NCBI GenBank assembly: GCA_003223645.1 | Contig: QHVT01000006.1 | Span: forward strand, 62,001-126,000 | Direction of reading: 5' to 3' | DNA: 64,000 nucleotides | DNA from: Acidobacteriota bacterium | Lineage (GTDB): Bacteria; Acidobacteriota; Thermoanaerobaculia; Gp7-AA8 | The notes under the pieces: model-generated | Databases searched by the model: none | Told to the model about the DNA's origin: nothing | Seen by the model: only the letters and a program-made list of their open reading frames with translations | Part shown: positions 1 to 64,000 of the stretch, piece after piece | Numbering within the stretch: position 1 is the stretch's first letter | How the letters are laid out: each line of letters begins with the position of its first letter | Program-made: the position numbers and the translations under genes

Positions 1-1
1 C

Positions 2-769
2 TATCCGTCGAAGGACGGCACGCGCGTCCCGATGTTCATGCTCTACAAGAAAGGCCTGCAGAAAAACGGCACCAACCCCACCTACCTCGGCGGATACGGC
101 GGCTTTTTGCAAAGCCAGCTGCCGACGTTCTCGCCGCGCGCGGTCGTGTTCGCGGAGAAGGGCGGCATCTACGCGGTGGCGAATCTGCGCGGCGGCGGCG
201 AGTACGGCGAGGCGTGGCATCGCGCCGGAATGCTCGACAAGAAACAGAACACGTTCGACGACTTCGCGGCCGCGGCCGAGTACCTGATCCGCGAGCGCTA
301 CACATCATCCGAACATCTCGCCGTCGCAGGCGGCAGCAACGGCGGACTGCTCGTCGCGGCGTTCGCGACGCAGCATCCCGACCTCGCGAGCGCCGTCATC
401 TGCCGCTTTCCGCTCATCGACATGCTGCGCTATCACAAGTACCTCGTCGGCAGTTTCTGGGTCCCCGAATACGGCAACCCCGACAACGAGGCAGACTTCA
501 AGTGGATCTATCCCTACTCGCCGTATCAGCACGTGACGAAGGGGACGAAGTATCCGGCGATGCTCTTCATCAGCGGCGACTCCGACACGCGCGTCGCACC
601 GCTGCACGCGCGCAAGATGACGGCGATGATGCAAGCCGCGAACGCGTCCGACAATCCGATCATGCTCCGCTACCACGTCTCGTCCGGACACTCCGGCGGC
701 GAGCCGTTGCACGAGCAGGTACACAACCAGGCGGAGGAGTTGGCGTTTTTGTGGTGGCGGCTGAAGTAG
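2..769 (+). CDS. Prolyl oligopeptidase (S9A), C-terminal part
   Basis: The gene enters from the left edge; the frame is open from base 2 and its first residues (YPSKDGTRVPMF) are the usual lead-in to the S9A catalytic domain. It hydrolyses Pro-containing peptides. The whole catalytic triad is visible: Ser in GGSNGG (about residue 100 counted from the first Met at base 32), Asp in SGDSDTRVAP and His in SSGHSGG near the C-terminus. The alpha/beta-hydrolase nucleophile region follows the conserved NLRGGGEYGEAWH segment. The N-terminal propeller is outside the window. It converges on the uridine kinase gene with a family A palindrome between them. Confidence 0.93.
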   Translation, partial: YPSKDGTRVPMFMLYKKGLQKNGTNPTYLGGYGGFLQSQLPTFSPRAVVFAEKGGIYAVANLRGGGEYGEAWHRAGMLDKKQNTFDDFAAAAEYLIRERYTSSEHLAVAGGSNGGLLVAAFATQHPDLASAVICRFPLIDMLRYHKYLVGSFWVPEYGNPDNEADFKWIYPYSPYQHVTKGTKYPAMLFISGDSDTRVAPLHARKMTAMMQAANASDNPIMLRYHVSSGHSGGEPLHEQVHNQAEELAFLWWRLK

Positions 770-868
770 GCTCAGAGGCTCAGAGGCTCATGGGCTCAGA
801 GGCTCATGGGCTCATAGGAGATCGTTCCACTATGAGCCTGTGCGCCTATGAGCCCCTGCGCCTACGCT
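770..868. repeat. Palindrome family A between convergent genes
   Basis: Repeated GGCTCAGAGGCTCATGGG units are followed by their complement (ATGAGCCTGTGCGCC, TATGAGCCCCTGCGCC). The arms could fold into one long imperfect hairpin that would lie at the 3' end of transcripts from both sides. Other copies are at 14101-14280, 29399-29486 with 32876-32915, and 35758-35838. Confidence 0.85.
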
Positions 869-1479
869 AGTAAATGCTCCACCCTCGCGATGATCGCCTC
901 GATCGCGACCTGATTCTCACCCCCCTCGGGGATGATGAGATCGGCGTAGCGTTTCGACGGCTCGACGAACTCTTCGTGCATCGGACGCACGGTCGTCTCG
1001 TATTGCGTGATCACGGAGTCGACGCTGCGTCCGCGCTCGTTGATGTCGCGCTTCAGGCGCCGAACGAAGCGAATGTCGGCGGGCGTGTCGACGAACAACT
1101 TGATGTCGATCCGCTTGCGCAGCTCCGACTCGGCGAGGACGAGGATTCCTTCGACGATGACGACCTTGCGCGGCTCGACGCGCGTCGTCTCCGGTCTGCG
1201 CGCATGGGTCGTGAAGTCGTACAGCGGCACTTCGATCGACGAGCCTTTCGACAGCACGTCGAGATGACGCACGAGCAGCTCCGTCTCCAGCGAGTCGGGG
1301 TGATCGAAGTTGATGCCGTGGCGCTCTTCGGGCGAGAGGCCGTCGAAGTTGCGGTAGTAGGAGTCGTGCGAGATCCACTCGATGCGGTCTTTGCCGACGC
1401 GGTCGTAGATCGAGCGCGCGACCGTCGTCTTCCCCGATCCCGTTCCGCCGGCGATGCCGATGACGATCGGGACTTTCAG
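862..1479 (-). CDS. udk: Uridine kinase
   Basis: Phosphorylates uridine and cytidine in pyrimidine salvage. From the chosen start the protein is 205 residues, normal for the family. A Walker A loop GGTGSGKT lies at residues 11-18, followed by the HDSYYRN substrate segment, the NFDHPDSLE motif and the PLYDF and VIVEGIL motifs. No ATG or GTG fits: the frame is open to a CTG at 1479 that overlaps the upstream stop as CTGA, so I take CTG as a probable non-canonical start (the first ATG, at 1272, would delete the P-loop). It is coupled to the zinc-ribbon gene at 1476-1637. Confidence 0.88.
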   Translation of the reverse strand: MKVPIVIGIAGGTGSGKTTVARSIYDRVGKDRIEWISHDSYYRNFDGLSPEERHGINFDHPDSLETELLVRHLDVLSKGSSIEVPLYDFTTHARRPETTRVEPRKVVIVEGILVLAESELRKRIDIKLFVDTPADIRFVRRLKRDINERGRSVDSVITQYETTVRPMHEEFVEPSKRYADLIIPEGGENQVAIEAIIARVEHLLA

Positions 1480-1637
1480 GATTGCTCCTCGAGCTCGGCC
1501 TCGGTCAGAAAATCCGACGGATCATCCGCGCCGCACGTGTTGCACACGACCTGCGCGAGCTTTCCCTTCACGTACTCGAACTGATACGTCGGCGTGTCGC
1601 ACTGAAGACAGATCAAGTATTCGGGTTCGTCGCTCAT
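1476..1637 (-). CDS. Small zinc-ribbon protein
   Basis: A 53-residue acidic protein beginning MSDEPEYLICLQC, with two CxxC pairs (CLQC near residues 10-13 and CNTC near 34-37) that would form one zinc ribbon. The frame stays open upstream, but that part is the translation of a family B palindrome, so the Met at 1637 is preferred. The stop overlaps the uridine kinase start by 4 bases, implying translational coupling. Function unknown; nucleic-acid or protein binding is only a guess. Confidence 0.75.
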   Translation of the reverse strand: MSDEPEYLICLQCDTPTYQFEYVKGKLAQVVCNTCGADDPSDFLTEAELEEQS

Positions 1638-1661
1638 CGGCGGGAAAGGATAGCTGATTAC

Positions 1662-1732
1662 GGGTTGCTCGGTTGCGCGGTCACGCGGTTGAATGCCGCG
1701 CAACTGCGCGACCGAGCAACTGCGCAACCGTT
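1662..1732. repeat. Palindrome family B
   Basis: Arms GTTGCTCGGTTGCGCGGTC and GACCGAGCAACTGCGCAACC surround a short loop. The same family occurs at 4617-4684 and 35660-35733. It ends directly at the stop codon of the secreted-protein gene at 1733. Confidence 0.85.
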
Positions 1733-2464
1733 TCATCTGGTGGCCACCCGCGGCTGCACGAACCTGCCCGTGTGCTCGTTGTCGATCACCGATCCATAAA
1801 CATAGGTCTCGCGCGACGCGCTCTCGATCACGACCGTGAAGTCGTCACCCTGCGAGATCGTCGGAAAGAGCGACTGGATCGATCGATGGACGAGGGACGT
1901 CGGCGGGACGGTGATGTACGAGATCGCGAGGTTGCGTCCGGGGATGCGTTGCAGCGCGAGCAGAAACTCGGCGGGCGTTTCGCCGAAGTTCACGAGGCCG
2001 ATGTTGGTGCGGTAGTTGTCGGTGAAGGAGAGGTTGTCGAGCGCGCGCAGCGGGTAGTAGGCGAGGCCGCTGTAGACGGCGATCGGCTCGGGCTTCGTCA
2101 TCTCGCCGTTGTGGATGCCGAACACGGTGGCGCGGACGGTGAGCGCGCGGCGCGAGTCGCTGGTGACGCGCAGCGGCGAGAGCGCGAACGGGACCGTGGG
2201 GAACGTCGCCATGATGTCGGGGAAGGTTTTCGACTCGCCGGGCCCGAGGTCGAAGAAGGCGACCGGATTTTCGGGAGCGGTGACGAGATCCATCGCGACG
2301 TTGACGGGACTGCCGGTGTCGTTCACGACTTCGATGGTCGTCTTCCAGAGCACGCCGGGTCCCATCATCGTTCCGACCACCGGCACGATCACCGTCGATA
2401 CAGCTTCCTGTGCGCCGGCGCTGACGGCAAACGACAGGACTGCGAGGAGCAGGCGAAACCTCAT
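1733..2464 (-). CDS. Secreted protein of unknown function
   Basis: 243 residues with a clear signal peptide (basic MRFR, a hydrophobic LLLAVLSFAVSAG core and a likely cut after AGA-Q). The mature part is beta-rich with no cysteine cluster or catalytic motif I recognise. Phrases such as WKTTIEVVNDTGSPVNVAM suggest an immunoglobulin-like beta-sandwich fold (inference). Probably periplasmic or surface-exposed. It lies upstream of the zinc-ribbon gene on the same strand, separated by a family B hairpin. Confidence 0.78.
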   Translation of the reverse strand: MRFRLLLAVLSFAVSAGAQEAVSTVIVPVVGTMMGPGVLWKTTIEVVNDTGSPVNVAMDLVTAPENPVAFFDLGPGESKTFPDIMATFPTVPFALSPLRVTSDSRRALTVRATVFGIHNGEMTKPEPIAVYSGLAYYPLRALDNLSFTDNYRTNIGLVNFGETPAEFLLALQRIPGRNLAISYITVPPTSLVHRSIQSLFPTISQGDDFTVVIESASRETYVYGSVIDNEHTGRFVQPRVATR

Positions 2465-2499
2465 TCGACAGATACGACGGTTTTAATTATCAGGGAGTT

Positions 2500-3399
2500 T
2501 CAGACGAAATGCGGACGCAGCACGCGCGTGCCGACGACCAGCACTTTCTGCAGCGGCGTCAGCGAGAGGCGTTTGCGGATGGCAATGAACGGATCCTTCT
2601 TCAATTTCGCGAGCACCGTTGCGTAAACGCCGCCCATGAGCAGGGTCGGAAACCGCGCATCGAACGCGAGCTCGCGCAGCAGCGGCTCCGCATCGCGGAA
2701 GTACTGCTCGGCGCGATCAAGTTGAAACTCGATGAGCTGCCGCATCGACACGTTCTCGACGCGAGCGAAGACGTCCTGTTCCGCGACGCCGAACCGGCGC
2801 AGTTCTTCGAGCGGAACGTAGATGCGATCGCGCGCGAGATCGTCGCCGATGTCGCGCGTAACGTTCGTCAGCTGCAGCGCGGTCGCGAGACTGCGTCCAT
2901 GCGCCGGCGCAGCGTCGGAGCGATAGCCGAAGATCGACAGCGAGATGTCGGAGATGGACGTCGCGACGAGATCGCAGTAGTGCAGCAGCTCGTCGAACGT
3001 TTCGTAGCGCGACTTCACGAGGTCCTGGCGACAGCCGTCCATCAGCGCGATGAATGCGGACTTCGGGATGTCGAAGTGTTGGAGCGCGTCGGCGAGGGCG
3101 ATGGTGATGGGGTGGGTGGCTGACGCGTCGTACGCGCGATCGAGCTCGCGCTGCCATTCATCAAGAACCTGTGGAGCGGCGGCCGCTTCGGCCGCCGAAT
3201 TCTCGCGAGGGCCGACGGCCGAAGCGGCCGCCGCTCCACTGTCGTCATCGACGATATCGTCGGCCACACGGCAAAACGCATACGCCGCGTACACCGCGCG
3301 CCGTTTCACTTTCGGCAGAAAACGAAAGCCCACCGAAAAGTTCGCGCCGTGTTTGTGCGCGATCGCGCGGCAGTAGGCGTAGGCCTCGTCGATCTTCAT
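2500..3399 (-). CDS. Squalene/phytoene synthase family protein
   Basis: Head-to-head condensation of prenyl diphosphates (squalene or phytoene type). Both Asp-rich Mg-binding motifs are present: DDIVDD at residues 48-53 and DIGDD near the middle, with the AYAFCRVAD lead-in. The true start is the Met of MKIDEAYAYCR at 3399, overlapping the upstream FAD gene stop by 4 bases. Residues about 55-77 (Ala-rich, containing GPRENSAAEAAAA) are extra compared with the family and are exactly the translation of a family C palindrome inserted right after the first Asp motif. Whether the enzyme is HpnC/D-like (hopanoid) or carotenoid cannot be decided from this sequence. Confidence 0.88.
   Translation of the reverse strand: MKIDEAYAYCRAIAHKHGANFSVGFRFLPKVKRRAVYAAYAFCRVADDIVDDDSGAAAASAVGPRENSAAEAAAAPQVLDEWQRELDRAYDASATHPITIALADALQHFDIPKSAFIALMDGCRQDLVKSRYETFDELLHYCDLVATSISDISLSIFGYRSDAAPAHGRSLATALQLTNVTRDIGDDLARDRIYVPLEELRRFGVAEQDVFARVENVSMRQLIEFQLDRAEQYFRDAEPLLRELAFDARFPTLLMGGVYATVLAKLKKDPFIAIRKRLSLTPLQKVLVVGTRVLRPHFV
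3170..3241. repeat. Palindrome family C inside a coding region
   Basis: Arms TGGAGCGGCGGCCGCTTCGG and CCGAAGCGGCCGCCGCTCCA with the family core GAATTCTCGCGAG in the loop. It keeps the phytoene synthase frame open. Other C elements: 50487-50562, 57954-58026, 61424-61519. Confidence 0.92.
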
Positions 3400-4613
3400 T
3401 GCACCTCCGGAGTGGTGCGGGCCTCCGGCCCGCCTTCCGAAAGCGCGCCGGAGGCGCGCACCACTCCAGGCACCGGTCCCAGCGGCGGCACTTTCATTTC
3501 CGTGTCGCGTGCGCGGCACCAATGCTCGCCCGGCTTGTGCTGGCAGCGGCCGCGGTGGTGCCACACGCGGCGCACGAGCGGCGCGAGCAGCGCCTTCCAC
3601 CAGCGGCGCTGATGCCATCCATTGAGATATCCGCGGAAGTCTTTCGCGTTCGCGGCCTGCCGCACGAACATCGAGAGTCCGGTGTTGCCGCCGGCCTCGT
3701 ACAGAAATCGATTGACGAGACTCGTCTCCTGCTTCGCTCCGAGCTCGCGCGTCCAGAGCTCATCGAAGTCGCGCGACTCGAGAATGCTGCGCGCGGCGAG
3801 CCAGCCGCTGGTGAGCGCGTAGCGGATGCCGAGGCCGAAGAGATAGTCCTGAAACCCTGCGGCCTCGCCGACGTAGCGCGTGTCGCCCTTTGTGGCGTGG
3901 TTCTTCAGATGAAAGTTCATGTACGAGTAGCCGGTGCGCGTCTCGGCGGGAATCACGAACGGATGCACGCGCTGCGCGGCGGCGAGCGAGTGATCGAAGT
4001 ACTCGTCGATCTTCTTGAAGTCGGCGACGATCGCGCAGCCGAACGTGGCGATGCCGTCGAGGATGAAGAGATACGAGTAGCCGCCCGGCGACAGGTGATG
4101 ATTGAAGAAGACGTCGATGCGCTCCGGTTCGTCGTCACTTTTTGCAGGGCGCCACGTCATCTCGCGCGCGAGTCCGTCGGGTGACGCCGGACCGGTGGCG
4201 ATGATGTCCGCGTCCTGCAGCCGGCTGTTGAAGATCACGTTCACGCCCGCGGCTTTCGCCTGCGCGAGGAGACCGCGATCGAGCGTGTTGTCTTCGGCGC
4301 CGCGCCGGATGAACCAGCCGTACGGCTCGTTGCTGCGGACCGTCCGCTTGCGATCGCGCGCGTCGTAAAACGTCGACCAGTCCGCGGGACGAAAGTAGAA
4401 GTTCGTGTCGATGCCGATGCGCTTCAGAAAGTCCGGCACCGGCTCGCGCTCGGATGCCGACTCGATGATTTGCAGGTCGCCGATGAAGCGCGTCCCGACG
4501 TCCGCTTTCGCCTCGTGCACCTCGACCGCGCGGCCTGCGCGCGCGAGCACGATCGCGGCGGCAAGGCCGGATGGTCCCGCGCCTGCAATACGGATGGGTT
4601 GAGGTTCGGACAT
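3396..4613 (-). CDS. FAD-dependent oxidoreductase, geranylgeranyl-reductase-like
   Basis: 405 residues beginning MSEPQPIRIAGAGPSGLAAA, a Rossmann GxGxxG dinucleotide-binding site at residues 11-16, followed by the Glu of VEVHEAK that binds ribose. The central ATGPASPDG and late GEAAGFQDYLFGLGIRYA segments match the GD-type FAD motif of geranylgeranyl reductase or lycopene cyclase-like flavoproteins. It lies directly upstream of, and coupled to, a prenyl synthase, so a role in hydrogenating or oxidising an isoprenoid is likely. The C-terminus carries Cys and His residues (RGRCQHKPGEHWCRA) and then a tail translated from a palindrome. The start at 4613 is chosen because upstream sequence is a family B palindrome. 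Confidence 0.82.
   Translation of the reverse strand: MSEPQPIRIAGAGPSGLAAAIVLARAGRAVEVHEAKADVGTRFIGDLQIIESASEREPVPDFLKRIGIDTNFYFRPADWSTFYDARDRKRTVRSNEPYGWFIRRGAEDNTLDRGLLAQAKAAGVNVIFNSRLQDADIIATGPASPDGLAREMTWRPAKSDDEPERIDVFFNHHLSPGGYSYLFILDGIATFGCAIVADFKKIDEYFDHSLAAAQRVHPFVIPAETRTGYSYMNFHLKNHATKGDTRYVGEAAGFQDYLFGLGIRYALTSGWLAARSILESRDFDELWTRELGAKQETSLVNRFLYEAGGNTGLSMFVRQAANAKDFRGYLNGWHQRRWWKALLAPLVRRVWHHRGRCQHKPGEHWCRARDTEMKVPPLGPVPGVVRASGALSEGGPEARTTPEVQ
3411..3465. repeat. GC-rich palindrome forming a gene's C-terminal tail
   Basis: Arms AGTGGTGCGGGCCTCCGGC and GCCGGAGGCGCGCACCACT. It encodes the last 20-odd residues of the FAD oxidoreductase, just before the overlapping start of the phytoene synthase. 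Only copy of this type seen in the window. Confidence 0.85.
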
Positions 4614-4616
4614 GTC

Positions 4617-4684
4617 AGTGCGCGGTTGCGCAGTCGCGCGGTTACGCGGTGCCGCGCAACCGAGTGACCGCGTAACTGCGTGAC
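4617..4684. repeat. Palindrome family B between divergent genes
   Basis: Arms GCGCGGTTGCGCAGTCGCGCG and the diverged complement CGAGTGACCGCGTAACTGCG. It fills the promoter space between the FAD oxidoreductase and murJ starts, so here it cannot be a terminator for either neighbour. Confidence 0.8.
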
Positions 4685-4702
4685 CGTGTATCTTAACGCG
4701 CC

Positions 4703-6361
4703 GTGTCTGACGTTCACTCCGCAACCGCTCCCAAGCCGCGCGCACGCTTCGGCGGCTACGCCGCGCTCGTCGCGGCCGGGATCCTTTTGAGCCGCATCGC
4801 CGGCCTCATTCGCACGCGCGTGATGGCGCACTACCTCGGCAACTCCCGCGCCGCCGACGCGTTCGCCGCCGCGCTCAAAGTCCCGAATTTTCTGCAGAAT
4901 CTCTTCGGCGAGGGCGTGCTCTCCGCGTCGTTCATTCCCGTCTACGCGCGGACGCTCGCGCGCGGCGAAGAAGAACTGGCCGGGCGCGTCGCCGGCGTGA
5001 TCGCCACGATCATCACGTTCGCCACGTCGATCTTCGTCCTTCTCGGCGTTCTGCTCACGCCGTGGCTGATCGATCTCATCGCGCCGGGATTCCAAGGCGA
5101 GGTGCGGCTCCTCACGATCAGGCTCGTGCGCATCCTCTTTCCCGGCACCGGGATCCTCGTCCTCTCCGCCTGGTGCCTCGGCATCCTGAACAGTCACAAG
5201 AAATTCTTCATCTCCTACGTCGCGCCCGTGCTTTGGAACGCGGCCATGGTCGCGACGCTGGTGATTTTCGGAACGCGCCTGCACGAATTTGATCTCGTCA
5301 TCGCGCTGGCCTGGGGCACGGTCGTCGGCTGCGCACTGCAACTCGGCGTTCAGCTGCCGTTCGTGTTGCGATCGGCCAAGCACCTGAAATTCGGGTTCTC
5401 GATCTTCGACGAGATCCGCGACGTGTTTCGATCGTTCGCGCCGATCGTCGTCGGCCGCGGCGTCGTGCAGCTCAGCGCATACATCGATCAAATCATCGCG
5501 ACGCTGTTGCCGTCCGGCGCCGTCATCTGCCTGACGTACGCGCAGACGATCTATCTGATGCCGATCTCACTCTTCGGCATGTCCGTCGCCGCGGCCGAGC
5601 TGCCGCAGATGGCGGGCGAGGTGGGGGAGGAAGAGAGCGTGAAGGCCGCGCTGCGCGGGCGGCTCGCACGCGGACTGCGACAAATCTCCTTCTTCGTCGT
5701 GCCGACGGTCGTCGCGTTCGTCGCGATCGGCGATCTCCTCATCGGCGCGATTCTGCAGACCGGCAAATTCACGCCGGAAGTCACGCGCTACGTCTGGTAC
5801 ATCCTCGCCGGCTCGACCGTCGGTCTCCTCGCCGCGACCCTCGGCCGTCTGTACTCGTCGGCGTTCTACGCGCTGCGCGACACGCGTACGCCGCTGAAGT
5901 TCGCAACCGTGCGCGTGATCCTTACCGGCGGGCTCGGATATCTCTTCGCGTTTCCGCTGCGCTTCGTCATCGTCGACCTCATCGAGCTGCTGCACATGCC
6001 GATTCCGAAAGTCCAGGGCGGAACTGTTGCTCTGGGTGCCGTCGGCCTCACCGCATCCGCCGGCGTCGCCGGCTGGGTCGAGTTCCTCCTGCTGCGCCGC
6101 GCGATGCAAAAGCGCATCGGCCGCATCGAGGCGGCGGGCACGTTCGAGTTGAGACTCTGGATCGCCGCCATCGCCGCCGGCGCGATCAGCGTCGCCGCCG
6201 ATCGACTCGCACTGCGTCATTTGCTGCGCCACGTGCCGCTTCACACGATCGCCGGCGCGATCGCCGCGAGCAGCATCTTCGGAGTGACGTACTTTGTCGT
6301 CGCGGCGCTGCTCGGAGTCGGCGAAGTGCGCTCGTTCCTTGCGCGCTTCCGGCGGCGCTAG
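4703..6361 (+). CDS. murJ: Lipid II flippase MurJ
   Basis: Flips undecaprenyl-linked peptidoglycan precursor across the inner membrane. The 552-residue polytopic protein has the MurJ/MviN N-terminal signature (LLSRIAGLIRTRVMAHYLG, then ADAFAAALKVPNFLQNLFGEG) and about 14 hydrophobic segments. The conserved YSSAFYALRDTRTPLK segment is at residues about 390-405. The start is a GTG at 4703. It is transcribed alone, divergent from the FAD oxidoreductase. Family length is 500-550 residues, so it is complete. Confidence 0.95.
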   Translation: MSDVHSATAPKPRARFGGYAALVAAGILLSRIAGLIRTRVMAHYLGNSRAADAFAAALKVPNFLQNLFGEGVLSASFIPVYARTLARGEEELAGRVAGVIATIITFATSIFVLLGVLLTPWLIDLIAPGFQGEVRLLTIRLVRILFPGTGILVLSAWCLGILNSHKKFFISYVAPVLWNAAMVATLVIFGTRLHEFDLVIALAWGTVVGCALQLGVQLPFVLRSAKHLKFGFSIFDEIRDVFRSFAPIVVGRGVVQLSAYIDQIIATLLPSGAVICLTYAQTIYLMPISLFGMSVAAAELPQMAGEVGEEESVKAALRGRLARGLRQISFFVVPTVVAFVAIGDLLIGAILQTGKFTPEVTRYVWYILAGSTVGLLAATLGRLYSSAFYALRDTRTPLKFATVRVILTGGLGYLFAFPLRFVIVDLIELLHMPIPKVQGGTVALGAVGLTASAGVAGWVEFLLLRRAMQKRIGRIEAAGTFELRLWIAAIAAGAISVAADRLALRHLLRHVPLHTIAGAIAASSIFGVTYFVVAALLGVGEVRSFLARFRRR

Positions 6362-6367
6362 TTCCTT

Positions 6368-6439
6368 TGGACTGCGGCAGCATCGCTGCCGCTTTTGTAT
6401 AGTCGTATAGCAAAGCGGCGGCGCAGCCACCGCAGTCCA
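6368..6439. repeat. Palindrome downstream of murJ
   Basis: Outer arms TGGACTGCGG and CCGCAGTCCA enclose an inner hairpin GCGGCAGCATCGCTGCCGC. Single copy in this window; likely a stem-loop at the murJ transcript end. Confidence 0.8.
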
Positions 6440-6515
6440 TATCCATGTCAGAGCTTTGTAAGGAAAGGCCGCGCGCCGTTTCGCCGCTGCGCGGCGCTGC
6501 TACGCTCGCGTTGCA

Positions 6516-8075
6516 ATGAAGGTGATCGGCGGCTTGCTCTCCGCGGCGCTCGTGCTCGCGGCGGTGATGACGTGGCGCACGATCATCGCGGAGCGCGAGC
6601 GGCGGCTCGTGGCCGAGCGCGCGATCAAGGCGTACGCGGCGATGATCGCCGAGGAGCTCGTGCGGCGGACGCTGTTCGAGTACGAATACTTCGGGTTCGC
6701 GCCGGTGCGGCAGGAGATCGTCGACGGCGTCGATCGCACGGGACGCGTGCCTTCGGTCGACGACGTGCGCGCCACGCCGTTCGTGCGCAACCGCGAGGCA
6801 GGGAGCATTCCGGAGCGCATCTTCCTCGCGGACTTCAACACGCGCACGGTCGAGCCGCCGCTGCCGCCGGAGCTGCAGCAGTGGGTGTTGCAGCATCTCG
6901 AGCGCATCGCGCGCTCGCGCCCGCGGATCGGAAGCGATCAGGTCATCACGCTGCCATTCGCGGACGGCGAGCACTTCCTCGTTTACGCGTCGGCGTTTCT
7001 CGATGAGCGCAGGATCCCGGCGTTCTTGGTGCGCAACGACGGGTTGCGCGAGCTCGCCGGCCGCGCGCTGGAACGCCGCTCGCCGTTTCCCGCGATCTTC
7101 GAACAGAGGCTGACGCAGCGCGATCTTTTCTTTTCGATCTCGCGCGCCGGCCGCGTGCTCTTCGCGACGCCGGGGCGATTCGACCCGACTCGCGGAAAGC
7201 GGATGATGATGCCGTCGGCGATCGCGACGACGCTGCGCGGCGCGACGATCGAGTGCTCGCTCTCGCCGCGCGCTGTCGCGACGGTTGTCCCCGGCGGCAT
7301 TCCGTCGTCGCATCCGGCCGCGTCGATCGCGATGTTGATCGCAACGGCCGGCGTGTTCGGCGCGCTGCTCATCGTCGTGCGCCGCGCGCGGCAGCTCGAT
7401 CGCGTGCGATCCGACTTCGTCGCCGGAATCTCGCACGAGCTGCGCACGCCGCTGACGCAGATCCGGATGTTCGCGGAGACGCTGTCGCTGAGCAGGCTGC
7501 GTTCCGAATCGGATCGGCAGCGCGCGCTGGAGATCATCCGCCGCGAAACGGCGCGGCTCGCGAATCTCGTCGAGAACCTGCTCGCGTTTTCGCAGGGCGA
7601 GCGCGGCGAGTTGCGCGTCGTGCGCATCGAGCACGACCTCTGCGCGCTAGTCGGCGACGCGGTGAATTCGTTTTCGGCACTCGCGGCCGCGAAGCAGAAC
7701 ACGCTGCAGTTGTGCGCACGCGAGCCGTGTGTCGCGCCGGTCGATGAGGATGCGCTGAAGCAAATCGTCCTCAATCTGCTCGACAACGCGGTGCGTTACG
7801 GCCGGCGCGGACAGACGGTGGTGATCGAAGTCGCGCCGGCGGATTCGTTCGTGCGCATCGCGGTGGACGACGAAGGAGCGGGGATTCCGGCCGAGGAGCG
7901 CGATCGCGTGTGGATCAAGTTCTATCGCATGGATCGCGATCGCGAGACGCATCACACCGGGAGCGGGATCGGGCTGGCGGTGGTGCAGGACATCGTCGAG
8001 AAACATGGCGGACGTTACTTCGTGGAAGACGGACGCCGCGGCGGCGCGCGGTTCGTGGTGGAGCTGCCGACATGA
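6516..8075 (+). CDS. Membrane sensor histidine kinase (HisKA/HATPase_c)
   Basis: 519 residues: an N-terminal membrane helix (VIGGLLSAALVLAAVM), a roughly 260-residue extracytoplasmic sensor region, a second helix (IAMLIATAGVFGALLIVV), then the kinase. The H-box ISHELRTPLTQIRM carries the phospho-acceptor His near residue 306. The N-box (LNLLDNAVRYG), G1 (DDEGAGIP) and G2 (GSGIGLAVV) motifs are intact. The stop overlaps the next gene's ATG, so it forms an operon with its response regulator. The signal sensed is unknown. Confidence 0.93.
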   Translation: MKVIGGLLSAALVLAAVMTWRTIIAERERRLVAERAIKAYAAMIAEELVRRTLFEYEYFGFAPVRQEIVDGVDRTGRVPSVDDVRATPFVRNREAGSIPERIFLADFNTRTVEPPLPPELQQWVLQHLERIARSRPRIGSDQVITLPFADGEHFLVYASAFLDERRIPAFLVRNDGLRELAGRALERRSPFPAIFEQRLTQRDLFFSISRAGRVLFATPGRFDPTRGKRMMMPSAIATTLRGATIECSLSPRAVATVVPGGIPSSHPAASIAMLIATAGVFGALLIVVRRARQLDRVRSDFVAGISHELRTPLTQIRMFAETLSLSRLRSESDRQRALEIIRRETARLANLVENLLAFSQGERGELRVVRIEHDLCALVGDAVNSFSALAAAKQNTLQLCAREPCVAPVDEDALKQIVLNLLDNAVRYGRRGQTVVIEVAPADSFVRIAVDDEGAGIPAEERDRVWIKFYRMDRDRETHHTGSGIGLAVVQDIVEKHGGRYFVEDGRRGGARFVVELPT

Positions 8076-8773
8076 CTCGCAAAATTCTGGTTGTCGAAGA
8101 CAACGAGGAGCTCGCGTTCGGACTGCGCACGAATCTCGAGATCGAAGGATACGAGGTGGAAGTCGCGACGGACGGCGATGCGGGATTCGAAGCGGCGAAA
8201 CGATTCGCGCCCGAGCTGATCGTGCTCGATCTCGTGTTGCCGAAGAGCGACGGATTTCGCGTCCTTCGCGCGGTGCGCGAAGCGGGCCTGCGCATGCCGG
8301 TGCTGATTCTGACCGCGAGGGGAGAAGAGGCGGACAAAGTGCGCGGACTGAAGCTCGGCGCCGACGACTACGTGACGAAGCCGTTCGGCATTCTCGAGTT
8401 TCTGGCGCGCGTTGAAGCGCTGATCCGCAGAGCGGCCGCGCCTCCGCCGCGGCCGATCGATCATTTCGGCGACGTCACGGTGAATCGCGAGGCGCGCACC
8501 GTGACGCGCGGCGGGAAAATCGTCGCCGTGACGCCGAAAGAGCTCGACCTGCTCATTGCCCTCCTCGACCGCGGCGAGCGTGCGGTCTCGCGATTCGAAT
8601 TGATGCGCGACGTCTGGGGATACTCCGATTCCGTCATTACGCGTACGGTCGACAGTCACGTTGCGGAATTGCGGCGCAAGCTCGAAGACGACCCCCGCAC
8701 GCCGCGGCACATCCTCACGGTGCAGCGATTCGGCTACCGACTCGTCCTCACGCCGGAGACCTCGTCATCCTGA
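8072..8773 (+). CDS. Response regulator, OmpR/PhoB type
   Basis: 233 residues starting at the ATG that overlaps the kinase stop. The receiver domain has the acidic pair at E9-D10, phospho-acceptor D53 in VLDLVLP, the T of LTARGEE and K of TKPFG. The C-terminal winged helix (about residues 135-228) includes LDLLIALLDRGERAVSR and the recognition-helix region TRTVDSHVAELRRKLE. It presumably activates or represses genes on signal from the kinase at 6516. The last residues (TSSS, then TGA) are read from the start of a family D palindrome. Confidence 0.93.
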   Translation: MTRKILVVEDNEELAFGLRTNLEIEGYEVEVATDGDAGFEAAKRFAPELIVLDLVLPKSDGFRVLRAVREAGLRMPVLILTARGEEADKVRGLKLGADDYVTKPFGILEFLARVEALIRRAAAPPPRPIDHFGDVTVNREARTVTRGGKIVAVTPKELDLLIALLDRGERAVSRFELMRDVWGYSDSVITRTVDSHVAELRRKLEDDPRTPRHILTVQRFGYRLVLTPETSSS

Positions 8774-8854
8774 GCCGCGTAGACGGCGAAGGATCTCAAT
8801 TACAGGCATTCGCATTTTAAGATCCTTCGTCGCGCTTCGCCGACTCAGGATGAC
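8764..8854. repeat. Palindrome family D
   Basis: Left arm CGTCATCCTGAGCCGCG with GGCGAAGGATCT; right arm AGATCCTTCG with GCCGACTCAGGATGACG. Other copies are at 22680-22772, 38168-38260 and 43177-43256. It contains the stop codon of the response regulator gene. Confidence 0.87.
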
Positions 8855-8962
8855 GGGATTTCGTCACGACCTCTCAGGATGAGTGTGATTTCTTACAACT
8901 CCATGACTTTCCTCTGACACCGGTCCGACCTGTTGTACGTGCGCACGGATTATCGTCGATCC

Positions 8963-9847
8963 ATGTTCCGCTCTTTCCTCATTGCGCTCGTCATGACTAC
9001 ACGGTTGTGCGCGCTCGACATCCTCGTCTCCGGCCGCTTCAGCAACAGCATCGTTCGTTATGACGGCAATACCGGCGCGTTCAAGAGCGTATTTGCGTCC
9101 GGCGGCGAATTACAGAACCCGAATGGACTCGCATTCGGACCGGACGGGCGGCTGTACGCGGGACTGGGCGACACCGGAGTCGTTCTGCGCTACGACGGGA
9201 AAACCGGCGCACTCATCGATCGCTTCATCGACACGACTGCATTTGCCGGTGCGAGGGACATTGTCTTCGGACCGGACGGCGATCTGTATGTCGCCGCAGG
9301 CTCGATCGATAAGATTTTGCGCTTCGACGGCAAAACTGGCGCGTTGAAGGGCGTGGCGGCGGAGGGCGACACGCTCGTCGGGCCGGTCGGACTCGATATT
9401 CGCAGCGACGGCTTGATGGCCGTCGGCGGCGCGATCAGCAATGCCGTCTATTTCTTTCGCGACGGACAATTCGTCCGCCGCTGTTCCAATCGCACGCTGC
9501 ACGGCACGATTACGGGTGTACTGTTCGGCGACGACGGATTTGTGTACGCGGCGACCGCGCAGCGCAACAGCGTCGTCCGCGTGAATCCCGAAACGTGCGC
9601 CGAAACGGTATTTGCGCAGGGATCGGGTCTCGACGTCGCGATTTACATGGCCTGGGCTCCGGATGGAAATCTGCTCGTCGGCTCGTTCAATGGCGACAGT
9701 GTCGTGAAATTCAATCGTGCGAGCGGCGCGGCGATGGGAACGTTCGTCGCGCCACGGCTGGACGTTCTCGACGGCGTGCACGACATCGTCATCGACCGCA
9801 GCCCCAACATCCGCCGGCGTGCCGTGCGTTCGAGCGCCGGATTGTAG
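8963..9847 (+). CDS. Secreted NHL/SMP-30-like beta-propeller protein
   Basis: 294 residues with a signal peptide (MFRSFLIALVMTTRLCA). The mature protein consists of repeated blade motifs: RYDGNTGAFK, RYDGKTGALI, RFDGKTGALK and GPDGRLY/GPDGDLY/APDGNL, spaced about 45 residues apart, as in NHL or gluconolactonase-like propellers. No catalytic residues are assigned; it probably binds a carbohydrate or another ligand outside the cytoplasm. The Met at 8963 is preferred over 8933 because it begins the signal peptide. It converges on the LytTR regulator gene and shares a terminator hairpin with it. Confidence 0.8.
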   Translation: MFRSFLIALVMTTRLCALDILVSGRFSNSIVRYDGNTGAFKSVFASGGELQNPNGLAFGPDGRLYAGLGDTGVVLRYDGKTGALIDRFIDTTAFAGARDIVFGPDGDLYVAAGSIDKILRFDGKTGALKGVAAEGDTLVGPVGLDIRSDGLMAVGGAISNAVYFFRDGQFVRRCSNRTLHGTITGVLFGDDGFVYAATAQRNSVVRVNPETCAETVFAQGSGLDVAIYMAWAPDGNLLVGSFNGDSVVKFNRASGAAMGTFVAPRLDVLDGVHDIVIDRSPNIRRRAVRSSAGL

Positions 9848-9864
9848 AACCATCCCTACAATCC
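9839..9864. terminator. Bidirectional hairpin holding both stop codons
   Basis: Perfect 9-bp arms GGATTGTAG and CTACAATCC around an 8-base loop. Each arm contains the TAG stop of the gene running into it, so both convergent genes end with the same nonamer. There is no long T-run, so termination strength is uncertain. Confidence 0.6.
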
Positions 9865-10587
9865 TTCGACCAGCGCTTCCAGCCTGTCGCGATAATTGGG
9901 ACTGAGGCGCAGCCTCGTGCCGTCCTGCAATACGACGATGTGCTCGCGCGCGAACGACGGATGCATTTCTGTAATCCGATCGACATTGACGATCGTCGAG
10001 CGGTGAATGCGCACGAAGCGCGACGGATCGAGGCGCTGTTCGAGCGCGACCATCGATCCGCGGAAGAGATGCGAGCCGTGTCCGATGTGTAATCGCACGT
10101 AATTCGCGGCCGCTTCAATCCAATCGACCTGGTCCAGCCGCACGAATTGAATGCGCCCCGCGGTTTTGACTGCGACGCGCATCAATTTCGGATCGGGCGT
10201 GCTATTGGGTGGTGCAGAAGATCGCGCAAACAGTTTGCGCACCCGAGTGAGCATGCGCGCGAACCGCTGCGCGTCGAATGGCTTCAGCAAATAGTCCGTC
10301 GCCTCGGCGTCAAACGCCCGCACTGCATACGACTCGAACGCCGTCACGAACACCACATACGGCCGAAGCGACGACGTCGAGCGCATTCTTTCAATGACAT
10401 CAAAACCCGACAGCGCCGGCATTTCGACGTCAATGAATACGAGCTCCGGCCGCGACGTCGTCAGCTCGCGCAGAAATGCCGTCCCGTTGCGATATTCACC
10501 GACCAGCTCCACATCCGTTTCGCGCTTCAGAAAATCGCGCAGTCGTTCGCGGGCGAGAGGCTCATCATCGAGGATCGCGGTGCGCAT
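9856..10587 (-). CDS. LytTR-family response regulator
   Basis: 243 residues. The N-terminal receiver has the acidic cluster D7-D8-E9, phospho-acceptor D53 in VFIDVEMP and K in LLKPFDA. The C-terminal half is a LytTR DNA-binding domain: VDWIEAAANYVRLHIG, then FVRIHRSTIVNVDRI and LSPNYRDRLEAL. Such regulators bind paired direct repeats about 21 bp apart; such a pair lies at 11855-11889 upstream of the partner kinase gene. It follows the kinase gene by 131 bases on the same strand; that gap shows no other feature. Confidence 0.93.
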   Translation of the reverse strand: MRTAILDDEPLARERLRDFLKRETDVELVGEYRNGTAFLRELTTSRPELVFIDVEMPALSGFDVIERMRSTSSLRPYVVFVTAFESYAVRAFDAEATDYLLKPFDAQRFARMLTRVRKLFARSSAPPNSTPDPKLMRVAVKTAGRIQFVRLDQVDWIEAAANYVRLHIGHGSHLFRGSMVALEQRLDPSRFVRIHRSTIVNVDRITEMHPSFAREHIVVLQDGTRLRLSPNYRDRLEALVEGL

Positions 10588-10718
10588 GGATCGAAGCTCC
10601 AGACGTCTTGAACTATGGTGTTTCCATCCTGCCGCGAAAATGCCTAATAACGTGTTTCCAAACAGCAACGCTTTGCGTTGGTGTGCGTATACACGGCTGC
10701 GGCTCGCGCGAAAGTTTT

Positions 10719-11819
10719 TCAGCGGACCCGCAATGCGCTTTTTCGCGTGGGAACGCGGACGAGAGGAATGACGACAGTCACGATCATTCCGCCCAGAGAA
10801 TTCTTCTCCAGCTGAATGCTCGCTTCCGGTCCATAGAGCGTCGACATCCGCGCGCGCATATTGCTGATGCCGACCCCGTCCGACGGAACCTCGGGGTGGG
10901 ACACAGGCTGGCCCGCGGTGTCCGACACCCGGATCAATACGGACGCATGGTCCTCGCTGATCTCGACGCGGATCGCGCCGCCGTCGTCGGAGTGCGAGAT
11001 TCCGTGCTTCACGCTGTTCTCGATCAGCGGCTGCAGCAGAAACGGCGGGACGAGCACGTCCTGATGCTGCAGCTGCACGATCCATTCGACGGAGAGGCGA
11101 TCCGAAAAGCGGATTTCCTGGATCTCCACATACCGCCGCGCAAATTCCAGCTCTTCGCTGATCGGCACCTCGTGCCGCTCCGCGCTCGCGAACGACATCC
11201 GCAACAGATCGCTGAGCAGCGTGATCATCCGGTCCGCGCGGTCGGGCGCGCGATGCAACAGCGTGGTGATCGAATGCAGCGTGTTGAACAGAAAATGCGG
11301 CTGCAACTGCGACTGCAGCATCCGCATTTGCGCCTGTGCGAGTTGCGACTCCAGCGTCGCGGTGCGCGTCGCTCGCCAAGTCGCCAATTCGTGCGCGCGC
11401 AACGCGTAGACGACGCCGAACACGATGACCGCGTCGAGGAGCGCGCGATGGAAGCGCGTGTACGCGATGTGGTCGAGGCCCAGACCGTCAGGCTGGTCGC
11501 GCAGCAGGACGGAGAGCGCGTAATCGGCGCCGGTGCTCAGGCAGGCGACGACGATCGCGGTCGGCGCGAAGACGCCGATGACCGTGCGCGGCGAGAGCGG
11601 AATCGGGAAGAAGCGCGGGAACTGAAAGATGCACTGCGTAATGACGGCCCACAACAAGCCCTTGAGCGACTGATGCACGAGGACGCGGACGCAATTGGCG
11701 GCGGCCATGCCGAGGAACAGGTGGGCGGCGCATTCCTGCGCGGTGAAGTAGACGGCGATCAATAAAAACGCGATCACCAACTGCAAAAAGGGCGGCGCCT
11801 TGAATTCCTGCGACAACAC
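10719..11819 (-). CDS. LytS/YehU-type sensor histidine kinase
   Basis: 366 residues with four or five hydrophobic segments in the first 140 residues, a short coiled coil ([15 protein letters not shown]) and a His_kinase domain. The phospho-acceptor is H175 in [12 protein letters not shown], and the ATP-binding lid region has [16 protein letters not shown] and [12 protein letters not shown]. These are characteristic of kinases paired with LytTR regulators such as the gene at 9856-10587. The signal is unknown; no separate sensor domain lies outside the membrane. Confidence 0.92.
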
Positions 11820-11854
11820 TCCACGCTACAGCGTTCTCGCGACGCGGGGATCGG

Positions 11855-11889
11855 TGCAGGGACGAAAGCTACATTTGCAGGGACGAAAG
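11855..11889. promoter_or_regulatory. Direct repeat pair, candidate LytTR operator
   Basis: TGCAGGGACGAAAG occurs at 11855-11868 and again, identical, at 11876-11889, a 21-base period (two helical turns). It sits between the divergent LytS-type kinase gene and the oppD-like gene. LytTR regulators recognise such phased direct repeats, so autoregulation or control of the ABC locus is plausible. Confidence 0.55.
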
Positions 11890-11924
11890 ACCGGGATGTC
11901 ACCATTCTTGCTACCATCCGCCGC

Positions 11925-12935
11925 GTGACGGCTGTCGCTGACGTCGATCCGCTGCTCGAAGTCCGCAAGCTGCGCACTTCGTTCTTTACGTCGGACGGGG
12001 TGGTGCACGCGGTCGACAATGTCTCGTTCAGCGTGCGGCGCGGCGAAGCGGTCGCGCTCGTCGGCGAGTCGGGATGCGGCAAGAGCGTCACGGCGATGTC
12101 GATCATGCGGCTCGTCGCCGTCCCGGGAAAAATCACGGCCGGTGAGGTCCGCTTCAAGGGCCGCGATCTCGTGCCGCTCCCCGAAAAACAAATGCGCGCG
12201 GTGCGCGGCAACGACATCGCGATGGTGTTTCAGGAGCCGATGACCTCGCTGAACCCGGTGTTCAAGATCGGCGCGCAGGTCGCCGAGGCGATCCGCATTC
12301 ATCGGAAGGTGTCGAAGAAAGAGGCGTGGAAACTGGCGGGGGAGATGCTCGACCTCGTCTCGATTCCCGATCCGGTCAAGCGACTCGACGACTATCCGCA
12401 TCAACTCTCCGGCGGCATGCGGCAGCGCGTGATGATCGCGATGGCGCTTTCCTGCGATCCGGAGCTGCTGATCGCCGACGAGCCGACGACCGCGCTCGAC
12501 GTCACGATCCAGGCGCAGATCATGGAGCTGCTGGCGTCGCTGCAGAAGCGGCTCGGCCTGGCCGTGCTCCTCATCACGCACGACCTCGGCGTGGTCGCCG
12601 AGTTCTGCGAGCGCGTCATCGTCATGTACACCGGCCGCGTCGTCGAAGAAGCGCCGGTGCTCGATCTCTTCGAGCGCCCCGGACATCCGTACACGCGCGG
12701 ACTTTTGAAATCGCTGCCGAGCGTGGTGAAAGAAGAGTCGGCCAAACGACTGCCGACGATCGCCGGCATGGTCCCGTCGCTGACCGCGCTGCCGCAGGGC
12801 TGCAAGTTCAACCCGCGCTGTCCCGACGTGATGGAGATTTGCTACGGACGCGAGCCGGCGCTGATGCAGGTGGGACCGGCGCAGACGGCAAGGTGCTATT
12901 TGCATGGGGATGCGGCGGATCCGGAGAGAAGCTGA
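11925..12935 (+). CDS. Oligopeptide ABC transporter ATPase OppD/DppD
   Basis: 336 residues from a GTG start. Walker [10 protein letters not shown]-loop, ABC signature LSGGMRQRV and Walker [13 protein letters not shown] are intact, followed by the C-terminal oligopeptide_HPY extension with Cys residues typical of DppD/OppD ([16 protein letters not shown]), which in this family can hold an iron-sulphur cluster. It powers uptake of di/oligopeptides with the F subunit next to it. The matching binding protein and permeases are encoded 11 kb away (25315-28776). Confidence 0.94.
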
Positions 12936-12937
12936 TG

Positions 12938-13052
12938 AAGGCAGAAGGCAGAAGGCAGAAGGCAGAAGTAAGAAGCGTGCCGGGCGCGCGCTTGCGTGTC
13001 GAGGCCTTCTCACTTCTGCCTTCTGCCTTCTGCCTTCTGCCTTCATTCGGAA
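12938..13052. repeat. Palindrome family E inside the oppD-oppF space
   Basis: GGCAGAAGGCAGAAGGCAG on the left and the complementary CTGCCTTCTGCCTTCTGCC on the right, about 60 bases apart. A transcript through both ATPase genes would form a long hairpin here. Related elements: 25082-25193 and 53178-53248. Confidence 0.87.
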
Positions 13053-13061
13053 AGGTTCGCG

Positions 13062-14117
13062 ATGGCCGCTGAACCTCAACAAACCCCAAAACTCCCTCTC
13101 GGCAGGGGCGAGCCGCTCCTCATCGTCCGCGATCTCAAAAAATACTTCCCCGTAAAACGAGGTGTGCTGGGCCGGGTGGTTGCGCAGGTCAAGGCGGTCG
13201 ACGGCATCAGCTTCGGCGTGTCGGGGGGTGAGACGCTGGGGCTCGTCGGCGAGTCGGGGTCGGGGAAGACGACGGTCGGACGCTGCATCCTTCGCCTCAT
13301 CGAGCCGACCGACGGGGAGATCGTGTTCGAGGACACGAACGTGCTCTCGCTCGACAGCGGCGACATGCGGCGGATGCGGCGCAACATGCAGATCGTGTTT
13401 CAGGATCCGTACGCGTCGCTCAATCCGCGGATGACGGTCGGCACGATCGTCTCCGAGCCGCTGATCATTCACGGCGGCTTGTCCGCGAGCGAGCGCAGCG
13501 ATCGCGTCTCGCAGCTCCTCCTCAAAGTCGGACTGAGTCCCGACTATCGCAAGCGCTATCCGCACGAGTTCTCCGGCGGTCAGCGGCAGCGCATCGGCGT
13601 CGCGCGCGCGCTGGCGACGAACCCGAAGTTCCTCGTCCTCGACGAGCCGGTCTCCGCGCTCGATGTCTCCGTGCAGGCGCAGGTCGTCAATCTTCTGCAG
13701 GACCTGCAGGACGAGCTCGGACTGACGTATCTCTTCATCGCGCACGATCTCTCGGTCGTAGAACACATCTCCACTCGCGTCGCCGTGATGTACCTCGGCA
13801 AGATCATGGAGCTCGCCGACCGCGCCGCGCTCTACGAAGATCCGCTGCACCCGTACACCAAAGCGCTCCTCTCCGCCGTGCCGATCCCGAATCCGACCGT
13901 GCGGAAGACGCGCATTCTCCTCAAGGGAGACATCCCGACGCCGCTGAATCCTCCCAGCGGCTGCGTGTTCCACACGCGCTGCCCGATCGCGCAGTTCCCG
14001 ATTTGTGCCGCGGAGGTTCCACCTCTCGTAGAGCACAAGCCCGGACACTTCGCCGCCTGCCATTTCGCCGGAGCGCCGCTGCCGGCGGCAGACGCGGAGA
14101 GGCTCAAAGGCGCATAG
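13062..14117 (+). CDS. Oligopeptide ABC transporter ATPase OppF/DppF
   Basis: 351 residues starting at MAAEPQQTP, preceded by GGAAAGG about 6 bases upstream; upstream open frame is palindrome sequence. Walker A GESGSGKT, signature [15 protein letters not shown] and Walker [13 protein letters not shown] are present, with the OppF C-terminal Cys-containing region ([16 protein letters not shown]). It forms the heterodimeric ATPase with the product of 11925-12935. The last codons (ERLKGA, TAG) run into a family A palindrome. Confidence 0.94.
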
Positions 14118-14280
14118 GCTCATGGGCTCATAGATTTTGAGCCTGTGGCCTTTGCGCCTGTGGCGCCCGGAGCTCAGGTCAACGAATTCGCTCCGGCAGC
14201 GGATCCGGAGAGGCTCATAGGCTCATGGGCTCATGGGCTCATAGCTTTGAGCCTGTGAGCCTTTGCGCCCGTGCGCCTCC
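14101..14280. repeat. Palindrome family A, two tandem copies
   Basis: Units such as AGGCTCATGGGCTCATAG are followed by GAGCCTGTGGCC-like complements, and the arrangement is repeated from about 14208. The 282-base space between the OppF-like gene and the tolC-like gene is mostly this element; the remainder (14281-14399) contains a possible GGGAGG ribosome site for the next gene. Confidence 0.82.
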
Positions 14281-14399
14281 AACCCTGGGTCAACGAAAGC
14301 GCTACCCGTGCGTATTACCCACCGGGAAGCTTAGAATGCGCGCCGTCGGAAACCAATGGCGCGGAATCACGTACAAAAGGCGTGTTTGGGAGGACTTGC

Positions 14400-16082
14400 A
14401 TGACCGCTGTTCGACGGTTGATCACCACTTTGATGATGTTGCTCGCAGCGACGGCGCTGATCGCTCAGGAGGCGCAGGTGCCGCGGACGACCGAGGCGGT
14501 GGCGGCCGAGACCGACCGCGACGCAGACAATCCGCGCGCTTTGCACCTCTCCCTCGATGAGGCGCTCGGCACCGCGATGAAGCAGAACCTCGGCGTTCAG
14601 ATCGAGAACTACGAGACGCGCATCTCCGGCTACAACCTTCGCAGTACTTACGGCGTGTTCGACTTCTTCTCGGACGGCCGCGTGCTGCTCTCGAGCTCGA
14701 ACAGCCCGACCACCAGCGCGACGCAGACGAGCGCCGACCGTTCCATCCTTGCGAACGCCGGAGTGACCCAGCTCCTGCCGACCGGCGGCACCTACTCGTT
14801 CGGATTCGACAACTCCCGGTCGAGTGCGGTCGGCGGCTTCGTGAACATCAACCCGGCCTATAAGAGCAGCCTCGATTTCAACTTCACGCAGCCGCTGCTC
14901 CGCGACTTCGGCGTCGACGTCACGAAGCGCGGCATCACCATCGCGCGCAACAACCTCGGCATCACGCAGGGGCAGTTCCGCACGGTGATCATGGATACCG
15001 TCTCCGCCGTCGAGCAGGCCTACCTCGATCTCGCGTACGCGCGGCGCAACGTGGAAGTCGTGAAGGAAGCGCTCTTCCTGGCCCGCGATCAGGCGCGTAT
15101 CACGCAGATCCGCATCGACGTCGGCGCGTCGGCGCCGCTCGACATCCTCCAGCCGAACGTGCAGATTGCAACGACCGAGGAGTCGCTCGTCACTGCCGTC
15201 TCGTCGGTGCGCGATGCGGAAGACCGCATCCGCCAGTTGCTCAATCTTCCGCGCGAAGAGTGGGACCGTCCGATCATTCCAACCGGCAACATCGAGTACA
15301 ACGCGATGCAGGTCAATTTCGATCAGGCCGTGGAGCAGGCGCTCGCGAATCGTCCCGAAGTCACGCAGCAGCGGCTGAGCACCGACACGGCGCGCGTCAA
15401 CGCGATCTACACGCGCAATCAGACGCTGCCGACGGTCGACTTCACCGTCGGATACGGCGTCGCCGGTGTCGCCGGCAAGACGCTCGACGTCGACGCTGCG
15501 GGAAATCCGATCGTCGTTTCGTCGACCGGCTACGATCGCACGCTCTCGCAACTCTTCGGCCGCGACTTCCCGAGCTGGAGCGTCGGCTTCAACTTCGGAT
15601 ATCCGCTGATGAACATCGGCGCGCGCGCGAATGCACGCGCCGCGCAGCTCGACTACAAGCAGTCGCAGACGTTCGAAGCGCAGACGCGCCAGAACATCAC
15701 CGTCGAAGTACGCAACGCGGCGCGCCTGATCGAAACGTTCGGCCGCACCATCGCCGCCTCACGTGCCGCGCGCGACGCCGCCGAGAAAAACGTCGAGGCC
15801 GAGCGCAAGCGCTACGAGAACGGCATGACCACGAACTTCCAGGTCCTCGAAGTGCAGAAGCAGCTTTCCGACGCGCGCGTGCGCGAGCTGTTCTCGCTGG
15901 TCGGCTACAACAAGGCCGTCGCCGCCTATCACCGCGCGGTCGGCGACATCCTCGAAATCCACAACATCACGGTCGAACAGCCCGAGCTCCCCGGAGAGCC
16001 GGATTGGAAGACCACGTTCTTTGATCGCTACAATTGGCTGAACTACGGACCCAGAGTGAAATTGGAGGAACAGCCAAAATGA
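14400..16082 (+). CDS. TolC-family outer-membrane efflux protein
   Basis: 560 residues from an ATG preceded by GGGAGG at a good distance. Signal peptide MTAVRRLITTLMMLLAATALIAQ. Two OEP repeats follow, each opening with a SLDEAL/DQAVEQAL-type helix (LHLSLDEALGTAMKQN at about residue 50) and rich in long amphipathic helices; a beta-barrel-like segment has GGTYSFGFDN. It forms the outer-membrane channel of the tripartite efflux system encoded by the next genes. The stop overlaps the following ATG. Confidence 0.92.
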   Translation: MTAVRRLITTLMMLLAATALIAQEAQVPRTTEAVAAETDRDADNPRALHLSLDEALGTAMKQNLGVQIENYETRISGYNLRSTYGVFDFFSDGRVLLSSSNSPTTSATQTSADRSILANAGVTQLLPTGGTYSFGFDNSRSSAVGGFVNINPAYKSSLDFNFTQPLLRDFGVDVTKRGITIARNNLGITQGQFRTVIMDTVSAVEQAYLDLAYARRNVEVVKEALFLARDQARITQIRIDVGASAPLDILQPNVQIATTEESLVTAVSSVRDAEDRIRQLLNLPREEWDRPIIPTGNIEYNAMQVNFDQAVEQALANRPEVTQQRLSTDTARVNAIYTRNQTLPTVDFTVGYGVAGVAGKTLDVDAAGNPIVVSSTGYDRTLSQLFGRDFPSWSVGFNFGYPLMNIGARANARAAQLDYKQSQTFEAQTRQNITVEVRNAARLIETFGRTIAASRAARDAAEKNVEAERKRYENGMTTNFQVLEVQKQLSDARVRELFSLVGYNKAVAAYHRAVGDILEIHNITVEQPELPGEPDWKTTFFDRYNWLNYGPRVKLEEQPK

Positions 16083-16855
16083 GCGAGAACGCGGACGCGT
16101 TACAAAGCCCGACCCTTCCTCTTCCGCCGCCCAGGAATTTCTTTCAGCGTTTCATCGGCGTCATCATTTCCCCGGTCGAGACCTTTCAGGACATCGCGCG
16201 CAAGCCTGATTTCCTGATGCCGATGATCGTCTTCATCCTCATCAGCTACGCGACCGCGTTCTTCACGATTCCGAAGATCGATTGGGAAGCGGTCACGGCG
16301 CAGCAGGTCGAGGCGATGAAGGCGAAGAACCCGAACATGGCGCAGAGCGACATCGACCGCATGACGCGGATCACGCAGACCATCGGCAAAGTGTTCGGCT
16401 GGTTTGGACCGATCCTGGGAATCATCATGTGGTTGATCCTGGCCGGCGTCCTGTTCCTCGCCTTCAAACTGTTCGGCGGGCAGCAGACCTTCAAACAGGC
16501 CTTATCCACGGTGCTCTATTCGTGGGTCCCGATGGTGTTGTATGGGATCGTGCTGGCGATCATCATCGCGGCGCGTCCCGGAAATTGGGACCCGACGCAC
16601 ATCGCGACGATCGTCAAGTCGAACCCGGCATTCCTCGTGAACATGAAAGAGCACGCAGCGCTCTACTCGCTGTTGTCCGCGATCGACATCTTCACGATCT
16701 GGACTCTGATTCTGCTCATCATCGGCTTCGCCATCTGCTCGAAGGTGTCGCGCGCAAAAGCCGCGACGATCATCATTTCGCTGTGGGCGATCGTGATCCT
16801 CGCCAAAGCAGCGATCGCAGCCCTCGGCGCCGCGCGGATGAAGGCTAGTTCGTGA
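16079..16855 (+). CDS. YIP1-domain membrane protein
   Basis: 258 residues with about five hydrophobic helices (FLMPMIVFILISYATAFF, ILGIIMWLILAGVLFLAFKLFGG, WVPMVLYGIVLAIIIA, FTIWTLILLIIGFAI, IIISLWAIVILAKAAIAAL) and the N-terminal FFQRFIGVIISPVETFQDIA signature of bacterial YIP1 proteins. Function in efflux operons is not established; it may help assemble or localise the pump. It starts at an ATG overlapping the tolC-like stop and overlaps the adaptor gene's GTG start. Confidence 0.85.
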   Translation: MSENADALQSPTLPLPPPRNFFQRFIGVIISPVETFQDIARKPDFLMPMIVFILISYATAFFTIPKIDWEAVTAQQVEAMKAKNPNMAQSDIDRMTRITQTIGKVFGWFGPILGIIMWLILAGVLFLAFKLFGGQQTFKQALSTVLYSWVPMVLYGIVLAIIIAARPGNWDPTHIATIVKSNPAFLVNMKEHAALYSLLSAIDIFTIWTLILLIIGFAICSKVSRAKAATIIISLWAIVILAKAAIAALGAARMKASS

Positions 16856-18099
16856 AGAAGAAGCTGCTCATCGGCGGCGGGCTCGTGCTCGTCGCCGCCA
16901 TCGTCATCGCCAGCATCAGCGGCGGCGGACCGGATCGCGAGAAGGTGTACGTCGAGCCGGCGGGCACGCGCACGCTGGAGGCGCTCGTCAGCGCGCCGGG
17001 CGAGATCGACCCGAAGATCAAGGTCAACATCAGCGCGCACATCGTCGGCAAGATCGAGCGCCTTTACTTCAATGAAGGCGACACGGTGAAAAAGGGACAG
17101 AAGCTCGTCGACCTGGAGCGCTTTCTGTACGTCGCGCAGCGCGACCGCCTGACCGCCGAGCTGGCGTCGCGACGCGTGGAAGCGCAGCGCGCGCGTGCGG
17201 CGCTCCATACGGCCGAGTCGAGTTATCAGCGTGCGCAGAACCTGTCGAAACAGGGGATCCAGGCGCAGGAACTGTTCGATCAGTCGCGGCTCGCGTACGA
17301 AAACGCGCGCGCGGGCGTTGCGGCCGCAGATCAGGGCATCCAGGAAGCGGAAGCAGGACTGCGATCGGCGACGACCGATCTCGAGCGCACGACCCTTCAT
17401 TCGCCGATCGACGGCAAGGTCGTCCAGCTGAACGCGCACGAAGGCGAAGTCGTCGTTACCGGCACGATGAACAACCCGGGATCGGTGATCGCCGTGATTG
17501 CCGATCTGTCGGAGATTCTCGTCGAAGCGGAAGTCGGGGAAGGCGAAGTCGTGGCGGTGAAACTCGGACAACCCGCGAAGATCAAAGTCGATGCGGTGAT
17601 GGACAAGGAGTACCACGGCCACGTCGTCGAGATCGGGAGCTCGGCATCGCAACGCGCGGGCGCGTCGGCCGTGCGCTTCTTCAACGTCAAGATCGCCATC
17701 GACGACTCGGACGAGCGTCTGCGTCCGGGCATGACCTCGCAGGTCGCGATCGTCACCAACAGCGCGCCCCACGCGGTGATCGTGCCGATCCAGTCGGTCG
17801 TCGAGCGCGTGCCCGGCGCGAAGGGCGACGAGAGCGGCGACGACGACCAGCCGAAGAAGAAGTACGTCTTCCTCGCCACGCAGGGCAAGGCCAAGCAGGT
17901 CGAAGTCACGACCGGCATCAGCGACGCCACGCACGTGCAGATCCTGAGCGGCGTCGCGAAAGGCGCCCCCGTGATCACCGGTCCGTTCCGGACGCTCAAG
18001 AGCCTCAAGGACGGCGCGGACATCGAAGTGACGAAGGAAGAGAAGAAGACGACGTCCAAGTCCGGCGAGAAGGACAAAGACAACAAGGATAAAAAATGA
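16852..18099 (+). CDS. Efflux adaptor (membrane fusion protein, MacA/HlyD type)
   Basis: 415 residues from a GTG that overlaps the upstream stop. An N-terminal membrane anchor ([16 protein letters not shown]) precedes a lipoyl/barrel-sandwich domain split by a long coiled coil (about residues 95-180: [19 protein letters not shown] and following). The second half of the lipoyl motif ([16 protein letters not shown]) follows, then beta-barrel domains. The C-terminus is a Lys-rich tail ([17 protein letters not shown]). It links the inner-membrane MacB-type transporter to the TolC-like channel. It overlaps the ATPase gene by ATGA. Confidence 0.93.
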
Positions 18100-18791
18100 G
18101 CGCTCTCCCCGAGCCCGCACCCGTCCACCTGATCAAAATGCATGAGCTCACGCGCATGTATGACCTCGGTCCGCAAACGATCCGCGCCCTCAACGGCGTC
18201 GATCTCGAGATCGATCAGGGCGAATACGTCGCGATCATGGGACCGTCGGGCTCGGGCAAGTCGACGCTCATGAACATCATCGGCTGCCTCGACACCCCAT
18301 CGTCGGGAAGCTATCTCCTCGACGGCGTGCCGGTCGAGAGCATGAACGACGACGAGCTCGCCGCGATCCGCAACAAGAAAATCGGATTCGTCTTTCAGAC
18401 GTTCAATTTGCTCGCGCGAACGACCGCGCTGCAGAACGTGGAGCTCCCGCTCGTCTACGCGAAAGTGCCGCGCCAGGAACGGCGCGAGCTCGCCGTAGAA
18501 GCGCTGACCGCAGTCGGCCTCGGCGACCGGATGAGCCATCAACCGAACGAACTGTCCGGAGGCCAGCGCCAGCGCGTCGCCATCGCCCGCGCGCTCGTCA
18601 ACCGCCCGTCACTGCTGCTCGCCGACGAACCGACCGGCAACCTCGACTCACAAACGGGACGCGAGATCCTCGACCTGTTTCACGAACTGCACTCGCGCGG
18701 GAACTCGATCATCCTGGTGACGCATGAAGATGATGTGGCGCGGGAGGCGGCAAGGGTGATTCGGTTGCGGGATGGGAAGATTGTTGCCTAG
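18096..18791 (+). CDS. MacB/LolD-type ABC transporter ATPase
   Basis: 231 residues: Walker [11 protein letters not shown]-loop [11 protein letters not shown], signature [15 protein letters not shown] and Walker [13 protein letters not shown], the last with the GNLD variation typical of MacB/LolD/FtsE ATPases. It powers the permease at 19299-20522, from which it is separated by a four-helix-bundle gene and inverted repeats; in most genomes the two are adjacent. The stop codon TAG leads directly into the left repeat. Confidence 0.94.
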
Positions 18792-19292
18792 TGCTGGGTG
18801 CAGAGTGCCGGGTGCTGAGTTGAGATACGCGGAGTAGAGTTTTGTTGAAGTCGCGCATTTGCTGAAGAATCGTTGTATGAAGAAGATCGAACGATTCGAA
18901 GATCTCGAGATTTGGCAAGAAGCTCGTGCCTTGGCGGGTAACATTTATCGAGCGTCCAGAAGTGGTCCATTCGCGCGCGATTTCGGTTTCCGTGATCAGA
19001 TCTGCCGCGCGGTGGTTTCCATCTCATCGAACATCGCGGAAGGGTTCGAACGTTACAGTCCTCGCGAGTTTGCCTACTTTCTCCGAATCGCGAAGGCATC
19101 GTGCGGCGAGGTGCGATCGGAGCTTTATCTGGCATTTGACTTTGGCTACATCGACGAGATGACGCTGGCCTCCGTTCTCGCCGAAGCCGAAACCTGTGCT
19201 CGTCGGATCGGCCGACTTCGCGTCATCATGGAAGGTCAATCAGCCAAGCGCAAAACATCTCCCAGCACCCAGCACCCAGCACCCAGCACCTA
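18790..19292. repeat. Inverted repeat pair flanking a four-helix-bundle gene
   Basis: AGTGCTGGGTGCAGAGTGCC with GGGTGCTGAGT at 18790-18820 is complementary to AGCACCCAGCACCCAGCACC at 19264-19290. The arms enclose one complete gene, so the segment looks like an insertion unit within the efflux operon. No target duplication could be identified. Confidence 0.75.
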
Positions 19293-19293
19293 A
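18877..19293 (+). CDS. Four-helix-bundle protein (S23/TIGR02436-like)
   Basis: 138 residues from MKKIERFEDLEIWQEARAL, the hallmark opening of the 23S intervening-sequence/four-helix-bundle family, followed by FGFRDQICRAVVSISSNIAEGF and the FLRIAKASCGEVRSEL helix. The molecular role of this family is not known; relatives occur in 23S rRNA insertions and near repeats. The final residues (PSTQHPAPST) are translation of the right inverted repeat. Its placement between a transporter ATPase and its permease indicates insertion into a pre-existing operon. Confidence 0.88.
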   Translation: MKKIERFEDLEIWQEARALAGNIYRASRSGPFARDFGFRDQICRAVVSISSNIAEGFERYSPREFAYFLRIAKASCGEVRSELYLAFDFGYIDEMTLASVLAEAETCARRIGRLRVIMEGQSAKRKTSPSTQHPAPST

Positions 19294-19298
19294 CGACC

Positions 19299-20522
19299 AT
19301 GTTCTTAGAAAACCTAAAGATCGCCCTCCGCGCCATCGCCGCCAACAAAATGCGGTCGATCCTCACGGTATTGGGCGTGATGATCGGCGTCGCCGCGGTC
19401 ATCGCGGTCGTCTCGATCGTGCAGGGGCTGCAGTACAAGATCTCGAACGATCTGGAGAGCATCGGGTCGAAGTACATTGAGGTGTATCCCGATCCGGGTG
19501 AGCAGCGGAATCCGTTTTTGCAGAAGATGCCGGATCTCACGATTGACGATGCGGCTGCCGTTCGGAAGCACACGACCGCGATCAAGGACTTCACGCCTCT
19601 GTTCATGACCAATGTCGAGACGAAGTCCGGCAATCAGCGGCATCGCGTGCAGTTGTATGCGGTGAACGGGTCGTATCAGGAGATTCTCAATCACTGGGTC
19701 GAGCATGGACGGTTCTTCACGCCGGTCGATGAGGAGCAGAAGAAACACGTCGCGGTGATCGGGCTGCAGGTGCAGGAAGATCTGAATCTCGGCGACTATC
19801 CAATCGGGAAACAAATCCTCATCGACAACACGCAGTACACGGTCGTCGGGGTGATGGAGAAGAAGGGGGGGACGTTCGGGAACAATCAGGACGATGTCGT
19901 GCTGATCCCGTTCTCGACCGCGACGTCGGCGTACGGACGCGAGAACATGCGCAAACTGATCCTCGCGTTCCAGATGCAGCCGGACGCCGATCTCGATCTC
20001 GCCAAGGAGCAGGTGAGGGACGCGCTGCGCTCGCAGCATCACCTCGCCAAGGACGCGAAAGACGACTTTCGCATCCTCGCGCAGGAAGAGATTCTCAAAA
20101 CTGTTTCGTCGATCCTCGGCGGCGTGACGATGGTCATGGGCGGCATCGTCGCGATCGCGTTGCTCGTCGGCGGGATCGGGATCATGAACATCATGCTCGT
20201 CTCCGTCACCGAGCGCACGCGCGAGATCGGCATCCGCAAGTCTCTCGGCGCGCGGCGCAAGGACGTGCTCGTGCAGTTCCTCATCGAGGCGATCGCGCTT
20301 TCCGGGATCGGCGGCCTCGTCGGCGTCGCCGGCGGGTTTCTTCTCGCCAACATCGCACGTTTCATCATCGGCCGATGGACCACGCTGCCGCCCGTCCACA
20401 CACCGATCATCGCCATCACCGGCGCATTCGCCTTCTGCGCGCTGATCGGCATCATCTTCGGCATTTACCCCGCCGCGAAGGCGTCGAAGCTCGATCCGAT
20501 CGAAGCGCTGCGCTACGAATAG
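19299..20522 (+). CDS. MacB-type ABC transporter permease
   Basis: 407 residues. One N-terminal helix (SILTVLGVMIGVAAVIAVVSIV), a large periplasmic MacB_PCD domain (about residues 45-270) and three C-terminal helices of an FtsX domain; the segment VTERTREIGIRKSLGARRKDVLVQFL is the family signature. It pairs with the ATPase at 18096, the adaptor at 16852 and the TolC-like channel for export of macrolide-like compounds, lipids or peptides; the substrate cannot be read from sequence. Confidence 0.93.
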   Translation: MFLENLKIALRAIAANKMRSILTVLGVMIGVAAVIAVVSIVQGLQYKISNDLESIGSKYIEVYPDPGEQRNPFLQKMPDLTIDDAAAVRKHTTAIKDFTPLFMTNVETKSGNQRHRVQLYAVNGSYQEILNHWVEHGRFFTPVDEEQKKHVAVIGLQVQEDLNLGDYPIGKQILIDNTQYTVVGVMEKKGGTFGNNQDDVVLIPFSTATSAYGRENMRKLILAFQMQPDADLDLAKEQVRDALRSQHHLAKDAKDDFRILAQEEILKTVSSILGGVTMVMGGIVAIALLVGGIGIMNIMLVSVTERTREIGIRKSLGARRKDVLVQFLIEAIALSGIGGLVGVAGGFLLANIARFIIGRWTTLPPVHTPIIAITGAFAFCALIGIIFGIYPAAKASKLDPIEALRYE

Positions 20523-20528
20523 CGCTTT

Positions 20529-20736
20529 TCAGTTTATCCCGCGCGCAGACGCGGGATCTCCGGTGATACCGCCGCGAGTGGCACCATCGGCGCGGATCGT
20601 GCGGTCGCAGTGGTGCGTTTTCGCATGTCGGACAGTTCCTGCCGGTGTTATGCGGTCGCACTGGTGCGTTCTCGCCTGTCGGACAGTTCCTGCCGGTGTT
20701 ACCAGAGATCCCGCGTCTGCGCGCGGGATAAACTGA
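20529..20736. repeat. Long palindrome enclosing two 51-bp direct repeats
   Basis: Outer arms CAGTTTATCCCGCGCGCAGA and TCTGCGCGCGGGATAAACTG are perfect complements. Between them a 51-base unit occurs at 20600-20650 and again at 20651-20701 with a few substitutions; it contains GTCGGACAGTTCCTGCCGG. The left-arm opening TTTATCCCG recurs at 37423. Confidence 0.88.
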
Positions 20737-20792
20737 AGACCCAAACCCCTGGCACGCGAAATGGACTAACCTCACTGGTGGTTCAAACGAGC

Positions 20793-22604
20793 GTGCGCAA
20801 CTTCCGCCTCATCCTTATCCCTCTTCTGCTCGCCGTCAGTGCAGCCGCGACTGCGGCCGAGCGCATGCCGCTCGATCAAGTGCAGAAGGGGATGAAGGGC
20901 TACGGCCTGACCGTCTTCGAAGGCACGAAGGTGGAGAAGTTCGACGTCGAGATTCTCGGCGTGCTGCACAACATCGGACCGGATCAGAACCTCATCCTCG
21001 CGCAGATCGACTCTCCCGTCGTCCGGCGCACCGGCATCATCGCCGGCATGAGCGGCTCGCCGATTTTCATCGACGGCAAAGTCATCGGCGCGCTTGCGTA
21101 TGCATGGCAGTTCGCGAAAGAGCCGGTCGCCGGCATCACGCCGATCGAAGAGATGATGAAGATCGCGCAGCGCACCGCGCCGGCGGGCGCCACGCTGGCG
21201 GGCGCGACGCCGCGCATGAGCGGCAGCGAGTTCCTGAAAGCAATCAGCGGCCGCAAAACCGATGGCGCTTTTGAAACACTTGTGAAGGGACTCGCGCCGT
21301 CCGCAATGAGCAGCGTCAACGGTGCGCGGCCGATCGCCCTGCCGCTTTCGCTCTCCAGCTTCGCTCCCGAAACGATCGCGCGCTTCGCGCCCGCACTCGA
21401 AGGACTCGGCTTCGTCGCGACTCCCAGCGGAGCGACGTCGAGCTCGACTACGACGACTCCCGCGAAGACGACGTTCGAAATGGGCGATCCGATCGGCGCG
21501 GCGCTGCTCACCGGCGACTTCACCGTCGCCGCGACCGGCACCGTCACCTACATCGACGGCAATCGCATCTACGCGTTCGGCCATCCGTTCCTCGACATGG
21601 GCGAGATCAGTTTTCCGATGGCGACGTCGGAGATCGTGACCGTCCTGCCGAGTCTCGCCAGCTCGTTCAAGTTCTCCAACACCGGTCCCGTCGTCGGCGT
21701 GCTGCGGCAGGATCGCTCCGCCGGCATCATGGGCGTCCTCGGCGAGGAGCCGCAGATGATCCCGGTCGAAGTCACGCTCAACGGCGCAGGTCCGGAGAAG
21801 GTCTATCACGTCGACGTCGTGCGCCACTCGCGTCTCTCGCCGTTGATGCTGGCGATGGTCACGGACTCCGTGATCGCGAACGCGCAGCGCGCGGCCGGCG
21901 AGCGCACGGTGCTTCTCGAATCGGAGATCAAGCTGAAAGGCTTCGAGCCGATCAAACTGCGCGAAGGGTGGGCGGGCGAACAGGCGCGGCAGTCGATTCC
22001 GCAGTACCTCGCGATCGTCTCCGGCTATCTGATGTCGAACGAGTTCCGCGATGCGGAAGTCGAGAGCGTGAAGGTGCACATCCGCCATGACGATCAACTG
22101 AAGATCGCCAAGCTGATGGAAGCGTCGCTGGTGACGCCGGACAAAGGATTCGTTTCGCCGGGCGACACCGTGAAAGTGCGGGCGGTGTTGAAGCCGTTCC
22201 GCGGCGAGTCGTTCGTCGAAACGCTCGACGTCAAGATTCCGGATGACCAGCCGGCGGGCAATGCGTATCTCCTCGTCGGCAGCGGATCGGTGATGAATGC
22301 CGTCGACTTCACGCTCGTACCGCCCGATCCGCGGACGCTCGAGCAGGTCCTCGGCGTCCTGCAGCGTCTCCGTCCGTCGACCGATCTCTCGGTCGGCCTC
22401 TACGCGAGCGCCGAAGGCGCGGTGACGTCGGGCGTCTATCTGCCGAATCTCCCGCCGTCGATGCGCGCGGTCGTCACCGCGGACACGTCGAACGGCGCGC
22501 AGGCTCCGGTGAAGTACCATCCCGCCGGACAGCAGTCGCGCTCCCTCGGCTACATCATCGACGGCGCGACGAAGATCGATCTCGAAGTCCGTCCACAAAT
22601 CTGA
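20793..22604 (+). CDS. SpoIVB-like S55 peptidase domain protein, secreted
   Basis: 603 residues. The GTG at 20793 gives a good signal peptide (MRNFRLILIPLLLAVSAAATAAE); a second GTG at 20778 is possible, while frame further upstream is palindrome sequence. The S55 signature GIIAGMSGSPIFIDGK holds the nucleophile Ser near residue 88, and FGHPFLDMG near residue 264 supplies the expected catalytic His. The remaining region of about 300 residues has no motif I recognise. In sporulating Firmicutes SpoIVB signals in sigma-K activation; in this setting it is more likely a periplasmic quality-control or processing protease. Confidence 0.82.
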   Translation: MRNFRLILIPLLLAVSAAATAAERMPLDQVQKGMKGYGLTVFEGTKVEKFDVEILGVLHNIGPDQNLILAQIDSPVVRRTGIIAGMSGSPIFIDGKVIGALAYAWQFAKEPVAGITPIEEMMKIAQRTAPAGATLAGATPRMSGSEFLKAISGRKTDGAFETLVKGLAPSAMSSVNGARPIALPLSLSSFAPETIARFAPALEGLGFVATPSGATSSSTTTTPAKTTFEMGDPIGAALLTGDFTVAATGTVTYIDGNRIYAFGHPFLDMGEISFPMATSEIVTVLPSLASSFKFSNTGPVVGVLRQDRSAGIMGVLGEEPQMIPVEVTLNGAGPEKVYHVDVVRHSRLSPLMLAMVTDSVIANAQRAAGERTVLLESEIKLKGFEPIKLREGWAGEQARQSIPQYLAIVSGYLMSNEFRDAEVESVKVHIRHDDQLKIAKLMEASLVTPDKGFVSPGDTVKVRAVLKPFRGESFVETLDVKIPDDQPAGNAYLLVGSGSVMNAVDFTLVPPDPRTLEQVLGVLQRLRPSTDLSVGLYASAEGAVTSGVYLPNLPPSMRAVVTADTSNGAQAPVKYHPAGQQSRSLGYIIDGATKIDLEVRPQI

Positions 22605-22826
22605 AAACGTTGAAGGTCTTGGCTCTTAGGTCCTGGCTCGTAGGAGTCTAAAGGCTGGAGAACGCGTTGCCCATGAGTCGTCATCCTGAGCCGGCGCAGC
22701 GCGACGAAGGATCTCGAAATGCGAAACACTGCAATTTTGAGATCCTTCGCCGTCTTCGCGGCTCAGGATGACGTGATGCCTGAGAGCTGCTGGCTAAGAG
22801 CTGATCGCTGTATCGAAAGGATGTTC
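22605..22826. repeat. Intergenic stretch with nested palindromes including family D
   Basis: A family D element (22680-22772, CGTCATCCTGAGCCGGCG to CGGCTCAGGATGACG) is flanked by GGCTCTTAGGTCCTGGCTC near 22620 and the rough complement AGCTGCTGGCTAAGAGCTG near 22785. The last bases give the ribosome site CGAAAGG for the next gene. Confidence 0.75.
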
Positions 22827-25013
22827 ATGCGTAGAGTTCTGTTCGTGATCGCCGCGATTGCGGCGGCATTCAACGCGTTCGCCGTTGCGCCGCAGTTCTG
22901 GCGCGTCAACTCCGCCGAGGATTTTCTGGCCGGCGAAACGGAAGGATTCGCGATCACGTCGCGCGGCGAGCTGCGTCCCGCGCCGGCGATGAAAAAGATC
23001 GCCACGCTAACCGATCCGTTCGTGCTCTCGCAGACGACCGCACCGAACGGCGATCGTTTCGTCGGCACCGGCAATGACGGCAAGATCTATCGCCTGCGCG
23101 GCGAGGAACTGAAACTTTTCTATACCGCGCCCGAGCCCGAGATCTACGCGGTCGCGTTTCGCGACGGCGCGCTTTACGCCGGGAGCTCGCCGAACGGCAA
23201 GGTCTATCGCATCGATCCGGAGAGCGGAAAGGGGACGGTCTTCTACGATCCGAAGTCGGCGTACATCTGGGCGATCGCGCCTCTCAGCAACGGCGATCTC
23301 GCCGTCGCCACCGGCGTCGAAGGAAAGCTCTTTCGCGTGACTCCGAAAGGCGAGGGGAAAGTTCTCTACGACTCCACCGACACGCACGTCCGCTCCATCG
23401 CCGAACGAAAAGACGGCAGCATCCTCGCCGGCGGCTCCGGCAAGGGACGCATCTACGAGATCGCGGCGAACGGATCGGCGCGTGCGCTCTTCGACTCGCC
23501 GCTGAACGAGATCAGCGCGATCTACGTCGACACGAATGGCGTCGGTTGGGCAGCGGGAGTCAGCAACGTGCTGCCGAGCAGCGTGCCGGCGAAGGCGCAG
23601 CCGAAGAATCAACAGCAGCAGCAACAACAGCAGCAGGGCGCGCAGCCGTCAGGCGACGCGAAAAAAGAAGGCGAAGCGACGGCGAACGTCGAGGTGAGCT
23701 TCTCGTTCGACGACGGCGGATCGCCGGCGGCCGCGGCGTCGCAGGCGGGCAGCGCCGAGGTGTACAGGATCAGTGCGGACGGATTCGTGGAGAGCGTGCG
23801 GAAGTTCGACCGCGAGATGATCTACGCGATCAGCGGCGGCAACAACGGCACGGTGCTGATCGGCACCGGCCCGAACGGACGCATCTACGAACTGAAAGAC
23901 GGCGAGCTCGCGCTGATCGCCACGACGCCGGAGAAGCAGGTCGTCTCGATCTCGAGCAGCAACAGCACGACATTCATCACCACGACGAACAGCGGCGCGG
24001 TGTATCGCCTCGAGAACGGACTCGCGCAGAACGCGGAGTTCCGCTCCGTCGCGAAAGACGTCGAGCGCTTCTCGCGCTTCGGCCACTACCGCATCATCGG
24101 ACGCAATCTCGCCGACGGCGGCGTCGGCGTTTCGTTCCGCAGCGGCAACACGCGCACGCCCGACACGACGTGGAGCAGCTGGAGCACGCCGCAGTCGACG
24201 ATCGAGGGAACGGTGACCGCGCCGGCCGCGCGGTACGTGCAGTGGAAGCTGACGATGCCGAAGCCGGCGAATGACGCGGCAGTCGATGAACTGACACTCG
24301 GCTACATCAATCGCAACGTCGCGCCGGAGATCGACGCGATCGCCGTGCAGGATCCCGCGGTCGTGCTGATCGGCTCCGCGTATCCCGCGTCGCCGCAAGT
24401 CGTCGAGGCGACGAATCCCGACGAGTACGGAATCTTCGCGAGCCTCGACAATCCGCGCGACCGATCGACTCCCGATCAAGGCAAACGCGTGTTCCGCAAG
24501 GGCTATCGCACCGTGACGTGGCGCGCGTCCGACGACAACGGCGACTCGCTTCGCTACTCGCTCGCGTTCCGGCAGAAGGGGGCGGCGAACTGGCTGCGCC
24601 TCCGCGACAACATGGACGAGACGCAGCTCAACTTCGACACGTCGCAGCTTCCCGACGGACAATACGAGCTGCGCCTCACCGTCACCGACGCAACCGACAA
24701 TCCCGACGCGCCGCTGACCGACACGAAAGAAGGCGTCGAGTTCCTCGTCGACAATCGTCCGCCGTCGATCTCCGTCAGCGAGAAAGGCGACGACGTGGTC
24801 GTCCACATCACGGATGACGCCTCACCGGTCGGCAAAGTCGAATACTCCGCCGACGCGCAGAAGTGGATCCGCATGACCCCGACCGACGGCATCGCCGACT
24901 CGCGCGACGAAACGTACGTGCTGAAGCGAAACGCCGTCGCCGGAAAATTCGTGATCGTGCGCGCGGTGGACGGCTACTACAACGTGGGGACGCAGGCGAT
25001 CACGTTGCGGTAA
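22827..25013 (+). CDS. Large secreted beta-propeller protein of unknown function
   Basis: 728 residues with signal peptide MRRVLFVIAAIAAAFNAFA. The Met at 22827 is chosen over 22821 because GAAAGG abuts the latter and is 6 bases from the former. The first 400 residues contain blade motifs (GKIYRL, GKVYRID, GKLFRV, GRIYEI, GAVYRL). They are interrupted near residue 255 by a Gln-rich low-complexity insert (KNQQQQQQQQQGAQPSGDAK). The rest has fibronectin/Ig-like segments (ASDDNGDSLRYSLAFRQKG; VEFLVDNRPPSISV). Probably exported and binding rather than catalytic. Confidence 0.78.
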   Translation: MRRVLFVIAAIAAAFNAFAVAPQFWRVNSAEDFLAGETEGFAITSRGELRPAPAMKKIATLTDPFVLSQTTAPNGDRFVGTGNDGKIYRLRGEELKLFYTAPEPEIYAVAFRDGALYAGSSPNGKVYRIDPESGKGTVFYDPKSAYIWAIAPLSNGDLAVATGVEGKLFRVTPKGEGKVLYDSTDTHVRSIAERKDGSILAGGSGKGRIYEIAANGSARALFDSPLNEISAIYVDTNGVGWAAGVSNVLPSSVPAKAQPKNQQQQQQQQQGAQPSGDAKKEGEATANVEVSFSFDDGGSPAAAASQAGSAEVYRISADGFVESVRKFDREMIYAISGGNNGTVLIGTGPNGRIYELKDGELALIATTPEKQVVSISSSNSTTFITTTNSGAVYRLENGLAQNAEFRSVAKDVERFSRFGHYRIIGRNLADGGVGVSFRSGNTRTPDTTWSSWSTPQSTIEGTVTAPAARYVQWKLTMPKPANDAAVDELTLGYINRNVAPEIDAIAVQDPAVVLIGSAYPASPQVVEATNPDEYGIFASLDNPRDRSTPDQGKRVFRKGYRTVTWRASDDNGDSLRYSLAFRQKGAANWLRLRDNMDETQLNFDTSQLPDGQYELRLTVTDATDNPDAPLTDTKEGVEFLVDNRPPSISVSEKGDDVVVHITDDASPVGKVEYSADAQKWIRMTPTDGIADSRDETYVLKRNAVAGKFVIVRAVDGYYNVGTQAITLR

Positions 25014-25300
25014 TTTTTTGGAGCGCGGGTTGGGGCTCGGCGCGTGTTTGGATGCCGACATGATGTTGCGCGCACGGCAGCCGAATGCAGAACGCAGAAG
25101 TCAGAATGCAGAATTGAGAAGCCCGCCCGGGAAGCATCGTGGGGTGGTCGTGCTTCTCAATTCTTCCTTCTGCATTCTGCGTTCTGCATTCCTGGCCGGT
25201 GCGCGGAAAAGGTGTTCAAGCCGTGAACGCGCATCTAGGGTCGGCCGGCTCCCATACCAGCGCCGGCCATGCGGCCGACGCACACTGCGTGTGATCCTCC
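25014..25300. repeat. Intergenic stretch with a family E palindrome
   Basis: 25082-25193 carries AATGCAGAACGCAGAAGTC with GCAGAATTGAGAAGC on the left and GCTTCTCAATTC, CTGCATTCTGCGTTCTGCATT on the right. I see no gene in the remainder; the end leads into the promoter of the binding-protein gene. Confidence 0.78.
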
Positions 25301-25314
25301 TATAATCATTCCCC
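25301..25314 (+). promoter_or_regulatory. Candidate -10 box, possibly leaderless start
   Basis: A perfect TATAAT at 25301-25306 lies only 8 bases before the GTG of the binding-protein gene, with no Shine-Dalgarno sequence between. No convincing -35 is present at 17 bases. If used, transcription would begin at or next to the start codon. Confidence 0.38.
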
Positions 25315-26955
25315 GTGAAGCGTCCCCTCACCTGGTTGTCCCTCCTGCTCGCTCTCTGTCTGTTCGCTTGCAAGCGGGAACCGACAGCGCTGCAGCAGAC
25401 CACGTCCGCGGTCGTCGATGACACGCCGCAAGATGGCGGGACGCTCGTCCGTCGTCTCGATTCCGACATCGTTACGCTGAATCCCGTCGCGGCGCATGGC
25501 CGCTACGACACGTACGTCGCGAACTATCTCTTCACGCCGATGATCTACATCGACCGCGGCCTGCAGCCGGTGCCGGGTCTCGCGAAGTCGTGGGAGGTTT
25601 CGAAAGACGGGAAGCTGTATCACTTCGAGCTCGATCCCAAGGCGACGTTCTCCGACGGCACTCCGGTGCGCGCGAGCGACGTGCTGTTCACGCTGCGCAA
25701 GATCGTCGATCCCAACAGCGAAGCCCTGCAGATCTCCGGATCGTTCGAGCTGCTCGATCTCGCCCACACGAAAGTCGTCGACGATCACACGATCGACGTC
25801 GTGTTCCGCGAGCCGCTCGCAACGCAGCTCGATCGCTTCAAGGACGTCTTTGTCCTCCCCGAGCACGTCTACTCGAAAGGCGACTTCCGCAACGACTACA
25901 TCGCGACCGCGGTCGGCAGCGGGCCGTACAAGCTCGTGCGGCGCGACGTCGGCAAGGCGATCGTCCTCGAGCGCCGCGCCGACTACTGGGGAACGAAGCC
26001 GCACATTCAGACCGTGATCTTCAAACCCATCCTGGATCACGGCACGGCCTGGAACGCGCTCAAGAAGCAGGAGATCGACGAGACGCTGATCGCATCCGAC
26101 ACCTGGTTCCGCGAGCACAACGATCCGGTGCTCAATCGCTACATCGACTTCCGCCGCTTCTACACGCTGAACTACAACTACATCGGTTGGAACGAGCACA
26201 ATCCGCTGTTCGCGGACAAACGCGTGCGCCGCGCGCTGTCGATGTGCATTCCGACCGACGCGGTCATCAACGATCTCTATCACGGCACCGCGCGCGCGAT
26301 GAGCGGACAGTTCACGCCCGACGAATGGGCGTACAACCCGAACGTGCCGGTGATCCGTTATGACCCCGAGGGAGCGAAGAAAATCCTCGGCGGGCTCGGA
26401 TGGGCGGACCGGGACAACGACGGCGTCCTCGAGAACGGCCAGAAGAAATTCGAATTCGATCTCCTCGCGCTGAGCGGCAGCGCCACCGGCAAACAGCTCG
26501 TGCAGATGGTGCAGGCCGAGATGAAGAAGGTCGGGATCAGCGTCAACATCCTCATGCCCGACGGCGCGACCGGGATCCAGCGCGTTCTCGGCGGCAACTA
26601 CGACGCCACGTATCTCTCGTGGGACCTCGATCCCGATCCCGATCCGTACGCGCTGTTCCACTCCGCATCGATGCCGCCGCACGGACAAAACTTCGTGTTC
26701 TATTCGAGCGCAGAAGCGGACCGTCTGATCGACGCCGCGCGGCGCGAGCTCGATCGCTCGAAGCGCAAAGAGTTGTACTGGCGGCTGCACGAAGTGCTCT
26801 CCGAGGATCAGCCGTATACGTGGGTGGTGCAGGCGTCGGCGAAGTGGGGGATCAACAAACGCGTGCGCGGCGTCGACGCGAGTCCCGGCTACGGATTGTT
26901 CCTCTGGTATCCCGGCGAGCTGGGATGGTGGATCGCGAGCGCGCCGCAGAAGTAG
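25315..26955 (+). CDS. Oligopeptide ABC transporter substrate-binding lipoprotein
   Basis: 546 residues from a GTG. The lipobox LFAC places lipid-modified Cys at residue 19 (MKRPLTWLSLLLALCLFAC). The SBP_bac_5 fold is clear: GGTLVRRLDSDIVTLNPVAAH at the front, AKSWEVSKDGKLYHFELDPK, FSDGTPVRASDVLFTLRKI and VGSGPYKLVR. It captures peptides and delivers them to the permeases encoded immediately downstream (4-base gap). The ATPases are the remote pair at 11925-14117. Confidence 0.93.
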   Translation: MKRPLTWLSLLLALCLFACKREPTALQQTTSAVVDDTPQDGGTLVRRLDSDIVTLNPVAAHGRYDTYVANYLFTPMIYIDRGLQPVPGLAKSWEVSKDGKLYHFELDPKATFSDGTPVRASDVLFTLRKIVDPNSEALQISGSFELLDLAHTKVVDDHTIDVVFREPLATQLDRFKDVFVLPEHVYSKGDFRNDYIATAVGSGPYKLVRRDVGKAIVLERRADYWGTKPHIQTVIFKPILDHGTAWNALKKQEIDETLIASDTWFREHNDPVLNRYIDFRRFYTLNYNYIGWNEHNPLFADKRVRRALSMCIPTDAVINDLYHGTARAMSGQFTPDEWAYNPNVPVIRYDPEGAKKILGGLGWADRDNDGVLENGQKKFEFDLLALSGSATGKQLVQMVQAEMKKVGISVNILMPDGATGIQRVLGGNYDATYLSWDLDPDPDPYALFHSASMPPHGQNFVFYSSAEADRLIDAARRELDRSKRKELYWRLHEVLSEDQPYTWVVQASAKWGINKRVRGVDASPGYGLFLWYPGELGWWIASAPQK

Positions 26956-26959
26956 GGCG

Positions 26960-27949
26960 ATGGGCGCATACCTTCTGCGTCGTCTGCTCTACGCGGTCCT
27001 CACATTCTTCGGCATCACCGTCGCGACGTTCACGCTGATCCATATCGTCCCGGGCGATCCGATCACGTTCTACATCGGCCACGCCGGCGTCACCACGATT
27101 CCGAAGGCGACGCTCGACGCGATCAAGCGCGAGTATCACCTCGATGAGCCGCTGCCCGCGCAATATCTCTACTGGCTGCGCGGCGCGGTCACGCTCGACT
27201 TCGGCCGCTCGACGCAGGACCGCCGCCCGGTCACGGAGCGCATTCTCGAGAAACTTCCGAACACGCTGCAGCTGAACATCGTGGCATTCGTGCTCGCGGC
27301 GCTGTTCGGAATCCCGATCGGACTCTGGAGCGCGACGCGCTCCGGCCGCGCGACCGAGCGCGCGTCGGCCGTCTTCTTTTTTCTCCTGTACTCGCTGCCG
27401 AGCTTCTGGGTCGCGCTGATCCTGATGCAGATCTTCTCGGTGAAGCTGGACATCCTCCCGCTGTTCGGAATGAACAGCGACGACTTCCGCGAGCTCGACA
27501 CGTTTCACTTCCTCCTCGATCGCACGAAGCATCTCGTGCTGCCCGTGATCACGCTCGCGTATGCGCAGCTCGCGATCTTCGCGCGTTTCTCGAAGTCCGC
27601 GCTGACCGAAGTCATTCGCCAGGACTTCATCACCACCGCGCGCGCGAAGGGGGCGGGGGAGGGGGTGGTGCTGTGGCATCACGCGCTGCGCAATGCGCTG
27701 ATCCCGCTCATCACGCTGCTCGGTCTGACGATTCCGTATCTCATCTCCGGCAGCGTCATCGTCGAGCAGATCTTCCAGTGGGACGGCGCGGGGATGCTGT
27801 ACTACGACGCGATCCTGTCGCGCGACTATCCGACGGTGATGGGGATGACCCTGATCACGGCGCTGATCACGCTCATCGCGGGCCTCTTCGCCGACATCCT
27901 CTATGTGTTCGCCGATCCGCGCCTGCGTCTCGGAGAATCGATCCGATGA
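26960..27949 (+). CDS. Oligopeptide ABC transporter permease OppB/DppB
   Basis: 329 residues, six membrane helices. The N-terminal signature YLLRRLLYAVLTFFGITVATF and HIVPGDP are typical of DppB. The EAA loop, which docks the ATPase, is present as TTARAKGAGEGVVLWHHALRN. The stop overlaps the ATG of the partner permease. It forms the heteromeric channel for peptide import. Confidence 0.94.
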   Translation: MGAYLLRRLLYAVLTFFGITVATFTLIHIVPGDPITFYIGHAGVTTIPKATLDAIKREYHLDEPLPAQYLYWLRGAVTLDFGRSTQDRRPVTERILEKLPNTLQLNIVAFVLAALFGIPIGLWSATRSGRATERASAVFFFLLYSLPSFWVALILMQIFSVKLDILPLFGMNSDDFRELDTFHFLLDRTKHLVLPVITLAYAQLAIFARFSKSALTEVIRQDFITTARAKGAGEGVVLWHHALRNALIPLITLLGLTIPYLISGSVIVEQIFQWDGAGMLYYDAILSRDYPTVMGMTLITALITLIAGLFADILYVFADPRLRLGESIR

Positions 27950-28776
27950 CGTCGCCGCAGACGTGGACGCGATTCCGCCGCAGCAAGCTCGCGCTGTTCG
28001 CGCTCGTGTACGTCGCGCTGATGACGCTGATCGCGCTTCTCGCGCCGGTGTGGCGTATCGATCCCGACGCCATCGATCTCTCGCATCGTCTCGCTCCACC
28101 CGACGCGGCGCACGTCCTCGGCACCGACGAGCTGGGACGCGACATCCTCGCGCGGATGATGTTCGGCGCGCGCATCTCGCTCGCCGTCGGATTTTTCGCG
28201 ACGCTCATCTCCGTCGTCGTCGGCTCGTTCTTCGGCGCGATCGCCGGCTATTACGGACGCGCGGCGGACTGGATCGTGTCGCGGCTCATCGAAGTCGTGC
28301 TCTGTTTCCCGTTTCTCTTTCTCGTCCTCGGCATCGTCGCGCTGTTCCGGCCGTCGCTCATGACGATCATGATCGCCCTCGGTCTCACGACGTGGACGAA
28401 CGAGGCGCGCTACATCCGTGCCGAGTTCCTGCGCATCCGCGAGCTCGAGTTCGCGCAGGCCGCGCGCGCGAGCGGCGCTCGCGACGCGCGCATCATCTTC
28501 CGCCACCTGCTGCCGAACGCGATCGCGCCTGTACTCGTCTCCGCGAGCTTCGGCGTCGCCTACGCGATCCTCACCGAGTCCGCCCTCTCGTTCCTCGGCC
28601 TCGGCGTTCCGCTGCCGACAGCATCGTGGGGCAGCATCCTCTCCGACGCGAAGAGCCAGATCGAGTACGCGTGGTGGCTGATTCTTTTTCCCGGACTCGC
28701 GATCTTCACGACCGTCGCCGCCTTCAACGTGATCGGCGAGCGCATTCGCGACGCGCTGGACCCACGAAGCACGTGA
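27946..28776 (+). CDS. Oligopeptide ABC transporter permease OppC/DppC
   Basis: 276 residues from an ATG overlapping the OppB-like stop (ATGA). The N-terminal helix, the LGTDELGRDILARMMFGARISL signature and the EAA loop (QAARASGARDARIIFRHLLPN) identify an OppC subunit, with the C-terminal SWGSILSDAKSQIEYAWWL segment. It ends near a family F palindrome shared with convergent coaD. Confidence 0.94.
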   Translation: MTSPQTWTRFRRSKLALFALVYVALMTLIALLAPVWRIDPDAIDLSHRLAPPDAAHVLGTDELGRDILARMMFGARISLAVGFFATLISVVVGSFFGAIAGYYGRAADWIVSRLIEVVLCFPFLFLVLGIVALFRPSLMTIMIALGLTTWTNEARYIRAEFLRIRELEFAQAARASGARDARIIFRHLLPNAIAPVLVSASFGVAYAILTESALSFLGLGVPLPTASWGSILSDAKSQIEYAWWLILFPGLAIFTTVAAFNVIGERIRDALDPRST

Positions 28777-28783
28777 CGGCGCA

Positions 28784-28890
28784 GTCCTATGGTCCTATAG
28801 GTCCTATTCGTCTTATCTGTCCTATTCGTCCTAGGACCTATAGGACAGATAGGACCTATAGGACAGGTAGGACCTTTAGGACCTAGGTCT
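28784..28890. repeat. Palindrome family F between convergent genes
   Basis: Left arm of GTCCTAT-type heptamers (GTCCTATGGTCCTATAGGTC) and right arm of ATAGGAC-type heptamers (TAGGACCTATAGGACAGATA). The centre has CCTAGG. Other members are at 39599-39687 and 47721-47800. Confidence 0.9.
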
Positions 28891-29377
28891 AAGTCGTTGT
28901 TACCCCTAACCGCGCGCGCAACGCGTCGAGGACGGGTGGGGGGACGAGGTGCGAGATGTCGCCGCCGAGGCGGAACACTTCCTTGACCAGTCGCGAGGCG
29001 ACGAACGTGTACTCGACGGACGGAAGCATGAAGATCGTCTCGACGCCGGGGTGCAGCTCGCGATTCATGAGCGCCATCTGCAATTCGTACTCGTAGTCGG
29101 AGACGGCGCGGATGCCGCGCACGACGACGGTCGCATCGAGTCCGCGCATGAAGTCAACGAGGAGTCCGCTGAACGAGCGCACTTCCACGCCGCGCATGCC
29201 GTCCGTGCAGCGCAGGATCAGCTCCATCCGCTCCGGCACCGTGAACAGCGGCGATTTCCCCTCGTTCTCGAGCACCGCGACGACGACGACGTCGAACAGA
29301 TTCGTCGCGCGGCGAATGATGTCGAGGTGGCCGTTCGTCAGCGGATCGAACGAGCCGGGATAGACGGCGATGCGCAT
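28889..29377 (-). CDS. coaD: Phosphopantetheine adenylyltransferase
   Basis: 162 residues, full length. Fourth step of CoA synthesis: adenylation of 4'-phosphopantetheine. The nucleotidyltransferase motif PGSFDPLTNGHLDII (T/HxGH) is at residues 7-21. RGIRAVSDYEYELQMALMNR and the YTFVASRLVKEV segment complete the active site. It stands alone, on the minus strand. Confidence 0.97.
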   Translation of the reverse strand: MRIAVYPGSFDPLTNGHLDIIRRATNLFDVVVVAVLENEGKSPLFTVPERMELILRCTDGMRGVEVRSFSGLLVDFMRGLDATVVVRGIRAVSDYEYELQMALMNRELHPGVETIFMLPSVEYTFVASRLVKEVFRLGGDISHLVPPPVLDALRARLGVTTT

Positions 29378-29398
29378 GCGCGGATGGTAGCAGACGGG

Positions 29399-29486
29399 GC
29401 TCAGGGGCTCACAGGCTCAGGGGCTCATAGCCGAGGCTCAGGGGCGCACAGGCTCAGGGGCTCATAACCACTGTGAGCCCATGAGC
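29399..29486. repeat. Palindrome family A, left half, interrupted by an insertion
   Basis: Units GGGGCTCACAGGCTCAGGGG end at CCCATGAGC, which is repeated at 32876 on the other side of the inserted element. The matching right part is 32876-32915. Confidence 0.8.
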
Positions 29487-29542
29487 GGCTTTGCACACAA
29501 AGTCTACCTTGCACATAAAGTCGTGAGCCTGCACATAAAGTC
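29487..29542. repeat. Left transposon end with three copies of a 13-bp motif
   Basis: TGCACACAAAGTC (29492-29504), TGCACATAAAGTC (29510-29522) and TGCACATAAAGTC (29530-29542) are spaced about 20 bases apart and are likely transposase binding sites. The outermost copy lies in the terminal repeat. Confidence 0.8.
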
Positions 29543-29552
29543 CGCACGGGCC

Positions 29553-29852
29553 CTACGCGTCGCCGATCACCTTCCTGATGGTGGCAGCGGCACGGCGCAA
29601 CAGTTCGCGCTGTTCGTACGAGAACGCGTACGCCCGCTCCCCGAGAATCCAGCCGACGCTTTCTCCGGTCGCGCGCGCGATCCTCATCACGGTATCGAAG
29701 GACGGCTTGTACATGGTTCCCGTCAAGATGCGCGAAAGCGTCGCTGGCGCGATGCCCGCCGCATGCGCGACGGCGCTGTATTTCTTGCCGGTGCGATCGA
29801 CAGCTTCCCGGAGGCGCACCCGCCACTCGTCCGGTTGTTCACTTTTAGACAA
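29553..29852 (-). CDS. XRE-family transcriptional regulator
   Basis: 99 residues from a TTG start 3 bases after the upstream gene's stop. The helix-turn-helix is YSAVAHAAGIAPATLSRILTG at about residues 25-45, followed by the third and fourth helices (PSFDTVMRIARATGESVGWI). The C-terminal AFSYEQRELLRRAAATIRKVIG helix probably dimerises. It is a passenger of the transposon and co-oriented with the small gene at 29856-30077. Likely a repressor of passenger genes (inference). Confidence 0.8.
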   Translation of the reverse strand: MSKSEQPDEWRVRLREAVDRTGKKYSAVAHAAGIAPATLSRILTGTMYKPSFDTVMRIARATGESVGWILGERAYAFSYEQRELLRRAAATIRKVIGDA

Positions 29853-29855
29853 TCG

Positions 29856-30077
29856 CTACCCGTCCTGCCGGTCGTTCGAGAAGGCGTCCACCACTGCATC
29901 GAAGTCTTCCCGCACGGTCACGGTGTCGCCGCTGGCGAAGGTGATGAGCGTTCCCTCTCGATCTCCGAGCGGGTTGTCGGTGAACGTCTGGATGTGCAGG
30001 CCGTTGACGCAGCGCGCCTCGTTCGTTTTCGAGTCGATCAGCACGACGATGGGTACACCCTGAAAGCGAGAGTCCAT
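29856..30077 (-). CDS. Small protein of unknown function in the transposon
   Basis: 73 residues (MDSRFQGVPIVVLIDSKTNE and onward), beta-rich, ending in an acidic helix DFDAVVDAFSNDRQDG. The Met at 30077 is preferred to 30083 because GGGGAGG abuts the latter and is 6 bases from the former. No family recognised. It precedes the XRE gene in a two-gene operon and faces the second XRE gene across a common control region. Confidence 0.6.
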   Translation of the reverse strand: MDSRFQGVPIVVLIDSKTNEARCVNGLHIQTFTDNPLGDREGTLITFASGDTVTVREDFDAVVDAFSNDRQDG

Positions 30078-30129
30078 GACCATCCTCCCCAGCGAACAGC
30101 GCGACGGCGCGAGTTCCTTTTATGTTGGA

Positions 30130-30175
30130 GCGACAGCATACTGTCTGGAAGCGAGCAACACAATAGTGTTCCCTT
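30130..30175. promoter_or_regulatory. Divergent control region with two short dyads
   Basis: ACAGCATACTGT and AACACAATAGTGTT (perfect arms ACAG/CTGT and AACAC/GTGTT) lie between the divergent small gene and XRE gene. Paired small dyads here are likely operators for one or both XRE proteins. Confidence 0.4.
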
Positions 30176-30186
30176 GCTTCCGAGAT

Positions 30187-30405
30187 ATGCCCTCGGACAC
30201 GCAACGGCTTCGCGCCCTCGGAACGAGAGTCCGAGAACTCCGGACGGCGCGCGGGTGGTCGCAAGAAAGACTCGCGGAGGAGTCTTCGATTCACGAGAAT
30301 CATTTGCGCCGGATCGAGGGCGGGACTGCGAATCCGTCCTACCTTGTCCTGCTCAGGATTGCGCGTGCCCTCGAAGTACGGGCGGGGAAGCTCATCGAGG
30401 AGTAG
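30187..30405 (+). CDS. Small XRE-family regulator
   Basis: 72 residues, almost only the DNA-binding domain: LRALGTRVRELRTARGWSQ, ERLAEESSIHENHLRRIEGG, then NPSYLVLLRIARALEV. This is the compact Cro/C1 form found in controllers of mobile elements and restriction systems. The start is the ATG at 30187; frame upstream is the control region. It lies 43 bases before the membrane-protein gene on the same strand. Confidence 0.82.
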   Translation: MPSDTQRLRALGTRVRELRTARGWSQERLAEESSIHENHLRRIEGGTANPSYLVLLRIARALEVRAGKLIEE

Positions 30406-30448
30406 GGTGTTCCGCGCCTATTTTGCCATGGGGAGGTAGGCTGCTTGA

Positions 30449-31276
30449 ATGCGCGTTGCAGCTTCGTCGGGTGCATGGATCGGGGCGGCCTTCACGTTCG
30501 CCGCTTTCGGGATGGGCTTTCTGATGCTCATCTCTCCTATTCCGCACGATATAGCCTTGGGCCTAGCGGTGGTGTTTTTCGTGCTCGCAGGGATCGCCGG
30601 CTATGGAGCATGGGTGGCCCACTACCGGACAGCTCATCCAACGAAGGACGCTTCCGCCGGCGCTCCAATACTTCCCGATGATTCTGCGGCGGTTGCGGCA
30701 CTGCGAGAGCATACGGCGGCTTTGCGGCAAGCTGACTGGCGAGCCAGAAACGCAGAAATTAGACAAAGGGTGTACGGCGTCCGGGCGGATTTGCAAAGCC
30801 GTGTAGCGGAGTTAGAGACCTCTCAGCGCGACCGGGAGCTAAATGGAAAGCAACGGAAAGCGATTATTCACGTCATGTCCGAGTGCATGTCCGAAATCAG
30901 GAAGTGGGAGAAACAGCAGCCGGATTACGACGATGACCCGCAACCCGTCTACATACGGATTACAACGATCGGCACGGAGCGTGAGACGCTGCACTACCGC
31001 GACGAGTTTATTGCGGCATTCAAAGCCAGCGGATTTGACGTCGTACTGGGTGAATGGAACGCAGGCGCGATAGAGCTGGCAACCTGGCGAGGATTTTTAT
31101 CTGTCCTGGAAACCGATCCGCGAAACGTTGTCCAACCTAAAGTGCTTGCAGCTTTGAAGGCCGCAGGGTTACCCGTCCGAGAAGTTGAATTTCCAAGTGG
31201 GCGATACGCACTTGAAAGCCTGTCGTCGGGTGATCCGACAGGGGCCGCTCATTTAGTCGTGGGTCAACGCGAGTGA
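30449..31276 (+). CDS. Two-helix membrane protein with coiled coil, unknown
   Basis: 275 residues. Two adjacent membrane helices (WIGAAFTFAAFGMGFLMLI and IALGLAVVFFVLAGIAGYGAW) are followed by an acidic linker and a coiled coil (about residues 85-140). The C-terminal alpha/beta domain has TLHYRDEFIAAFKASGFDVV, WRGFLSVLE and VVQPKVLAALKAAGLPV. I do not recognise the family; the layout (2 TM, coiled coil, soluble domain) is common among uncharacterised proteins and some membrane effectors of defence systems. It is the only non-regulatory large passenger in the transposon. A GGGGAGG lies about a dozen bases before the ATG. Confidence 0.72.
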   Translation: MRVAASSGAWIGAAFTFAAFGMGFLMLISPIPHDIALGLAVVFFVLAGIAGYGAWVAHYRTAHPTKDASAGAPILPDDSAAVAALREHTAALRQADWRARNAEIRQRVYGVRADLQSRVAELETSQRDRELNGKQRKAIIHVMSECMSEIRKWEKQQPDYDDDPQPVYIRITTIGTERETLHYRDEFIAAFKASGFDVVLGEWNAGAIELATWRGFLSVLETDPRNVVQPKVLAALKAAGLPVREVEFPSGRYALESLSSGDPTGAAHLVVGQRE

Positions 31277-31295
31277 GCGTCACGCTTTGTCTGCG

Positions 31296-31502
31296 TCAAG
31301 TTCGACGCTTCCGGTCCGGTGGCATCGGCAGCGCCCCCGCCGCGCGCAGCGCTAGCTGACGCAGCCACGCGGACAACTCCAGACCCTCGCGAGCGGCAGC
31401 GTTGATGAGCGCTTGTTTCTGATCTGCCGGGATGCGCATGCGGACCACGTCATCTTTGCGTTTCTTTCCCGCCGATGGTCTCGCTGGTTTCTTGTCTTTC
31501 AT
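31296..31502 (-). CDS. Ribbon-helix-helix protein
   Basis: 68 residues. A basic N-terminus (MKDKKPARPSAGKKRKDD) precedes VRMRIPADQKQALINAAA, then REGLELSAWLRQLALRAAG: a beta strand and two helices as in Arc/CopG proteins. The Met at 31502 follows the shared divergent promoter; an upstream frame to 31649 would run through that promoter and is rejected. It probably represses its own gene and the transposase gene. Confidence 0.72.
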   Translation of the reverse strand: MKDKKPARPSAGKKRKDDVVRMRIPADQKQALINAAAREGLELSAWLRQLALRAAGALPMPPDRKRRT

Positions 31503-31514
31503 GGTGATAACAAC

Positions 31515-31589
31515 GTAGCTACAAAATGCTCCTTTGTCAAGTGCGCCGCATCTTGACAAAGTGACACGTTGGAAGTACATTGTAGCTAC
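31515..31589. promoter_or_regulatory. Divergent promoter with nested inverted repeats
   Basis: Rightward: TTGACA (31553-31558), 17 bases, TACATT (31576-31581). Leftward: TTGACA complement (31535-31540 on +), 17 bases, TACGTT. An inner dyad CTTTGTCAAG/CTTGACAAAG covers both -35 boxes and an outer perfect octamer GTAGCTAC sits at both -10 regions (31515-31522, 31582-31589). This is a symmetrical operator that could silence the RHH and transposase genes together. Confidence 0.72.
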
Positions 31590-31609
31590 ATACATCGGAG
31601 GCCATGAAC

Positions 31610-32851
31610 ATGGAACCGCGTCAGGAAAAAGGACTTCAGATCGCAGCAACGCTCAGGATTCAGACGAAGGGCGAGGCGTGGATCGTGCCGTCGCAAACGC
31701 TAAGCGGAAAGTACACCGTGACGCGCAGCGAGGACACGTTCCATTGCACCTGCCCGGACTTTGAACTGCGTCGAACGATCTGCAAACACGGCTATGCCGT
31801 TGAGTTCTTTTTGAAACGCGAAACCATGACCACACCCGACGGTGAAACGACCATCACAGAGACGCGCGCGATGCGCGTTACCTACTCGCAGGACTGGCCC
31901 GCGTACAACGCGGCGCAGTGCGCGGAGAAAGAGTTGTTTCTCCACCTGCTCCGCGATCTCTGCTCTGCCGTTCCCGAGCCGGTGCGCAGCATCGGCCGTC
32001 CCTCGATTCCGATCTCTGACGCGCTGTTCTCCGCGTGCTTCAAACTCTACAGCGGCATGAGCGCGCGTCGCTTCATGTCCGACCTCCGCGATGCGGCAGA
32101 GAAAGGATTCATCGGCAAGGCGTGGCACTTCAACAGCGTCCTCGGCGTCATCGAAGACCCGACCATCGAACCAATTCTGCACGCTCTGATCGCGGCATCG
32201 GCCGCGCCTCTTGCGTCCGTGGAAAGCACGTTCGCCGTGGACTCCACCGGCTTCGGAACTCAGTGCTACTACCGACACTTCACCGCGAAGTACGGGCAGG
32301 AACAGACGTTCCGCAACTACGTGAAGTTGCACGCGCTCGTGGGAACGAAAACGAACGTTATTGCTCGCGCAACGGTGACCGATCGCGACCGGCACGACTC
32401 GACGCAGTTCATTCCGCTCATCGAGGACGGAGCGAAGACGTTCACCATGACCGAGATTTCGGCGGACAAAGCCTACTCAGGACGCGCCAACGTCACGGCA
32501 GTGACGGCACTCGGCGCGGAGCCGTTCATCCCGTTCAAGTCGAACGCGATCGATGACAAGAAGTGCCCCGCGTGGAGCAAGCTGTTCCACCTGTACAACT
32601 ACCGCGTGGATGAGTTCCTGCCGCACTACCACCAGCGCAGCAACTCGGAGAGCACGTTCTCGATGATGAAGCGCGTGTTCACGGACACGATCCGGAGCAA
32701 GGGCTTCGACGCGCAGCGAAACGAGGTTCTGTTGCTCGTCATCGCGCACAACATCCGCACGCTGGTACACTCGATCTTTGAGCTAGGCGTGACGGTGCCG
32801 GGACTTTCAACCTGCACACAAAGTGCGCTGGCTGCACATAATGTCGGCTAG
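31610..32851 (+). CDS. DDE transposase with N-terminal SWIM zinc finger
   Basis: 413 residues. Residues about 40-65 hold the SWIM motif FHCTCPDFELRRTICKHGYA (CxC, then CxH), probably used for DNA binding. The catalytic core has Asp in FAVDSTGF, Asp in EISADKAYSG and Glu in RSNSESTFSMMKR, the DDE triad of IS4/IS1182-like transposases. The Met at 31610 is preferred over 31604 because GGAGG ends 2 bases before the latter and 8 before the former. The stop lies just inside the right end, which encodes its last residues. Confidence 0.88.
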   Translation: MEPRQEKGLQIAATLRIQTKGEAWIVPSQTLSGKYTVTRSEDTFHCTCPDFELRRTICKHGYAVEFFLKRETMTTPDGETTITETRAMRVTYSQDWPAYNAAQCAEKELFLHLLRDLCSAVPEPVRSIGRPSIPISDALFSACFKLYSGMSARRFMSDLRDAAEKGFIGKAWHFNSVLGVIEDPTIEPILHALIAASAAPLASVESTFAVDSTGFGTQCYYRHFTAKYGQEQTFRNYVKLHALVGTKTNVIARATVTDRDRHDSTQFIPLIEDGAKTFTMTEISADKAYSGRANVTAVTALGAEPFIPFKSNAIDDKKCPAWSKLFHLYNYRVDEFLPHYHQRSNSESTFSMMKRVFTDTIRSKGFDAQRNEVLLLVIAHNIRTLVHSIFELGVTVPGLSTCTQSALAAHNVG

Positions 32852-32875
32852 AAACGGGACTTTATGTGCAAAGCC
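32811..32875. repeat. Right transposon end with motif copies
   Basis: TGCACACAAAGTG (32812) and TGCACATAATGTC (32833-32845) run in the direct sense and GACTTTATGTGCA (32858-32870) is inverted and terminal. They match the left-end 13-bp motif. Confidence 0.75.
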
Positions 32876-32915
32876 CCCATGAGCCTATGCGCCCATGAGC
32901 CTATGCGCGCCTCGT
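32876..32915. repeat. Palindrome family A, right half
   Basis: CCCATGAGCCTATGCGCC with a second CCATGAGCCTATGCG, the complement of the units at 29399-29486. The two halves were joined before transposon insertion. Confidence 0.75.
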
Positions 32916-32957
32916 CCAGAAGCGAGTTGCGCGGGACTACAACGTCCCGCGCAATTC

Positions 32958-33854
32958 TCACTCTTGCGAATCGGAAGTGGTTTGCTGCGGTGCCGGCGGC
33001 GCGGGTGGAGGCGCGATCGGCTGATGTCCGTTCGGTTGCGGCTGCTGCGCGGGCTGCTGATGCGCGGCGCCGGGGTACTGCATCAAACCGAGCGAATACG
33101 CCGTCGCGTAGTCGGGACGCGGCGGCTGGCCCGGCGGAATGTAGAGCGTCGAGATCGCCGACACGCCGGAGTAGGGGAGCATGATCAGCGACGTCGGACG
33201 GATCACCGGCTCCACGCCGGGGAACAGCGGCGCCTCGTACACATACGCGACGTGATACGGGCTGTAATACTGGAAGAGCTTCTGCAGAAGCTGCGGCCAC
33301 CCTTTCGTGTCGTACGCGACCTTCTTGAACGTGGCGTCGCCGAGGACGCCGATCTGCCAGAGGATGACGTGACTCGACGGATCGATCATGCGGCCGTTGA
33401 TCAGAAAATCGGTGGCCTCGTACGACTGGCATCCGGACATCGCCGGATCGATGTTCATGTCGGCGAACAAACAATCCTCGGCCGACACGCCGGGGAGCAT
33501 GCGCGCCTTGAATCCCTCGGCCTTCGCGCGCCGCACGGACTCGTGCGTCGGATACGCGAACACGCCGGGATGTCCGTATGCGGCGAAGCAGACGCGCTTG
33601 CCTTCGCGGACATAGCCGAGAACTTTCTCGATCATCTCGTTGTAGGTGTCGATGCGCTGCTTATTCTCGGCGTAGAGCTGATACATCGACTCCGCGCCTT
33701 CGGGATTCAGCGTCTTGATCAGGTTCTCCGCGATCGGATCGCTGACGATGTACACGACCTTGTCGGCCTTCTTGATCCAGGCGATCGACTCGGTCGTCAT
33801 CTGGCCGATCGTGCGGATGCCGGTGCCGATGACGACGAGTTGTTCGTCATGCAT
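32958..33854 (-). CDS. Borosin-type peptide alpha-N-methyltransferase (split type)
   Basis: 298 residues. SAM-dependent methylation of backbone amides of a partner peptide. It resembles the fungal OphMA catalytic domain closely: VVIGTGIRTIGQMTTESIA at 7-25, YAENKQRIDTYNEM at 61-74 with the catalytic Arg67/Tyr71 spacing, FAAYGHPGVFAYPTHES at 90-106, ARMLPGVSAED at 117-127, GCQSYEATDFL at 141-151 and ILWQIGV. Unlike the fungal enzyme no core peptide is fused; the C-terminus is a Pro/Gln-rich tail (PAQQPQPNGHQPIAPPPAP). The start at 33854 overlaps the precursor gene stop by 8 bases, so expression is coupled. Exact regiochemistry and iteration number cannot be read. Confidence 0.88.
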   Translation of the reverse strand: MHDEQLVVIGTGIRTIGQMTTESIAWIKKADKVVYIVSDPIAENLIKTLNPEGAESMYQLYAENKQRIDTYNEMIEKVLGYVREGKRVCFAAYGHPGVFAYPTHESVRRAKAEGFKARMLPGVSAEDCLFADMNIDPAMSGCQSYEATDFLINGRMIDPSSHVILWQIGVLGDATFKKVAYDTKGWPQLLQKLFQYYSPYHVAYVYEAPLFPGVEPVIRPTSLIMLPYSGVSAISTLYIPPGQPPRPDYATAYSLGLMQYPGAAHQQPAQQPQPNGHQPIAPPPAPPAPQQTTSDSQE

Positions 33855-34239
33855 AGCGACCCCCTCCCGCGTAACAGAGATAGTACGTCGGCGGATATTG
33901 CTGCTGCTGCTGCTGCGGATACTGCTGCGGATACTGCTGAGGATATTGCGGCTGCTGCGGATATTGCGGCTGCGGCGGCTGGGGTTGGGGCTGCGGCGGC
34001 GCGGCGGCGGCGTTCTTGTCCGCATCGGTCTGCGTCATCGAGATGCCGCCGAGCGCGACGTAGATGCGTCCCTGGTCGCCGGAGAACAGCGCTTCTTTTT
34101 CTTCGTCGCTCAACCCCGCGGCGTCGGCGGCGGCTTTCGGATCGGCAATGAAATCTCCGAGGCGATCGACGTTGCCGGCCAGTTCGGTCATGAACTGCTT
34201 CAATGCATTCGGAACATCACCCTTCACACCTTCATCCAT
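33847..34239 (-). CDS. Candidate borosin precursor peptide
   Basis: 130 residues. Residues 10-65 form a helical domain (NALKQFMTELAGNVDRLGDF, then DPKAAADAAGLSDEEKEALF) like the borosin-binding domain of split systems. Residues 80-115 are a Pro/Gln/Tyr linker of YPQQ repeats, and the end (PPTYYLCYAGGGRYA) is the probable core. Ribosome site AAGGAG lies 9 bases before the ATG at 34239. The stop overlaps the methyltransferase start. Assignment rests on neighbourhood and domain shape; which residues are methylated is unknown. Confidence 0.78.
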   Translation of the reverse strand: MDEGVKGDVPNALKQFMTELAGNVDRLGDFIADPKAAADAAGLSDEEKEALFSGDQGRIYVALGGISMTQTDADKNAAAAPPQPQPQPPQPQYPQQPQYPQQYPQQYPQQQQQQYPPTYYLCYAGGGRYA

Positions 34240-34322
34240 TCCGCGGTCTCCTTTCTGAGACGTGAGTCGAAGGGAAGAGCCCGGATGGGCCCTTCCCTTC
34301 ATCGACTACGCGTAAGTATGGA

Positions 34323-35096
34323 TCAACCGAAGAACGGGAAATGGATCTGCGGTGCAACCACGACCTGCGGGAAGACCTGTGGGAAGACCTGCGGATGCAC
34401 GACCACCTGCGGCGGTGTGAACAGCGGATGAATCTGCGGTGCGATGACCACCTGCGGCGGCGTGAACAGCGGATGAATCTGCGGCGCCACGACGAGGTTG
34501 GGGAAGAGCGTGAACGCACCGACCTGTCCTTGTGCCTGAGCCGGTCCGGGCGCAACCATCATCGGCTGCGGTCCGGGGAACGCAAAGATCTGCGGCACCT
34601 GGATGATCGGCTGCACCATTTGGAACACGAGCTGTGGCGGCGGCAGCGTGTGCACCACCGGCGGCGGAAACGTTTGGATCGTCGGGCCTTGGTGGATGAG
34701 CATCGGCGGCGGAGGGAAGGTGTGGAACGTCGGTGGCGGGAACGTGAAGTGAACCACCGGCGGTGGCGGGAACGTATGCAGCATCGGTGGCGGGAACGTG
34801 ACCGTCGGCGGGAACGTGAAGTGAACGACGGGCGGCGGAGGGAACGTATGCAGCATCGGTGGCGGGAACGTGACCGTCGGCGGGAACGTGAAGTGGACCA
34901 CCGGCGGCGGCGGGAACGTGTGGAACGTCGGTGGCGGGAAGGTCGGGCCACCTCCGCCTGCAGTTGGGGGAAACGTCAGCGGGCCGGTTGGAGGAAACGT
35001 CTGGGGAGGAAACGTCTGCGGGGGAAACGTCTGGGGAGGAAACGTCTGCGGGGGAAACGTTTGCTGCATCGGAAACGTTGGCTGCATCGGAAACAT
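34323..35096 (-). CDS. Phe/Pro/Val-rich repeat protein in the borosin operon
   Basis: 257 residues with almost no charged residues. Order: MFPMQPTFPMQQ, five TFPPQ repeats, about three HTFPPPPVVHFTFPP-type units of 24 residues with TVTFPPPML, then VVIAPQIHPLFTPPQ repeats, ending FPFFG. It has a strong ribosome site AAGGAGG 5 bases before the ATG, no signal peptide and no leader-like domain. It lies 83 bases upstream of the borosin precursor on the same strand, so probably in one transcript. It could be a substrate, a scaffold or a structural protein; no family recognised. Confidence 0.72.
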   Translation of the reverse strand: MFPMQPTFPMQQTFPPQTFPPQTFPPQTFPPQTFPPTGPLTFPPTAGGGGPTFPPPTFHTFPPPPVVHFTFPPTVTFPPPMLHTFPPPPVVHFTFPPTVTFPPPMLHTFPPPPVVHFTFPPPTFHTFPPPPMLIHQGPTIQTFPPPVVHTLPPPQLVFQMVQPIIQVPQIFAFPGPQPMMVAPGPAQAQGQVGAFTLFPNLVVAPQIHPLFTPPQVVIAPQIHPLFTPPQVVVHPQVFPQVFPQVVVAPQIHFPFFG

Positions 35097-35266
35097 AGAG
35101 GCCTCCTTATTCTCTCGGGGGTCGGAATTGTAGCAGCTATTATCGCCAGAAAGAACAGCTTACCTATTTAACCGGTATCCAGACGGCGATTCCATCACTT
35201 GGTCAACTGCTTGACGATCAGGCGATCCGCACTTATGATGTTGTCAATTCGAGTCGGGAGGGTGTG

Positions 35267-35659
35267 ATGACGCGGGATCGACTTCAAGTCAAACGCTCGA
35301 ATGGGCCGGCGCTCAAGAACCGGCTGATCTCCACGCTGCTCACTTACCTGCCGGGTGCGTGGATCGATCCGAAAGACCACGAGCTCGTCGCGCTCTATCG
35401 CCTTCGCTACAAGATGGCGATGGAGGAACAGAAGTACGACACGGCGATGATCTTCCTCAACAAGATCCTCGAGCTCGACCCGATGAATCTCGAGGCCAAG
35501 CTCTGCAAGGGCGAGATCTATCACCGCTGCCTCGGCGATTACCCCGCCGCGATCGACCAGTACAACAAGGTGATCCGCCTCTCCGCGAACGGCAATGACC
35601 AGGCCGTCAACACGCGCGCGCGCGCCGCGATGTCGGAGATCATGGAGATGCTGTCCTGA
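35267..35659 (+). CDS. TPR-repeat protein
   Basis: 130 residues. Two or three tetratricopeptide repeats: YDTAMIFLNKILELDPMNLEA and GDYPAAIDQYNKVIRLSANG. The ATG at 35267 is chosen because GGGAGG lies 5 bases upstream; the adjoining GTG at 35264 is too close. A short protein-interaction adaptor with no other domain; divergent from the borosin operon across 170 bases with no recognisable gene. Confidence 0.82.
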   Translation: MTRDRLQVKRSNGPALKNRLISTLLTYLPGAWIDPKDHELVALYRLRYKMAMEEQKYDTAMIFLNKILELDPMNLEAKLCKGEIYHRCLGDYPAAIDQYNKVIRLSANGNDQAVNTRARAAMSEIMEMLS

Positions 35660-35733
35660 CGGTTACGCGGTTGCGCAGTCACGCGGTTGCAACGGCCGCT
35701 CCGCGTAACCGCGCGACTGCGTGACCGCGCAAC
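35660..35733. repeat. Palindrome family B
   Basis: GGTTACGCGGTTGCGCAGTC and GACTGCGTGACCGCGCAACC around GCAACGGCCGC. It directly follows the TPR gene stop. Confidence 0.85.
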
Positions 35734-35757
35734 CGACTCACCGGTCCCTCGTGAGAA

Positions 35758-35838
35758 GGCTCCTGGGCTCATAGGCGCATAGGCTCACGGGAGTACGGTT
35801 TTTCTATGAGCCTGTGAGCCCATGAGCCTGTGAGCCTC
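35758..35838. repeat. Palindrome family A
   Basis: GGCTCCTGGGCTCATAGGCG and the complementary CTATGAGCCTGTGAGCCC between the convergent TPR and polyprenyl synthase genes. Confidence 0.82.
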
Positions 35839-35840
35839 GT

Positions 35841-36848
35841 CTACCGGTCCCGATCCAGCACGAAATCGAGAGCCACATCCAGCGCTTCCTTCGCCGGCGA
35901 AGCCGGGAAGGGATCGAGTGCCACGCGGGCGCGGTTCGCGTAGTTGCGCGCGTACTCGCGGGTCTGCTCGAGGGTGTCGTACTTGTTGACGATGGCGATG
36001 ATCTCGGACGAATCGATGCCTTCGAACGATTTGTTCGAGACGACGCGCGCCATCAGCTCGCGCTCGCGTACCGTTGCGCGCGGGGTGGCGAGGATCAGCG
36101 GCAGCGTGATCTTCCCTTCCTTCAAATCGGAGAGCGCGGGCTTGCCGAGGACTTCGGTGCTGGAAGTGAAGTCGAGCAGGTCGTCGATCAGCTGGAAGCA
36201 GATGCCGAGGTTCACGCCGTAGTTGAAGAGCGACGAGGCGTGCGACTCGGAGCTGTCGACGAGATACGCCGGGATGCGGCAGCACGCACCGAACAGCGCG
36301 GCGGTCTTTCGATTGACGATGTCGAAATAGTCGTCGATCGAGAGATCGGCGCGGCCGTTCTGCTCGAGTCCGAGTATCTCGCCCTCGATCATCCGGATCG
36401 TCACGTTCGACAGCAACCTCAAAATGTCGAGGTTCCCCTCGGCCAGCGCCATGTTCATCGAGTGCGTGTAGAGATAGTCGCCGACGAGGACCGTGAGGTT
36501 GTTGCCCCAGCGATAGTTGATGGAGGTGCGGCCGCGGCGGACGTCGGCTTCGTCGATGATGTCGTCGTGGACGAGCGTCGCGGTGTGGATGAACTCCACG
36601 ACGGCCGCGTAGATGACGTCGCGGTAGCCGTCGTAACGGAGCATCTGCGACGCAAGGAGGAGCAGGGCAGGGCGGAGGCGCTTTCCGCCGCCGCCAAGAA
36701 TGTGCTCGCCGACTTCGTGAATGGTCAGGATCTGCGACTGAAAATTGCGCCGCAATTCATCCTCGACCAGCTCGAGCTTCGGCCCGATGAGGTCGAGGAG
36801 CCGGTCGGCGTAGGCAGTCTGACCGTTGAGAGTCCGTGAAGAGGTCAC
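35841..36848 (-). CDS. Polyprenyl diphosphate synthase
   Basis: 335 residues from the GTG at 36848; a TTG at 36887 is an alternative, and the longer open frame overlaps yajQ and is rejected. Makes long-chain prenyl diphosphates for quinones or undecaprenyl phosphate. FARM and SARM motifs are present: LVHDDIIDEADVRRG (DDxxD) and CFQLIDDLLDFTSS (DDxxD). GGGKRLRPALLLL binds the allyl substrate. Chain length cannot be predicted. It is downstream of yajQ on the same strand. Confidence 0.93.
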   Translation of the reverse strand: MTSSRTLNGQTAYADRLLDLIGPKLELVEDELRRNFQSQILTIHEVGEHILGGGGKRLRPALLLLASQMLRYDGYRDVIYAAVVEFIHTATLVHDDIIDEADVRRGRTSINYRWGNNLTVLVGDYLYTHSMNMALAEGNLDILRLLSNVTIRMIEGEILGLEQNGRADLSIDDYFDIVNRKTAALFGACCRIPAYLVDSSESHASSLFNYGVNLGICFQLIDDLLDFTSSTEVLGKPALSDLKEGKITLPLILATPRATVRERELMARVVSNKSFEGIDSSEIIAIVNKYDTLEQTREYARNYANRARVALDPFPASPAKEALDVALDFVLDRDR

Positions 36849-36897
36849 GCGGCGGACAGGATAGTCGATAGGGTGCTGAGCGCTCAACCGCTCGAGT

Positions 36898-37392
36898 TCA
36901 ACCCCGGTAATTCGTGTATTGCAGCGGAATCCCGAAGTCGTTTTCCTTGACCAGGGCCATCGCACGCTGCAAGTCGTCTTTGCTGCGCCCCGTGACGCGC
37001 ACCTGGTCGGCCTGAATCGACGCCTGCACCTTCAGCTTCGCGTCCTTGATCGCCTTCACGATCGCCTTCGCTTTCTCGATCTCGATGCCCTGCACGATCT
37101 TCGCGCGCTGACGAACCGTGCCCATCGCCGCGTCCTCGAGCTTCTGATAGTCGATCGCCTTCAGCGAGACGTGGCGCTTCACGAGCTTGGACTCGAGGAT
37201 GTCCTTCACGCTGCGCAGCTTCCCCTCGTCATCGCTGACGAGAATGAGCTCTTCCGCCGTCAGCTCGATCGAGCTCTTGCTGCCTTTGAAGTCGAAACGC
37301 TGTGCGAGCTCTTTTTGCGCCTGCTGCACAGCGTTTGCGACTTCCTGCATTTCGGTCTTGGAGACGATGTCGAAGGAAAAGTCTTGTGGCAT
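36898..37392 (-). CDS. YajQ-family nucleotide-binding protein
   Basis: 164 residues, complete. Starts MPQDFSFDIVSKTEMQEVAN, with RFDFKGSKSSIEL and the C-terminal VRVTGRSKDDLQRAM and GIPLQYTNYRG that define the family. YajQ proteins bind RNA or cyclic di-GMP in some bacteria; the role here is not known. Confidence 0.95.
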   Translation of the reverse strand: MPQDFSFDIVSKTEMQEVANAVQQAQKELAQRFDFKGSKSSIELTAEELILVSDDEGKLRSVKDILESKLVKRHVSLKAIDYQKLEDAAMGTVRQRAKIVQGIEIEKAKAIVKAIKDAKLKVQASIQADQVRVTGRSKDDLQRAMALVKENDFGIPLQYTNYRG

Positions 37393-37422
37393 GGCTGGTC
37401 CTTTGCTCGATCTCGCTTTAGT

Positions 37423-37531
37423 TTATCCCGAGCCCGAGCCCGAGCCCGGGGTGGGCGCGCGCAGCGCGTGATCGCGTTTGGATCGCTTCGCTCACCGCCC
37501 ACCCCGGGCGCGGAAGCGGGCTCGGGCTCGG
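37423..37531. repeat. GC-rich palindrome after lolA
   Basis: Arms CCCGAGCCCGAGCCCGGGG and CCCCGGGCGCGGAAGCGGGCTCGGG with an inner hairpin GCGCGCAGCGCGTGATC/GATCGCTTCGC. It shares the TTTATCCCG opening with 20531. It lies between lolA and yajQ. Confidence 0.83.
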
Positions 37532-37540
37532 GAAATCGGA

Positions 37541-38152
37541 TCAGTCTGCGTGAACGATCTGCGTCCCCGCGGGCGGATCGAAGCGGAACGTGGCCGCTGA
37601 GGCGGCGCGGCGATGATATCCCGAGAAATCGAACGAGGTCCGGTTGCCTTCGCGGTCGCTGTATTCGATGCGCGAGATGAGGTGCGTCGACGGACTGATC
37701 GTGACGACGACGTTGCGCACGAGGGCGGACGCGGAGCGCGGCTGGAGCGTCGTCACGATCGCGCCGCTTTTCGATGTCTGCTTCACGATGAAGTGTTTGG
37801 CGCGCGCGGCGGGATCGCCGAGGAGCAGGAACGGCAGCTCGCCTTTCTGCGCGTCGCTCACGCGGCCGAGGGTGACTTGATTGTCGGCGGGGACGTAGAA
37901 CCATGACTGCGAGCCGTCGAAGACGAACACTTTCTTCTCGGGGCTCGTGTAGCTCCAGCGCATTTTCGGCAGCGAGCCGAAGACGACGGAGCCGCTCTCG
38001 ACCTGGCTGTTCTTGAATCCTTTGGCGGTGAAGCGATGCGTGAAGCTCGCTTCCATGTTCGACATCGCGCCGGCAGCGCTGTCGAGCTCGATCGTTTCTG
38101 CGGTGAGCGTGGCGGCGAGCGCGAGCGCGGCGAAGAGTGTTGTAAGTCGCAA
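37541..38152 (-). CDS. lolA: Outer-membrane lipoprotein carrier LolA
   Basis: 203 residues from a TTG preceded by GGAGG at 6 bases. Signal peptide MRLTTLFAALALAATLTAE. The LolA fold is seen in MEASFTHRFTAKGFKNSQVESG, KMRWSYTSPEKKVFVFDGSQSWFYVP and the Arg/Trp residues that line the lipoprotein cavity. It carries lipoproteins across the periplasm from the LolCDE complex. Confidence 0.88.
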   Translation of the reverse strand: MRLTTLFAALALAATLTAETIELDSAAGAMSNMEASFTHRFTAKGFKNSQVESGSVVFGSLPKMRWSYTSPEKKVFVFDGSQSWFYVPADNQVTLGRVSDAQKGELPFLLLGDPAARAKHFIVKQTSKSGAIVTTLQPRSASALVRNVVVTISPSTHLISRIEYSDREGNRTSFDFSGYHRRAASAATFRFDPPAGTQIVHAD

Positions 38153-38167
38153 AGTGTTCCTCCATTC

Positions 38168-38260
38168 GTCATCCCGAGCATAGCGAGGGATCCCCGGCGC
38201 AGAACGATGCTCGCTCCGTCGGCGGGGGATTCTTCGCCGTCTTCGCGGCTCAGAATGACA
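38168..38260. repeat. Palindrome family D
   Basis: CGTCATCCCGAGCATAGCGAGG on the left, GCCGTCTTCGCGGCTCAGAATG on the right; the most degenerate D copy in the window. Confidence 0.75.
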
Positions 38261-38267
38261 CCTGTTG

Positions 38268-38627
38268 CTAGAGCTTCTCTACCTCGATAGCAACAATCGC
38301 GCTATTCACGACGAAAATCCTGTCGTTCTTCGTCCGGTCGGCGGGAAAAAGGAAGAATCCGTTGCGCTCGGGGTTGTAATGCGCCGTTCCGCGGATGACC
38401 TCGCCGTCGTTGAACTCGATGGAAATCTCCGATCCACTGGCAGGCTCGAGCGCCTCATCGGGCACGGTGCGCGGAAAGAAGACGGCTTTCAGGTCGCTGA
38501 ACGGAACTTCTCCCTGCGAGCCGTCGTCGTGACGCACGACGAACACTTCGCGGGAGGGATCGATCGGCTCCAGCGCCGCGCGCTCCGTTCTTCCGTCGCG
38601 ATAGCGAAGGACTACTTTTTCATCCAT
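38268..38627 (-). CDS. Conserved small protein of unknown function
   Basis: 119 residues beginning MDEKVVLRYRDGRTERAALE. Two similar halves, each a short beta-rich unit (VVLRYRDGRTERAAL and SIEFNDGEVIRGTAHYN), with GEVPFSDLKAVFF between them. No membrane segment or catalytic motif. I do not recognise a named family. The ATG overlaps the kpsF stop by one base (TGATG), so it is translationally coupled to it. Confidence 0.72.
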   Translation of the reverse strand: MDEKVVLRYRDGRTERAALEPIDPSREVFVVRHDDGSQGEVPFSDLKAVFFPRTVPDEALEPASGSEISIEFNDGEVIRGTAHYNPERNGFFLFPADRTKNDRIFVVNSAIVAIEVEKL

Positions 38628-39589
38628 CAGAAAAGCTCGAGACCCCAGAGATCGTGGATGTGAATGATACCTTCGACCCGCCCTCCGTCGTCCACCACGA
38701 AGAGCGAGGTGATCTTGCGTTGTTCCATGATTTGTAACGCGGCCGACGCCAATTCGTCGGCGCGGATCGTGACCGGATTCGGTTTCATCGACTCGCCGGC
38801 CGTATGACGCAGGACCTGTTCGTCTTTCTGCAAGAGCCGGCGCAGGTCGCCGTCGGAGATCACGCCGCGCAGTTTTCCTTCGTCGTCGACGACGGCCGCG
38901 ATGCCGAAGCCTTTGTTCGACATCTCGTAGATGACGTCGTGCATGCTCGTCGACTCGCGCACGAGCGGCAACTCTTTGCCGGCGTGCATCAGATCGCGCA
39001 CGGCGAGGAACTGCTTGCCGAGTTTTCCGCCGGGATGGAGGAACGCAAAGTCTTCTTCCTTGAAACCACGCCGCAGCAGGAGCGCCATCGCCAGCGCATC
39101 GCCAAGAGCGAGGGTCGCGGTGGTCGAGGCCGTAGGCGCGAGCCCGAGGGGACACGCTTCCTGCGAGATCGCGGCAGAAAGGTGATGATCGGCGACGCGC
39201 GCGAGCGAGGACTTCGGATTGCCGGTAATGGCCACGATCTCCGCACCAATCCTCTTGATGCGCGGCAACAATCGCACGAGCTCCTCGGTCTCACCGGAAT
39301 TCGAGATCGCCAGCACGACGTCGCCTTTGACGAGCATGCCGAGGTCGCCGTGAATGGCTTCGGCGGGATGCATGAAGAACGAGGGAGTGCCGGTCGACGC
39401 GAGCGTCGCGCTGATCTTTTTGCAGATGATGCCGGACTTGCCGAGGCCCATCGTGACGACGCGGCCGTTGCAGGTGGCGATCAGCTCGACGGCATCGACG
39501 AAATGTTGATCGAGATGATCGATCACGCCGAGAATCGCGGCCGCCTCGACTTCGAGAACTCGCTTCGCTTCGGCGATCGCGGGATGCAC
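38627..39589 (-). CDS. kdsD: Arabinose-5-phosphate isomerase (KpsF/GutQ)
   Basis: 320 residues from a GTG. Interconverts ribulose-5-P and arabinose-5-P, the first step of KDO synthesis for LPS. The SIS domain (VTMGLGKSGIICKKISATLASTG; AISNSGETEELV) is followed by two CBS domains (residues about 205-320: DLMHAGKELPLVRESTS and ESMKPNPVTIRADE). Length and layout are normal. Presence of this gene supports an LPS-bearing outer membrane. Confidence 0.95.
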   Translation of the reverse strand: MHPAIAEAKRVLEVEAAAILGVIDHLDQHFVDAVELIATCNGRVVTMGLGKSGIICKKISATLASTGTPSFFMHPAEAIHGDLGMLVKGDVVLAISNSGETEELVRLLPRIKRIGAEIVAITGNPKSSLARVADHHLSAAISQEACPLGLAPTASTTATLALGDALAMALLLRRGFKEEDFAFLHPGGKLGKQFLAVRDLMHAGKELPLVRESTSMHDVIYEMSNKGFGIAAVVDDEGKLRGVISDGDLRRLLQKDEQVLRHTAGESMKPNPVTIRADELASAALQIMEQRKITSLFVVDDGGRVEGIIHIHDLWGLELF

Positions 39590-39598
39590 GGGGGGAGT

Positions 39599-39687
39599 TT
39601 ATAGGACGGATAGGACAGATAGGACCGATACGACGAACAGGACGGGTCCTATCGGTCCTATTCGTCCTATCCGTCTTATTCGTCCTA
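39599..39687. repeat. Palindrome family F
   Basis: ATAGGACGGATAGGACAGAT on the left and GGTCCTATTCGTCCTATCCG on the right, between kpsF and the panE-like gene, which are co-oriented. Confidence 0.9.
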
Positions 39688-40608
39688 CGCGCGAGCTTTC
39701 TCCTCCTGCGGCAACAGGCAGGAATAAAGAAAGCTTGCCACAGGCGCAGCCACGCCGCTTTCGCGCGCGAGGCGCACGACCGCGCCGATCTGCGCGTCGA
39801 GCTCGGACGGCTTGCCGTCCAGGACGTCGCGCTGCAAGGACGACGTCGAATTCGGCGCCATGTTGTCGTAGCGCTCCATCGTCCGCTGCAGCGCGTCGTC
39901 GCCGGGATCGACGCCGCGCGCCTTCGCGATCGCGATCATCTCGCGCAGCGAGTCTTCGGCGATCGCGCGCAGCTCCGGCATCGTGCGCCAGACGCCGATC
40001 GGCACGCGCGTCAGCGCGCCGATCGCGCTCATCGGGACGATGAAGAGGAACTTCGTCCACATCGAATGCAGGATGTCGTGCGGGACGTCGGCTTTCACCT
40101 TCGCGTTGCGGAACGCGTCGCGCAGACGGATCGCGCGATCGCTCTCGCGATTGTCCAACTCGCCGAACATCACGAACGGCTCGGCGGCGATGTGTTTGAT
40201 GTGGCCCGCCTCGGCGACGAAGCTGACGATGCCGCACAACCCGCCGAGGACGTGTTCGCGGCCGACGATGGGCGCAAGCACGTCGGGCGCGTCGATGCCG
40301 TTCTCCATCGGCACGACGATCGTGTCGGGGCCGATCATCGGCGCGAGTCGCGACGCGGCTTTGGGGATCTGCCACGCTTTGACGCAGACGAGAATCGCGT
40401 CGACGATGCCGACTGACGACGGGTCCTCGGTCGCATTCACGCGCTCGAGCGTGAAGTCGCCGTCGATGCTCTCGACGCGCAAGCCGCGCGTTCGCAGTGC
40501 GTCGAGCGTCGCGCCGCGCGCGATGAAGATCGTATCGACGCCGGCGTGGGCGAGCTTGCCGCCGAAATATCCGCCGACGCCTCCGGCTCCAACGACTGCG
40601 ATGCGCAT
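39685..40608 (-). CDS. panE: 2-dehydropantoate 2-reductase
   Basis: 307 residues. NADPH-dependent reduction of ketopantoate to pantoate in pantothenate/CoA synthesis, complementing coaD in the same window. N-terminal Rossmann AVVGAGGVGGYFGGKLA, CVKAWQ (catalytic Lys region), PMENGIDAPDVL and the C-terminal helical domain with HSMWTKFLFIVPMSAIGALT are family features. ATG at 40608 overlaps the DinB gene stop by one base. Confidence 0.9.
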   Translation of the reverse strand: MRIAVVGAGGVGGYFGGKLAHAGVDTIFIARGATLDALRTRGLRVESIDGDFTLERVNATEDPSSVGIVDAILVCVKAWQIPKAASRLAPMIGPDTIVVPMENGIDAPDVLAPIVGREHVLGGLCGIVSFVAEAGHIKHIAAEPFVMFGELDNRESDRAIRLRDAFRNAKVKADVPHDILHSMWTKFLFIVPMSAIGALTRVPIGVWRTMPELRAIAEDSLREMIAIAKARGVDPGDDALQRTMERYDNMAPNSTSSLQRDVLDGKPSELDAQIGAVVRLARESGVAAPVASFLYSCLLPQEEKARA

Positions 40609-41126
40609 TACGCCTTCGGCTTCCAGACGTGGTCCTTGTGCGTGCGCATCCAGACTTCGTCGATCGCGCCCGCCTCGAGCATCTTCGCGATCCAGAGAAT
40701 CTGCCCGGCATGATTCGCGACGTGCACGCCGATGTTCACGATGTCCTCGAACACGATCGTTGCCATCCGCGGCTCCGGCGAAGGCTCGCCGAGCCGCTCG
40801 ATGGTGAGGTTGTCGAACGTGCGCTGTGCGTTCGCGACCATCTCATCGAATCGCGCGAGGAGCTCGGCCTTCGGGATCGTGCGCCGCTCGTTGAACTCGG
40901 CGGGACGGTCGCGTGTGAAGTCGAGACCGCCGAGGTTGTGATTCAGGTAGTGATCGAGCGAACCGGAAAGGTGGAGGACGATGTTGCCGATGGAGTTCGA
41001 AGACTCGTTCGGCCGCCACCAGATCTGCTCGTCGGTCAGCGCATTGACAGCGGCGCGCACCTGATCGGGAAAGACGTTGGTGATGCGGAGGCGAAGGGCG
41101 TCGTAGGCGAGTTGAAGCGTATCCAT
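40608..41126 (-). CDS. DinB-family protein
   Basis: 172 residues beginning MDTLQLAYDALRLRI. The four-helix DinB/DUF664 fold has three potential metal-ligand His residues: HLSGSLDHYLNH, and VHVANHAGQILWI with the H near the C-terminus. Members include mycothiol- or bacillithiol-dependent transferases, but most are of unknown function. Upstream open frame is noncoding. It is coupled to panE. Confidence 0.85.
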   Translation of the reverse strand: MDTLQLAYDALRLRITNVFPDQVRAAVNALTDEQIWWRPNESSNSIGNIVLHLSGSLDHYLNHNLGGLDFTRDRPAEFNERRTIPKAELLARFDEMVANAQRTFDNLTIERLGEPSPEPRMATIVFEDIVNIGVHVANHAGQILWIAKMLEAGAIDEVWMRTHKDHVWKPKA

Positions 41127-41223
41127 GCACTGCACATTCTGCTGTAGAATCCCGCGCTCCGGAACATCGGCGCGATCCTTGCGCCCAGCTTGACCCGACA
41201 TCAAACGGAAGAGGATCCCAAGC

Positions 41224-42831
41224 ATGAGCGACATGGTGACGGCTACGAATCTGCCCACGGCACGGCATTCCGTCAAAGTCTCAGAAAAAAACGAGAAAAC
41301 GCTGCCCATCGAGGCGAAGTCAGTGGTGTGGAACCCGACGCCGGAACAGCTCCGTCAGTTCGCGTCGGAGATGCCGAATGCGCGCAACACGGAGTTCGGC
41401 AATCTGAACGTCGCAACGCGCGTCGTCTCGCGCTCGAAGCTGTCGACGTTCGTCGCCACCGACACTCCCGAACAGCATTCCGATCAGACCATCACGCGCG
41501 CCGAGTACGCACGCGTCGCGCAGCTGCAGAACGACTACATCAAGACGCGCGACATGCTCGTCGTCGAGGGATACATCGGCAACGATCCGCAGTTCCGCGT
41601 CCCGACGCGGCTCGTCATCGAGAAGGCGAACGCCAACATCGCCGCGATGCAGCACATCCTCTATTACCCGGCGACGCCGGAAGAGTTCGAGCACTTCGAG
41701 CCGCAGCTGACCGTCATCTACACGCCGAACCTGAAGGCTGAGGGGTATCCGGACGAGCGGCTGATCGCGGTCGACCTGGAGAACTACACGACGCGCGTCT
41801 TCAACTCGGACTATTTCGGCGAGTCGAAGAAGGGCGGGCTGCGGATGTGGAACAAGCTCGTGTACGAGCGGGGAGGGCTTGCGCTGCATTCGGGGTGCAA
41901 GGTGATTCCGGTCGGCAACACGAAGCGCGTGGGATTGATCGTCGGACTGTCCGGGACGGGGAAGACGACGACGACGTTTACGAAGCAGAATGACTCGCAG
42001 CCGGTGCAGGATGATTTCTGCGCGTTGATGCCGGGCGGGAAGGTATACGCGACCGAGAACGGCTGCTTCGCGAAGACGTTTGGCCTCAATTCGAACGACG
42101 AGCCGACGATTTACCACGCGTGTGCGTCGCAGCATGCGTATCTCGAAAACGTGTCGCAGAACGACGAAGGGAAGATCGATTACTTCGACACGTCGTACAC
42201 GCAGAACGGACGCGCGGTCATCCGCATGCAGGACATCGCCGGCGCCGCCGACGCGCGCGAGCTCACGAAAGCCGACTTCCTGCTGATCCTCAATCGCAAC
42301 GAGAACATCATCCCCGCGGTGGCGAAGCTCGAAGGCCCGCTGGCCGCCGCGTACTTCATGCTCGGCGAGACCAAGGGCACGAGCGCGGGCGGCGCGGCGG
42401 AAGCCGGCAAGTCGCTGCGCGTGCCGGGCACGAACCCGTTCTTCCCGCTGCTGCACGCGTTCCAGGGCAACCGCATGCTCGAGCTGATGAAGGACAACCC
42501 GATGGACGTGTACCTGATGAACACGGGCGCCATCGGCGGCGACGGCAAAGCCGAGGGCTCGAAGAAGGTGAAGATCCAGCATTCGTCGGCGGTCGTGAAG
42601 GCGATCGCCGAGGGAACGATCCGGTGGGAGAAAGATCCCGACTTCGGCTACCTCGTGGCGACGGAAGTCCCGGGCATCGATGACGCGGACTACCTGCAGC
42701 CGAAGAAGATGTACGAGCGGCAGGGGAGACTCGACGAATACAACGCGCTCGTCGCGAAGTACAACACGGACCGCCGCGAGTATCTGCGGAAGTGGAAGGG
42801 ACTGTCGGACGAGATCGTGAACGCGATCTGA
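41224..42831 (+). CDS. pckA: Phosphoenolpyruvate carboxykinase (ATP)
   Basis: 535 residues. Converts oxaloacetate + ATP to PEP in gluconeogenesis. Walker A-like GLSGTGKTTTT near residues 241-251, the kinase-1a RMWNKLVYERGGLALHSG and the metal-binding QDDFCALM, plus ETKGTSAGG, are present. The ATP-type family is normally 520-540 residues, so it is complete. PEP production also links to the PTS genes at 58.8-61.4 kb. Divergent from DinB/panE. Confidence 0.96.
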   Translation: MSDMVTATNLPTARHSVKVSEKNEKTLPIEAKSVVWNPTPEQLRQFASEMPNARNTEFGNLNVATRVVSRSKLSTFVATDTPEQHSDQTITRAEYARVAQLQNDYIKTRDMLVVEGYIGNDPQFRVPTRLVIEKANANIAAMQHILYYPATPEEFEHFEPQLTVIYTPNLKAEGYPDERLIAVDLENYTTRVFNSDYFGESKKGGLRMWNKLVYERGGLALHSGCKVIPVGNTKRVGLIVGLSGTGKTTTTFTKQNDSQPVQDDFCALMPGGKVYATENGCFAKTFGLNSNDEPTIYHACASQHAYLENVSQNDEGKIDYFDTSYTQNGRAVIRMQDIAGAADARELTKADFLLILNRNENIIPAVAKLEGPLAAAYFMLGETKGTSAGGAAEAGKSLRVPGTNPFFPLLHAFQGNRMLELMKDNPMDVYLMNTGAIGGDGKAEGSKKVKIQHSSAVVKAIAEGTIRWEKDPDFGYLVATEVPGIDDADYLQPKKMYERQGRLDEYNALVAKYNTDRREYLRKWKGLSDEIVNAI

Positions 42832-42881
42832 GGTTGGTTCGACGTTCAGTTACCACATTTGGTGGGATCGATGAGCTCGCG

Positions 42882-43152
42882 GAAGTCAAATTGACATCGC
42901 GGAAAGCATCGATCCATTCGCCGAAGTCAAATTGACATCGCGGAAAGCATCGATCCATTCGCCGAAATCAAATTGACATCGCGGAAAGCATCGATCCATT
43001 CGCCGAAATCAAATTGACATCGCGGAAAGCATCGATCCATTCGCCGAAATCAAATTGACATCGCGGAAAGGATCGATCCATTCGCCGAAGTCAAATTGAC
43101 ATCGCGGAAAGCAAATTGACATCGCCGAAAGCAAATTGACATCGCCGAAAGC
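42882..43152. repeat. Tandem array of 41-bp units ending in 20-bp units
   Basis: Five full 41-base units at 42882, 42923, 42964, 43005 and 43046, nearly identical, starting GAAGTCAAATTGACATCGCG and ending CATCGATCCATTCGCC. A truncated sixth unit leads into three 20-base units AAATTGACATCGCGGAAAGC (43093, 43113, 43133). Each unit carries TTGACA and ATCGAT. The 450-base space between pckA and lptFG has no gene. Confidence 0.92.
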
Positions 43153-43176
43153 ACCGAAGCATTCCGGCTAACTTAC

Positions 43177-43256
43177 CGTCATCTTGAGCCGCGAAGACGG
43201 CGAAAGATCTCAAAATATGTAACTTGAGATCCTTCGCTTCGCTCAGGATGACGGGA
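43177..43256. repeat. Palindrome family D
   Basis: CGTCATCTTGAGCCGCGAAG and CGCTTCGCTCAGGATGACG; lies at the 3' end of the convergent lptFG gene. Confidence 0.85.
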
Positions 43257-43281
43257 ATGGAGTACTCAGCCCGCCGCTCCG

Positions 43282-45717
43282 TTACGTTTCGACGTGTAAG
43301 AACATGTAGATCGCCACGAGCGCAAATAAAATGTTCGCGCTCCACGCGCTCAGGAGCGGCGGCAGGTTCCCCACCTCGCCGAATTTCGTGAAGACGGCGA
43401 AGATCATCCAGTAGAAGATGCCGAGGATGAGGGCGATGCCGATGCCGTAGAGGGCGCCGCGTTTGCCCATCCGGAACGCGAACGGCAGGGCGATGAGTGC
43501 CATCACGATACTGATGACCGGCCACGACGTCTTCGCGTAGAGCTTCACCGTCAATTCTTCCGCCGCGTATCCGGAGTTGCGGATGGCGTGGATGTAGCGG
43601 CGCAGTTGCGCGTACGTCATCTGGTCCGGCGGCTTCACGTCGGACGCGAAATCTTCCGGCGTCTCGGGATAAAACAGCGCCAGCGGCGTCGTGATCGGGG
43701 TGAACGTCGAGCGCCCGTCGTCGGTGAAGGAGCGCATCCAGCCGTCCTCGAACGCCCAGGCCGATCCGTTCCAGCGCGCGACTCTCGCGTAGACGCGGCG
43801 CGTCATGCGGAAGTCGGTCGGATGAAGCTCGAAGACCTGCACCTGCGAGAGCTCGCGCTTGTTCCGGTCGTAGGAGAGGAAGTTGATGATGTAGCGGCCC
43901 TTGCCGAGGTACCAGAGCTTTTGCTCCGAGGCCTTCGTGGCGGCGGGTTTCCCTTCGATCCTGTTCTTGATCTCGCCGGCCCGCTCATTTGCGTACGGCA
44001 GGACGAAGTCGAGGATGAGGTAGGCGAAGATGCTCACCACCGCCGCGACCGCGAGGATCGGCAGTGCGATGCGGTAGAGCGACACGCCGTTCGACTTGAT
44101 CGCCGTCACCTCGTTGTTCTTCGAGAGCATGCCGAACGTGACGAGCGTCGCCACGAGCACGGAGATCGGCAGCGTCCAGTTGAGGACGTAGAAGATCTGG
44201 AAGCGGTAGTACGAGAGCAGCGTCTCCAGGCCGATGGCGTGTTTGCGGACGTCGCTGGCGATCTCGTTGTAGTCGACGATGACGAAGAGCGCGATGACGG
44301 AGATGAGGACGAGCGCGAGGATTTTGATGAACTCGCGGAGGATGTAGCGGTCGAGGATGTTCGGGAAGGTGATGTCGAGGCGGCTCAGGAGTCCCGGCCC
44401 TTCGTCGACCGTCGCCGACGACGACGGCTTGCGCGGGCGCAGCTTCGACGCGATCGCGCCCACCATCCGCCGCACGATTCCCCGATCGCGCGACGAGCTG
44501 ATGTCGCGATTCGCGCGGCTGAGGAGGTACATGCCGAGCAGCAGCAGGATGATGTTCGCGCCCCACATGCCGAGCCAGGGCGGAATCTTTCCGGTGACGG
44601 CGAGCTGTTCGCCGTTGTTCAGCGCGACGTAATAGAAAAGGATGATCGCGACACTCAAAGAGAATCCTGAGCTTTTTCCGCCGCGACGATTGGTGATGCC
44701 GAGCGGCAACCCGAGAACGCCGAAGGCGATGCACGCGAACGGGATGGCGAACTTCTTGTGGATCTCGACGCGCGCCATGTTGCGCGTCATGCGGTCTTCG
44801 GCCGTCGCGCTGCGTCCGAGCTCGCGCTCCTGGCGCAGCAGCTCGCCGAGCGTCATCTCCCGCAGCGAGCGCGCGATCTGCGAGATCGCGAAGTCGCCGC
44901 CGCCGGACGGCAGGAGAATGCGCTGCGTCTCGTTGCGCGTGTGGTCGTAGCGGTCGGCCCGGCGCGGGTCCCAGATGTGCGTTTCCGCGCCGTAGAGATT
45001 CATCCAGATGTCTTTCGTCGGCTTGGTGACCGAGAGATTGCCGCTGCGCGCGACGATCACGCGCTGTCCCGAGGCGTGCTGCTGCAGCGCGGCGATGCTC
45101 GCTTTGTCGCTCGCGGGCGCGTTGGCGATCGCGTTCGCGGCCTGCTGCGGCGTCACGATGTCGCGCGACTCGTCGGCGCGGTTGTCGGCGACGAACACGC
45201 CTTTCCACTGGCCGGTGGCCGGATCGACATCGTTCACGTAAATCATGAGGTTTGCGTATTGGTCGTAGAAGATGCGCGGCTTGATCGCTTTCTCGGCCGA
45301 GGACGTCATGATCTCCGCGCGCAGCGCGACGAACTGCTTGTTGCCGCGCGGCATCACGAAGTTGATTAAGTAAAGGTTCAACAGAAAGATCGAGAAGCTG
45401 AAGAGGAACACCGGCCGGTAGATCGTGCGCGTGGAGATGCCGAGCGCGCGCATGGCGACGATCTCCGAGTCGGCGGAGAGGCGGCCGACGGCGATGAGGA
45501 TGCCGAAGAGCAGCGACATCGGCACGGTGAGCACGATGATGTGCGGCATCGAATACAGCAGCAGCTTGCCGACGGCCGACGCGGGAAGCGAACGGCGAAT
45601 GATCATCGCGGCCATGTCGAATAGCCGCTGCATGAGGATGATGGAGGTGTAGAAGATGAACCCGAGAAAGGTCGGGGTCACCATCTCCTTGAAGATGTAG
45701 CGGCTGAGGATGCGCAT
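43282..45717 (-). CDS. Fused LptF-LptG lipopolysaccharide export permease
   Basis: 811 residues, about twice the normal length. Residues 1-400 are one YjgP/YjgQ unit (LSRYIFKEMVTPTFLGFIFYTS, SMPHIIVLTVPMSLLFGIL, FACIAFGVLGLPLGI). A linker (SSRDRGIVRRM to SSATVDEGPG) leads to a second unit from about residue 445 (ILDRYILREFIKILALVLIS, WTLPISVLVATLVTFG, KRGALYGIGIALILGIFYW). The two subunits are heterodimer partners in other bacteria, so fusion gives a fixed 1:1 ratio. Each has a periplasmic beta-jellyroll. It moves LPS to LptC/LptA with the LptB ATPase, not in this window. Confidence 0.92.
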   Translation of the reverse strand: MRILSRYIFKEMVTPTFLGFIFYTSIILMQRLFDMAAMIIRRSLPASAVGKLLLYSMPHIIVLTVPMSLLFGILIAVGRLSADSEIVAMRALGISTRTIYRPVFLFSFSIFLLNLYLINFVMPRGNKQFVALRAEIMTSSAEKAIKPRIFYDQYANLMIYVNDVDPATGQWKGVFVADNRADESRDIVTPQQAANAIANAPASDKASIAALQQHASGQRVIVARSGNLSVTKPTKDIWMNLYGAETHIWDPRRADRYDHTRNETQRILLPSGGGDFAISQIARSLREMTLGELLRQERELGRSATAEDRMTRNMARVEIHKKFAIPFACIAFGVLGLPLGITNRRGGKSSGFSLSVAIILFYYVALNNGEQLAVTGKIPPWLGMWGANIILLLLGMYLLSRANRDISSSRDRGIVRRMVGAIASKLRPRKPSSSATVDEGPGLLSRLDITFPNILDRYILREFIKILALVLISVIALFVIVDYNEIASDVRKHAIGLETLLSYYRFQIFYVLNWTLPISVLVATLVTFGMLSKNNEVTAIKSNGVSLYRIALPILAVAAVVSIFAYLILDFVLPYANERAGEIKNRIEGKPAATKASEQKLWYLGKGRYIINFLSYDRNKRELSQVQVFELHPTDFRMTRRVYARVARWNGSAWAFEDGWMRSFTDDGRSTFTPITTPLALFYPETPEDFASDVKPPDQMTYAQLRRYIHAIRNSGYAAEELTVKLYAKTSWPVISIVMALIALPFAFRMGKRGALYGIGIALILGIFYWMIFAVFTKFGEVGNLPPLLSAWSANILFALVAIYMFLHVET

Positions 45718-45864
45718 CGTCGAGAGGGATTATAGGCAACCGATGCAACCGCATCGGTTGCCGATGAGCGCGGCGAAGCGGCGATTCGCCTTTGGTGATC
45801 GCGTAAGGGATGCTTTTCCGCAGCGTCTGATAAGATGGATTATGTTAATTACGCCATGCTTTAT

Positions 45865-45946
45865 GTGGCGACCGCTGCCCTCAGCGGTCGCGGCGGCGCG
45901 ATAAGCGCCGCTGGCGCCTGTGACCGCTGAGGGCAGCGGTCACCAC
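45865..45946. repeat. Palindrome next to the thioredoxin-like gene
   Basis: Arms GTGGCGACCGCTGCCCTCAG and CTGAGGGCAGCGGTCACCAC with an inner GGCGGCGCGATAAGCGCCGC hairpin. Single copy here. Confidence 0.88.
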
Positions 45947-45948
45947 AA

Positions 45949-46629
45949 CTAGAGCTTCGCGAGCGCCTTCTCGATCTCCTCGTGCAGGTTCGCCGGCGCT
46001 CCGTAGAACACGCGCACGATCTTCCCCTTCGCATCCGCCAGCACCATCGTCGGTACCGCGGGCGGTCCGTCGAAGGCGGCGCGCAGTTCGGCTGATCCGA
46101 CGACGACGCGCGCGGCGGGCTTGAGCCTCTCCACCACCGCGTCGATGTCTTTCTGCGGCGAGTCGACGGCGACGGCGACGACGGTCACGTCCTTCGGGTC
46201 GAGCTTCTTCAGCCAGGTCATCGTGCTGAGACACGGCGGACACCACGTCGCCCAGAATTCGACGAGCACCGGTTTGCCGCGCAACGCGGCGAAGTCGATG
46301 TCCTTCGTGTTCGGAAGGTATCGCTCGATGTCCGCGTGCTTGGTCGTGGTGGACGCGACGGTGCCGCCGCTGAGGCGGATGTCGATCATGCGCGTGAGAT
46401 CGGTTTGGAATTTGCGGCGATTGGCGACGTCATTCCACGGCAGATACTTGCCGGTCGCCGGTCCGCCCCATGCGTAGAAATCCTCCGGCCGCGCGACGAG
46501 CGACTCGTCGACGAAGATGGCCGGGTATTTGTCGACGCCGAAACGGTCGGCGAGCTTCGATGCGCCGAGGTCTTCGACCACGAAGCGCGCGCGTCCTGCG
46601 TAGCGATTGATGACTTCCTGAACCAGCAA
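45949..46629 (-). CDS. Thioredoxin-fold protein (TlpA-like), probably distal part of a selenoprotein
   Basis: From the first possible start (TTG 46629) 226 residues. The frame is the same as the upstream lipoprotein gene, separated only by one TGA and seven codons. The N-terminal part (LLVQEVINRYAGRARFVVED, YPAIFVDESLVARP) looks like a Trx fold lacking its first strand and active site, which are encoded before the TGA. The C-terminal half is a complete TlpA-like domain with active site FWATWCPPCLS and VPTMVLADAKGKIVRV. Best explained as readthrough of UGA as selenocysteine; a separate cistron with a poor TTG start and no ribosome site is the alternative. Confidence 0.72.
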   Translation of the reverse strand: MLVQEVINRYAGRARFVVEDLGASKLADRFGVDKYPAIFVDESLVARPEDFYAWGGPATGKYLPWNDVANRRKFQTDLTRMIDIRLSGGTVASTTTKHADIERYLPNTKDIDFAALRGKPVLVEFWATWCPPCLSTMTWLKKLDPKDVTVVAVAVDSPQKDIDAVVERLKPAARVVVGSAELRAAFDGPPAVPTMVLADAKGKIVRVFYGAPANLHEEIEKALAKL

Positions 46630-46653
46630 ACTTGCCGGATCGGAGAGGCTTCA
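46623..46653 (-). other. In-frame UGA with SECIS-like hairpin
   Basis: TGA at 46653-46651 joins two open stretches of one frame. Beginning 12 bases after it, CCGGCA-AGTT-TGCTGG forms a 6-bp stem with a 4-base loop; the loop is 18 bases from the UGA and has G at its second position. Spacing and loop G fit published bacterial SECIS rules (16-37 bases; G in the first two loop positions). The residue falls exactly where a redox Cys is expected after strand TVTLVRWPYT. Confidence 0.6.
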
Positions 46654-47670
46654 CGTATAGGGCCAGCGGACGAGCGTGACGGTGACCGCCGCGGCCGCGA
46701 CGACGTTCTTCGCGGCGAGCGGCTGCAGGAGTGTCGCGTAGAACGGCACGACGTCGCGCGCGACGAGCACCGGCACGGGCGCCGGTCCTTCTTTCACGTA
46801 CGACTGCAACAGCGCCGGAAGGCTCTCGTCCGGATCCTTCGCCTGCGCCGGCGGCTTCGCGCCTTCGTGCACGAACCCGGGATCGGCTTCCGCCTTTCTG
46901 CGCACGAGCGCGAGCTTCGTTTCGACGAGTGCGAGCGTCGCGCCTTCATCGAGGTTGGCGTTGAGCAGCTCGCGCGCTTCTTTCAATTTCGCGCTCGGCG
47001 AGATTGCACCGCCCGCGCCCGGATTCTTTTCGAAGAGCGCGAGCGTCTCTTTCTCGAGATCGTTCGCCGCGGCGATCATGCGCTGATGATCCGCGCGCGG
47101 CTCGTCGTTGCGTGCCACGCCGTTCGGCAGCGACGCGACGAAGTCGCGGAACTTCAGATTGCCTTCGGCATCGCCGAGGTAATAGAGACCGCCCCACATC
47201 GGATCACTGATCTTTGCGTACGGCGCGCTGGCGAGGTACAGCACGCGCGCGCGATTGGCGGCCTGCTCGATGAGCGCGCGATAGAGCAGCGGACCGTCCG
47301 ACGATTTCTGCTTCGCGTAATACGCGGGACGGCGCGACGCGACGAGATTCTTCAGCGTCGCCAGATCGTCGCCGGCTTTGCGGTAGGCGGCGAAGAAGGC
47401 CAGGTTCTCGATGCCGATGAACGTATCGCGCAGGCGATACAGCCGCAGCATCGGCGACTTCGTGCCGCGAATGCGCGCGAACGAATCCTGGTACCCCTTC
47501 ATCAGGCCGGCGATGTCTTCCGGCAGCGTGGTCTTGTCGATCGCGCGGAGCGCCGTTTCGAGCCGTGCGGTCTCGGCGGTGAGCCGCGCGTCCAAATCGG
47601 CGACCGCGTTTTCGCGCGAATGACAGGTCGTAAGCGCAATCAGTGCGACGAGCGCGAGTGTTCTTCGCAT
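46651..47670 (-). CDS. Helical lipoprotein joined to a thioredoxin strand before UGA
   Basis: 339 residues up to the TGA. Lipobox LTTC with Cys16 (MRRTLALVALIALTTC). Residues 20-310 are almost entirely helical (LDARLTAETARLETALRAID, LVETKLALVRRKAEAD) with no known catalytic motif. The end, AAVTVTLVRWPYT, is a hydrophobic beta strand typical of the first strand of a Trx fold, then TGA. With readthrough to 45949 the product would be 573 residues: lipoprotein domain, UxxS Trx domain and WCPPC Trx domain. Likely an envelope redox protein. Confidence 0.75.
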   Translation of the reverse strand: MRRTLALVALIALTTCHSRENAVADLDARLTAETARLETALRAIDKTTLPEDIAGLMKGYQDSFARIRGTKSPMLRLYRLRDTFIGIENLAFFAAYRKAGDDLATLKNLVASRRPAYYAKQKSSDGPLLYRALIEQAANRARVLYLASAPYAKISDPMWGGLYYLGDAEGNLKFRDFVASLPNGVARNDEPRADHQRMIAAANDLEKETLALFEKNPGAGGAISPSAKLKEARELLNANLDEGATLALVETKLALVRRKAEADPGFVHEGAKPPAQAKDPDESLPALLQSYVKEGPAPVPVLVARDVVPFYATLLQPLAAKNVVAAAAVTVTLVRWPYT

Positions 47671-47720
47671 CGCGTGAGACTACGGCAGTGCGGGGCGCTG
47701 CCGCTATCACGCTTTTTGAC

Positions 47721-47800
47721 TGGATAGGACTAGGACGAATAGGACGGATAGGACTGTAGGACAGGTCCTATTCGTCCTATTCGTCCTATCGTTCCTATCC
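47721..47800. repeat. Palindrome family F containing a stop codon
   Basis: GGATAGGACTAGGACGAATA and the complement TATTCGTCCTATCGTTCCTATCC. The TAG of the homoserine dehydrogenase gene (47795-47797) is inside the right arm. Confidence 0.9.
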
Positions 47801-48700
47801 ACACTCGAGAACATCCGCAAGCAGCGCGGCCGCCGTAGGCATCGAGCCGGCTCCCCTGCCGCTGAGGAACACCTCCCCCACCGCCCTCCCGCGAATGACG
47901 ACGGCGTTCTGTTCGTCGATGACGCGCGCGAACGGATGATCGATGCCGACGCGCCGCGGCTCGACCAGCAGCTCCACTCCTCCCGCCACCCGCCGCGCCT
48001 CGGCGATCAATTTCCCTCGCGTCCCCGACGCGATCCCGCGCACGACTTCGCGGTGCACCGGCGCATCGAACGCGACTTCGGCGAGGATGCGCAGCTTCTG
48101 CGCGGCGTCCTGTCCCGAAAGATCGAGCGACGGATCCGCTTCCGCGAATCCGCGCTCCTGCGCGTGCACGACTGCGTCACTGAACGACACGCCTTGTTCG
48201 ACGCGACTCAACACGTAGTTGCACGTGCCGTTCAGGATGCCGGTGATGCTCTCGATGGTGTCGCCGGCGAGACCGCGGCGCAGCGCGCCGATGACCGGCA
48301 CGCCGCCGCAGACGCTGGCTTCGAATCCGATCGTGACGCCGCGCTCGGCCGCCGCGCGAAACAACTCACGCCCGCACGCGGCGAGGAGCGCCTTGTTCGC
48401 GGTGACGACGTCGCGGCCGCGCGCGATCGCGCGGCGCACGAACGTGCCGGCCGTGTGGACGCCGCCGATCGCTTCGACGACGAGATCGCAGTCGCCGTCG
48501 ATGACTTCGAGCGCGTTCGTGGTCAGGAGCGCACGATCGACGCCGGCGTGCGACTTGTCGAGATCACGCACGAGAATGCGCGTGATCTCGAGGTCGACGC
48601 CGTAGCGCGTCCGGATGCGTTCACGTTCAGCGTTGACGAGCCGCACGAAGCCGCCGCCGACCGTGCCGCATCCGAGGAGCCCGATGCGGATTCGCTTCAT
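47795..48700 (-). CDS. hom: Homoserine dehydrogenase
   Basis: 301 residues: the compact form without the C-terminal ACT domain, so feedback by threonine is not expected. Reduces aspartate semialdehyde to homoserine. NAD(P) site IGLLGCGTVGGGFV at residues 6-19, ATANKALLA-type motif VVTANKALLA, and the catalytic GGVPVIGALRRGLAGD...GILNGTCNYVLS region. Stop lies in a family F palindrome. Start overlaps the metB-like stop as ATGA, making a methionine-branch operon. Confidence 0.93.
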   Translation of the reverse strand: MKRIRIGLLGCGTVGGGFVRLVNAERERIRTRYGVDLEITRILVRDLDKSHAGVDRALLTTNALEVIDGDCDLVVEAIGGVHTAGTFVRRAIARGRDVVTANKALLAACGRELFRAAAERGVTIGFEASVCGGVPVIGALRRGLAGDTIESITGILNGTCNYVLSRVEQGVSFSDAVVHAQERGFAEADPSLDLSGQDAAQKLRILAEVAFDAPVHREVVRGIASGTRGKLIAEARRVAGGVELLVEPRRVGIDHPFARVIDEQNAVVIRGRAVGEVFLSGRGAGSMPTAAALLADVLECG

Positions 48701-49878
48701 GCAACTGCCTCCTCGGAATGCGGAACGCCGGCGGTACGCGCCAGGCCCTGTTCGAGATCGTCGATGAGATCGCGGACGTCTTCGAGTCCGACAGAAAGGC
48801 GGATCAGGCTGTCGCTGATGCCGACGCTGCGGCGGACGTCGGGCTCGACCGACGCGTGCGTCATCGTGGCGGGATGACAGAAGAGACTCTTCACGCTGCC
48901 GAGGCTTTCCGCGAGCGTCCAAAGCTGCAGGCGGCGTGTGAACGCGCGCGTCTCGTCGATGCCAGCGTCGAGCTCGAAGGAGACGATCGCGCCGAAACGC
49001 GTCATCTGCCGGCGCGCGACGGCGTGATTCGGCTGATCGACGAGTCCCGGGTAGTAGACGCGGCGCACGCGGTCGTGCGCGAGGAGATACTTCGCGACTA
49101 ATTCGGCGTTGGAACAGTGGCGCTCGATGCGCAGGCCGAGCGTCTTCACGCCGCGCAGGACCAGGTAGCAGTCCTGCGGTCCGGGAACGGCGCCGACTGC
49201 GTTCTGCAGGAACTTCAACTCTTCGTAAAGACCATCGTCGTTGGTGATCACGGCGCCGCCGATGACGTCGCTGTGGCCGTTGATGTACTTCGTGGTCGAA
49301 TGCACGACGATGTCGGCACCGAGGAGCAGCGGCTGCTGCAGGACAGGAGTGGCAAACGTGTTGTCGACGGCCGTGGTAATTCGGCTCCCACGAGCGATGG
49401 CAGAACATCTGGCGATGTCGGTGACATGCAGCAGCGGATTGGACGGCGTCTCGAGCCAGAGCAGTTTCGTGTTGGGACGGATCGCCGCCTCGACGTTTGC
49501 CGGCGACGTCGTGTCGACGAACGTGAACTCGATGCCAAAGCGCGCGAACACTTTCGTGAAGATGCGCCACGCGCCGCCGTAGAGGTCCTGCGTCGAGACG
49601 ACGTGATCGCCCTGCCGCAGCAGCGACAGCACGGCGTGAATCGCGGCCATGCCGCTGGAGAATGCAAGTCCGTGCCGCGCTCCCTCGAGCCCGGCGAGGT
49701 TTTCCTCGAGCGCGCTGCGCGTCGGATGTCCGGTGCGCGCGTAGCAGAAGCCTTTGTTCACTCCCGGTTCCGTCTGGCGGAACGTTGAGGTCTGGTAGAT
49801 CGGTGTGGTCACGGCGCCGGTCACGGCGTCATCGGGCTGCCCGGCGTGAATCGCACGGGTATCGAATCGATAGGACAT
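48697..49878 (-). CDS. Cystathionine gamma-synthase / homocysteine-forming Cys-Met enzyme
   Basis: 393 residues. PLP-dependent gamma-replacement on an activated homoserine. PLP Lys197 lies in HSTTKYINGHSD; YARTGHPTRSALEENLAGLEG, SSGMAAIHAVLSLL and VETPSNPLL-type (WLETPSNPLLHV) motifs are present. Cystathionine synthesis versus direct sulfhydrylation cannot be separated by sequence alone. Ribosome site GGAGGA lies 6 bases before ATG. A Met-rich leader peptide is encoded 80 bases upstream. Confidence 0.9.
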   Translation of the reverse strand: MSYRFDTRAIHAGQPDDAVTGAVTTPIYQTSTFRQTEPGVNKGFCYARTGHPTRSALEENLAGLEGARHGLAFSSGMAAIHAVLSLLRQGDHVVSTQDLYGGAWRIFTKVFARFGIEFTFVDTTSPANVEAAIRPNTKLLWLETPSNPLLHVTDIARCSAIARGSRITTAVDNTFATPVLQQPLLLGADIVVHSTTKYINGHSDVIGGAVITNDDGLYEELKFLQNAVGAVPGPQDCYLVLRGVKTLGLRIERHCSNAELVAKYLLAHDRVRRVYYPGLVDQPNHAVARRQMTRFGAIVSFELDAGIDETRAFTRRLQLWTLAESLGSVKSLFCHPATMTHASVEPDVRRSVGISDSLIRLSVGLEDVRDLIDDLEQGLARTAGVPHSEEAVA

Positions 49879-49933
49879 TGTTTTCCTCCGCAAGGTTCGG
49901 TGCGTTACGTGGATGCGGGAGAGCGCGGAAGAA

Positions 49934-49982
49934 CCCGGGTCAGCAGACAGGCGTAGAGCTACGCCGTCGCGCCCGGGCGACG
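49934..49982 (-). promoter_or_regulatory. Nested hairpin following the Met-codon leader peptide
   Basis: On the RNA strand CCCGGG (49977-49972) pairs with CCCGGG (49939-49934) and encloses the perfect hairpin GGCGTAG-CT-CTACGCC (49965-49950). The leader peptide stop UAG is in the inner hairpin, the arrangement expected of ribosome-controlled attenuation. No long U-run follows, so control of translation is equally possible. Confidence 0.5.
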
Positions 49983-50030
49983 CATCATCATTCGGCCCAC
50001 GAGGAACAGCGTGTGGTGAACGAGCGTCAT
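49959..50030 (-). CDS. Putative methionine leader peptide
   Basis: A 23-residue open frame starting MTLVHHTLFLVGRMMM and ending RRPGATA. Three consecutive Met codons (49991-49983) lie directly before a nested hairpin upstream of a methionine-biosynthesis gene. Ribosome stalling at the Met codons under methionine starvation would free the downstream mRNA. No clear ribosome site; it begins 15 bases after the preceding gene's stop. Confidence 0.55.
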   Translation of the reverse strand: MTLVHHTLFLVGRMMMRRPGATA

Positions 50031-50044
50031 GTTGGCGGCGGAGG

Positions 50045-50437
50045 TTACGCTCCGCCCTGCGTGCTGTCAAGCACGTACTTTTCGATCTGCTGAATGAACG
50101 CGAGGTGATTCGCGGTCTTGCGGATGTATCCGCGCGCGCTCGACTTCGCGACGAGCGCCTGCAGCTCTTCGTCGCTCTTCGCCGAATGCAGGACGATCGG
50201 GATGTTGCGCAGGAAGTCGAACATCTTCGAGAGCTCGAGCACGTGCTCGCCGCGCAGCGCGGGCATTTCGACGTCGAGCAGCACGAGATCGGGCTTCTCG
50301 CGCTGCACGATGACCGGCAGCTTCAGCGCGGACTCCGACGTGATGACGTCGTAGCCCGCCGCCTCGAGCTGCCGCCTGGCGATGCCAAGCGCTTTGTCGT
50401 CATCGTCGATGACGAGGATCTTCGCTTTTCCCGGCAT
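50045..50437 (-). CDS. Single-domain response regulator (CheY-like)
   Basis: 130 residues from MPGKAKILVIDDDDKAL; longer open frame upstream is a family C palindrome. Acidic pocket DDDD at 11-14, phospho-acceptor Asp in VLLDVEMPAL near residue 57, Ser/Thr in VLHSAKS and Lys in GYIRKTANH. No output domain, so it acts through protein contacts. No kinase gene is adjacent. Confidence 0.88.
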   Translation of the reverse strand: MPGKAKILVIDDDDKALGIARRQLEAAGYDVITSESALKLPVIVQREKPDLVLLDVEMPALRGEHVLELSKMFDFLRNIPIVLHSAKSDEELQALVAKSSARGYIRKTANHLAFIQQIEKYVLDSTQGGA

Positions 50438-50486
50438 GAGCGCCAAGTATAGCCTCCCGGCCTCACCGCCTCTTTCAACGAGGAAT

Positions 50487-50562
50487 CTGTGGAGCGGCGG
50501 CCGCCCTCGGCCGCCGAATTTTCGCGAGAGGTCGGCGGCCGAGGGCGGCCGCCGCTCCACAG
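50487..50562. repeat. Palindrome family C
   Basis: Perfect outer arms CTGTGGAGCGGCGGCCGCCC and GGGCGGCCGCCGCTCCACAG, core AATTTTCGCGAG. Confidence 0.92.
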
Positions 50563-50582
50563 ATGGGGAGGCTTGGCGGCTC

Positions 50583-52292
50583 TCACCGCGACGTTTGATC
50601 GATGAACGTGTCCCAGTCCTTCTGCATCTTCGCCGCGGATTTCTGCTCGAGATACACCATGTGTCCGGCCCAGTAGCGCGCGTAGCTGATGTTCTTCTGG
50701 TAGCTCGCGGGGAGACTGAGCTCGTGCATCGTGTACTCGGCCTGGTAGTACGGCGTGGCGAGATCGTAGAAGCCTTCCATCACCAGGACTTTCAGGAACG
50801 GGTTGCCGACGATCGCGACGCGGAGCGGTGAGATCGTTTCCTGAAATCCCTGCGGACCGCCGGGCGCCTGCGTCGTGCCGGTCGAGCTCCAGAGGAACAT
50901 GCCGGACTGCTGCGCGGACGTGTAGTACGGCATGTCGGTTTTGTAATTGAGCTCGGTGCGCATGTAGTTGTGGAACGTCATCGTGAACGGCGGCGTCGAT
51001 TGGATCGACGCGGGATCGGTCGGCGCGCCCTGCGCTGCGGGACGCGATCCGGGGAACGCCGGCTCGGGCAGCGCGTAGCGGCCGTCGAGCCGTCCGACGC
51101 GCATACGCTGATCGAGCAGTAGCTCGTGATCGAACGTGCCGACGTCGATGCGCAGATTGTTCTCCTCGATGACCGCCTTCGTGAGACCGGTGTAGCGCGC
51201 GAGACCATTCACGATGGCTTCCCGCTGCTGCGCCGTCATTGCATCGCCGCGCGCGAGCGCAGCCGCGTAGTCGGTGATCGCCCACTCTTCTGCTTCGCGG
51301 ATCGGCGCGCACGGCGCGTCGGGGTCGGTCTGACAGCGATCGATTGCCGCCTGCAGCTCCGGCGAGAGTTTGTGATGCCAGTACGCGATCGCCATGTACG
51401 TCGGCACGTTCCACGGATACGGCGCGTCGTTCGCCGGCGAGAACGCGAGCGTCTGGAAGTTCAGCGCCATCGACAACAGCCCGATGCCGTTGAACACGAT
51501 GCCGCGGCCTTGCAGGTAACCAGCGAGGCCGGCCGAGCGCGTGGTGCCGTAGCTCTCGCCGAACAGATACAGCGGCGAGCTCCAGCGCTCATTGCGCGAG
51601 ATGTACATGCGAATGAACTCGCCGAACGCCTGCACGTCGCCGTCGGGATTCTGATACTTGCGCGCCGCCGCCGCATCGGCCGCGCGGCTCCATCCCGTGC
51701 CGATCGCGTCGATGAGGACGACGTCGGTGCGATCGAGCGGCGTGTACGGATTGTCGTGGATGCGGAACGGCGGACGCGTCATGAATCCCTGCGGATCCAT
51801 GACGACCGTGCGCGGCCCGAGGGCGCCCATGTGCAGCCAGATCGACGCGGAGCCGGGGCCGCCGTTGTACGCGAACGTCAGCGGACGCGTTCCCGCATCC
51901 GCTCCATCCACCGTGTACGCCACATAAAACATCAGCGCCTCGGTCACACCCTCGCCGTTCTTGATCGGCATGCGGCCCGCCGTCGCGGTGTACTTCAGCG
52001 CCTTGCCGCCGACGTTGATCGAATGATGCGTGACGCTCGCCGGCGTCTCCTTCATGTCGAAGTGAAAGTTCGTGTTCTGTGCGCCGCCGCCTCCCACTGG
52101 TGCGGGCGCGGGCGTTTCGGTTCGCTCGCGCTCTCGCGCCGGCTGCTGCTGCTCCTGCGTCATCTGCTGCGTGCGTGCAGATGGCTCGGGCTCGGTGCTC
52201 TGCGGAGTCGGAGTCGGCGGCGTTGATCGTTGCTGAGAAAAGGCGGGAATTGCGATTGCGAGAAGAAGAGCGAGCGCAAGGCGGCTTTTCAT
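50583..52292 (-). CDS. Secreted serine carboxypeptidase (S10)
   Basis: 569 residues. Signal peptide MKSRLALALLLAIAIPAFSQ; a Met at 52301 is an alternative start. Residues about 20-75 are a Pro/Gln-rich linker. The peptidase has the oxyanion loop FAYNGGPGSAS, nucleophile Ser in LFGESYGTTR, Asp in EGFYDLATP and His in WAGHMVYLE. Removes C-terminal residues from peptides at low pH in the periplasm or outside; works well with the peptide importers of this window. Confidence 0.92.
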   Translation of the reverse strand: MKSRLALALLLAIAIPAFSQQRSTPPTPTPQSTEPEPSARTQQMTQEQQQPARERERTETPAPAPVGGGGAQNTNFHFDMKETPASVTHHSINVGGKALKYTATAGRMPIKNGEGVTEALMFYVAYTVDGADAGTRPLTFAYNGGPGSASIWLHMGALGPRTVVMDPQGFMTRPPFRIHDNPYTPLDRTDVVLIDAIGTGWSRAADAAAARKYQNPDGDVQAFGEFIRMYISRNERWSSPLYLFGESYGTTRSAGLAGYLQGRGIVFNGIGLLSMALNFQTLAFSPANDAPYPWNVPTYMAIAYWHHKLSPELQAAIDRCQTDPDAPCAPIREAEEWAITDYAAALARGDAMTAQQREAIVNGLARYTGLTKAVIEENNLRIDVGTFDHELLLDQRMRVGRLDGRYALPEPAFPGSRPAAQGAPTDPASIQSTPPFTMTFHNYMRTELNYKTDMPYYTSAQQSGMFLWSSTGTTQAPGGPQGFQETISPLRVAIVGNPFLKVLVMEGFYDLATPYYQAEYTMHELSLPASYQKNISYARYWAGHMVYLEQKSAAKMQKDWDTFIDQTSR

Positions 52293-52312
52293 ACGCCGCA
52301 TTCTATCGATGC

Positions 52313-53146
52313 CTAACGCTCGTTCTCCAACCGCCGCAGCAGCTCGCGCACCGCCTCGATCACTTCGCCCTTCTCGACGTTCGGCTTCTTGAACGCGAGA
52401 TTGAGCGTGAACGGCAGCGCTTTGTCCTTCAGCGCGAACACATAGTTCTTCGGCCGTCCCGCTTTTTTCGGCTCCGGCTTCGTCGCGGTCTGCTTGCGCA
52501 AGTCGTCGCGCGACAGCTCCCCTGCTCCGAACGAGCGGACGAGTTTCTCCATCGCCTCTTCCGAATTCGCGCGCGCCACCTGCACGAGGACGCTCTTGTT
52601 CGAGATTCCGGCCTCGCGGCACATCGCGCGGATGCGGTCGGGGATCTCGTTGATGAGCAGCGTCTCGGTGATCGTCGTTCGCGACTTGCCGATGACCTGC
52701 GAGATCTTCTCGTGCGTGTATCCGAATTTCTGTTGAAGGAGCGCGAAGCCTTCCGCTTCTTCGAACGGCGTCAGGTCTTTGCGCTGGATGTTCTCGATGA
52801 GCGCGATCTCGAGCTGCTCGCGGTCGTCGACGTCGAGCTCGATCGCCGGAATCTCGTCGAGTCCCGCCAGCGACGCCGCGCGATAGCGGCGCTCGCCGGA
52901 GATGATCTGATAGCGGTTCGGCCCGATCTGACGAACGAGGATCGGCTCGAGCACGCCCTTCTCGCGCACGCTCGCCGCCAGCTCTTCGATGTTGCCGAGC
53001 TGCGTGCGTGGCTGTTCCGCGTTCGGCTCGATGAACTCGATCGGCAGCATCGACCCGATGTGCCGGCCGGAGCGCCGCGTCAGCTCGTCGACGTAATGCG
53101 AGTCGTGGCGCATGCCTGTCCGCTCGGGAAGTCCTCGTTTAGCCAT
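52313..53146 (-). CDS. parB: Chromosome partitioning protein ParB
   Basis: 277 residues. CTP-dependent DNA clamp that loads at parS. N-terminal ParB/Sulfiredoxin fold with PRTQLGNIEELAASVREKG (Box I) and GERRYRAASLAGL (Box II, the CTP-binding GERRYRA), then the HTH region KISQVIGKSRTTITETLLI, and a C-terminal dimerisation helix. Start at 53146 follows AAAGGA. It forms an operon with parA, with a family E palindrome between. Confidence 0.96.
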   Translation of the reverse strand: MAKRGLPERTGMRHDSHYVDELTRRSGRHIGSMLPIEFIEPNAEQPRTQLGNIEELAASVREKGVLEPILVRQIGPNRYQIISGERRYRAASLAGLDEIPAIELDVDDREQLEIALIENIQRKDLTPFEEAEGFALLQQKFGYTHEKISQVIGKSRTTITETLLINEIPDRIRAMCREAGISNKSVLVQVARANSEEAMEKLVRSFGAGELSRDDLRKQTATKPEPKKAGRPKNYVFALKDKALPFTLNLAFKKPNVEKGEVIEAVRELLRRLENER

Positions 53147-53177
53147 GGGGGTCCTTTCGCACTGCGAAATGATTCGA

Positions 53178-53248
53178 GGAACGCAGAACGCAGAGCGAAG
53201 AATTGAGAAATCTCTTCGTTCTGAATTCTGCGTTCTGCGTTCGCGCTC
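53178..53248. repeat. Palindrome family E between parA and parB
   Basis: ACGCAGAACGCAGAGCGAAG with the complement CTTCGTTCTGAATTCTGCG. Compact loop; E family member closest to 25082-25193. Confidence 0.82.
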
Positions 53249-54002
53249 ATACTCGCGACAGCAACTCCTCCGACAGCGAGTAGTACTCGTTCGCGCCGCT
53301 CGATTTCGGCGCGAACGTGAAGATCGATTCCCTGTACGCCGGGCTTTCTTCCAGGCGGATCGACTTCGTGATGACGGTGTTGAACAGGCGATCGCCGAAG
53401 ACCTGTCCGATCTGATCGTGAATGTCTTTGGCGAGCGTCGTGCGCTTGTCGTGCATCGTGATCACGACGCCGAGGAGCTGAAGATTCGGATTCGGACGCG
53501 CCTTGATCTTCTCGATCGTCTCGAGCAGATCGTCCGTCCCTTCGAGCGCGAAGTACGACGACTGGATCGGGACGAGGACGTGCGTCGAGGCGACGAGCGC
53601 GTTGACCGTGATCATGCCGAGAGTCGGCGGCGTGTCGATGAAAATATAGTCGTACTCGGTGGGCGCATCTTTCATCCGGTCTTTGAGACGAAAGGGGCCG
53701 TCGAGATCGCCGATGAGCTTCGACTCGAGCTTCGCCAGCGCGATGCGCGACGGCGCGATGGAGAGATTCGGAACGGACGTCGGAACGATGACGTCCTTGA
53801 ACTCCATCTCCTCGCTGACGAGCACGTCGTACATCGACTTCGTGATCGCGCGCGCGTCGACGTAGCTCATCGTCGAATTCGCCTGCGGATCGAGATCGAC
53901 GAGCAGGGTCTTCAACCCTTTGTTCGCGACGGCTGCAGCTAGATTGATGGCGGTGGTCGTCTTTCCGACGCCGCCTTTTTGGTTGGCTACGGTAATGATC
54001 AT
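53247..54002 (-). CDS. parA: Chromosome partitioning ATPase ParA/Soj
   Basis: 251 residues from MIITVANQKGGVGKTT: deviant Walker A KGGVGKTT at 9-16 with both Lys. Walker A' LLVDLDPQANST and Walker B FIDTPPTLGM follow. It segregates chromosome origins with ParB. Longer frame upstream overlaps the next gene and is rejected. Confidence 0.96.
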   Translation of the reverse strand: MIITVANQKGGVGKTTTAINLAAAVANKGLKTLLVDLDPQANSTMSYVDARAITKSMYDVLVSEEMEFKDVIVPTSVPNLSIAPSRIALAKLESKLIGDLDGPFRLKDRMKDAPTEYDYIFIDTPPTLGMITVNALVASTHVLVPIQSSYFALEGTDDLLETIEKIKARPNPNLQLLGVVITMHDKRTTLAKDIHDQIGQVFGDRLFNTVITKSIRLEESPAYRESIFTFAPKSSGANEYYSLSEELLSRV

Positions 54003-54018
54003 GTGGGCCGGTGGGATT

Positions 54019-56154
54019 CTACGGAGCCGCTTCCGGTTTGGGAAGCACGGTGATCTCTCGAAGCATGATGCGAGTGACATCGAAGCGGAGCGGATCGCTC
54101 ACGCGGACGGGATAGACGGCGATCGTGCGGTCGGGAGACGTGGCGAGAATCGGCACGCTTTGCTTCACATCGACGGGAACCGGCGGTGACGCCAGACGGG
54201 CGTCATCGAACGTCCCTGCTCCGTCCCACAGCACGGCTTCGTCACGCTCATCGCCGGGCAGCATCATGACGAACGCTCCATGAGTCCAGATCGCGGCGTG
54301 AGGACCGTTTTTCGCGAAAAACTGCTGCTCGCCATGGCTATTCACCACGAATGTCTCGCGCTGATACGACGTGGCGTAGCCGAGAAGGAACGTCGTCGCG
54401 CCAACGAGAGCGCGATCGTTGCCGTCTCCGGCGATGGCGAGGATCCAGCTCTCCTTTGCCGACTCGACCGGCAGATCGATGTCGGAGAGCCGGCTGAAGT
54501 TGCTCGAGTATGCGGCGACGTGGGATCGATACATCTGTATGCATGTGACCGGCCGGTACGCCGCAATCATGTGCCACGCGAGAATGAATCCCGCCGGCGT
54601 CGGAGTCGCGTGAAGCGAATAGATATGGCCGACGTGCGGGATGAGAACGAAGCCTCCCTCCGGCGTGACGACCGTGCCGTCGCGCCGCACGCGCGCGGCG
54701 TACAGCACCGACTCGACGGGCCAGCAGGGAGCGTCGAGGTTTTGATGGGCGTCCTGCCAGAAAACGATGAAGTCCTGTCCGTCCCAGATCACGTCCAGCG
54801 GTGTGCCGGCGCCAAGGACGATGGGCCGCGACGGCGCTCCTTCCACTGGAATGATCTGCGCCAGGACGGACGCATATGGACCGCCGACAGCGAGAAACGT
54901 CGACGTGCCGTCGCTCGCGAGGTAGTCGTAGCGAAGGTCTTGCAGGCCGAGGCCGTCGAGCGCCACGCCGTTCCGGAATCGCCCGGCTTTCGGCGTCTCG
55001 ATGTACGACGGTTGTCCAATGATCGTTTCACGCCAGGCGATGAGATCGACTCCACCCGCCGTCGCGGCGTCGACGGGTGACTGGTTGACCGGAGTGAATG
55101 CGAATGCCGTCGCGTTCGAGATCGCCCGTCCATCGATCGTCGCGAGCATCACCTCGGCGACAGGTGCACCACGCGCGATCAACACGTTCGCACCGTTCCA
55201 CGCGATCACTGCCTCGGTCGAAACAGCGGGGATCCTGAGCTCGCGCGCGATGCCCAACAACGGAATCCGAAACGCTCTCACGCCGGAGCGATCGCGCACG
55301 AGAATCACCGGCCGTCCGTTGACCTCGATCGCGTCGAAGATCGTGCCGCTCACGATCGGTTCCGGCAGATCGCTCGATTCACCGCGATCGTTGAGCGAGA
55401 TCGCGTACGTGCCGCCCGTCTGCGGCGAAAAGAGAACCATCGCACCGAGCGGCGTGGTTACGACGAAGAGTGCGCTCAGCGGTGACGCGCCGGACGCGAT
55501 GACATGCTGCGCGGCCGTGATCCCGTCCGCGGTGATGAGAAACGTCTCGATCCCGCGCGTGGTGTGGCACGCGACGATGAAATTGGATCCCGCGCGCGCG
55601 ACGCCGAGGGCCACGTCTTCGATTTCGCCGATGGACCATACGTTCGAGACTTGCCGCCCCGCGCGATCGAACATCGCGGCACGAAGCGTTCGCTTCAAAT
55701 CCCAACGAACCGACCAAAGAAGCAGATAGCGGTCATCCGTCGCCGCGAGGCGAATGGCTTCTCCGTCGAGAATCAATTGGTCTCTTGCGACGATGGATTC
55801 GGAAGTCTTCGATCCATTGGCGTCGAGCTGCGCCACCGCGATGCGGTAGTCCATTTTCCATACGGCGAGATATCCGTCGCCGCTGCTCGCGATCACGGGC
55901 GAGTTTCCGAGGAACGAGAGGAGCGCCGGCGGCGCCGGCTCTCCGTGCGGACTGACGGCAGTCGTGATCAATCGCCCCGAGAACCGGCCGGCGATCACGA
56001 ACCCGCGCCCGTTCGAGGCCACATCCATTTCCGTGACGGCTGCGCGCACGTTCGACTTCGCTGGAATCTCGAACGGTTCGCTGAAGGAGAGTGACTGGGC
56101 AGCAGCGATTCGGGCGAAAATCGCCCAAATCAAGACAGTACGCGAGAGTCGCAT
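54019..56154 (-). CDS. Large secreted propeller-like protein, unknown
   Basis: 711 residues, signal peptide MRLSRTVLIWAIFARIAAAQ. The mature protein has repeated beta segments typified by GRGFVIAGRF, GDGYLAVWKM, DDRYLLLWSV, WDGQDFIVFWQD and AGFILAWHM, about 50-60 residues apart, suggesting a seven- to ten-bladed propeller. No active-site motif. Likely surface or periplasmic. It lies between the BFN nuclease and parA with short gaps, so is probably cotranscribed. Confidence 0.78.
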   Translation of the reverse strand: MRLSRTVLIWAIFARIAAAQSLSFSEPFEIPAKSNVRAAVTEMDVASNGRGFVIAGRFSGRLITTAVSPHGEPAPPALLSFLGNSPVIASSGDGYLAVWKMDYRIAVAQLDANGSKTSESIVARDQLILDGEAIRLAATDDRYLLLWSVRWDLKRTLRAAMFDRAGRQVSNVWSIGEIEDVALGVARAGSNFIVACHTTRGIETFLITADGITAAQHVIASGASPLSALFVVTTPLGAMVLFSPQTGGTYAISLNDRGESSDLPEPIVSGTIFDAIEVNGRPVILVRDRSGVRAFRIPLLGIARELRIPAVSTEAVIAWNGANVLIARGAPVAEVMLATIDGRAISNATAFAFTPVNQSPVDAATAGGVDLIAWRETIIGQPSYIETPKAGRFRNGVALDGLGLQDLRYDYLASDGTSTFLAVGGPYASVLAQIIPVEGAPSRPIVLGAGTPLDVIWDGQDFIVFWQDAHQNLDAPCWPVESVLYAARVRRDGTVVTPEGGFVLIPHVGHIYSLHATPTPAGFILAWHMIAAYRPVTCIQMYRSHVAAYSSNFSRLSDIDLPVESAKESWILAIAGDGNDRALVGATTFLLGYATSYQRETFVVNSHGEQQFFAKNGPHAAIWTHGAFVMMLPGDERDEAVLWDGAGTFDDARLASPPVPVDVKQSVPILATSPDRTIAVYPVRVSDPLRFDVTRIMLREITVLPKPEAAP

Positions 56155-56167
56155 ACTGTTATTTGTA

Positions 56168-56656
56168 CTACATTTTGTACTTGCCCATCTCGTCCGGCTC
56201 GAGGTTCTCGAACCACTTCTTCATCTTCTCGTCCTGGTCTTCGCCGTCGGGGGAGATGGTCTGCGCCTGATCGAGGACGGACTGCGCGACATAAATCGGC
56301 GCCTCGGTGCGCAGCGCGAGCGCGATCGCGTCGCTGGGGCGGGCGTCGACTTCGAGCGTCTTTCCGCCGACGAGGATGCGGATCTGCGCGAAGAACGTGG
56401 AGTCGCGGAGGTCGTTGATCACGACGCGGGTGACCTCCCCTTCCAGCTCGTTGATCATGTTGCGGAGAAGATCGTGCGTCATCGGACGCGGGGTGGTGAT
56501 GTTCTCGAGCTGCAGCGCGATCGCGTTCGCCTCGAAGATGCCGACCCAGATCGGGAGGAAAAACTTTTCGTCGTCGTCCTTCAGCACGACGATCGGAGAG
56601 TTCGAGACGGGATCGAGCATCAATCCCTTGATCGTCATCGAAACCAAATCGTTCAT
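56168..56656 (-). CDS. Bifunctional nuclease (DUF151/BFN family)
   Basis: 162 residues. The BFN domain is complete: VVLKDDDEKFFLPIWVGIFEANAIALQLE, RPMTHDLLRNMI and DARPSDAIALALRTEAPIYVAQSVLD. Family members in plants and Actinobacteria show RNase/DNase activity, but bacterial roles are poorly known. C-terminal acidic tail. ATG overlaps the miaB stop. Confidence 0.92.
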   Translation of the reverse strand: MNDLVSMTIKGLMLDPVSNSPIVVLKDDDEKFFLPIWVGIFEANAIALQLENITTPRPMTHDLLRNMINELEGEVTRVVINDLRDSTFFAQIRILVGGKTLEVDARPSDAIALALRTEAPIYVAQSVLDQAQTISPDGEDQDEKMKKWFENLEPDEMGKYKM

Positions 56657-57948
56657 GCGACGGCCTCCCCGCGCAGCGTGTGATGTTGCGCCGAATCGAT
56701 GCGCACGCCAAGGATACTCCCGAGCGGCGTCGATGGGTCGCCGTGAAAATTCACGACCCAGTAGTCATCGGTTCTGCCTGACAACATCGCCGGATCGTGC
56801 TTGCTCGGTCCTTCGACCATTACCGGCACGACGCGTCCGCGATACGACTCGAGCCGCTCGCGCTTGATGCGCTCGTGCAATGCAAACAGACGCTGCAGAC
56901 GATCGTCGGCAATCGATTCGTCGACGGCCGCGCCGATGCGCAGCGCCGGCGTTCCGGGTCGCGGCGAGTATTTGAACGCGAAGAGCGATCCGTATCCGAC
57001 TTCTTCGATGAGCGACAGCGTCTCCTGAAAGTCCTCCTCGGTCTCGCCGGGGAAGCCGACGATGATGTCGGTCGAGAAGTGGATGTCGGGGATCTCTTTG
57101 CGAATGCGCGCCATGGTCTCGAGATATTTCTCGCGCGTGTACAGCCGTTTCATCCTGCGCAGCACGCGCGACGATCCCGATTGCACCGGCAGGTGCAGGT
57201 AGCGTGAGATGTTCGCGTGATCGCGCATCGCGGAGATCATCGAGTCGCTGACCTCGGCGGGATGCGACGTCGTGAATCGCAGCCGCACGACGCCTTCGAT
57301 TTCCGCGACGGCGCCGAGCAGCGCGCCGAAATCGTTTCCGGTGACGGGACAGCGATACGCGTTGACGGTTTGCCCGAGGAGCTCGATCTCGACGCGGCCG
57401 CTCTCGACGGCGGCACGCGCCTCGGCGACGACGTCATCAAACGGACGCGAGACCTCGCGGCCGCGCGTCGTCGGCACGATGCAGAACGTGCAGTTCTTGT
57501 TGCAGCCTTCGATGATCGTGATCCACGCCTTCGTCGGCGACGTGCGGTCGAGCGCGAGGTAGTCGTAGTTGCGGTCCTCGGGGAAATCGATCGCGAGCCG
57601 CCTCCCCTCTTCGAGCACCGCGTCGAGATGTCCGACGTTGCCCGGGCCCATCACGAAGTCGACCCATGGCGCGCGCTCGAGGATCCGCTTCCCTTCCTGC
57701 TGCGCGACGCAGCCGCAGACGCCGATCGTGACGTCGCGCTCGCGCTTCAACTCGCGCAGGCGTCCGAGGTGCGAGAACACTTTCTGCTCGGCCTTGTCGC
57801 GAACCGAACAGGTGTTGAGCAGAATCAGATCGGCGTTCGCCTCTTCATCGACGCGCTTGTACCCGCGCAACTTCAGATTGCCCGACAAGCGCTGCGTGTC
57901 GAGCTCGTTCATCTGACAGCCCCAGGTTTCGATGAAGAACGTTTTCAT
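56653..57948 (-). CDS. miaB: tRNA-2-methylthio-N6-dimethylallyladenosine synthase
   Basis: 431 residues. Radical-SAM methylthiolation of i6A37 in tRNA. UPF0004 domain with Cys in ETWGCQMN, NTCSVRDKA and CGCVAQQEG. Radical-SAM motif CNKNCTFC (CxxxCxxC) near residue 150. C-terminal TRAM domain (YRGRVVPVMVEGPSKHD). Overlaps BFN at the 3' end and the coiled-coil gene at the 5' end, so is within a compact operon. Confidence 0.95.
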   Translation of the reverse strand: MKTFFIETWGCQMNELDTQRLSGNLKLRGYKRVDEEANADLILLNTCSVRDKAEQKVFSHLGRLRELKRERDVTIGVCGCVAQQEGKRILERAPWVDFVMGPGNVGHLDAVLEEGRRLAIDFPEDRNYDYLALDRTSPTKAWITIIEGCNKNCTFCIVPTTRGREVSRPFDDVVAEARAAVESGRVEIELLGQTVNAYRCPVTGNDFGALLGAVAEIEGVVRLRFTTSHPAEVSDSMISAMRDHANISRYLHLPVQSGSSRVLRRMKRLYTREKYLETMARIRKEIPDIHFSTDIIVGFPGETEEDFQETLSLIEEVGYGSLFAFKYSPRPGTPALRIGAAVDESIADDRLQRLFALHERIKRERLESYRGRVVPVMVEGPSKHDPAMLSGRTDDYWVVNFHGDPSTPLGSILGVRIDSAQHHTLRGEAVA

Positions 57949-58460
57949 GGCTTCTGTGGAGCGGCGGCCGCTTCGGCCGCCGGTGCTCGCGAGAATTCGG
58001 CGCCCGAAGCGGGCGCCGCTCCACTGAGCGTCGCAAGTTGTTTCTTCGCCGCGTCCAACTTCGCTTTCTTCTCCGCGAACTGTCGCGCGATCACGTTGTC
58101 GCGATCATCCAGATCATTCGTTGCGAAGTAGCTCGCCTCGAGCGCCGCGACGTCTTTTTCCAGCGCGTCGATCGTCGACTGCAGCTCCGCGCGATTCGCT
58201 TCCGTCGCGAGCCGTGCCGTTCGTTCGGCGGCCTGCTTCTCCATCAGCGACGGTTCCGGCTTGACTTCGGCGGTCTTCGCTTTCGACGGGGACAGCTCGG
58301 TCAGCTTCCCTTTCGACTTCTTCACGTCCGCGTTCGTGATCACTTTCGTGGTCGTCGTGCCGCTCTTCTTCTTCGCCTTCGCTTCTTTCGAAGCTTCGAC
58401 GAGCGCGGTCGTGTCGCTTTGCAGCGACGCGATGAGCAACGCAACGAGGAGGAGTTTCAT
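57945..58460 (-). CDS. Secreted coiled-coil protein with palindrome-derived tail
   Basis: 171 residues, signal peptide MKLLLVALLIASLQS. Lys/Glu/Ala-rich with a long coiled coil (about residues 85-145: ANRAELQSTIDALEKDVAAL). The last 25 residues (GAAPASGAEFSRAPAAEAAA) are the translation of a family C palindrome and match the extra peptide in the phytoene synthase. No known function. ATGA overlap with miaB. Confidence 0.72.
   Translation of the reverse strand: MKLLLVALLIASLQSDTTALVEASKEAKAKKKSGTTTTKVITNADVKKSKGKLTELSPSKAKTAEVKPEPSLMEKQAAERTARLATEANRAELQSTIDALEKDVAALEASYFATNDLDDRDNVIARQFAEKKAKLDAAKKQLATLSGAAPASGAEFSRAPAAEAAAAPQKP
57954..58026. repeat. Palindrome family C inside a gene's 3' end
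   Basis: TGGAGCGGCGGCCGCTTCGG and the complement CCCGAAGCGGGCGCCGCTCCA, core GCTCGCGAGAATTCGG. Confidence 0.9.
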
Positions 58461-58822
58461 ACGCGGCCGTAGCGATCTTCGAGTCGAACGACGTCATCGA
58501 GCTCCGGCGTCGAGACCTCGGCAACGTCGGTGTCGGCGAGCGCTTCCATGCGATGGATCAGACGCGGCGGAATGTGAAATGCCTCGCCCTTTCGCAACGT
58601 CAACTCGCGCCGGTCGCCGTCGTGCTCGATCGTCAGCCGCAGCTCGCCGTCCACAACGTACAGCGTCTCTTCTTTCATTTCGTGGAACTGGAGGCTCAGC
58701 GACTCGCCGCGATTGATGTGCAGAATCTTGCCGACGTAACGGTCGGTGTGCGCGAAGATCAGCTCGTAGCCCCACGGCTTGGGGATGCGCTTGATGTCGT
58801 GAATTGAGAACAGATCGCTCAT
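58457..58822 (-). CDS. Cupin-domain protein, phosphomannose isomerase-like
   Basis: 121 residues. Single cupin barrel: motif 1 GESLSLQFHEMKEETLYVVDG (His, Glu, metal ligands) and motif 2 GEAFHIPPRLIHRMEAL. The N-terminal IKRIPKPWGYELIFAHTDRYVGK matches type II mannose-6-phosphate isomerase cupins. Possibly an isomerase or sugar-binding protein linked to the adjacent PTS; start overlaps the ptsI stop. Substrate unknown. Confidence 0.87.
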   Translation of the reverse strand: MSDLFSIHDIKRIPKPWGYELIFAHTDRYVGKILHINRGESLSLQFHEMKEETLYVVDGELRLTIEHDGDRRELTLRKGEAFHIPPRLIHRMEALADTDVAEVSTPELDDVVRLEDRYGRV

Positions 58823-60612
58823 AGGCTCTTGCTGGCCAGTCCTTCGGGGAAACGCATGGCCACGCTCTCGATGATGAATTCTTCGATCTCCTGCGCAGTC
58901 TTCTTGTTCAGGCAGGCCTCGGCGATGCGCTTGCAGTCTTTGTAACGCACCGAACGGATGACGTTCTTCACGACGGGAATCGAGCTCGGATTCATCGAGA
59001 AGATTTCGAGGCCGAGGCCGAGGAGCACGATCGCGTAAAGCGGATCGGACGCCATCTCGCCGCACATCGACACCGGAATGCCGGCGCGCTTGCCGGCGTC
59101 GATCACACCTTTGATGAGCCGCAAGAGCGCGGGATGCAGCGGCTCGTACAGGTAGCTGACGTTCTCGTTGCCGCGATCGATGGCGAGCGAGTACTGAATG
59201 AGATCGTTCGTGCCGATGGCGAAGAAGTCGGCTTCGGTCGCGAGCAGATCCGCGATCACGGCCGCCGACGGCACCTCGATCATGATTCCGATCTGCAGGT
59301 CTCTGTTGTACGGAATCTCCTGCGCGTCGAGCTCGAGGCGGATCTGCCGCACGAGCGTTTTCACCTGACGCAGCTCCTGCACGCCGGAGACGAGCGGGAA
59401 CATGATCTTGATCTTTCCGTACGCGGACGCGCGGAGCAGCGCGCGCAGCTGCGTCTTGAACATGTCGCGGTGCTGCATGCAGAGACGCAGCGCGCGCAGG
59501 CCGAGGACGGGATTGTCTTCCTTCGAGCCGATGATCTCGCGCGCGAGTTTTTTTCCGCCGAGGTCGAACGTGCGGATGACGCACCAGTTCGGCGCCGTCG
59601 CCTCGGCCAGCTTTCGGTAGACGTTGAAGTGCTCTTCTTCCGTCGGCAGGAACGGGCTCGTCGAGATGTAGAGAAATTCGGAGCGATAGAGGCCGATCCC
59701 CTGCGCGCCGAATTTCTGCGCGTCGTTCAATTCTTCGATCAGCTCGATGTTCGCCTGCATCGAGATCTCGTGATGGTCTTTCGTCTCGGCGGCGAGCTCG
59801 CGATTCTCGAGCAGCTTCTTTTCCGCTTCTTCGTGACGCGAGACGCGGCTCTGATACTCCTGCACCATCGCCGGCGTCGGATTGACGATGATCAATCCTT
59901 CGTAGCCGTCGACGATCACGAGCTCGTCGTTGTCGACGATCTTCGTGAGGCGCGGCACGCCGATGACTGCGGGCATGAACAGCGACTTCGCGATGATGGA
60001 CGTGTGCGACGTGCGTCCGCCGACTTCGGTGGCGAAGCCGACGATCGGCCGGCGGTTGAAGTGCACGGTGTCGGACGGCGTGAGGTCGTCGGCGAGGATC
60101 ACGACGTCGTGCGTGATCTCGGAGAGGTCGTGATGGGAGATGCCCTGCAGATTGACGAGCACGCGCTCGGCGACGTCTTTCACGTCGGCGACGCGCTCGC
60201 GCAGGTAGTCGTCCTCGAAGCTCGCGAAGCGCGCCTGCAATTCTTCCTGCACCTCGGCGAGCGCCCACTCCGCGTTCACCTGCTCGTTCTCGATCTTCTG
60301 CACGACTTTGTCGGCAAATGAGGCGTCTCCGACGATCATCGCGTGCGCCTCGAAGATCTGTGCGTACTCGTCTCCCATCGAGCGCGAGACTTTCTGCTTG
60401 AGGTCGAACAGCTCGTCGCGCGTCTTCTCGAGCGACTCCAGGAGCCGCGTGACTTCGGACGGCACTTCGTCCTCGCGAATCGGCACGCGATAGACCGACG
60501 CGACGCGCTTCTCGACGATCACCGCGCGCCCGATGGCGATGCCCGGTGACACACCGATGCCCTTGTGCGTGCGGATGTCGGAACGTGTTTGAGCCGCGGG
60601 CATTCGGCTCAT
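58819..60612 (-). CDS. ptsI: PTS enzyme I
   Basis: 597 residues. Takes phosphate from PEP onto a His and passes it to HPr. The phospho-His is in GGRTSHTSIIAKS. The PEP-binding TIM barrel has LYRSEFLYIS, TFDLGGKKLAREI, the signature EVPSAAVIADLLATEADFFAIGTNDLIQY and the Cys in VSMCGEMASDP. Length normal (570-600). Part of the EIIA, HPr, EI operon. No sugar permease is near. Confidence 0.96.
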   Translation of the reverse strand: MSRMPAAQTRSDIRTHKGIGVSPGIAIGRAVIVEKRVASVYRVPIREDEVPSEVTRLLESLEKTRDELFDLKQKVSRSMGDEYAQIFEAHAMIVGDASFADKVVQKIENEQVNAEWALAEVQEELQARFASFEDDYLRERVADVKDVAERVLVNLQGISHHDLSEITHDVVILADDLTPSDTVHFNRRPIVGFATEVGGRTSHTSIIAKSLFMPAVIGVPRLTKIVDNDELVIVDGYEGLIIVNPTPAMVQEYQSRVSRHEEAEKKLLENRELAAETKDHHEISMQANIELIEELNDAQKFGAQGIGLYRSEFLYISTSPFLPTEEEHFNVYRKLAEATAPNWCVIRTFDLGGKKLAREIIGSKEDNPVLGLRALRLCMQHRDMFKTQLRALLRASAYGKIKIMFPLVSGVQELRQVKTLVRQIRLELDAQEIPYNRDLQIGIMIEVPSAAVIADLLATEADFFAIGTNDLIQYSLAIDRGNENVSYLYEPLHPALLRLIKGVIDAGKRAGIPVSMCGEMASDPLYAIVLLGLGLEIFSMNPSSIPVVKNVIRSVRYKDCKRIAEACLNKKTAQEIEEFIIESVAMRFPEGLASKSL

Positions 60613-60878
60613 TCTACTTCGTCAAATTTCGCCTCGATCAGCTTCTCGATCGCGTCGAGCGCGTCGCGCTCGTCTTCGCCGTCGGCTTTGAGCGTGATGA
60701 CGGAGCCGCGGCCGGCGGCGAGAAGGAGGATGCCGAGGATCGACTTGCCGTCGACCTCCTCATCGCCTTTGCGGATCTTGATGTCGGATTTGAAACGCGC
60801 GGCGGTGTGCACGAGCTTCGCCGCGGCACGCGCGTGCAGTCCGAGCTTGTTCTTGATCTCGACCTCGCGGGTGACCAT
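60609..60878 (-). CDS. PTS phosphocarrier HPr
   Basis: 89 residues from MVTREVEIKNKLGLHARAA; longer frame upstream is palindrome sequence. His15 is the phosphate carrier; Ser46 in GKSILGILLLAA is the site modified by HPr kinase, whose gene is at 63355. Stop overlaps ptsI start. This combination allows regulation by both PEP and ATP/PPi. Confidence 0.94.
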   Translation of the reverse strand: MVTREVEIKNKLGLHARAAAKLVHTAARFKSDIKIRKGDEEVDGKSILGILLLAAGRGSVITLKADGEDERDALDAIEKLIEAKFDEVE

Positions 60879-60894
60879 CACGCCATCCCGCCCG

Positions 60895-60970
60895 GATGGC
60901 AGATGGCGGATGGCAGATGGCAGATCTCCCAGCTGCGTGTTTTGCCATCCGCCATCTGCCATCTGCCATC
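60895..60970. repeat. Palindrome with TGGCAGATGGC units
   Basis: GATGGCAGATGGCGGATGGC on the left and GCCATCCGCCATCTGCCATC on the right, between EIIA and HPr genes; only one copy in the window. Confidence 0.9.
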
Positions 60971-60975
60971 CAACT

Positions 60976-61380
60976 TCATACGGCGGCGAGGAAATCCGAC
61001 GCGACGCGGATCGCCTTCGATCCCTTCTCGCTGATCACGTGCGCGAGCGTGGCGACGTCCTTCGCCTCCTGCTTCATCATCGCGAACTTCACGATCATCG
61101 GCAGGTTCACGCCGGTCACGATCTCGACGCGTCCGAGGTCGAGGAAAGAAAGGCTGATGTTGCTCGGCGTGCCGCCGAACATGTCGGTGAAGATGATGAC
61201 GCCGCGATCGGGACCGAGCTTCGCGAGGCCGGCGGCGATTTTCTCGCGCGCCTCGTCGACCGTATCGCTCCACTCCAGCGGGACCGCCTCGATCCCGGTG
61301 ACGTCTGCTTCGATTTGTCGTGCTGCGTTCAACAACTCATACGCAAGGTTGCCATGCGTAACGATCAATGCCCCGGTCAA
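60976..61380 (-). CDS. PTS EIIA component, mannose family
   Basis: 134 residues from a TTG preceded by GGGAGG at 8 bases; upstream frame is a palindrome. The phospho-acceptor His9 is in ALIVTHGNLA. IFTDMFGGTPSNISLSFL is the family core. Without an EIIB, C or D partner nearby it is likely a regulatory phospho-protein rather than part of a sugar transporter. First gene of the EIIA, HPr, EI run. Confidence 0.9.
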   Translation of the reverse strand: MTGALIVTHGNLAYELLNAARQIEADVTGIEAVPLEWSDTVDEAREKIAAGLAKLGPDRGVIIFTDMFGGTPSNISLSFLDLGRVEIVTGVNLPMIVKFAMMKQEAKDVATLAHVISEKGSKAIRVASDFLAAV

Positions 61381-61423
61381 GCGACCTACCTCCCACGAAC
61401 CAACAGCGCATGATAACCGCACT

Positions 61424-61519
61424 TGTGGAGCGGCGGCCGCCCTCGGCCGCCGAAACATGCGCTTGTGAGGACCGGCCACTGCTCATTTTCGGCGGCCGAG
61501 AGCAGCCGCCGCTTCACTT
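61424..61519. repeat. Palindrome family C, longer variant
   Basis: TGTGGAGCGGCGGCCGCCCT on the left and GGCCGAGAGCAGCCGCCGCTTCAC on the right; the centre has diverged to AACATGCGCTTGTGAGG. It lies between divergent EIIA and hsp20 genes. Confidence 0.85.
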
Positions 61520-61526
61520 TTGTAAC

Positions 61527-61564
61527 AACATCTGATTGACATACGCGCATATTCAGATGTTAAA
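61527..61564 (+). promoter_or_regulatory. Candidate hsp20 promoter with a 9-17-9 dyad
   Basis: Perfect arms AACATCTGA (61527-61535) and TCAGATGTT (61553-61561) enclose TTGACA (61536-61541). A weak -10 (GTTAAA, 61559-61564) follows at 17 bases. The dyad overlaps both promoter elements, suggesting a heat-shock or other repressor site; it is not CIRCE. Confidence 0.5.
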
Positions 61565-61615
61565 CTCGCGCGCATGGAAATCAGACTTGAGCATCATCCA
61601 CTAAGGAGACACTGT

Positions 61616-62056
61616 ATGACTCGTTTTGCCAGCCCGAATCCCGATGTGAAGAACCTTCAGCATCAGATCAACCGCATCATCGAGCCGTTCGCCCGGTTTG
61701 CGTTCGGCGACGAGGATCTCGTCAGCGGCAGCTGGTCTGCGCCGGTGGACGTGGCCGAGTCGCAGGAACACATCATCGTCCGCGCGGAAGTGCCCGGCAT
61801 GAAGCAGGAAGACATCGAGATCGAGTTCGAGAACGGCCTGCTCACGATCCGCGGCGAGCGCGCGCTGCAGAAGGAAGAGAACGTGACGTGGCATCGCGTG
61901 GAGCGGACGTACGGAAAGTTCAGCCGCTCGTTCACGCTGCCGCGCACGGTCGATCCGGAGCGCATCACGGCGAGCTATCGCGACGGCATTCTCGAGATCA
62001 CGGTGCCGAAGAAAGAAGAAGCGAAGGCGAAGCAGATTCGCATCAACGTTCAGTAA
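61616..62056 (+). CDS. Small heat-shock protein, Hsp20 family
   Basis: 146 residues, ATG at 61616 with AAGGAG 8 bases upstream. The alpha-crystallin domain runs from VDVAESQEHIIVRAEVPGMK to LEITVPKKEEAKAKQIRI, with the IXI-like C-terminal motif IRINV. A chaperone holding unfolded proteins. Monocistronic or joined to the small membrane protein 9 bases downstream. Confidence 0.94.
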   Translation: MTRFASPNPDVKNLQHQINRIIEPFARFAFGDEDLVSGSWSAPVDVAESQEHIIVRAEVPGMKQEDIEIEFENGLLTIRGERALQKEENVTWHRVERTYGKFSRSFTLPRTVDPERITASYRDGILEITVPKKEEAKAKQIRINVQ

Positions 62057-62065
62057 GATGACGGC

Positions 62066-62497
62066 GTGAGCCGTCCGAATTTCCCACTCGCCTTCCCTCT
62101 CGCAATTGCCGCGGGCGCCGCGACGGCGTTCTTCGTTTCGATCCTCATGATTCCGATCATGGGCAACGAAAACGAGAAGACGTTCGCCGGCGCGGCGACC
62201 GCGGCGTCGCTCATCGCGTGGTACGCCGCGATCATCTGCACGTTCTACGTGCTCGTCATCGGCATCGGCGTCGTCATCTACGTGCGCAACACGCGCCGCG
62301 TGCCGTCGCTCGCAACCGCGCTGGTCGTGGCCGTGCTCGCGGGAGGTCTCCCCTTCATCGCGACGCCGTTGATGCAGACTCGCCCCGTGTCGAAGTTCGA
62401 CATCGTGCTCTTGCCCGTGCTCGCGGTGGCGTCGGGGATCGCGACGGCGTGGACGTTCTGGCGCGTGGGATTGAAGGGGCGGACGGTCACCGCTTGA
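62066..62497 (+). CDS. Small membrane protein of unknown function
   Basis: 143 residues from a GTG, four hydrophobic helices (FPLAIAAGAATAFFVSILM; ASLIAWYAAIICTFYVLVIG; LATALVVAVLAGGLPFI; IVLLPVLAVASGIATAWTFW). No motif recognised. It overlaps the 3' end of convergent rapZ by 11 bases. Confidence 0.68.
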   Translation: MSRPNFPLAFPLAIAAGAATAFFVSILMIPIMGNENEKTFAGAATAASLIAWYAAIICTFYVLVIGIGVVIYVRNTRRVPSLATALVVAVLAGGLPFIATPLMQTRPVSKFDIVLLPVLAVASGIATAWTFWRVGLKGRTVTA

Positions 62498-63353
62498 AAT
62501 CACGGTGCACGATCTCGACGCTGTAGCCGAGCGCAGCGAGATCCTCGCCTAACCGCTGCCCGATCGCGACGGAGCGATGTTTCCCGCCCGTGCAGCCGAT
62601 GCCGATCGTGAGATAGCTCTTCATCTCTTTCCGATATCCCGGCAGCGTGTACGTGACAAAGTCGAGAAGCTTTCGATAGAACTCTTCGTATCCCGGCTGC
62701 GCCTTCAGGTATTCGACGATCTCCGGATCGAGTCCGGTCTTCGGACGCAGCGCTTCGACAAAGTGCGGGTTCGGAAGGAATCGCACGTCGAACAGCAGGT
62801 CGAGGTTATAGGGCAGGCTGTATTTGAATCCGAACGTGATGATCGTGACGAGCAGCGACTGTTCCGCGCCGGAGATCTTGAACCGCCGCATGACCTCGGC
62901 CTTCAGCTCGTGCACGGAAAACTGCGACGTGTCGAGCGTCAGGTTCGCGAGCGACTTCACTTCGGTGAGCGCTTCTTTTTCTTCCTGGATCGCCTCGATC
63001 AGCGGCTTGTCTTTTTCCAGCGGATGCGGACGCCGTGTTTCTGAGTAGCGGCGCGCGATCACTTCTTCGCTGGCTTCGAGAAAGATGAGCACCGTGTTCG
63101 GCACGAGCTTCTGCAGGCGCTCGCGATAGAACTTCGGGAAGCGCGTCGCGAAGTCGTGCGTGCGGACGTCGACGACGATGCCGACGCGGTTCGCGTGCTC
63201 GTGCGCCGTCACTTCCTCGAGATACGGCTCGATCAACTCGATCGGCAGGTTGTCGGTGCAGTAGAAGCCGAGGTCCTCGAGCGTCGATTGGACGTAGCTC
63301 TTGCCGGAGCCGGAGAGGCCGGTGATGACGACGAGGTACTCGGGCGCTTTCAT
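62487..63353 (-). CDS. rapZ: RapZ/YvcJ nucleotide-binding protein
   Basis: 288 residues. Walker A GLSGSGKSYV at residues 12-21; FYCTDNLPIELIE, TRRPHPL and the C-terminal GCTGGKHRSVAI signature. In E. coli RapZ regulates glmS through GlmZ; in other phyla it sits next to HPr kinase and PTS genes as here. The start is the ATG at 63353, 1 base after the hprK stop. Confidence 0.94.
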   Translation of the reverse strand: MKAPEYLVVITGLSGSGKSYVQSTLEDLGFYCTDNLPIELIEPYLEEVTAHEHANRVGIVVDVRTHDFATRFPKFYRERLQKLVPNTVLIFLEASEEVIARRYSETRRPHPLEKDKPLIEAIQEEKEALTEVKSLANLTLDTSQFSVHELKAEVMRRFKISGAEQSLLVTIITFGFKYSLPYNLDLLFDVRFLPNPHFVEALRPKTGLDPEIVEYLKAQPGYEEFYRKLLDFVTYTLPGYRKEMKSYLTIGIGCTGGKHRSVAIGQRLGEDLAALGYSVEIVHRDFKR

Positions 63354-63354
63354 G

Positions 63355-64000
63355 CTACTTGAGGGTGTTGGTGAGCGCTTCGCCCTGCCGCGCGATCTGC
63401 TCGTCGATGCGCCGCGTGAACTCGCGCGCGGAGTCGTAGCCCTGCAGCTTCATCAGATGATTGCGCGCCGCGACTTCGACGAGCAGCGCGAGGTTGCGTC
63501 CCGACGCGACCGGCAACCGCACGTACGGCTTCGACACGCCGAGAACTTCGTAGGTCTCGCCGGTGATGCCGAGGCGGTCGTACTGCGTGCCTTCGACCCA
63601 CTTCTCCAGTTTCACCACCATGTCGATCGGCTTCACGTCACGCGTCGACGCGACGCCGAAGAGGTCCTTGATGTCGATGATGCCGATGCCGCGCAGCTCC
63701 ATGTGATGGCGCAGCATGTCGTTCGAATATCCGAGCAGGACATCGTTGGGATGGCGTTTGACGATCACGAGATCGTCCGCGATCAGGCGATGGCCGCGAT
63801 AGACGAGATCGAGCGCGCATTCGCTCTTGCCGATGCCGCTGTCGCCGAGGAGCAGCACGCCGATGCCGTAGACGTCGAGAAGGCCGGAGTGCATCGTGAC
63901 GCGCGGCGCCATCGTCTCTTCGAGGAAGTACGTCGTGCGCGTGATCGTCGTCGACGACATCGCCGTCGTCGAGAACAGCGGCACGCTGCGCTTCTCGCAT
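63355..64000 (-). CDS. hprK: HPr kinase/phosphorylase, C-terminal part
   Basis: The frame is open to the right edge, so the gene starts outside the window. Visible part: end of the N-terminal domain (TTITRTTYFLEETMAPRVTMHSG), Walker A GDSGIGKSE, capping and catalytic His/Asp region ALDLVYRGHRLIADDLVIVK, and ELRGIGIIDIKDLFG signature. It phosphorylates HPr at Ser46 (the site present at 60609-60878) and reverses the reaction. Confidence 0.95.
   Translation of the reverse strand, partial: CEKRSVPLFSTTAMSSTTITRTTYFLEETMAPRVTMHSGLLDVYGIGVLLLGDSGIGKSECALDLVYRGHRLIADDLVIVKRHPNDVLLGYSNDMLRHHMELRGIGIIDIKDLFGVASTRDVKPIDMVVKLEKWVEGTQYDRLGITGETYEVLGVSKPYVRLPVASGRNLALLVEVAARNHLMKLQGYDSAREFTRRIDEQIARQGEALTNTLK

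Follow-up and report, generated by a model that had tools for sequence, protein, structure and literature searches.

A candidate three-protein split borosin locus in an acidobacterium, with a separate repeat protein as the proposed main substrate

Organization of the locus

The window analyzed here, a 64-kb stretch of DNA from an Acidobacteriota bacterium, holds a cassette of three genes read from the same strand, lying within an insertion and next to a transposase gene. The features on which the argument turns are the following.

29395..35255, no strand: insertion of roughly 5.8 kb that carries the cassette, with coaD on one side and a TPR gene on the other (blastn synteny)
31604..32851, + strand: DDE transposase with a SWIM zinc finger, beside the cassette (Pfam DDE_Tnp_1 1.5e-22, SWIM 9.7e-6)
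32958..33854, − strand: P0001, borosin alpha-N-methyltransferase, 298 aa (Pfam, PDB phmmer, tree)
33847..34239, − strand: P0002, borosin-binding domain (BBD) protein, 130 aa, docking partner and possible precursor (sequence, AlphaFold, Foldseek)
33850..33897, − strand: YPPTYYLCYAGGGRYA, residues 115-130 at the C-terminus of P0002, the candidate core if P0002 is read as the precursor (sequence)
34054..34206, − strand: five-helix BBD, P0002 residues 12-62 (AlphaFold, Foldseek)
34265..34307, − strand: strong hairpin between P0003 and P0002, without a U-run (MFE -41.3 kcal/mol, z -5.2)
34323..35096, − strand: P0003, a 257-aa uncharged Pro/Phe/Thr/Val/Gln repeat protein, the proposed main substrate
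35102..35108, − strand: strong Shine-Dalgarno sequence AAGGAGG, 5 nt before the P0003 ATG

The earlier note on this DNA had described a 298-residue enzyme and a 130-residue neighbor, and both reading frames were recovered on the − strand (33854..32958 and 34239..33847), together with the 8-base overlap of the P0002 stop codon and the P0001 start (33847-33854). A Shine-Dalgarno-like AAAGGAGA precedes the P0002 ATG at 34239. The third gene, P0003, is the ORF directly upstream of P0002 in the same operon and lies outside the segment that the earlier note covered.

The methyltransferase

P0001 is a member of the borosin alpha-N-methyltransferase family. Its sole Pfam domain is TP_methylase (1.1e-19), and a phmmer search of solved structures returned borosin N-methyltransferases only: dbOphM (1.2e-61), OphA (1.4e-58), SonM (6.7e-55) and MroMA (2.5e-47). 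The TP_methylase fold is common to P0001 and to small-molecule methylases of the precorrin/diphthine or YabN type, but a function of that kind, in place of peptide methylation, is exceedingly improbable: the NCBIfam corrin and YabN models all scored far under their cut-offs (the best at 45.9 versus 525 bits), matches to borosin structures range from 1e-47 to 1e-61, and a BBD partner gene adjoins that of the enzyme. On the first two of these grounds a corrin/YabN function was rejected. Thus, the family proposed in the earlier note holds, its kinship to borosin structures exceeding that to corrin methylases, and the tetrapyrrole-methylase profile check that the note had called for yielded no better corrin or diphthine match.

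The borosin motifs read from the sequence at the outset are in place (YGHPGVF at 93-99, MLPGVSAEDC at 119-128, GCQSYEAT at 141-148), as are the catalytic and clamp residues Y58, Y61, R67, Y71 and Y93, with Arg67 and Tyr71, both singled out earlier, aligning with dbOphM. The key residues of SonM include Y58, R67 and Y71 (PMC8429565), all three also being found in P0001; those of OphMA are R72 and Y76. Ten acidobacterial homologues show no variation at R67, Y71 and most motif residues, and R67 and Y71 are likewise invariant in a cross-phylum set. The Pro/Gln-rich tail that had been pointed out spans residues about 258-298; it is missing from a 75%-identical relative in a Chloroflexota MAG (locus L031), and a comparison with P0003 gave no signal of homology (z -0.4). 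An AlphaFold model of P0001, built from 7 sequences, was mediocre (pLDDT 69) and was left unused.

The borosin-binding domain protein

P0002 carries a genuine BBD with the SonA fold. In its AlphaFold model five helices span residues 12-62 (pLDDT >90), the chain after residue 62 being low-confidence and unstructured. The best Foldseek matches are to the SonA BBD (rmsd 0.9-1.1 A, probability 1.00), with further ones to OphA/dbOphMA/MroMA chains and to LigA; the Pfam LigA match is under the gathering score. The assignment stands because the sequence match to the SonA BBD (0.001), the predicted helices and the Foldseek fold match all bear on it, and with it stands the helical binding domain that the earlier note had ascribed to this protein. 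The predicted interface with the enzyme, which the note had likewise asked for, was approached through the agreement in fold between this BBD and that of SonA. A search of the window's own genome found no other BBD. Beyond the domain, the YPQQ linker noticed earlier is indeed there, as a Pro/Gln linker holding four YPQQ units.

The BBD of the SonM/SonA pair docks the precursor, whose core lies in the active-site channel (PMC8429565). This type IV system of Shewanella oneidensis is like that of the window in that the methyltransferase and the BBD protein are separate and the BBD folds agree within ~1 A. SonA, however, joins a linker of 8 residues to a core of 10, whereas the Pro/Gln linker of P0002 runs to roughly 50 residues, and, unlike SonM/SonA, the window has a third gene, that of the 257-aa repeat protein, and a Pro/Gln tail on the enzyme. 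The fungal fused enzymes OphMA/dbOphMA are the best sequence matches of P0001 (1e-58 to 1e-61), but in these enzymes the clasp and the core belong to a single chain, unlike in the window.

The repeat protein

P0003 is a genuine gene, coded in repeats and with the look of one that is translated. The protein is composed of TFPP, FTFPP and VVHPQ repeats and is devoid of D, E, K, R, S, C, W and Y. Differences among its repeat units are distributed over the codon positions as 93/52/290, that is, mostly at third positions, as expected for a protein under selection. There is no second proline-rich repeat ORF in the six frames of the 64-kb window and no second P0003 match in the window's genome. The possibility of a chance ORF was rejected given the AAGGAGG site, the codon-position pattern and its being the sole such ORF in the window.

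The hairpin between P0003 and P0002 may set the expression ratio of P0003 to the BBD protein. An analogous intercistronic hairpin is present in a related alphaproteobacterial locus, L146 (-48.9 kcal/mol, z -3.2). No Rfam families were found in 32800-35400.

Related loci in other bacteria

An alignment scan of genome contigs yielded 79 loci, most of them with an adjacent BBD protein; a scan with P0001 as a single protein gave no match. The methyltransferase tree places the window and L031 as a pair (~75% identity, support 100/99) inside a well-supported group of 20 rows from seven phyla. Searches for more members found only the known ones, both in the order to which the Nitrosomonas MAG belongs and in the class of the Chloroflexota MAG; plasmid records held distant homologues only (37-44% identity).

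Within the group of 20 rows, a repeat ORF, a BBD gene and a methyltransferase gene recur together, and a fusion of BBD and repeats exists. The order in the window, namely, repeat gene, BBD gene, enzyme gene, is also that of the Nitrosomonas MAG locus L039, where the repeat protein is MFPPQM(IPPQFT)n, and of L146, where a MIPPQTFPPQIFPPQV... repeat ORF is followed by a 130-aa BBD protein and the enzyme; the two loci fall next to each other in a second tree. L031 has an FPQFPM-type repeat ORF upstream of the enzyme, which is cut short by the contig end and does not align to P0003. In L147, the BBD is fused to P0003-like FPQVHPQIWPQVHPQVVVHPQ repeats. Against order-1 Markov sequences, P0003 scored 391 versus 273 +/- 27 with the L146 repeat (0/200 reach the score), and the comparisons with the L147 repeats (18/200) and the L039 repeat (79/200) were not significant, all of these similarities being of low complexity and weak evidence of homology.

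In the loci with a separate repeat gene (L037, L038, L039, L146), the BBD protein lacks a repeat tail, and in L037, L038 and L034 it has no core-like tail. It is nearly tail-less in L034, L035 and L149, where a repeat gene is not nearby, and a search of those three genomes with the L147 repeats as query found no such repeats elsewhere.

These observations bear on the main rival to a three-protein reading, the classical type IV (class 3) arrangement in which P0002 is the precursor, with its core in YPPTYYLCYAGGGRYA or the YPQQ repeats, and P0003 is unrelated or acts downstream. The BBD protein is, as in split borosins of that class, encoded separately and adjoins the enzyme gene; its BBD is fused to a tail ending in aromatics, which is the SonA layout, repeat cores are BBD-fused in L032/L033, L147, L058/L059 and one Aquisphaera locus, and hydrophobic segments occupy distal positions in the BBD proteins of L031 and L040. 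Nevertheless, the tails of P0002 and of the L031 BBD protein are not alignable although these are sister loci, the BBD proteins of L037, L038 and L034 offer no tail in which a core could lie, those of L039 and L146 have a conserved segment (SDPVVAQWFMNYYSQLLMW / SDPRVALWLQNHYYQSLMTW) instead of repeats, and the separate repeat gene recurs across loci. Thus, we consider this arrangement possible but rather unlikely. The earlier note had inferred this precursor role for the neighbor, in which the Tyr/Gly-rich end would be the candidate core: the BBD is true, and although YPPTYYLCYAGGGRYA shares its polypeptide with the BBD, the comparisons favor the separate P0003 as the bearer of the core.

Other loci show further arrangements of the domain. 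In L041 and L106, BBD-methyltransferase fusions lie next to a separate BBD-less protein, which in L041 ends in NIPVVVVIIG. Comparisons of this kind suggest that in this clade the BBD can be carried by an adaptor, a second enzyme or the methyltransferase, with the co-encoded repeat protein as the likelier substrate.

Several additional features of the collection are recorded here. A coiled-coil protein with C-terminal GGGNIPVVVVIIG (L041:4345-5757) immediately precedes the BBD-methyltransferase fusion of that locus. L025, L106 and L108 contain three genes for borosin methyltransferases, of which one bears an N-terminal BBD, and a separate (GLSAAKAAPDAGLSAAKLSPDG)n protein; near-identical loci are assigned to MAGs of both Acidobacteria and Planctomycetota, so that one may be a binning error. 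The myxococcal loci L045, L049, L058 and L059 have long VVYAAG / MVYGAG / MVYAAQ / AIYASHP repeat cores, which are fused to a BBD in L058 and L059; in L045 and L049 the contig end truncates them. The BBD proteins of L024, L074, L092 and L021:15674-16273 have Lys/Ala-rich tails (KKKTAKKK, AIKAKTA repeats), strongly unlike hydrophobic borosin cores.

Arginine methyltransferase genes in related loci

A gene for a protein arginine methyltransferase (PRMT) is present in 5 of about 94 loci scanned (L037, L038, L083, L094 and L098). In L037 and L038, the BBD forms the C-terminus of a class I PRMT-like protein (1.8e-41 to PRMT6 for L037), and the repeat proteins are built of YDPYG and FPIRPP units. 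These PRMT-BBD fusions (L037:4754-5986, L038:4796-5986) have double-E (SEWMG..DENM) and THW motifs, and their genes sit between the repeat-protein gene and the borosin methyltransferase gene. In L083, L094 and L098, from Bryobacterales and related Acidobacteria, the PRMT gene precedes the enzyme gene and a divergent subtilase has a (PTRPTFPTRPT)n tail; no BBD was detected in the Bryobacterales PRMT loci, the repeat there being the tail of the divergent subtilase. The subtilases of these three loci (L083:1865-4456, − strand, for the first) are transcribed divergently from the PRMT/borosin-methyltransferase pair, and their tails comprise (PTRPTFPTRPTLPTRPTW)n and YDPYG, the latter units being similar to those of the L037/L038 repeat proteins.

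Among the repeat loci examined, Arg-rich repeats occur only in the five with a PRMT, where Arg is followed by Pro in 137 of 142 cases (30/30, 13/18, 32/32, 31/31, 31/31), a pattern drawn from two lineages. The repeats of loci that have no PRMT contain 0 Arg (the window, L039, L031, L147) or 1 (L146); the tails of L033 and L152 have 5 and 2. Such co-occurrence of PRMT and Arg-Pro would be expected of repeat proteins that serve as substrates for the methyltransferases encoded beside them. In a literature search for borosins named together with arginine methyltransferases, the only match concerned fungal KEX2-processed repeat proteins.

A three-protein reading of the cassette

Taken together, gene order, the BBD/repeat fusion, the tail-less BBD proteins and the covariation of PRMT and Arg argue for P0003 as the substrate. 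Thus, we propose, with a probability of roughly 0.6, that the cassette is a three-protein split borosin in which P0002 docks P0001 and the separate P0003 is the main putative substrate. On the opposite side, the distal Tyr-rich end of P0002 could be a core. A scheme in which P0002 and P0003 are both substrates, with roughly equal weight, would fit the presence of both genes in the operon and the varied cores that bacterial borosin enzymes accept (review PMC11285071), but it shares the weaknesses of P0002 as a substrate, and we regard it as quite improbable.

What we infer for the reading with P0003 as main substrate is the binding step, the methylation and where it falls, and how the product is exported or used. 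P0002 would bind P0001 via its BBD and serve as a docking adaptor, and P0001, with SAM, would methylate backbone amides at many non-proline residues in the P0003 repeats, the target units being T-F-P-P-Q, V-V-H-P-Q and similar ones. Recruitment of P0003 would perhaps rely on Pro/Gln-rich stretches in P0002, in the P0001 tail and in P0003 itself. The predicted product is an uncharged polypeptide with many tertiary backbone amides (proline or N-methyl), which would be a poor hydrogen-bond donor and protease-resistant. The Tyr-rich end of P0002 may be a second, minor substrate, and the intercistronic hairpin could hold P0003 in excess over the P0001/P0002 pair.

According to PMC11395268 (Fig. 1 legend), class 2 borosins have the BBD on the methyltransferase and the core on a separate BBD-less protein, whereas in class 4 the methyltransferase and the core are separate and the BBD was not identified. 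As proposed for P0003, the core would be on a BBD-less protein in both of these classes; unlike class 2 as described there, BBD, enzyme and putative core in the window are three polypeptides, and unlike class 4, the operon encodes a BBD protein. With its BBD on the stand-alone P0002, the window lies outside both classes. The three-polypeptide split is not among the classes 1-4 listed in PMC11395268, the comparison having covered PMC8429565, PMC11395268 and PMC11285071 only.

RiPP enzymes normally find their substrate via a leader on the same chain. If the BBD is supplied in trans, substrate recognition would be separate from the modified chain, and this would open a route to the N-methylation of arbitrary long repeat polymers, which is sought in practice for both peptide drugs and materials. 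More generally, it is an even bet that there is a tripartite kind of borosin, in which a stand-alone BBD adaptor (elsewhere a PRMT-BBD) recruits the backbone N-methyltransferase to repeat proteins that are long, rich in proline and free of a BBD, yielding ribosomally made, heavily N-methylated, peptoid-like polymers, which in some relatives would also be arginine-methylated. Judging by the PRMT-BBD fusions, the BBD may serve generally as a docking module with which multi-enzyme methylation complexes are assembled on one substrate.

Origin of the cassette

In one genome of the same genus and three of the same family, coaD (28889-29377 in the window) and the TPR gene (35264-35659) adjoin, and the window therefore carries an insertion. 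Among the 149 genomes of the class that were searched, the one other member of the genus has no such enzyme, and within the family the sole match is a distant TP-methylase (3.5e-26) of a kind that is also present elsewhere in the window's genome. The insertion, the enzyme-poor relatives and the methyltransferase tree indicate horizontal acquisition of the three-gene operon, the host being a soil-type bacterium. The segment 29487-32875 is probably a mobile element beside the cassette: 18-bp inverted repeats (94%; 29487-29504 / 32858-32875) enclose the DDE/SWIM transposase gene. The same segment also holds two HTH genes and a 275-aa ORF of no known family.

The second TP-methylase of the window's genome (G000:C36:67035-67628; L029:7006-7830) is 28% identical and has a DGHPMVF motif; against NCBIfam it reached the cut-off of no model. 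A similarly distant TP-methylase match is found in the same-family genome G401. Between the TPR gene and a polyprenyl synthetase gene, window positions 35660-35744 match dozens of places in the same-family genome G029 at 70-97%; the segment is a dispersed repeat. Farther along, window positions 42877-43164 comprise a 41-bp unit in seven tandem copies (91% matches).

Follow-up and report, generated by a model that had tools for sequence, protein, structure and literature searches.

A reading frame of 23 codons with three consecutive Met codons was found in front of a metB-like gene and hom in the window, the whole stretch of 64,000 nucleotides analysed here. From the comparison of related loci we consider it likely that this frame is the leader of an attenuator that acts on the metB-hom operon, is mediated by the ribosome and is specific for methionine.

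The leader locus and its promoter

The 23-codon frame described in the initial annotation, with MMM at codons 14-16, was recovered by exact translation of the minus strand (50030..49959). Its UAG (49961..49959) was indeed found within a nested hairpin, at the apex of P1/P2, and the location before a cystathionine gamma-synthase/homoserine dehydrogenase operon (48697-49878 and 47795-48688) was likewise confirmed. The features of the locus are as follows.

50065..50070, minus strand: -35 element of the promoter for leader and metB, TTGACA, called from the sequence; nearly all relatives have the same element, at a spacing of 16-19 nt
50042..50047, minus strand: -10 element TAACCT at a distance of 17 nt to the -35 element, overlapping the TAA stop codon of the upstream response-regulator gene
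49959..50030, minus strand: leader ORF of 23 codons, MTLVHHTLFLVGRMMMRRPGATA followed by the stop codon; found in 16 of 16 family genomes with this metB ortholog
49983..49991, minus strand: putative sensor codons AUG AUG AUG (codons 14-16), the outer two forming the AUG-N-AUG of 34/34 leaders
49970..49978, minus strand: 5' arm of the P1 hairpin, GCCCGGGCG (codons RRPGA), beginning 4-5 nt past the last core Met codon
49946..49968, minus strand: P2, apical stem-loop with the leader stop codon; the sequence varies and the pairing is kept, with both-side changes at three pairs
49933..49942, minus strand: 3' arm of the P1 hairpin, UGACCCGGGU, pairing with the 5' arm at 49978-49970
49925..49934, minus strand: anti-Shine-Dalgarno element GUUCUUCCGC directly after P1, for which both inspection and MFE folds give pairing with 49891-49881
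49881..49891, minus strand: Shine-Dalgarno region of metB, GCGGAGGAAAA, predicted to be paired in every ribosome state tested
48697..49878, minus strand: metB-like gene of the cystathionine gamma-synthase family, 393 aa; best NCBIfam model PRK07811
47795..48688, minus strand: hom, homoserine dehydrogenase, downstream of the metB-like gene

The enzyme assignment of the metB-like product is at the family level, since it scored 509 bits with its best NCBIfam model, the PRK07811 cystathionine gamma-synthase, 4 bits below the cut-off of 513. Among the 436 ATG-to-stop frames of 15-45 codons on both strands of the window, an internal MMM was present in the leader ORF alone. Further upstream, between the response-regulator gene and a peptidase-like gene, a nearly perfect inverted repeat, about 27 bp long (GGAGCGGCGGCCGCCCTCGGCCGCCGA...TCGGCGGCCGAGGGCGGCCGCCGCTCC), was observed at 50490-50563, possibly a bidirectional terminator or a REP-like element.

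The -10 element lies 11 nt before the leader AUG in the window and 7-11 nt before it in most of the loci where a promoter was called, so that the 5' untranslated region should have at most a few nucleotides and no room for a Shine-Dalgarno sequence. None was seen before the leader in these loci, where the promoters are of the type TTGACA/TAnnnT, and the leader would therefore be translated without a ribosome-binding site of its own, that is, it is probably leaderless. In 46 of 47 leaders, counted over the two-phylum set and the Obscuribacterales set described below, the first AUG after the called -10 element shares the reading frame of the Met core, where one third was expected by chance. From this in-frame start and from the frame being kept at 34 loci we infer that the leader is translated. 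The leader-peptide models of NCBIfam and Pfam gave no match among seven leaders tested.

Conservation of the Met codons and of the hairpin

The 23 residues, used as a short query, matched relatives in many genera of the window's family, directly upstream of the metB ortholog. When the region upstream of every metB ortholog was read in 18 genomes of the family, the leader was present in all 16 that carry the ortholog. The other two (G003 and G006) have only paralogues of about 55% identity, and the leader was absent from those upstream regions of paralogues that were read. The first profile search had passed over four genomes of the family, in which the core is a variant one (MPRPG) or the leader is longer; they were recovered by this upstream reading. 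Outside the family, the leader was found at 4/4 metB orthologs of other Acidobacteriota, at 9/9 orthologs with at least 62% identity in Phycisphaerae and at four further planctomycetotal loci; the Myxococcota ortholog (L237) was without it. The total set contained 34 leaders from Acidobacteriota and Planctomycetota, obtained in searches centred on a Phycisphaerales genome and on both phyla, and the sampled genomes were mostly metagenome-assembled. The gene hom adjoins metB in 24 of the 33 leader loci searched. A profile scan of 11 leader-bearing genomes returned the metB leader as the only clear match. Several candidates were rejected: the phylum-wide peptide-profile matches with E values of about 0.006-0.03 looked like chance, which the one inspected (L085) proved to be, three others (L145, L218 and L219) were also taken as chance matches, and three from the first search (L007, L012 and L016) were unlike the leader locus.

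All 34 leaders contain the core AUG-N-AUG in the second half of the reading frame. Its middle codon was found as GUG, AUG, GCG, AUC, UCC and UUG, among others (L179 and L180 are included in this set), so the MMM triplet itself did not hold up as the conserved unit; what is invariant is M-x-M. The amino-terminal parts have almost nothing in common, as exemplified by the peptides MKNPHVGRSMAMRRPGTGAADLCRAVSR and MVDRLHIATDMMMSMPSPGAGFESCGWLGVAR and by MNFNFIKIHLLIDPAMIMRNPNTAPSN in an AT-rich acidobacterium. Met makes up 11.5% of the internal leader codons, as compared to 3.1% in the short ORFs of the window. The alignment of relatives suggested in the initial annotation thus gave the pattern looked for there, and because the Met codons are kept while the other amino-terminal codons vary, a Met-specific leader peptide is well supported by the sequences. 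The strictly required Met codons are two, which is few for a sensor.

In almost all of the 34 leaders the hairpin P1 starts 4-5 nt past the last core Met codon. Compared with shuffled sequences, the folding z-score was -2.34 for the 176-nt leader of the window and -2.0 for its P1 segment alone; across the 34 leaders P1 had a mean z of -2.1, with 31 of them below -1. In most of the window's family the arms read CCCGGG/CCCGGG, in L118 they are CCCUGG/CCAGGG by a compensatory change, and two leaders have wholly different and still paired arms, CCCGAAUACUG/CAGUAUUCGGG in L179 and GCCGGGCC/GGCCCGG in L180. Since the sequence of P1 is exchanged with the pairing kept, the most plausible reading of the RPG residues is that they result from the hairpin. 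For the Met codons, situated immediately outside P1, a role as codons is the best reading. The other members of the family also have a pyrimidine-rich anti-Shine-Dalgarno run 3' of P1 that pairs with the metB Shine-Dalgarno region.

Several further observations were made on the leader RNA. Most family members have a palindrome of 10 nt, GACCCGGGTC, as the 3' arm of P1, which in the window reads GACCCGGGTT (49932-49941). The 5' portion of the leader and the Met-codon region are complementary to each other in the window's family (49983-50025 in the window) and form a second hairpin in MFE folds, in which the control codons are covered by pairings such as GACGC/GCGUC with AUGAUGAUGCGUC and CGCAUCAC/GUGAUGCG with AUGGUGAUGCG. 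In genus g4 an extra mini-ORF with a CCGG-rich hairpin similar to that of the leader lies between the main leader and metB, about 125 nt upstream of metB in L124 (MCLASMTRPGAGH and stop) and about 120 nt upstream in L122 (MSLVSMPLPDAGH and stop); it is perhaps a degenerate second copy of the leader. The 3' arm of P1 contains a recurrent Cys codon, UGU or UGC (..LCR.. or ..SCG..), in L147-L155, L177, L178, L181, L183 and L184. Cystathionine gamma-synthase takes its sulphur from cysteine, and a second sensing role is conceivable; base pairing may also explain this codon.

Predicted effects of the ribosome on the leader RNA

If the leader acts as an attenuator, the mRNA would begin at or within a few nucleotides of the leader AUG, where a ribosome would start leaderless translation. 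With ample Met-tRNA the ribosome would pass the Met codons to the stop codon and the metB ribosome-binding site would stay masked. With Met-tRNA in short supply it would stall on the Met codons and occupy the base of P1, which would alter the downstream pairing and raise metB-hom expression. If the leader is leaderless, as is probable, a shortage of methionine could act on both initiation, through fMet-tRNA, and the internal Met codons.

The consequences of stalling were modelled with a ribosome that occupies the mRNA as far as 12 nt beyond the first base of its A-site codon, the remainder being refolded. In Phycisphaerae, opening of the metB ribosome-binding site was predicted to be on average 5-6 kcal/mol cheaper for a ribosome at the Met codons than for one at the stop codon. 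For L148-150, L152, L154, L155 and L178, a stall at the first core Met codon lowered this cost by 5-11 kcal/mol compared to the stop codon, and the observed switch was reached by 0-1 of 40 shuffled leaders. In a scan of ribosome positions the effect was gone a few codons beyond the Met codons. In Phycisphaerae, the stretch that follows the Met codons was seen by inspection to resemble the Shine-Dalgarno region and to capture the anti-Shine-Dalgarno element. In most of these relatives the last step would thus, according to the folding, be that the post-Met segment takes up the anti-Shine-Dalgarno element and the Shine-Dalgarno region is freed. Little or no switch was predicted by the same folding for L147, L151, L177 and L181-L184.

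In the window's own family no switch of the metB ribosome-binding site was predicted between the stalled and the terminated ribosome, the mean difference being less than 1 kcal/mol, and the metB Shine-Dalgarno region was predicted to be masked in all ribosome states modelled. Either the folding model misses the switch in this family, or the output is a different one. In the leader region of the window no terminator with a U-run was found between leader and metB on the minus strand. The layout of classical attenuators, put forward in the initial annotation, was thus not supported in the window as regards a terminator, since no U-run terminator was found and no folding switch at the ribosome-binding site was predicted. 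The spacer between leader and metB is rich in C and poor in G (0.44 and 0.20 in the window), which would suit Rho, although this is only a suggestion. Candidates for the last step in the window's family would be a different fold that opens the ribosome-binding site, termination by Rho in the C-rich spacer, or an effect on mRNA stability.

A parallel case was encountered in Candidatus Obscuribacterales (Melainabacteria) and relatives, where metB-like genes have leaders with a zipper of Met codons, e.g. MNNRATMTMNMRSFPAREAEFMH, or beginning with MQNRLNMSMAMSMPSGEGG or MQNRAMTMTMLMLSSGR. In this set (L238-L248, L250, L251, L253, L257, L258, L260, L265 and L266) Met stands at alternate positions (MxMxM) and accounts for 16% of the internal codons. 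The leader is followed by strong hairpins with U-runs, which are intrinsic terminators, and then by the metB Shine-Dalgarno sequence. For 15 of the 19 leaders the predicted probability of the terminator fell from about 0.98 with the ribosome at the stop codon to 0.2 or less when it was stalled at a Met codon, and for each of these 15 the loss was matched by none of 60 shuffles. No terminator switch was predicted for L246, L253 and L266, and in L239 the terminator was misassigned by the script. Mutually exclusive folds set by the position of the ribosome were therefore predicted in most Phycisphaerae, in L178 and in Obscuribacterales, but not in the window's family.

The metB-like genes of Obscuribacterales (L038 and L039) were placed on another branch of the MetB tree, and the modelled folds suggest that their leaders are apparently classical methionine transcription attenuators, independent of those in the window's family. 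In the same FastTree analysis of 130 MetB proteins all leader-bearing genes of the two-phylum set fell into one clade that mixes Acidobacteriota and Planctomycetota. A Myxococcota gene was the only clade member without a leader, and two changes of state are needed. The tree is only indicative because FastTree readily joins long branches; joint inheritance or transfer of the leader together with metB(-hom) is the simplest reading of it. We lean towards the view that methionine attenuators form a class of their own that has arisen at least twice, as a leaderless translational form that moves together with metB(-hom) between Acidobacteriota and Planctomycetota and, in Obscuribacterales, as a transcriptional one with intrinsic terminators.

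Alternative readings and relation to known systems

The residues that follow the Met codons are conserved in the alignment across two phyla, as would be expected if SAM or methionine caused a nascent peptide M-x-M-[RP]-x-P-G-[AT] to arrest the ribosome. The amino-terminal region of the Arabidopsis cystathionine gamma-synthase stalls the ribosome in such a way, and the gene regulated here belongs to the same enzyme family. However, R-P-G is encoded by the 5' arm of P1, the hairpin persists both in L180 (MIMCSRAQG), which has lost these residues, and in L179 (MIMRNPNTA), where they are changed, and the leaders of Obscuribacterales share the Met spacing without RPG. We regard peptide arrest as unlikely. 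Conservation at the RNA level, with P1 and its flanks retained and the CCG and GGC codons nearly invariant, would also fit an aptamer for SAM, SAH or methionine upstream of metB with a coincidental reading frame, and SAM riboswitches commonly control met genes. Yet no Rfam match was obtained at the gathering threshold for the window and 11 related loci, and none at E<=1 for the leader itself; SAM-I was absent from 18/18 family genomes in searches that detected the positive controls. The start codon at the predicted beginning of the transcript, in frame in 46/47, and the free exchange of the P1 sequence in L179 and L180 also speak against a riboswitch. As conservation outside AUG-N-AUG and P1 is slight and P1 is exchangeable, little is left for a binding pocket, and an aptamer appears quite improbable.

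The missing switch in the folds of the window's family would agree with a translated frame that has no regulatory role and merely loads ribosomes or couples translation to metB; leaderless uORFs are common in some bacteria. Such a frame would hardly keep invariant Met codons at a fixed distance from a hairpin, and against it also stand the association with the methionine gene only in the genomes scanned and the switches predicted in relatives, which makes an unregulated frame very improbable. Short ORFs are frequent in high-GC DNA, but a chance run of Met codons in a random frame is refuted by the conservation of the leader at 34 loci in two phyla, and MMM was unique among the 436 short ORFs of the window; we give this origin practically no weight. 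A methionine-specific attenuator is the reading that we prefer.

Textbook leader-peptide attenuators respond to His, Trp, Phe, Thr, Leu and Ilv, and for methionine the usual explanation of control is by riboswitches, T-boxes or repressors. We found no description of a methionine leader-peptide attenuator in the open-access literature, and an earlier description elsewhere is possible. The metB leader resembles the trp, his, leu, thr and ilv attenuators in its end-product codons, in the hairpin at the control codons and in the biosynthetic operon downstream. Their antiterminator and terminator are also present in the Obscuribacterales set, whereas the form in Acidobacteriota and Planctomycetota is without an intrinsic terminator. 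It further differs from them in its methionine specificity, in the probably leaderless leader and in its occurrence in phyla outside those treated in PMC2965389; before the histidine case in Firmicutes described there, leader peptides were known only from Proteobacteria and Actinobacteria.

The cys leaders of mycobacteria (PMC1262725) likewise concern a sulphur amino acid and a leader peptide without an obvious terminator, and polyY motifs in the spacer of the cys operons were proposed to bind Rho. The metB leader differs from these in having Met instead of Cys codons, a conserved hairpin after the control codons, and another gene and other phyla. In the same work the RNA control of methionine genes was assigned to S-box riboswitches, and no conserved RNA structure was noted upstream of methionine operons in Actinobacteria (PMC1262725). 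SAM-I and SAM-II riboswitches and the met 5'UTR of Xanthomonas also control met genes from the 5'UTR, the latter at the level of translation with a masked Shine-Dalgarno sequence (PMC6230763). The Xanthomonas element was set aside as a counterpart because its aptamer is SAM-I-like, whereas the metB leader has no Rfam match and a uORF with Met codons that we infer to be translated. In the mycobacterial B12 system uORF translation likewise interplays with RNA control, and metE is one of the two genes controlled by the riboswitch (PMC11260477). That system senses by a B12 aptamer, whereas no aptamer was recognised in the metB leader, where the putative sensor is formed by the Met codons.

A methionine leader raises the question of how Met codons can serve as a sensor while Met-tRNA is also needed to start the translation of that sensor. 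It would fill the methionine gap among the attenuators and would extend attenuation to phyla in which regulation has hardly been studied.
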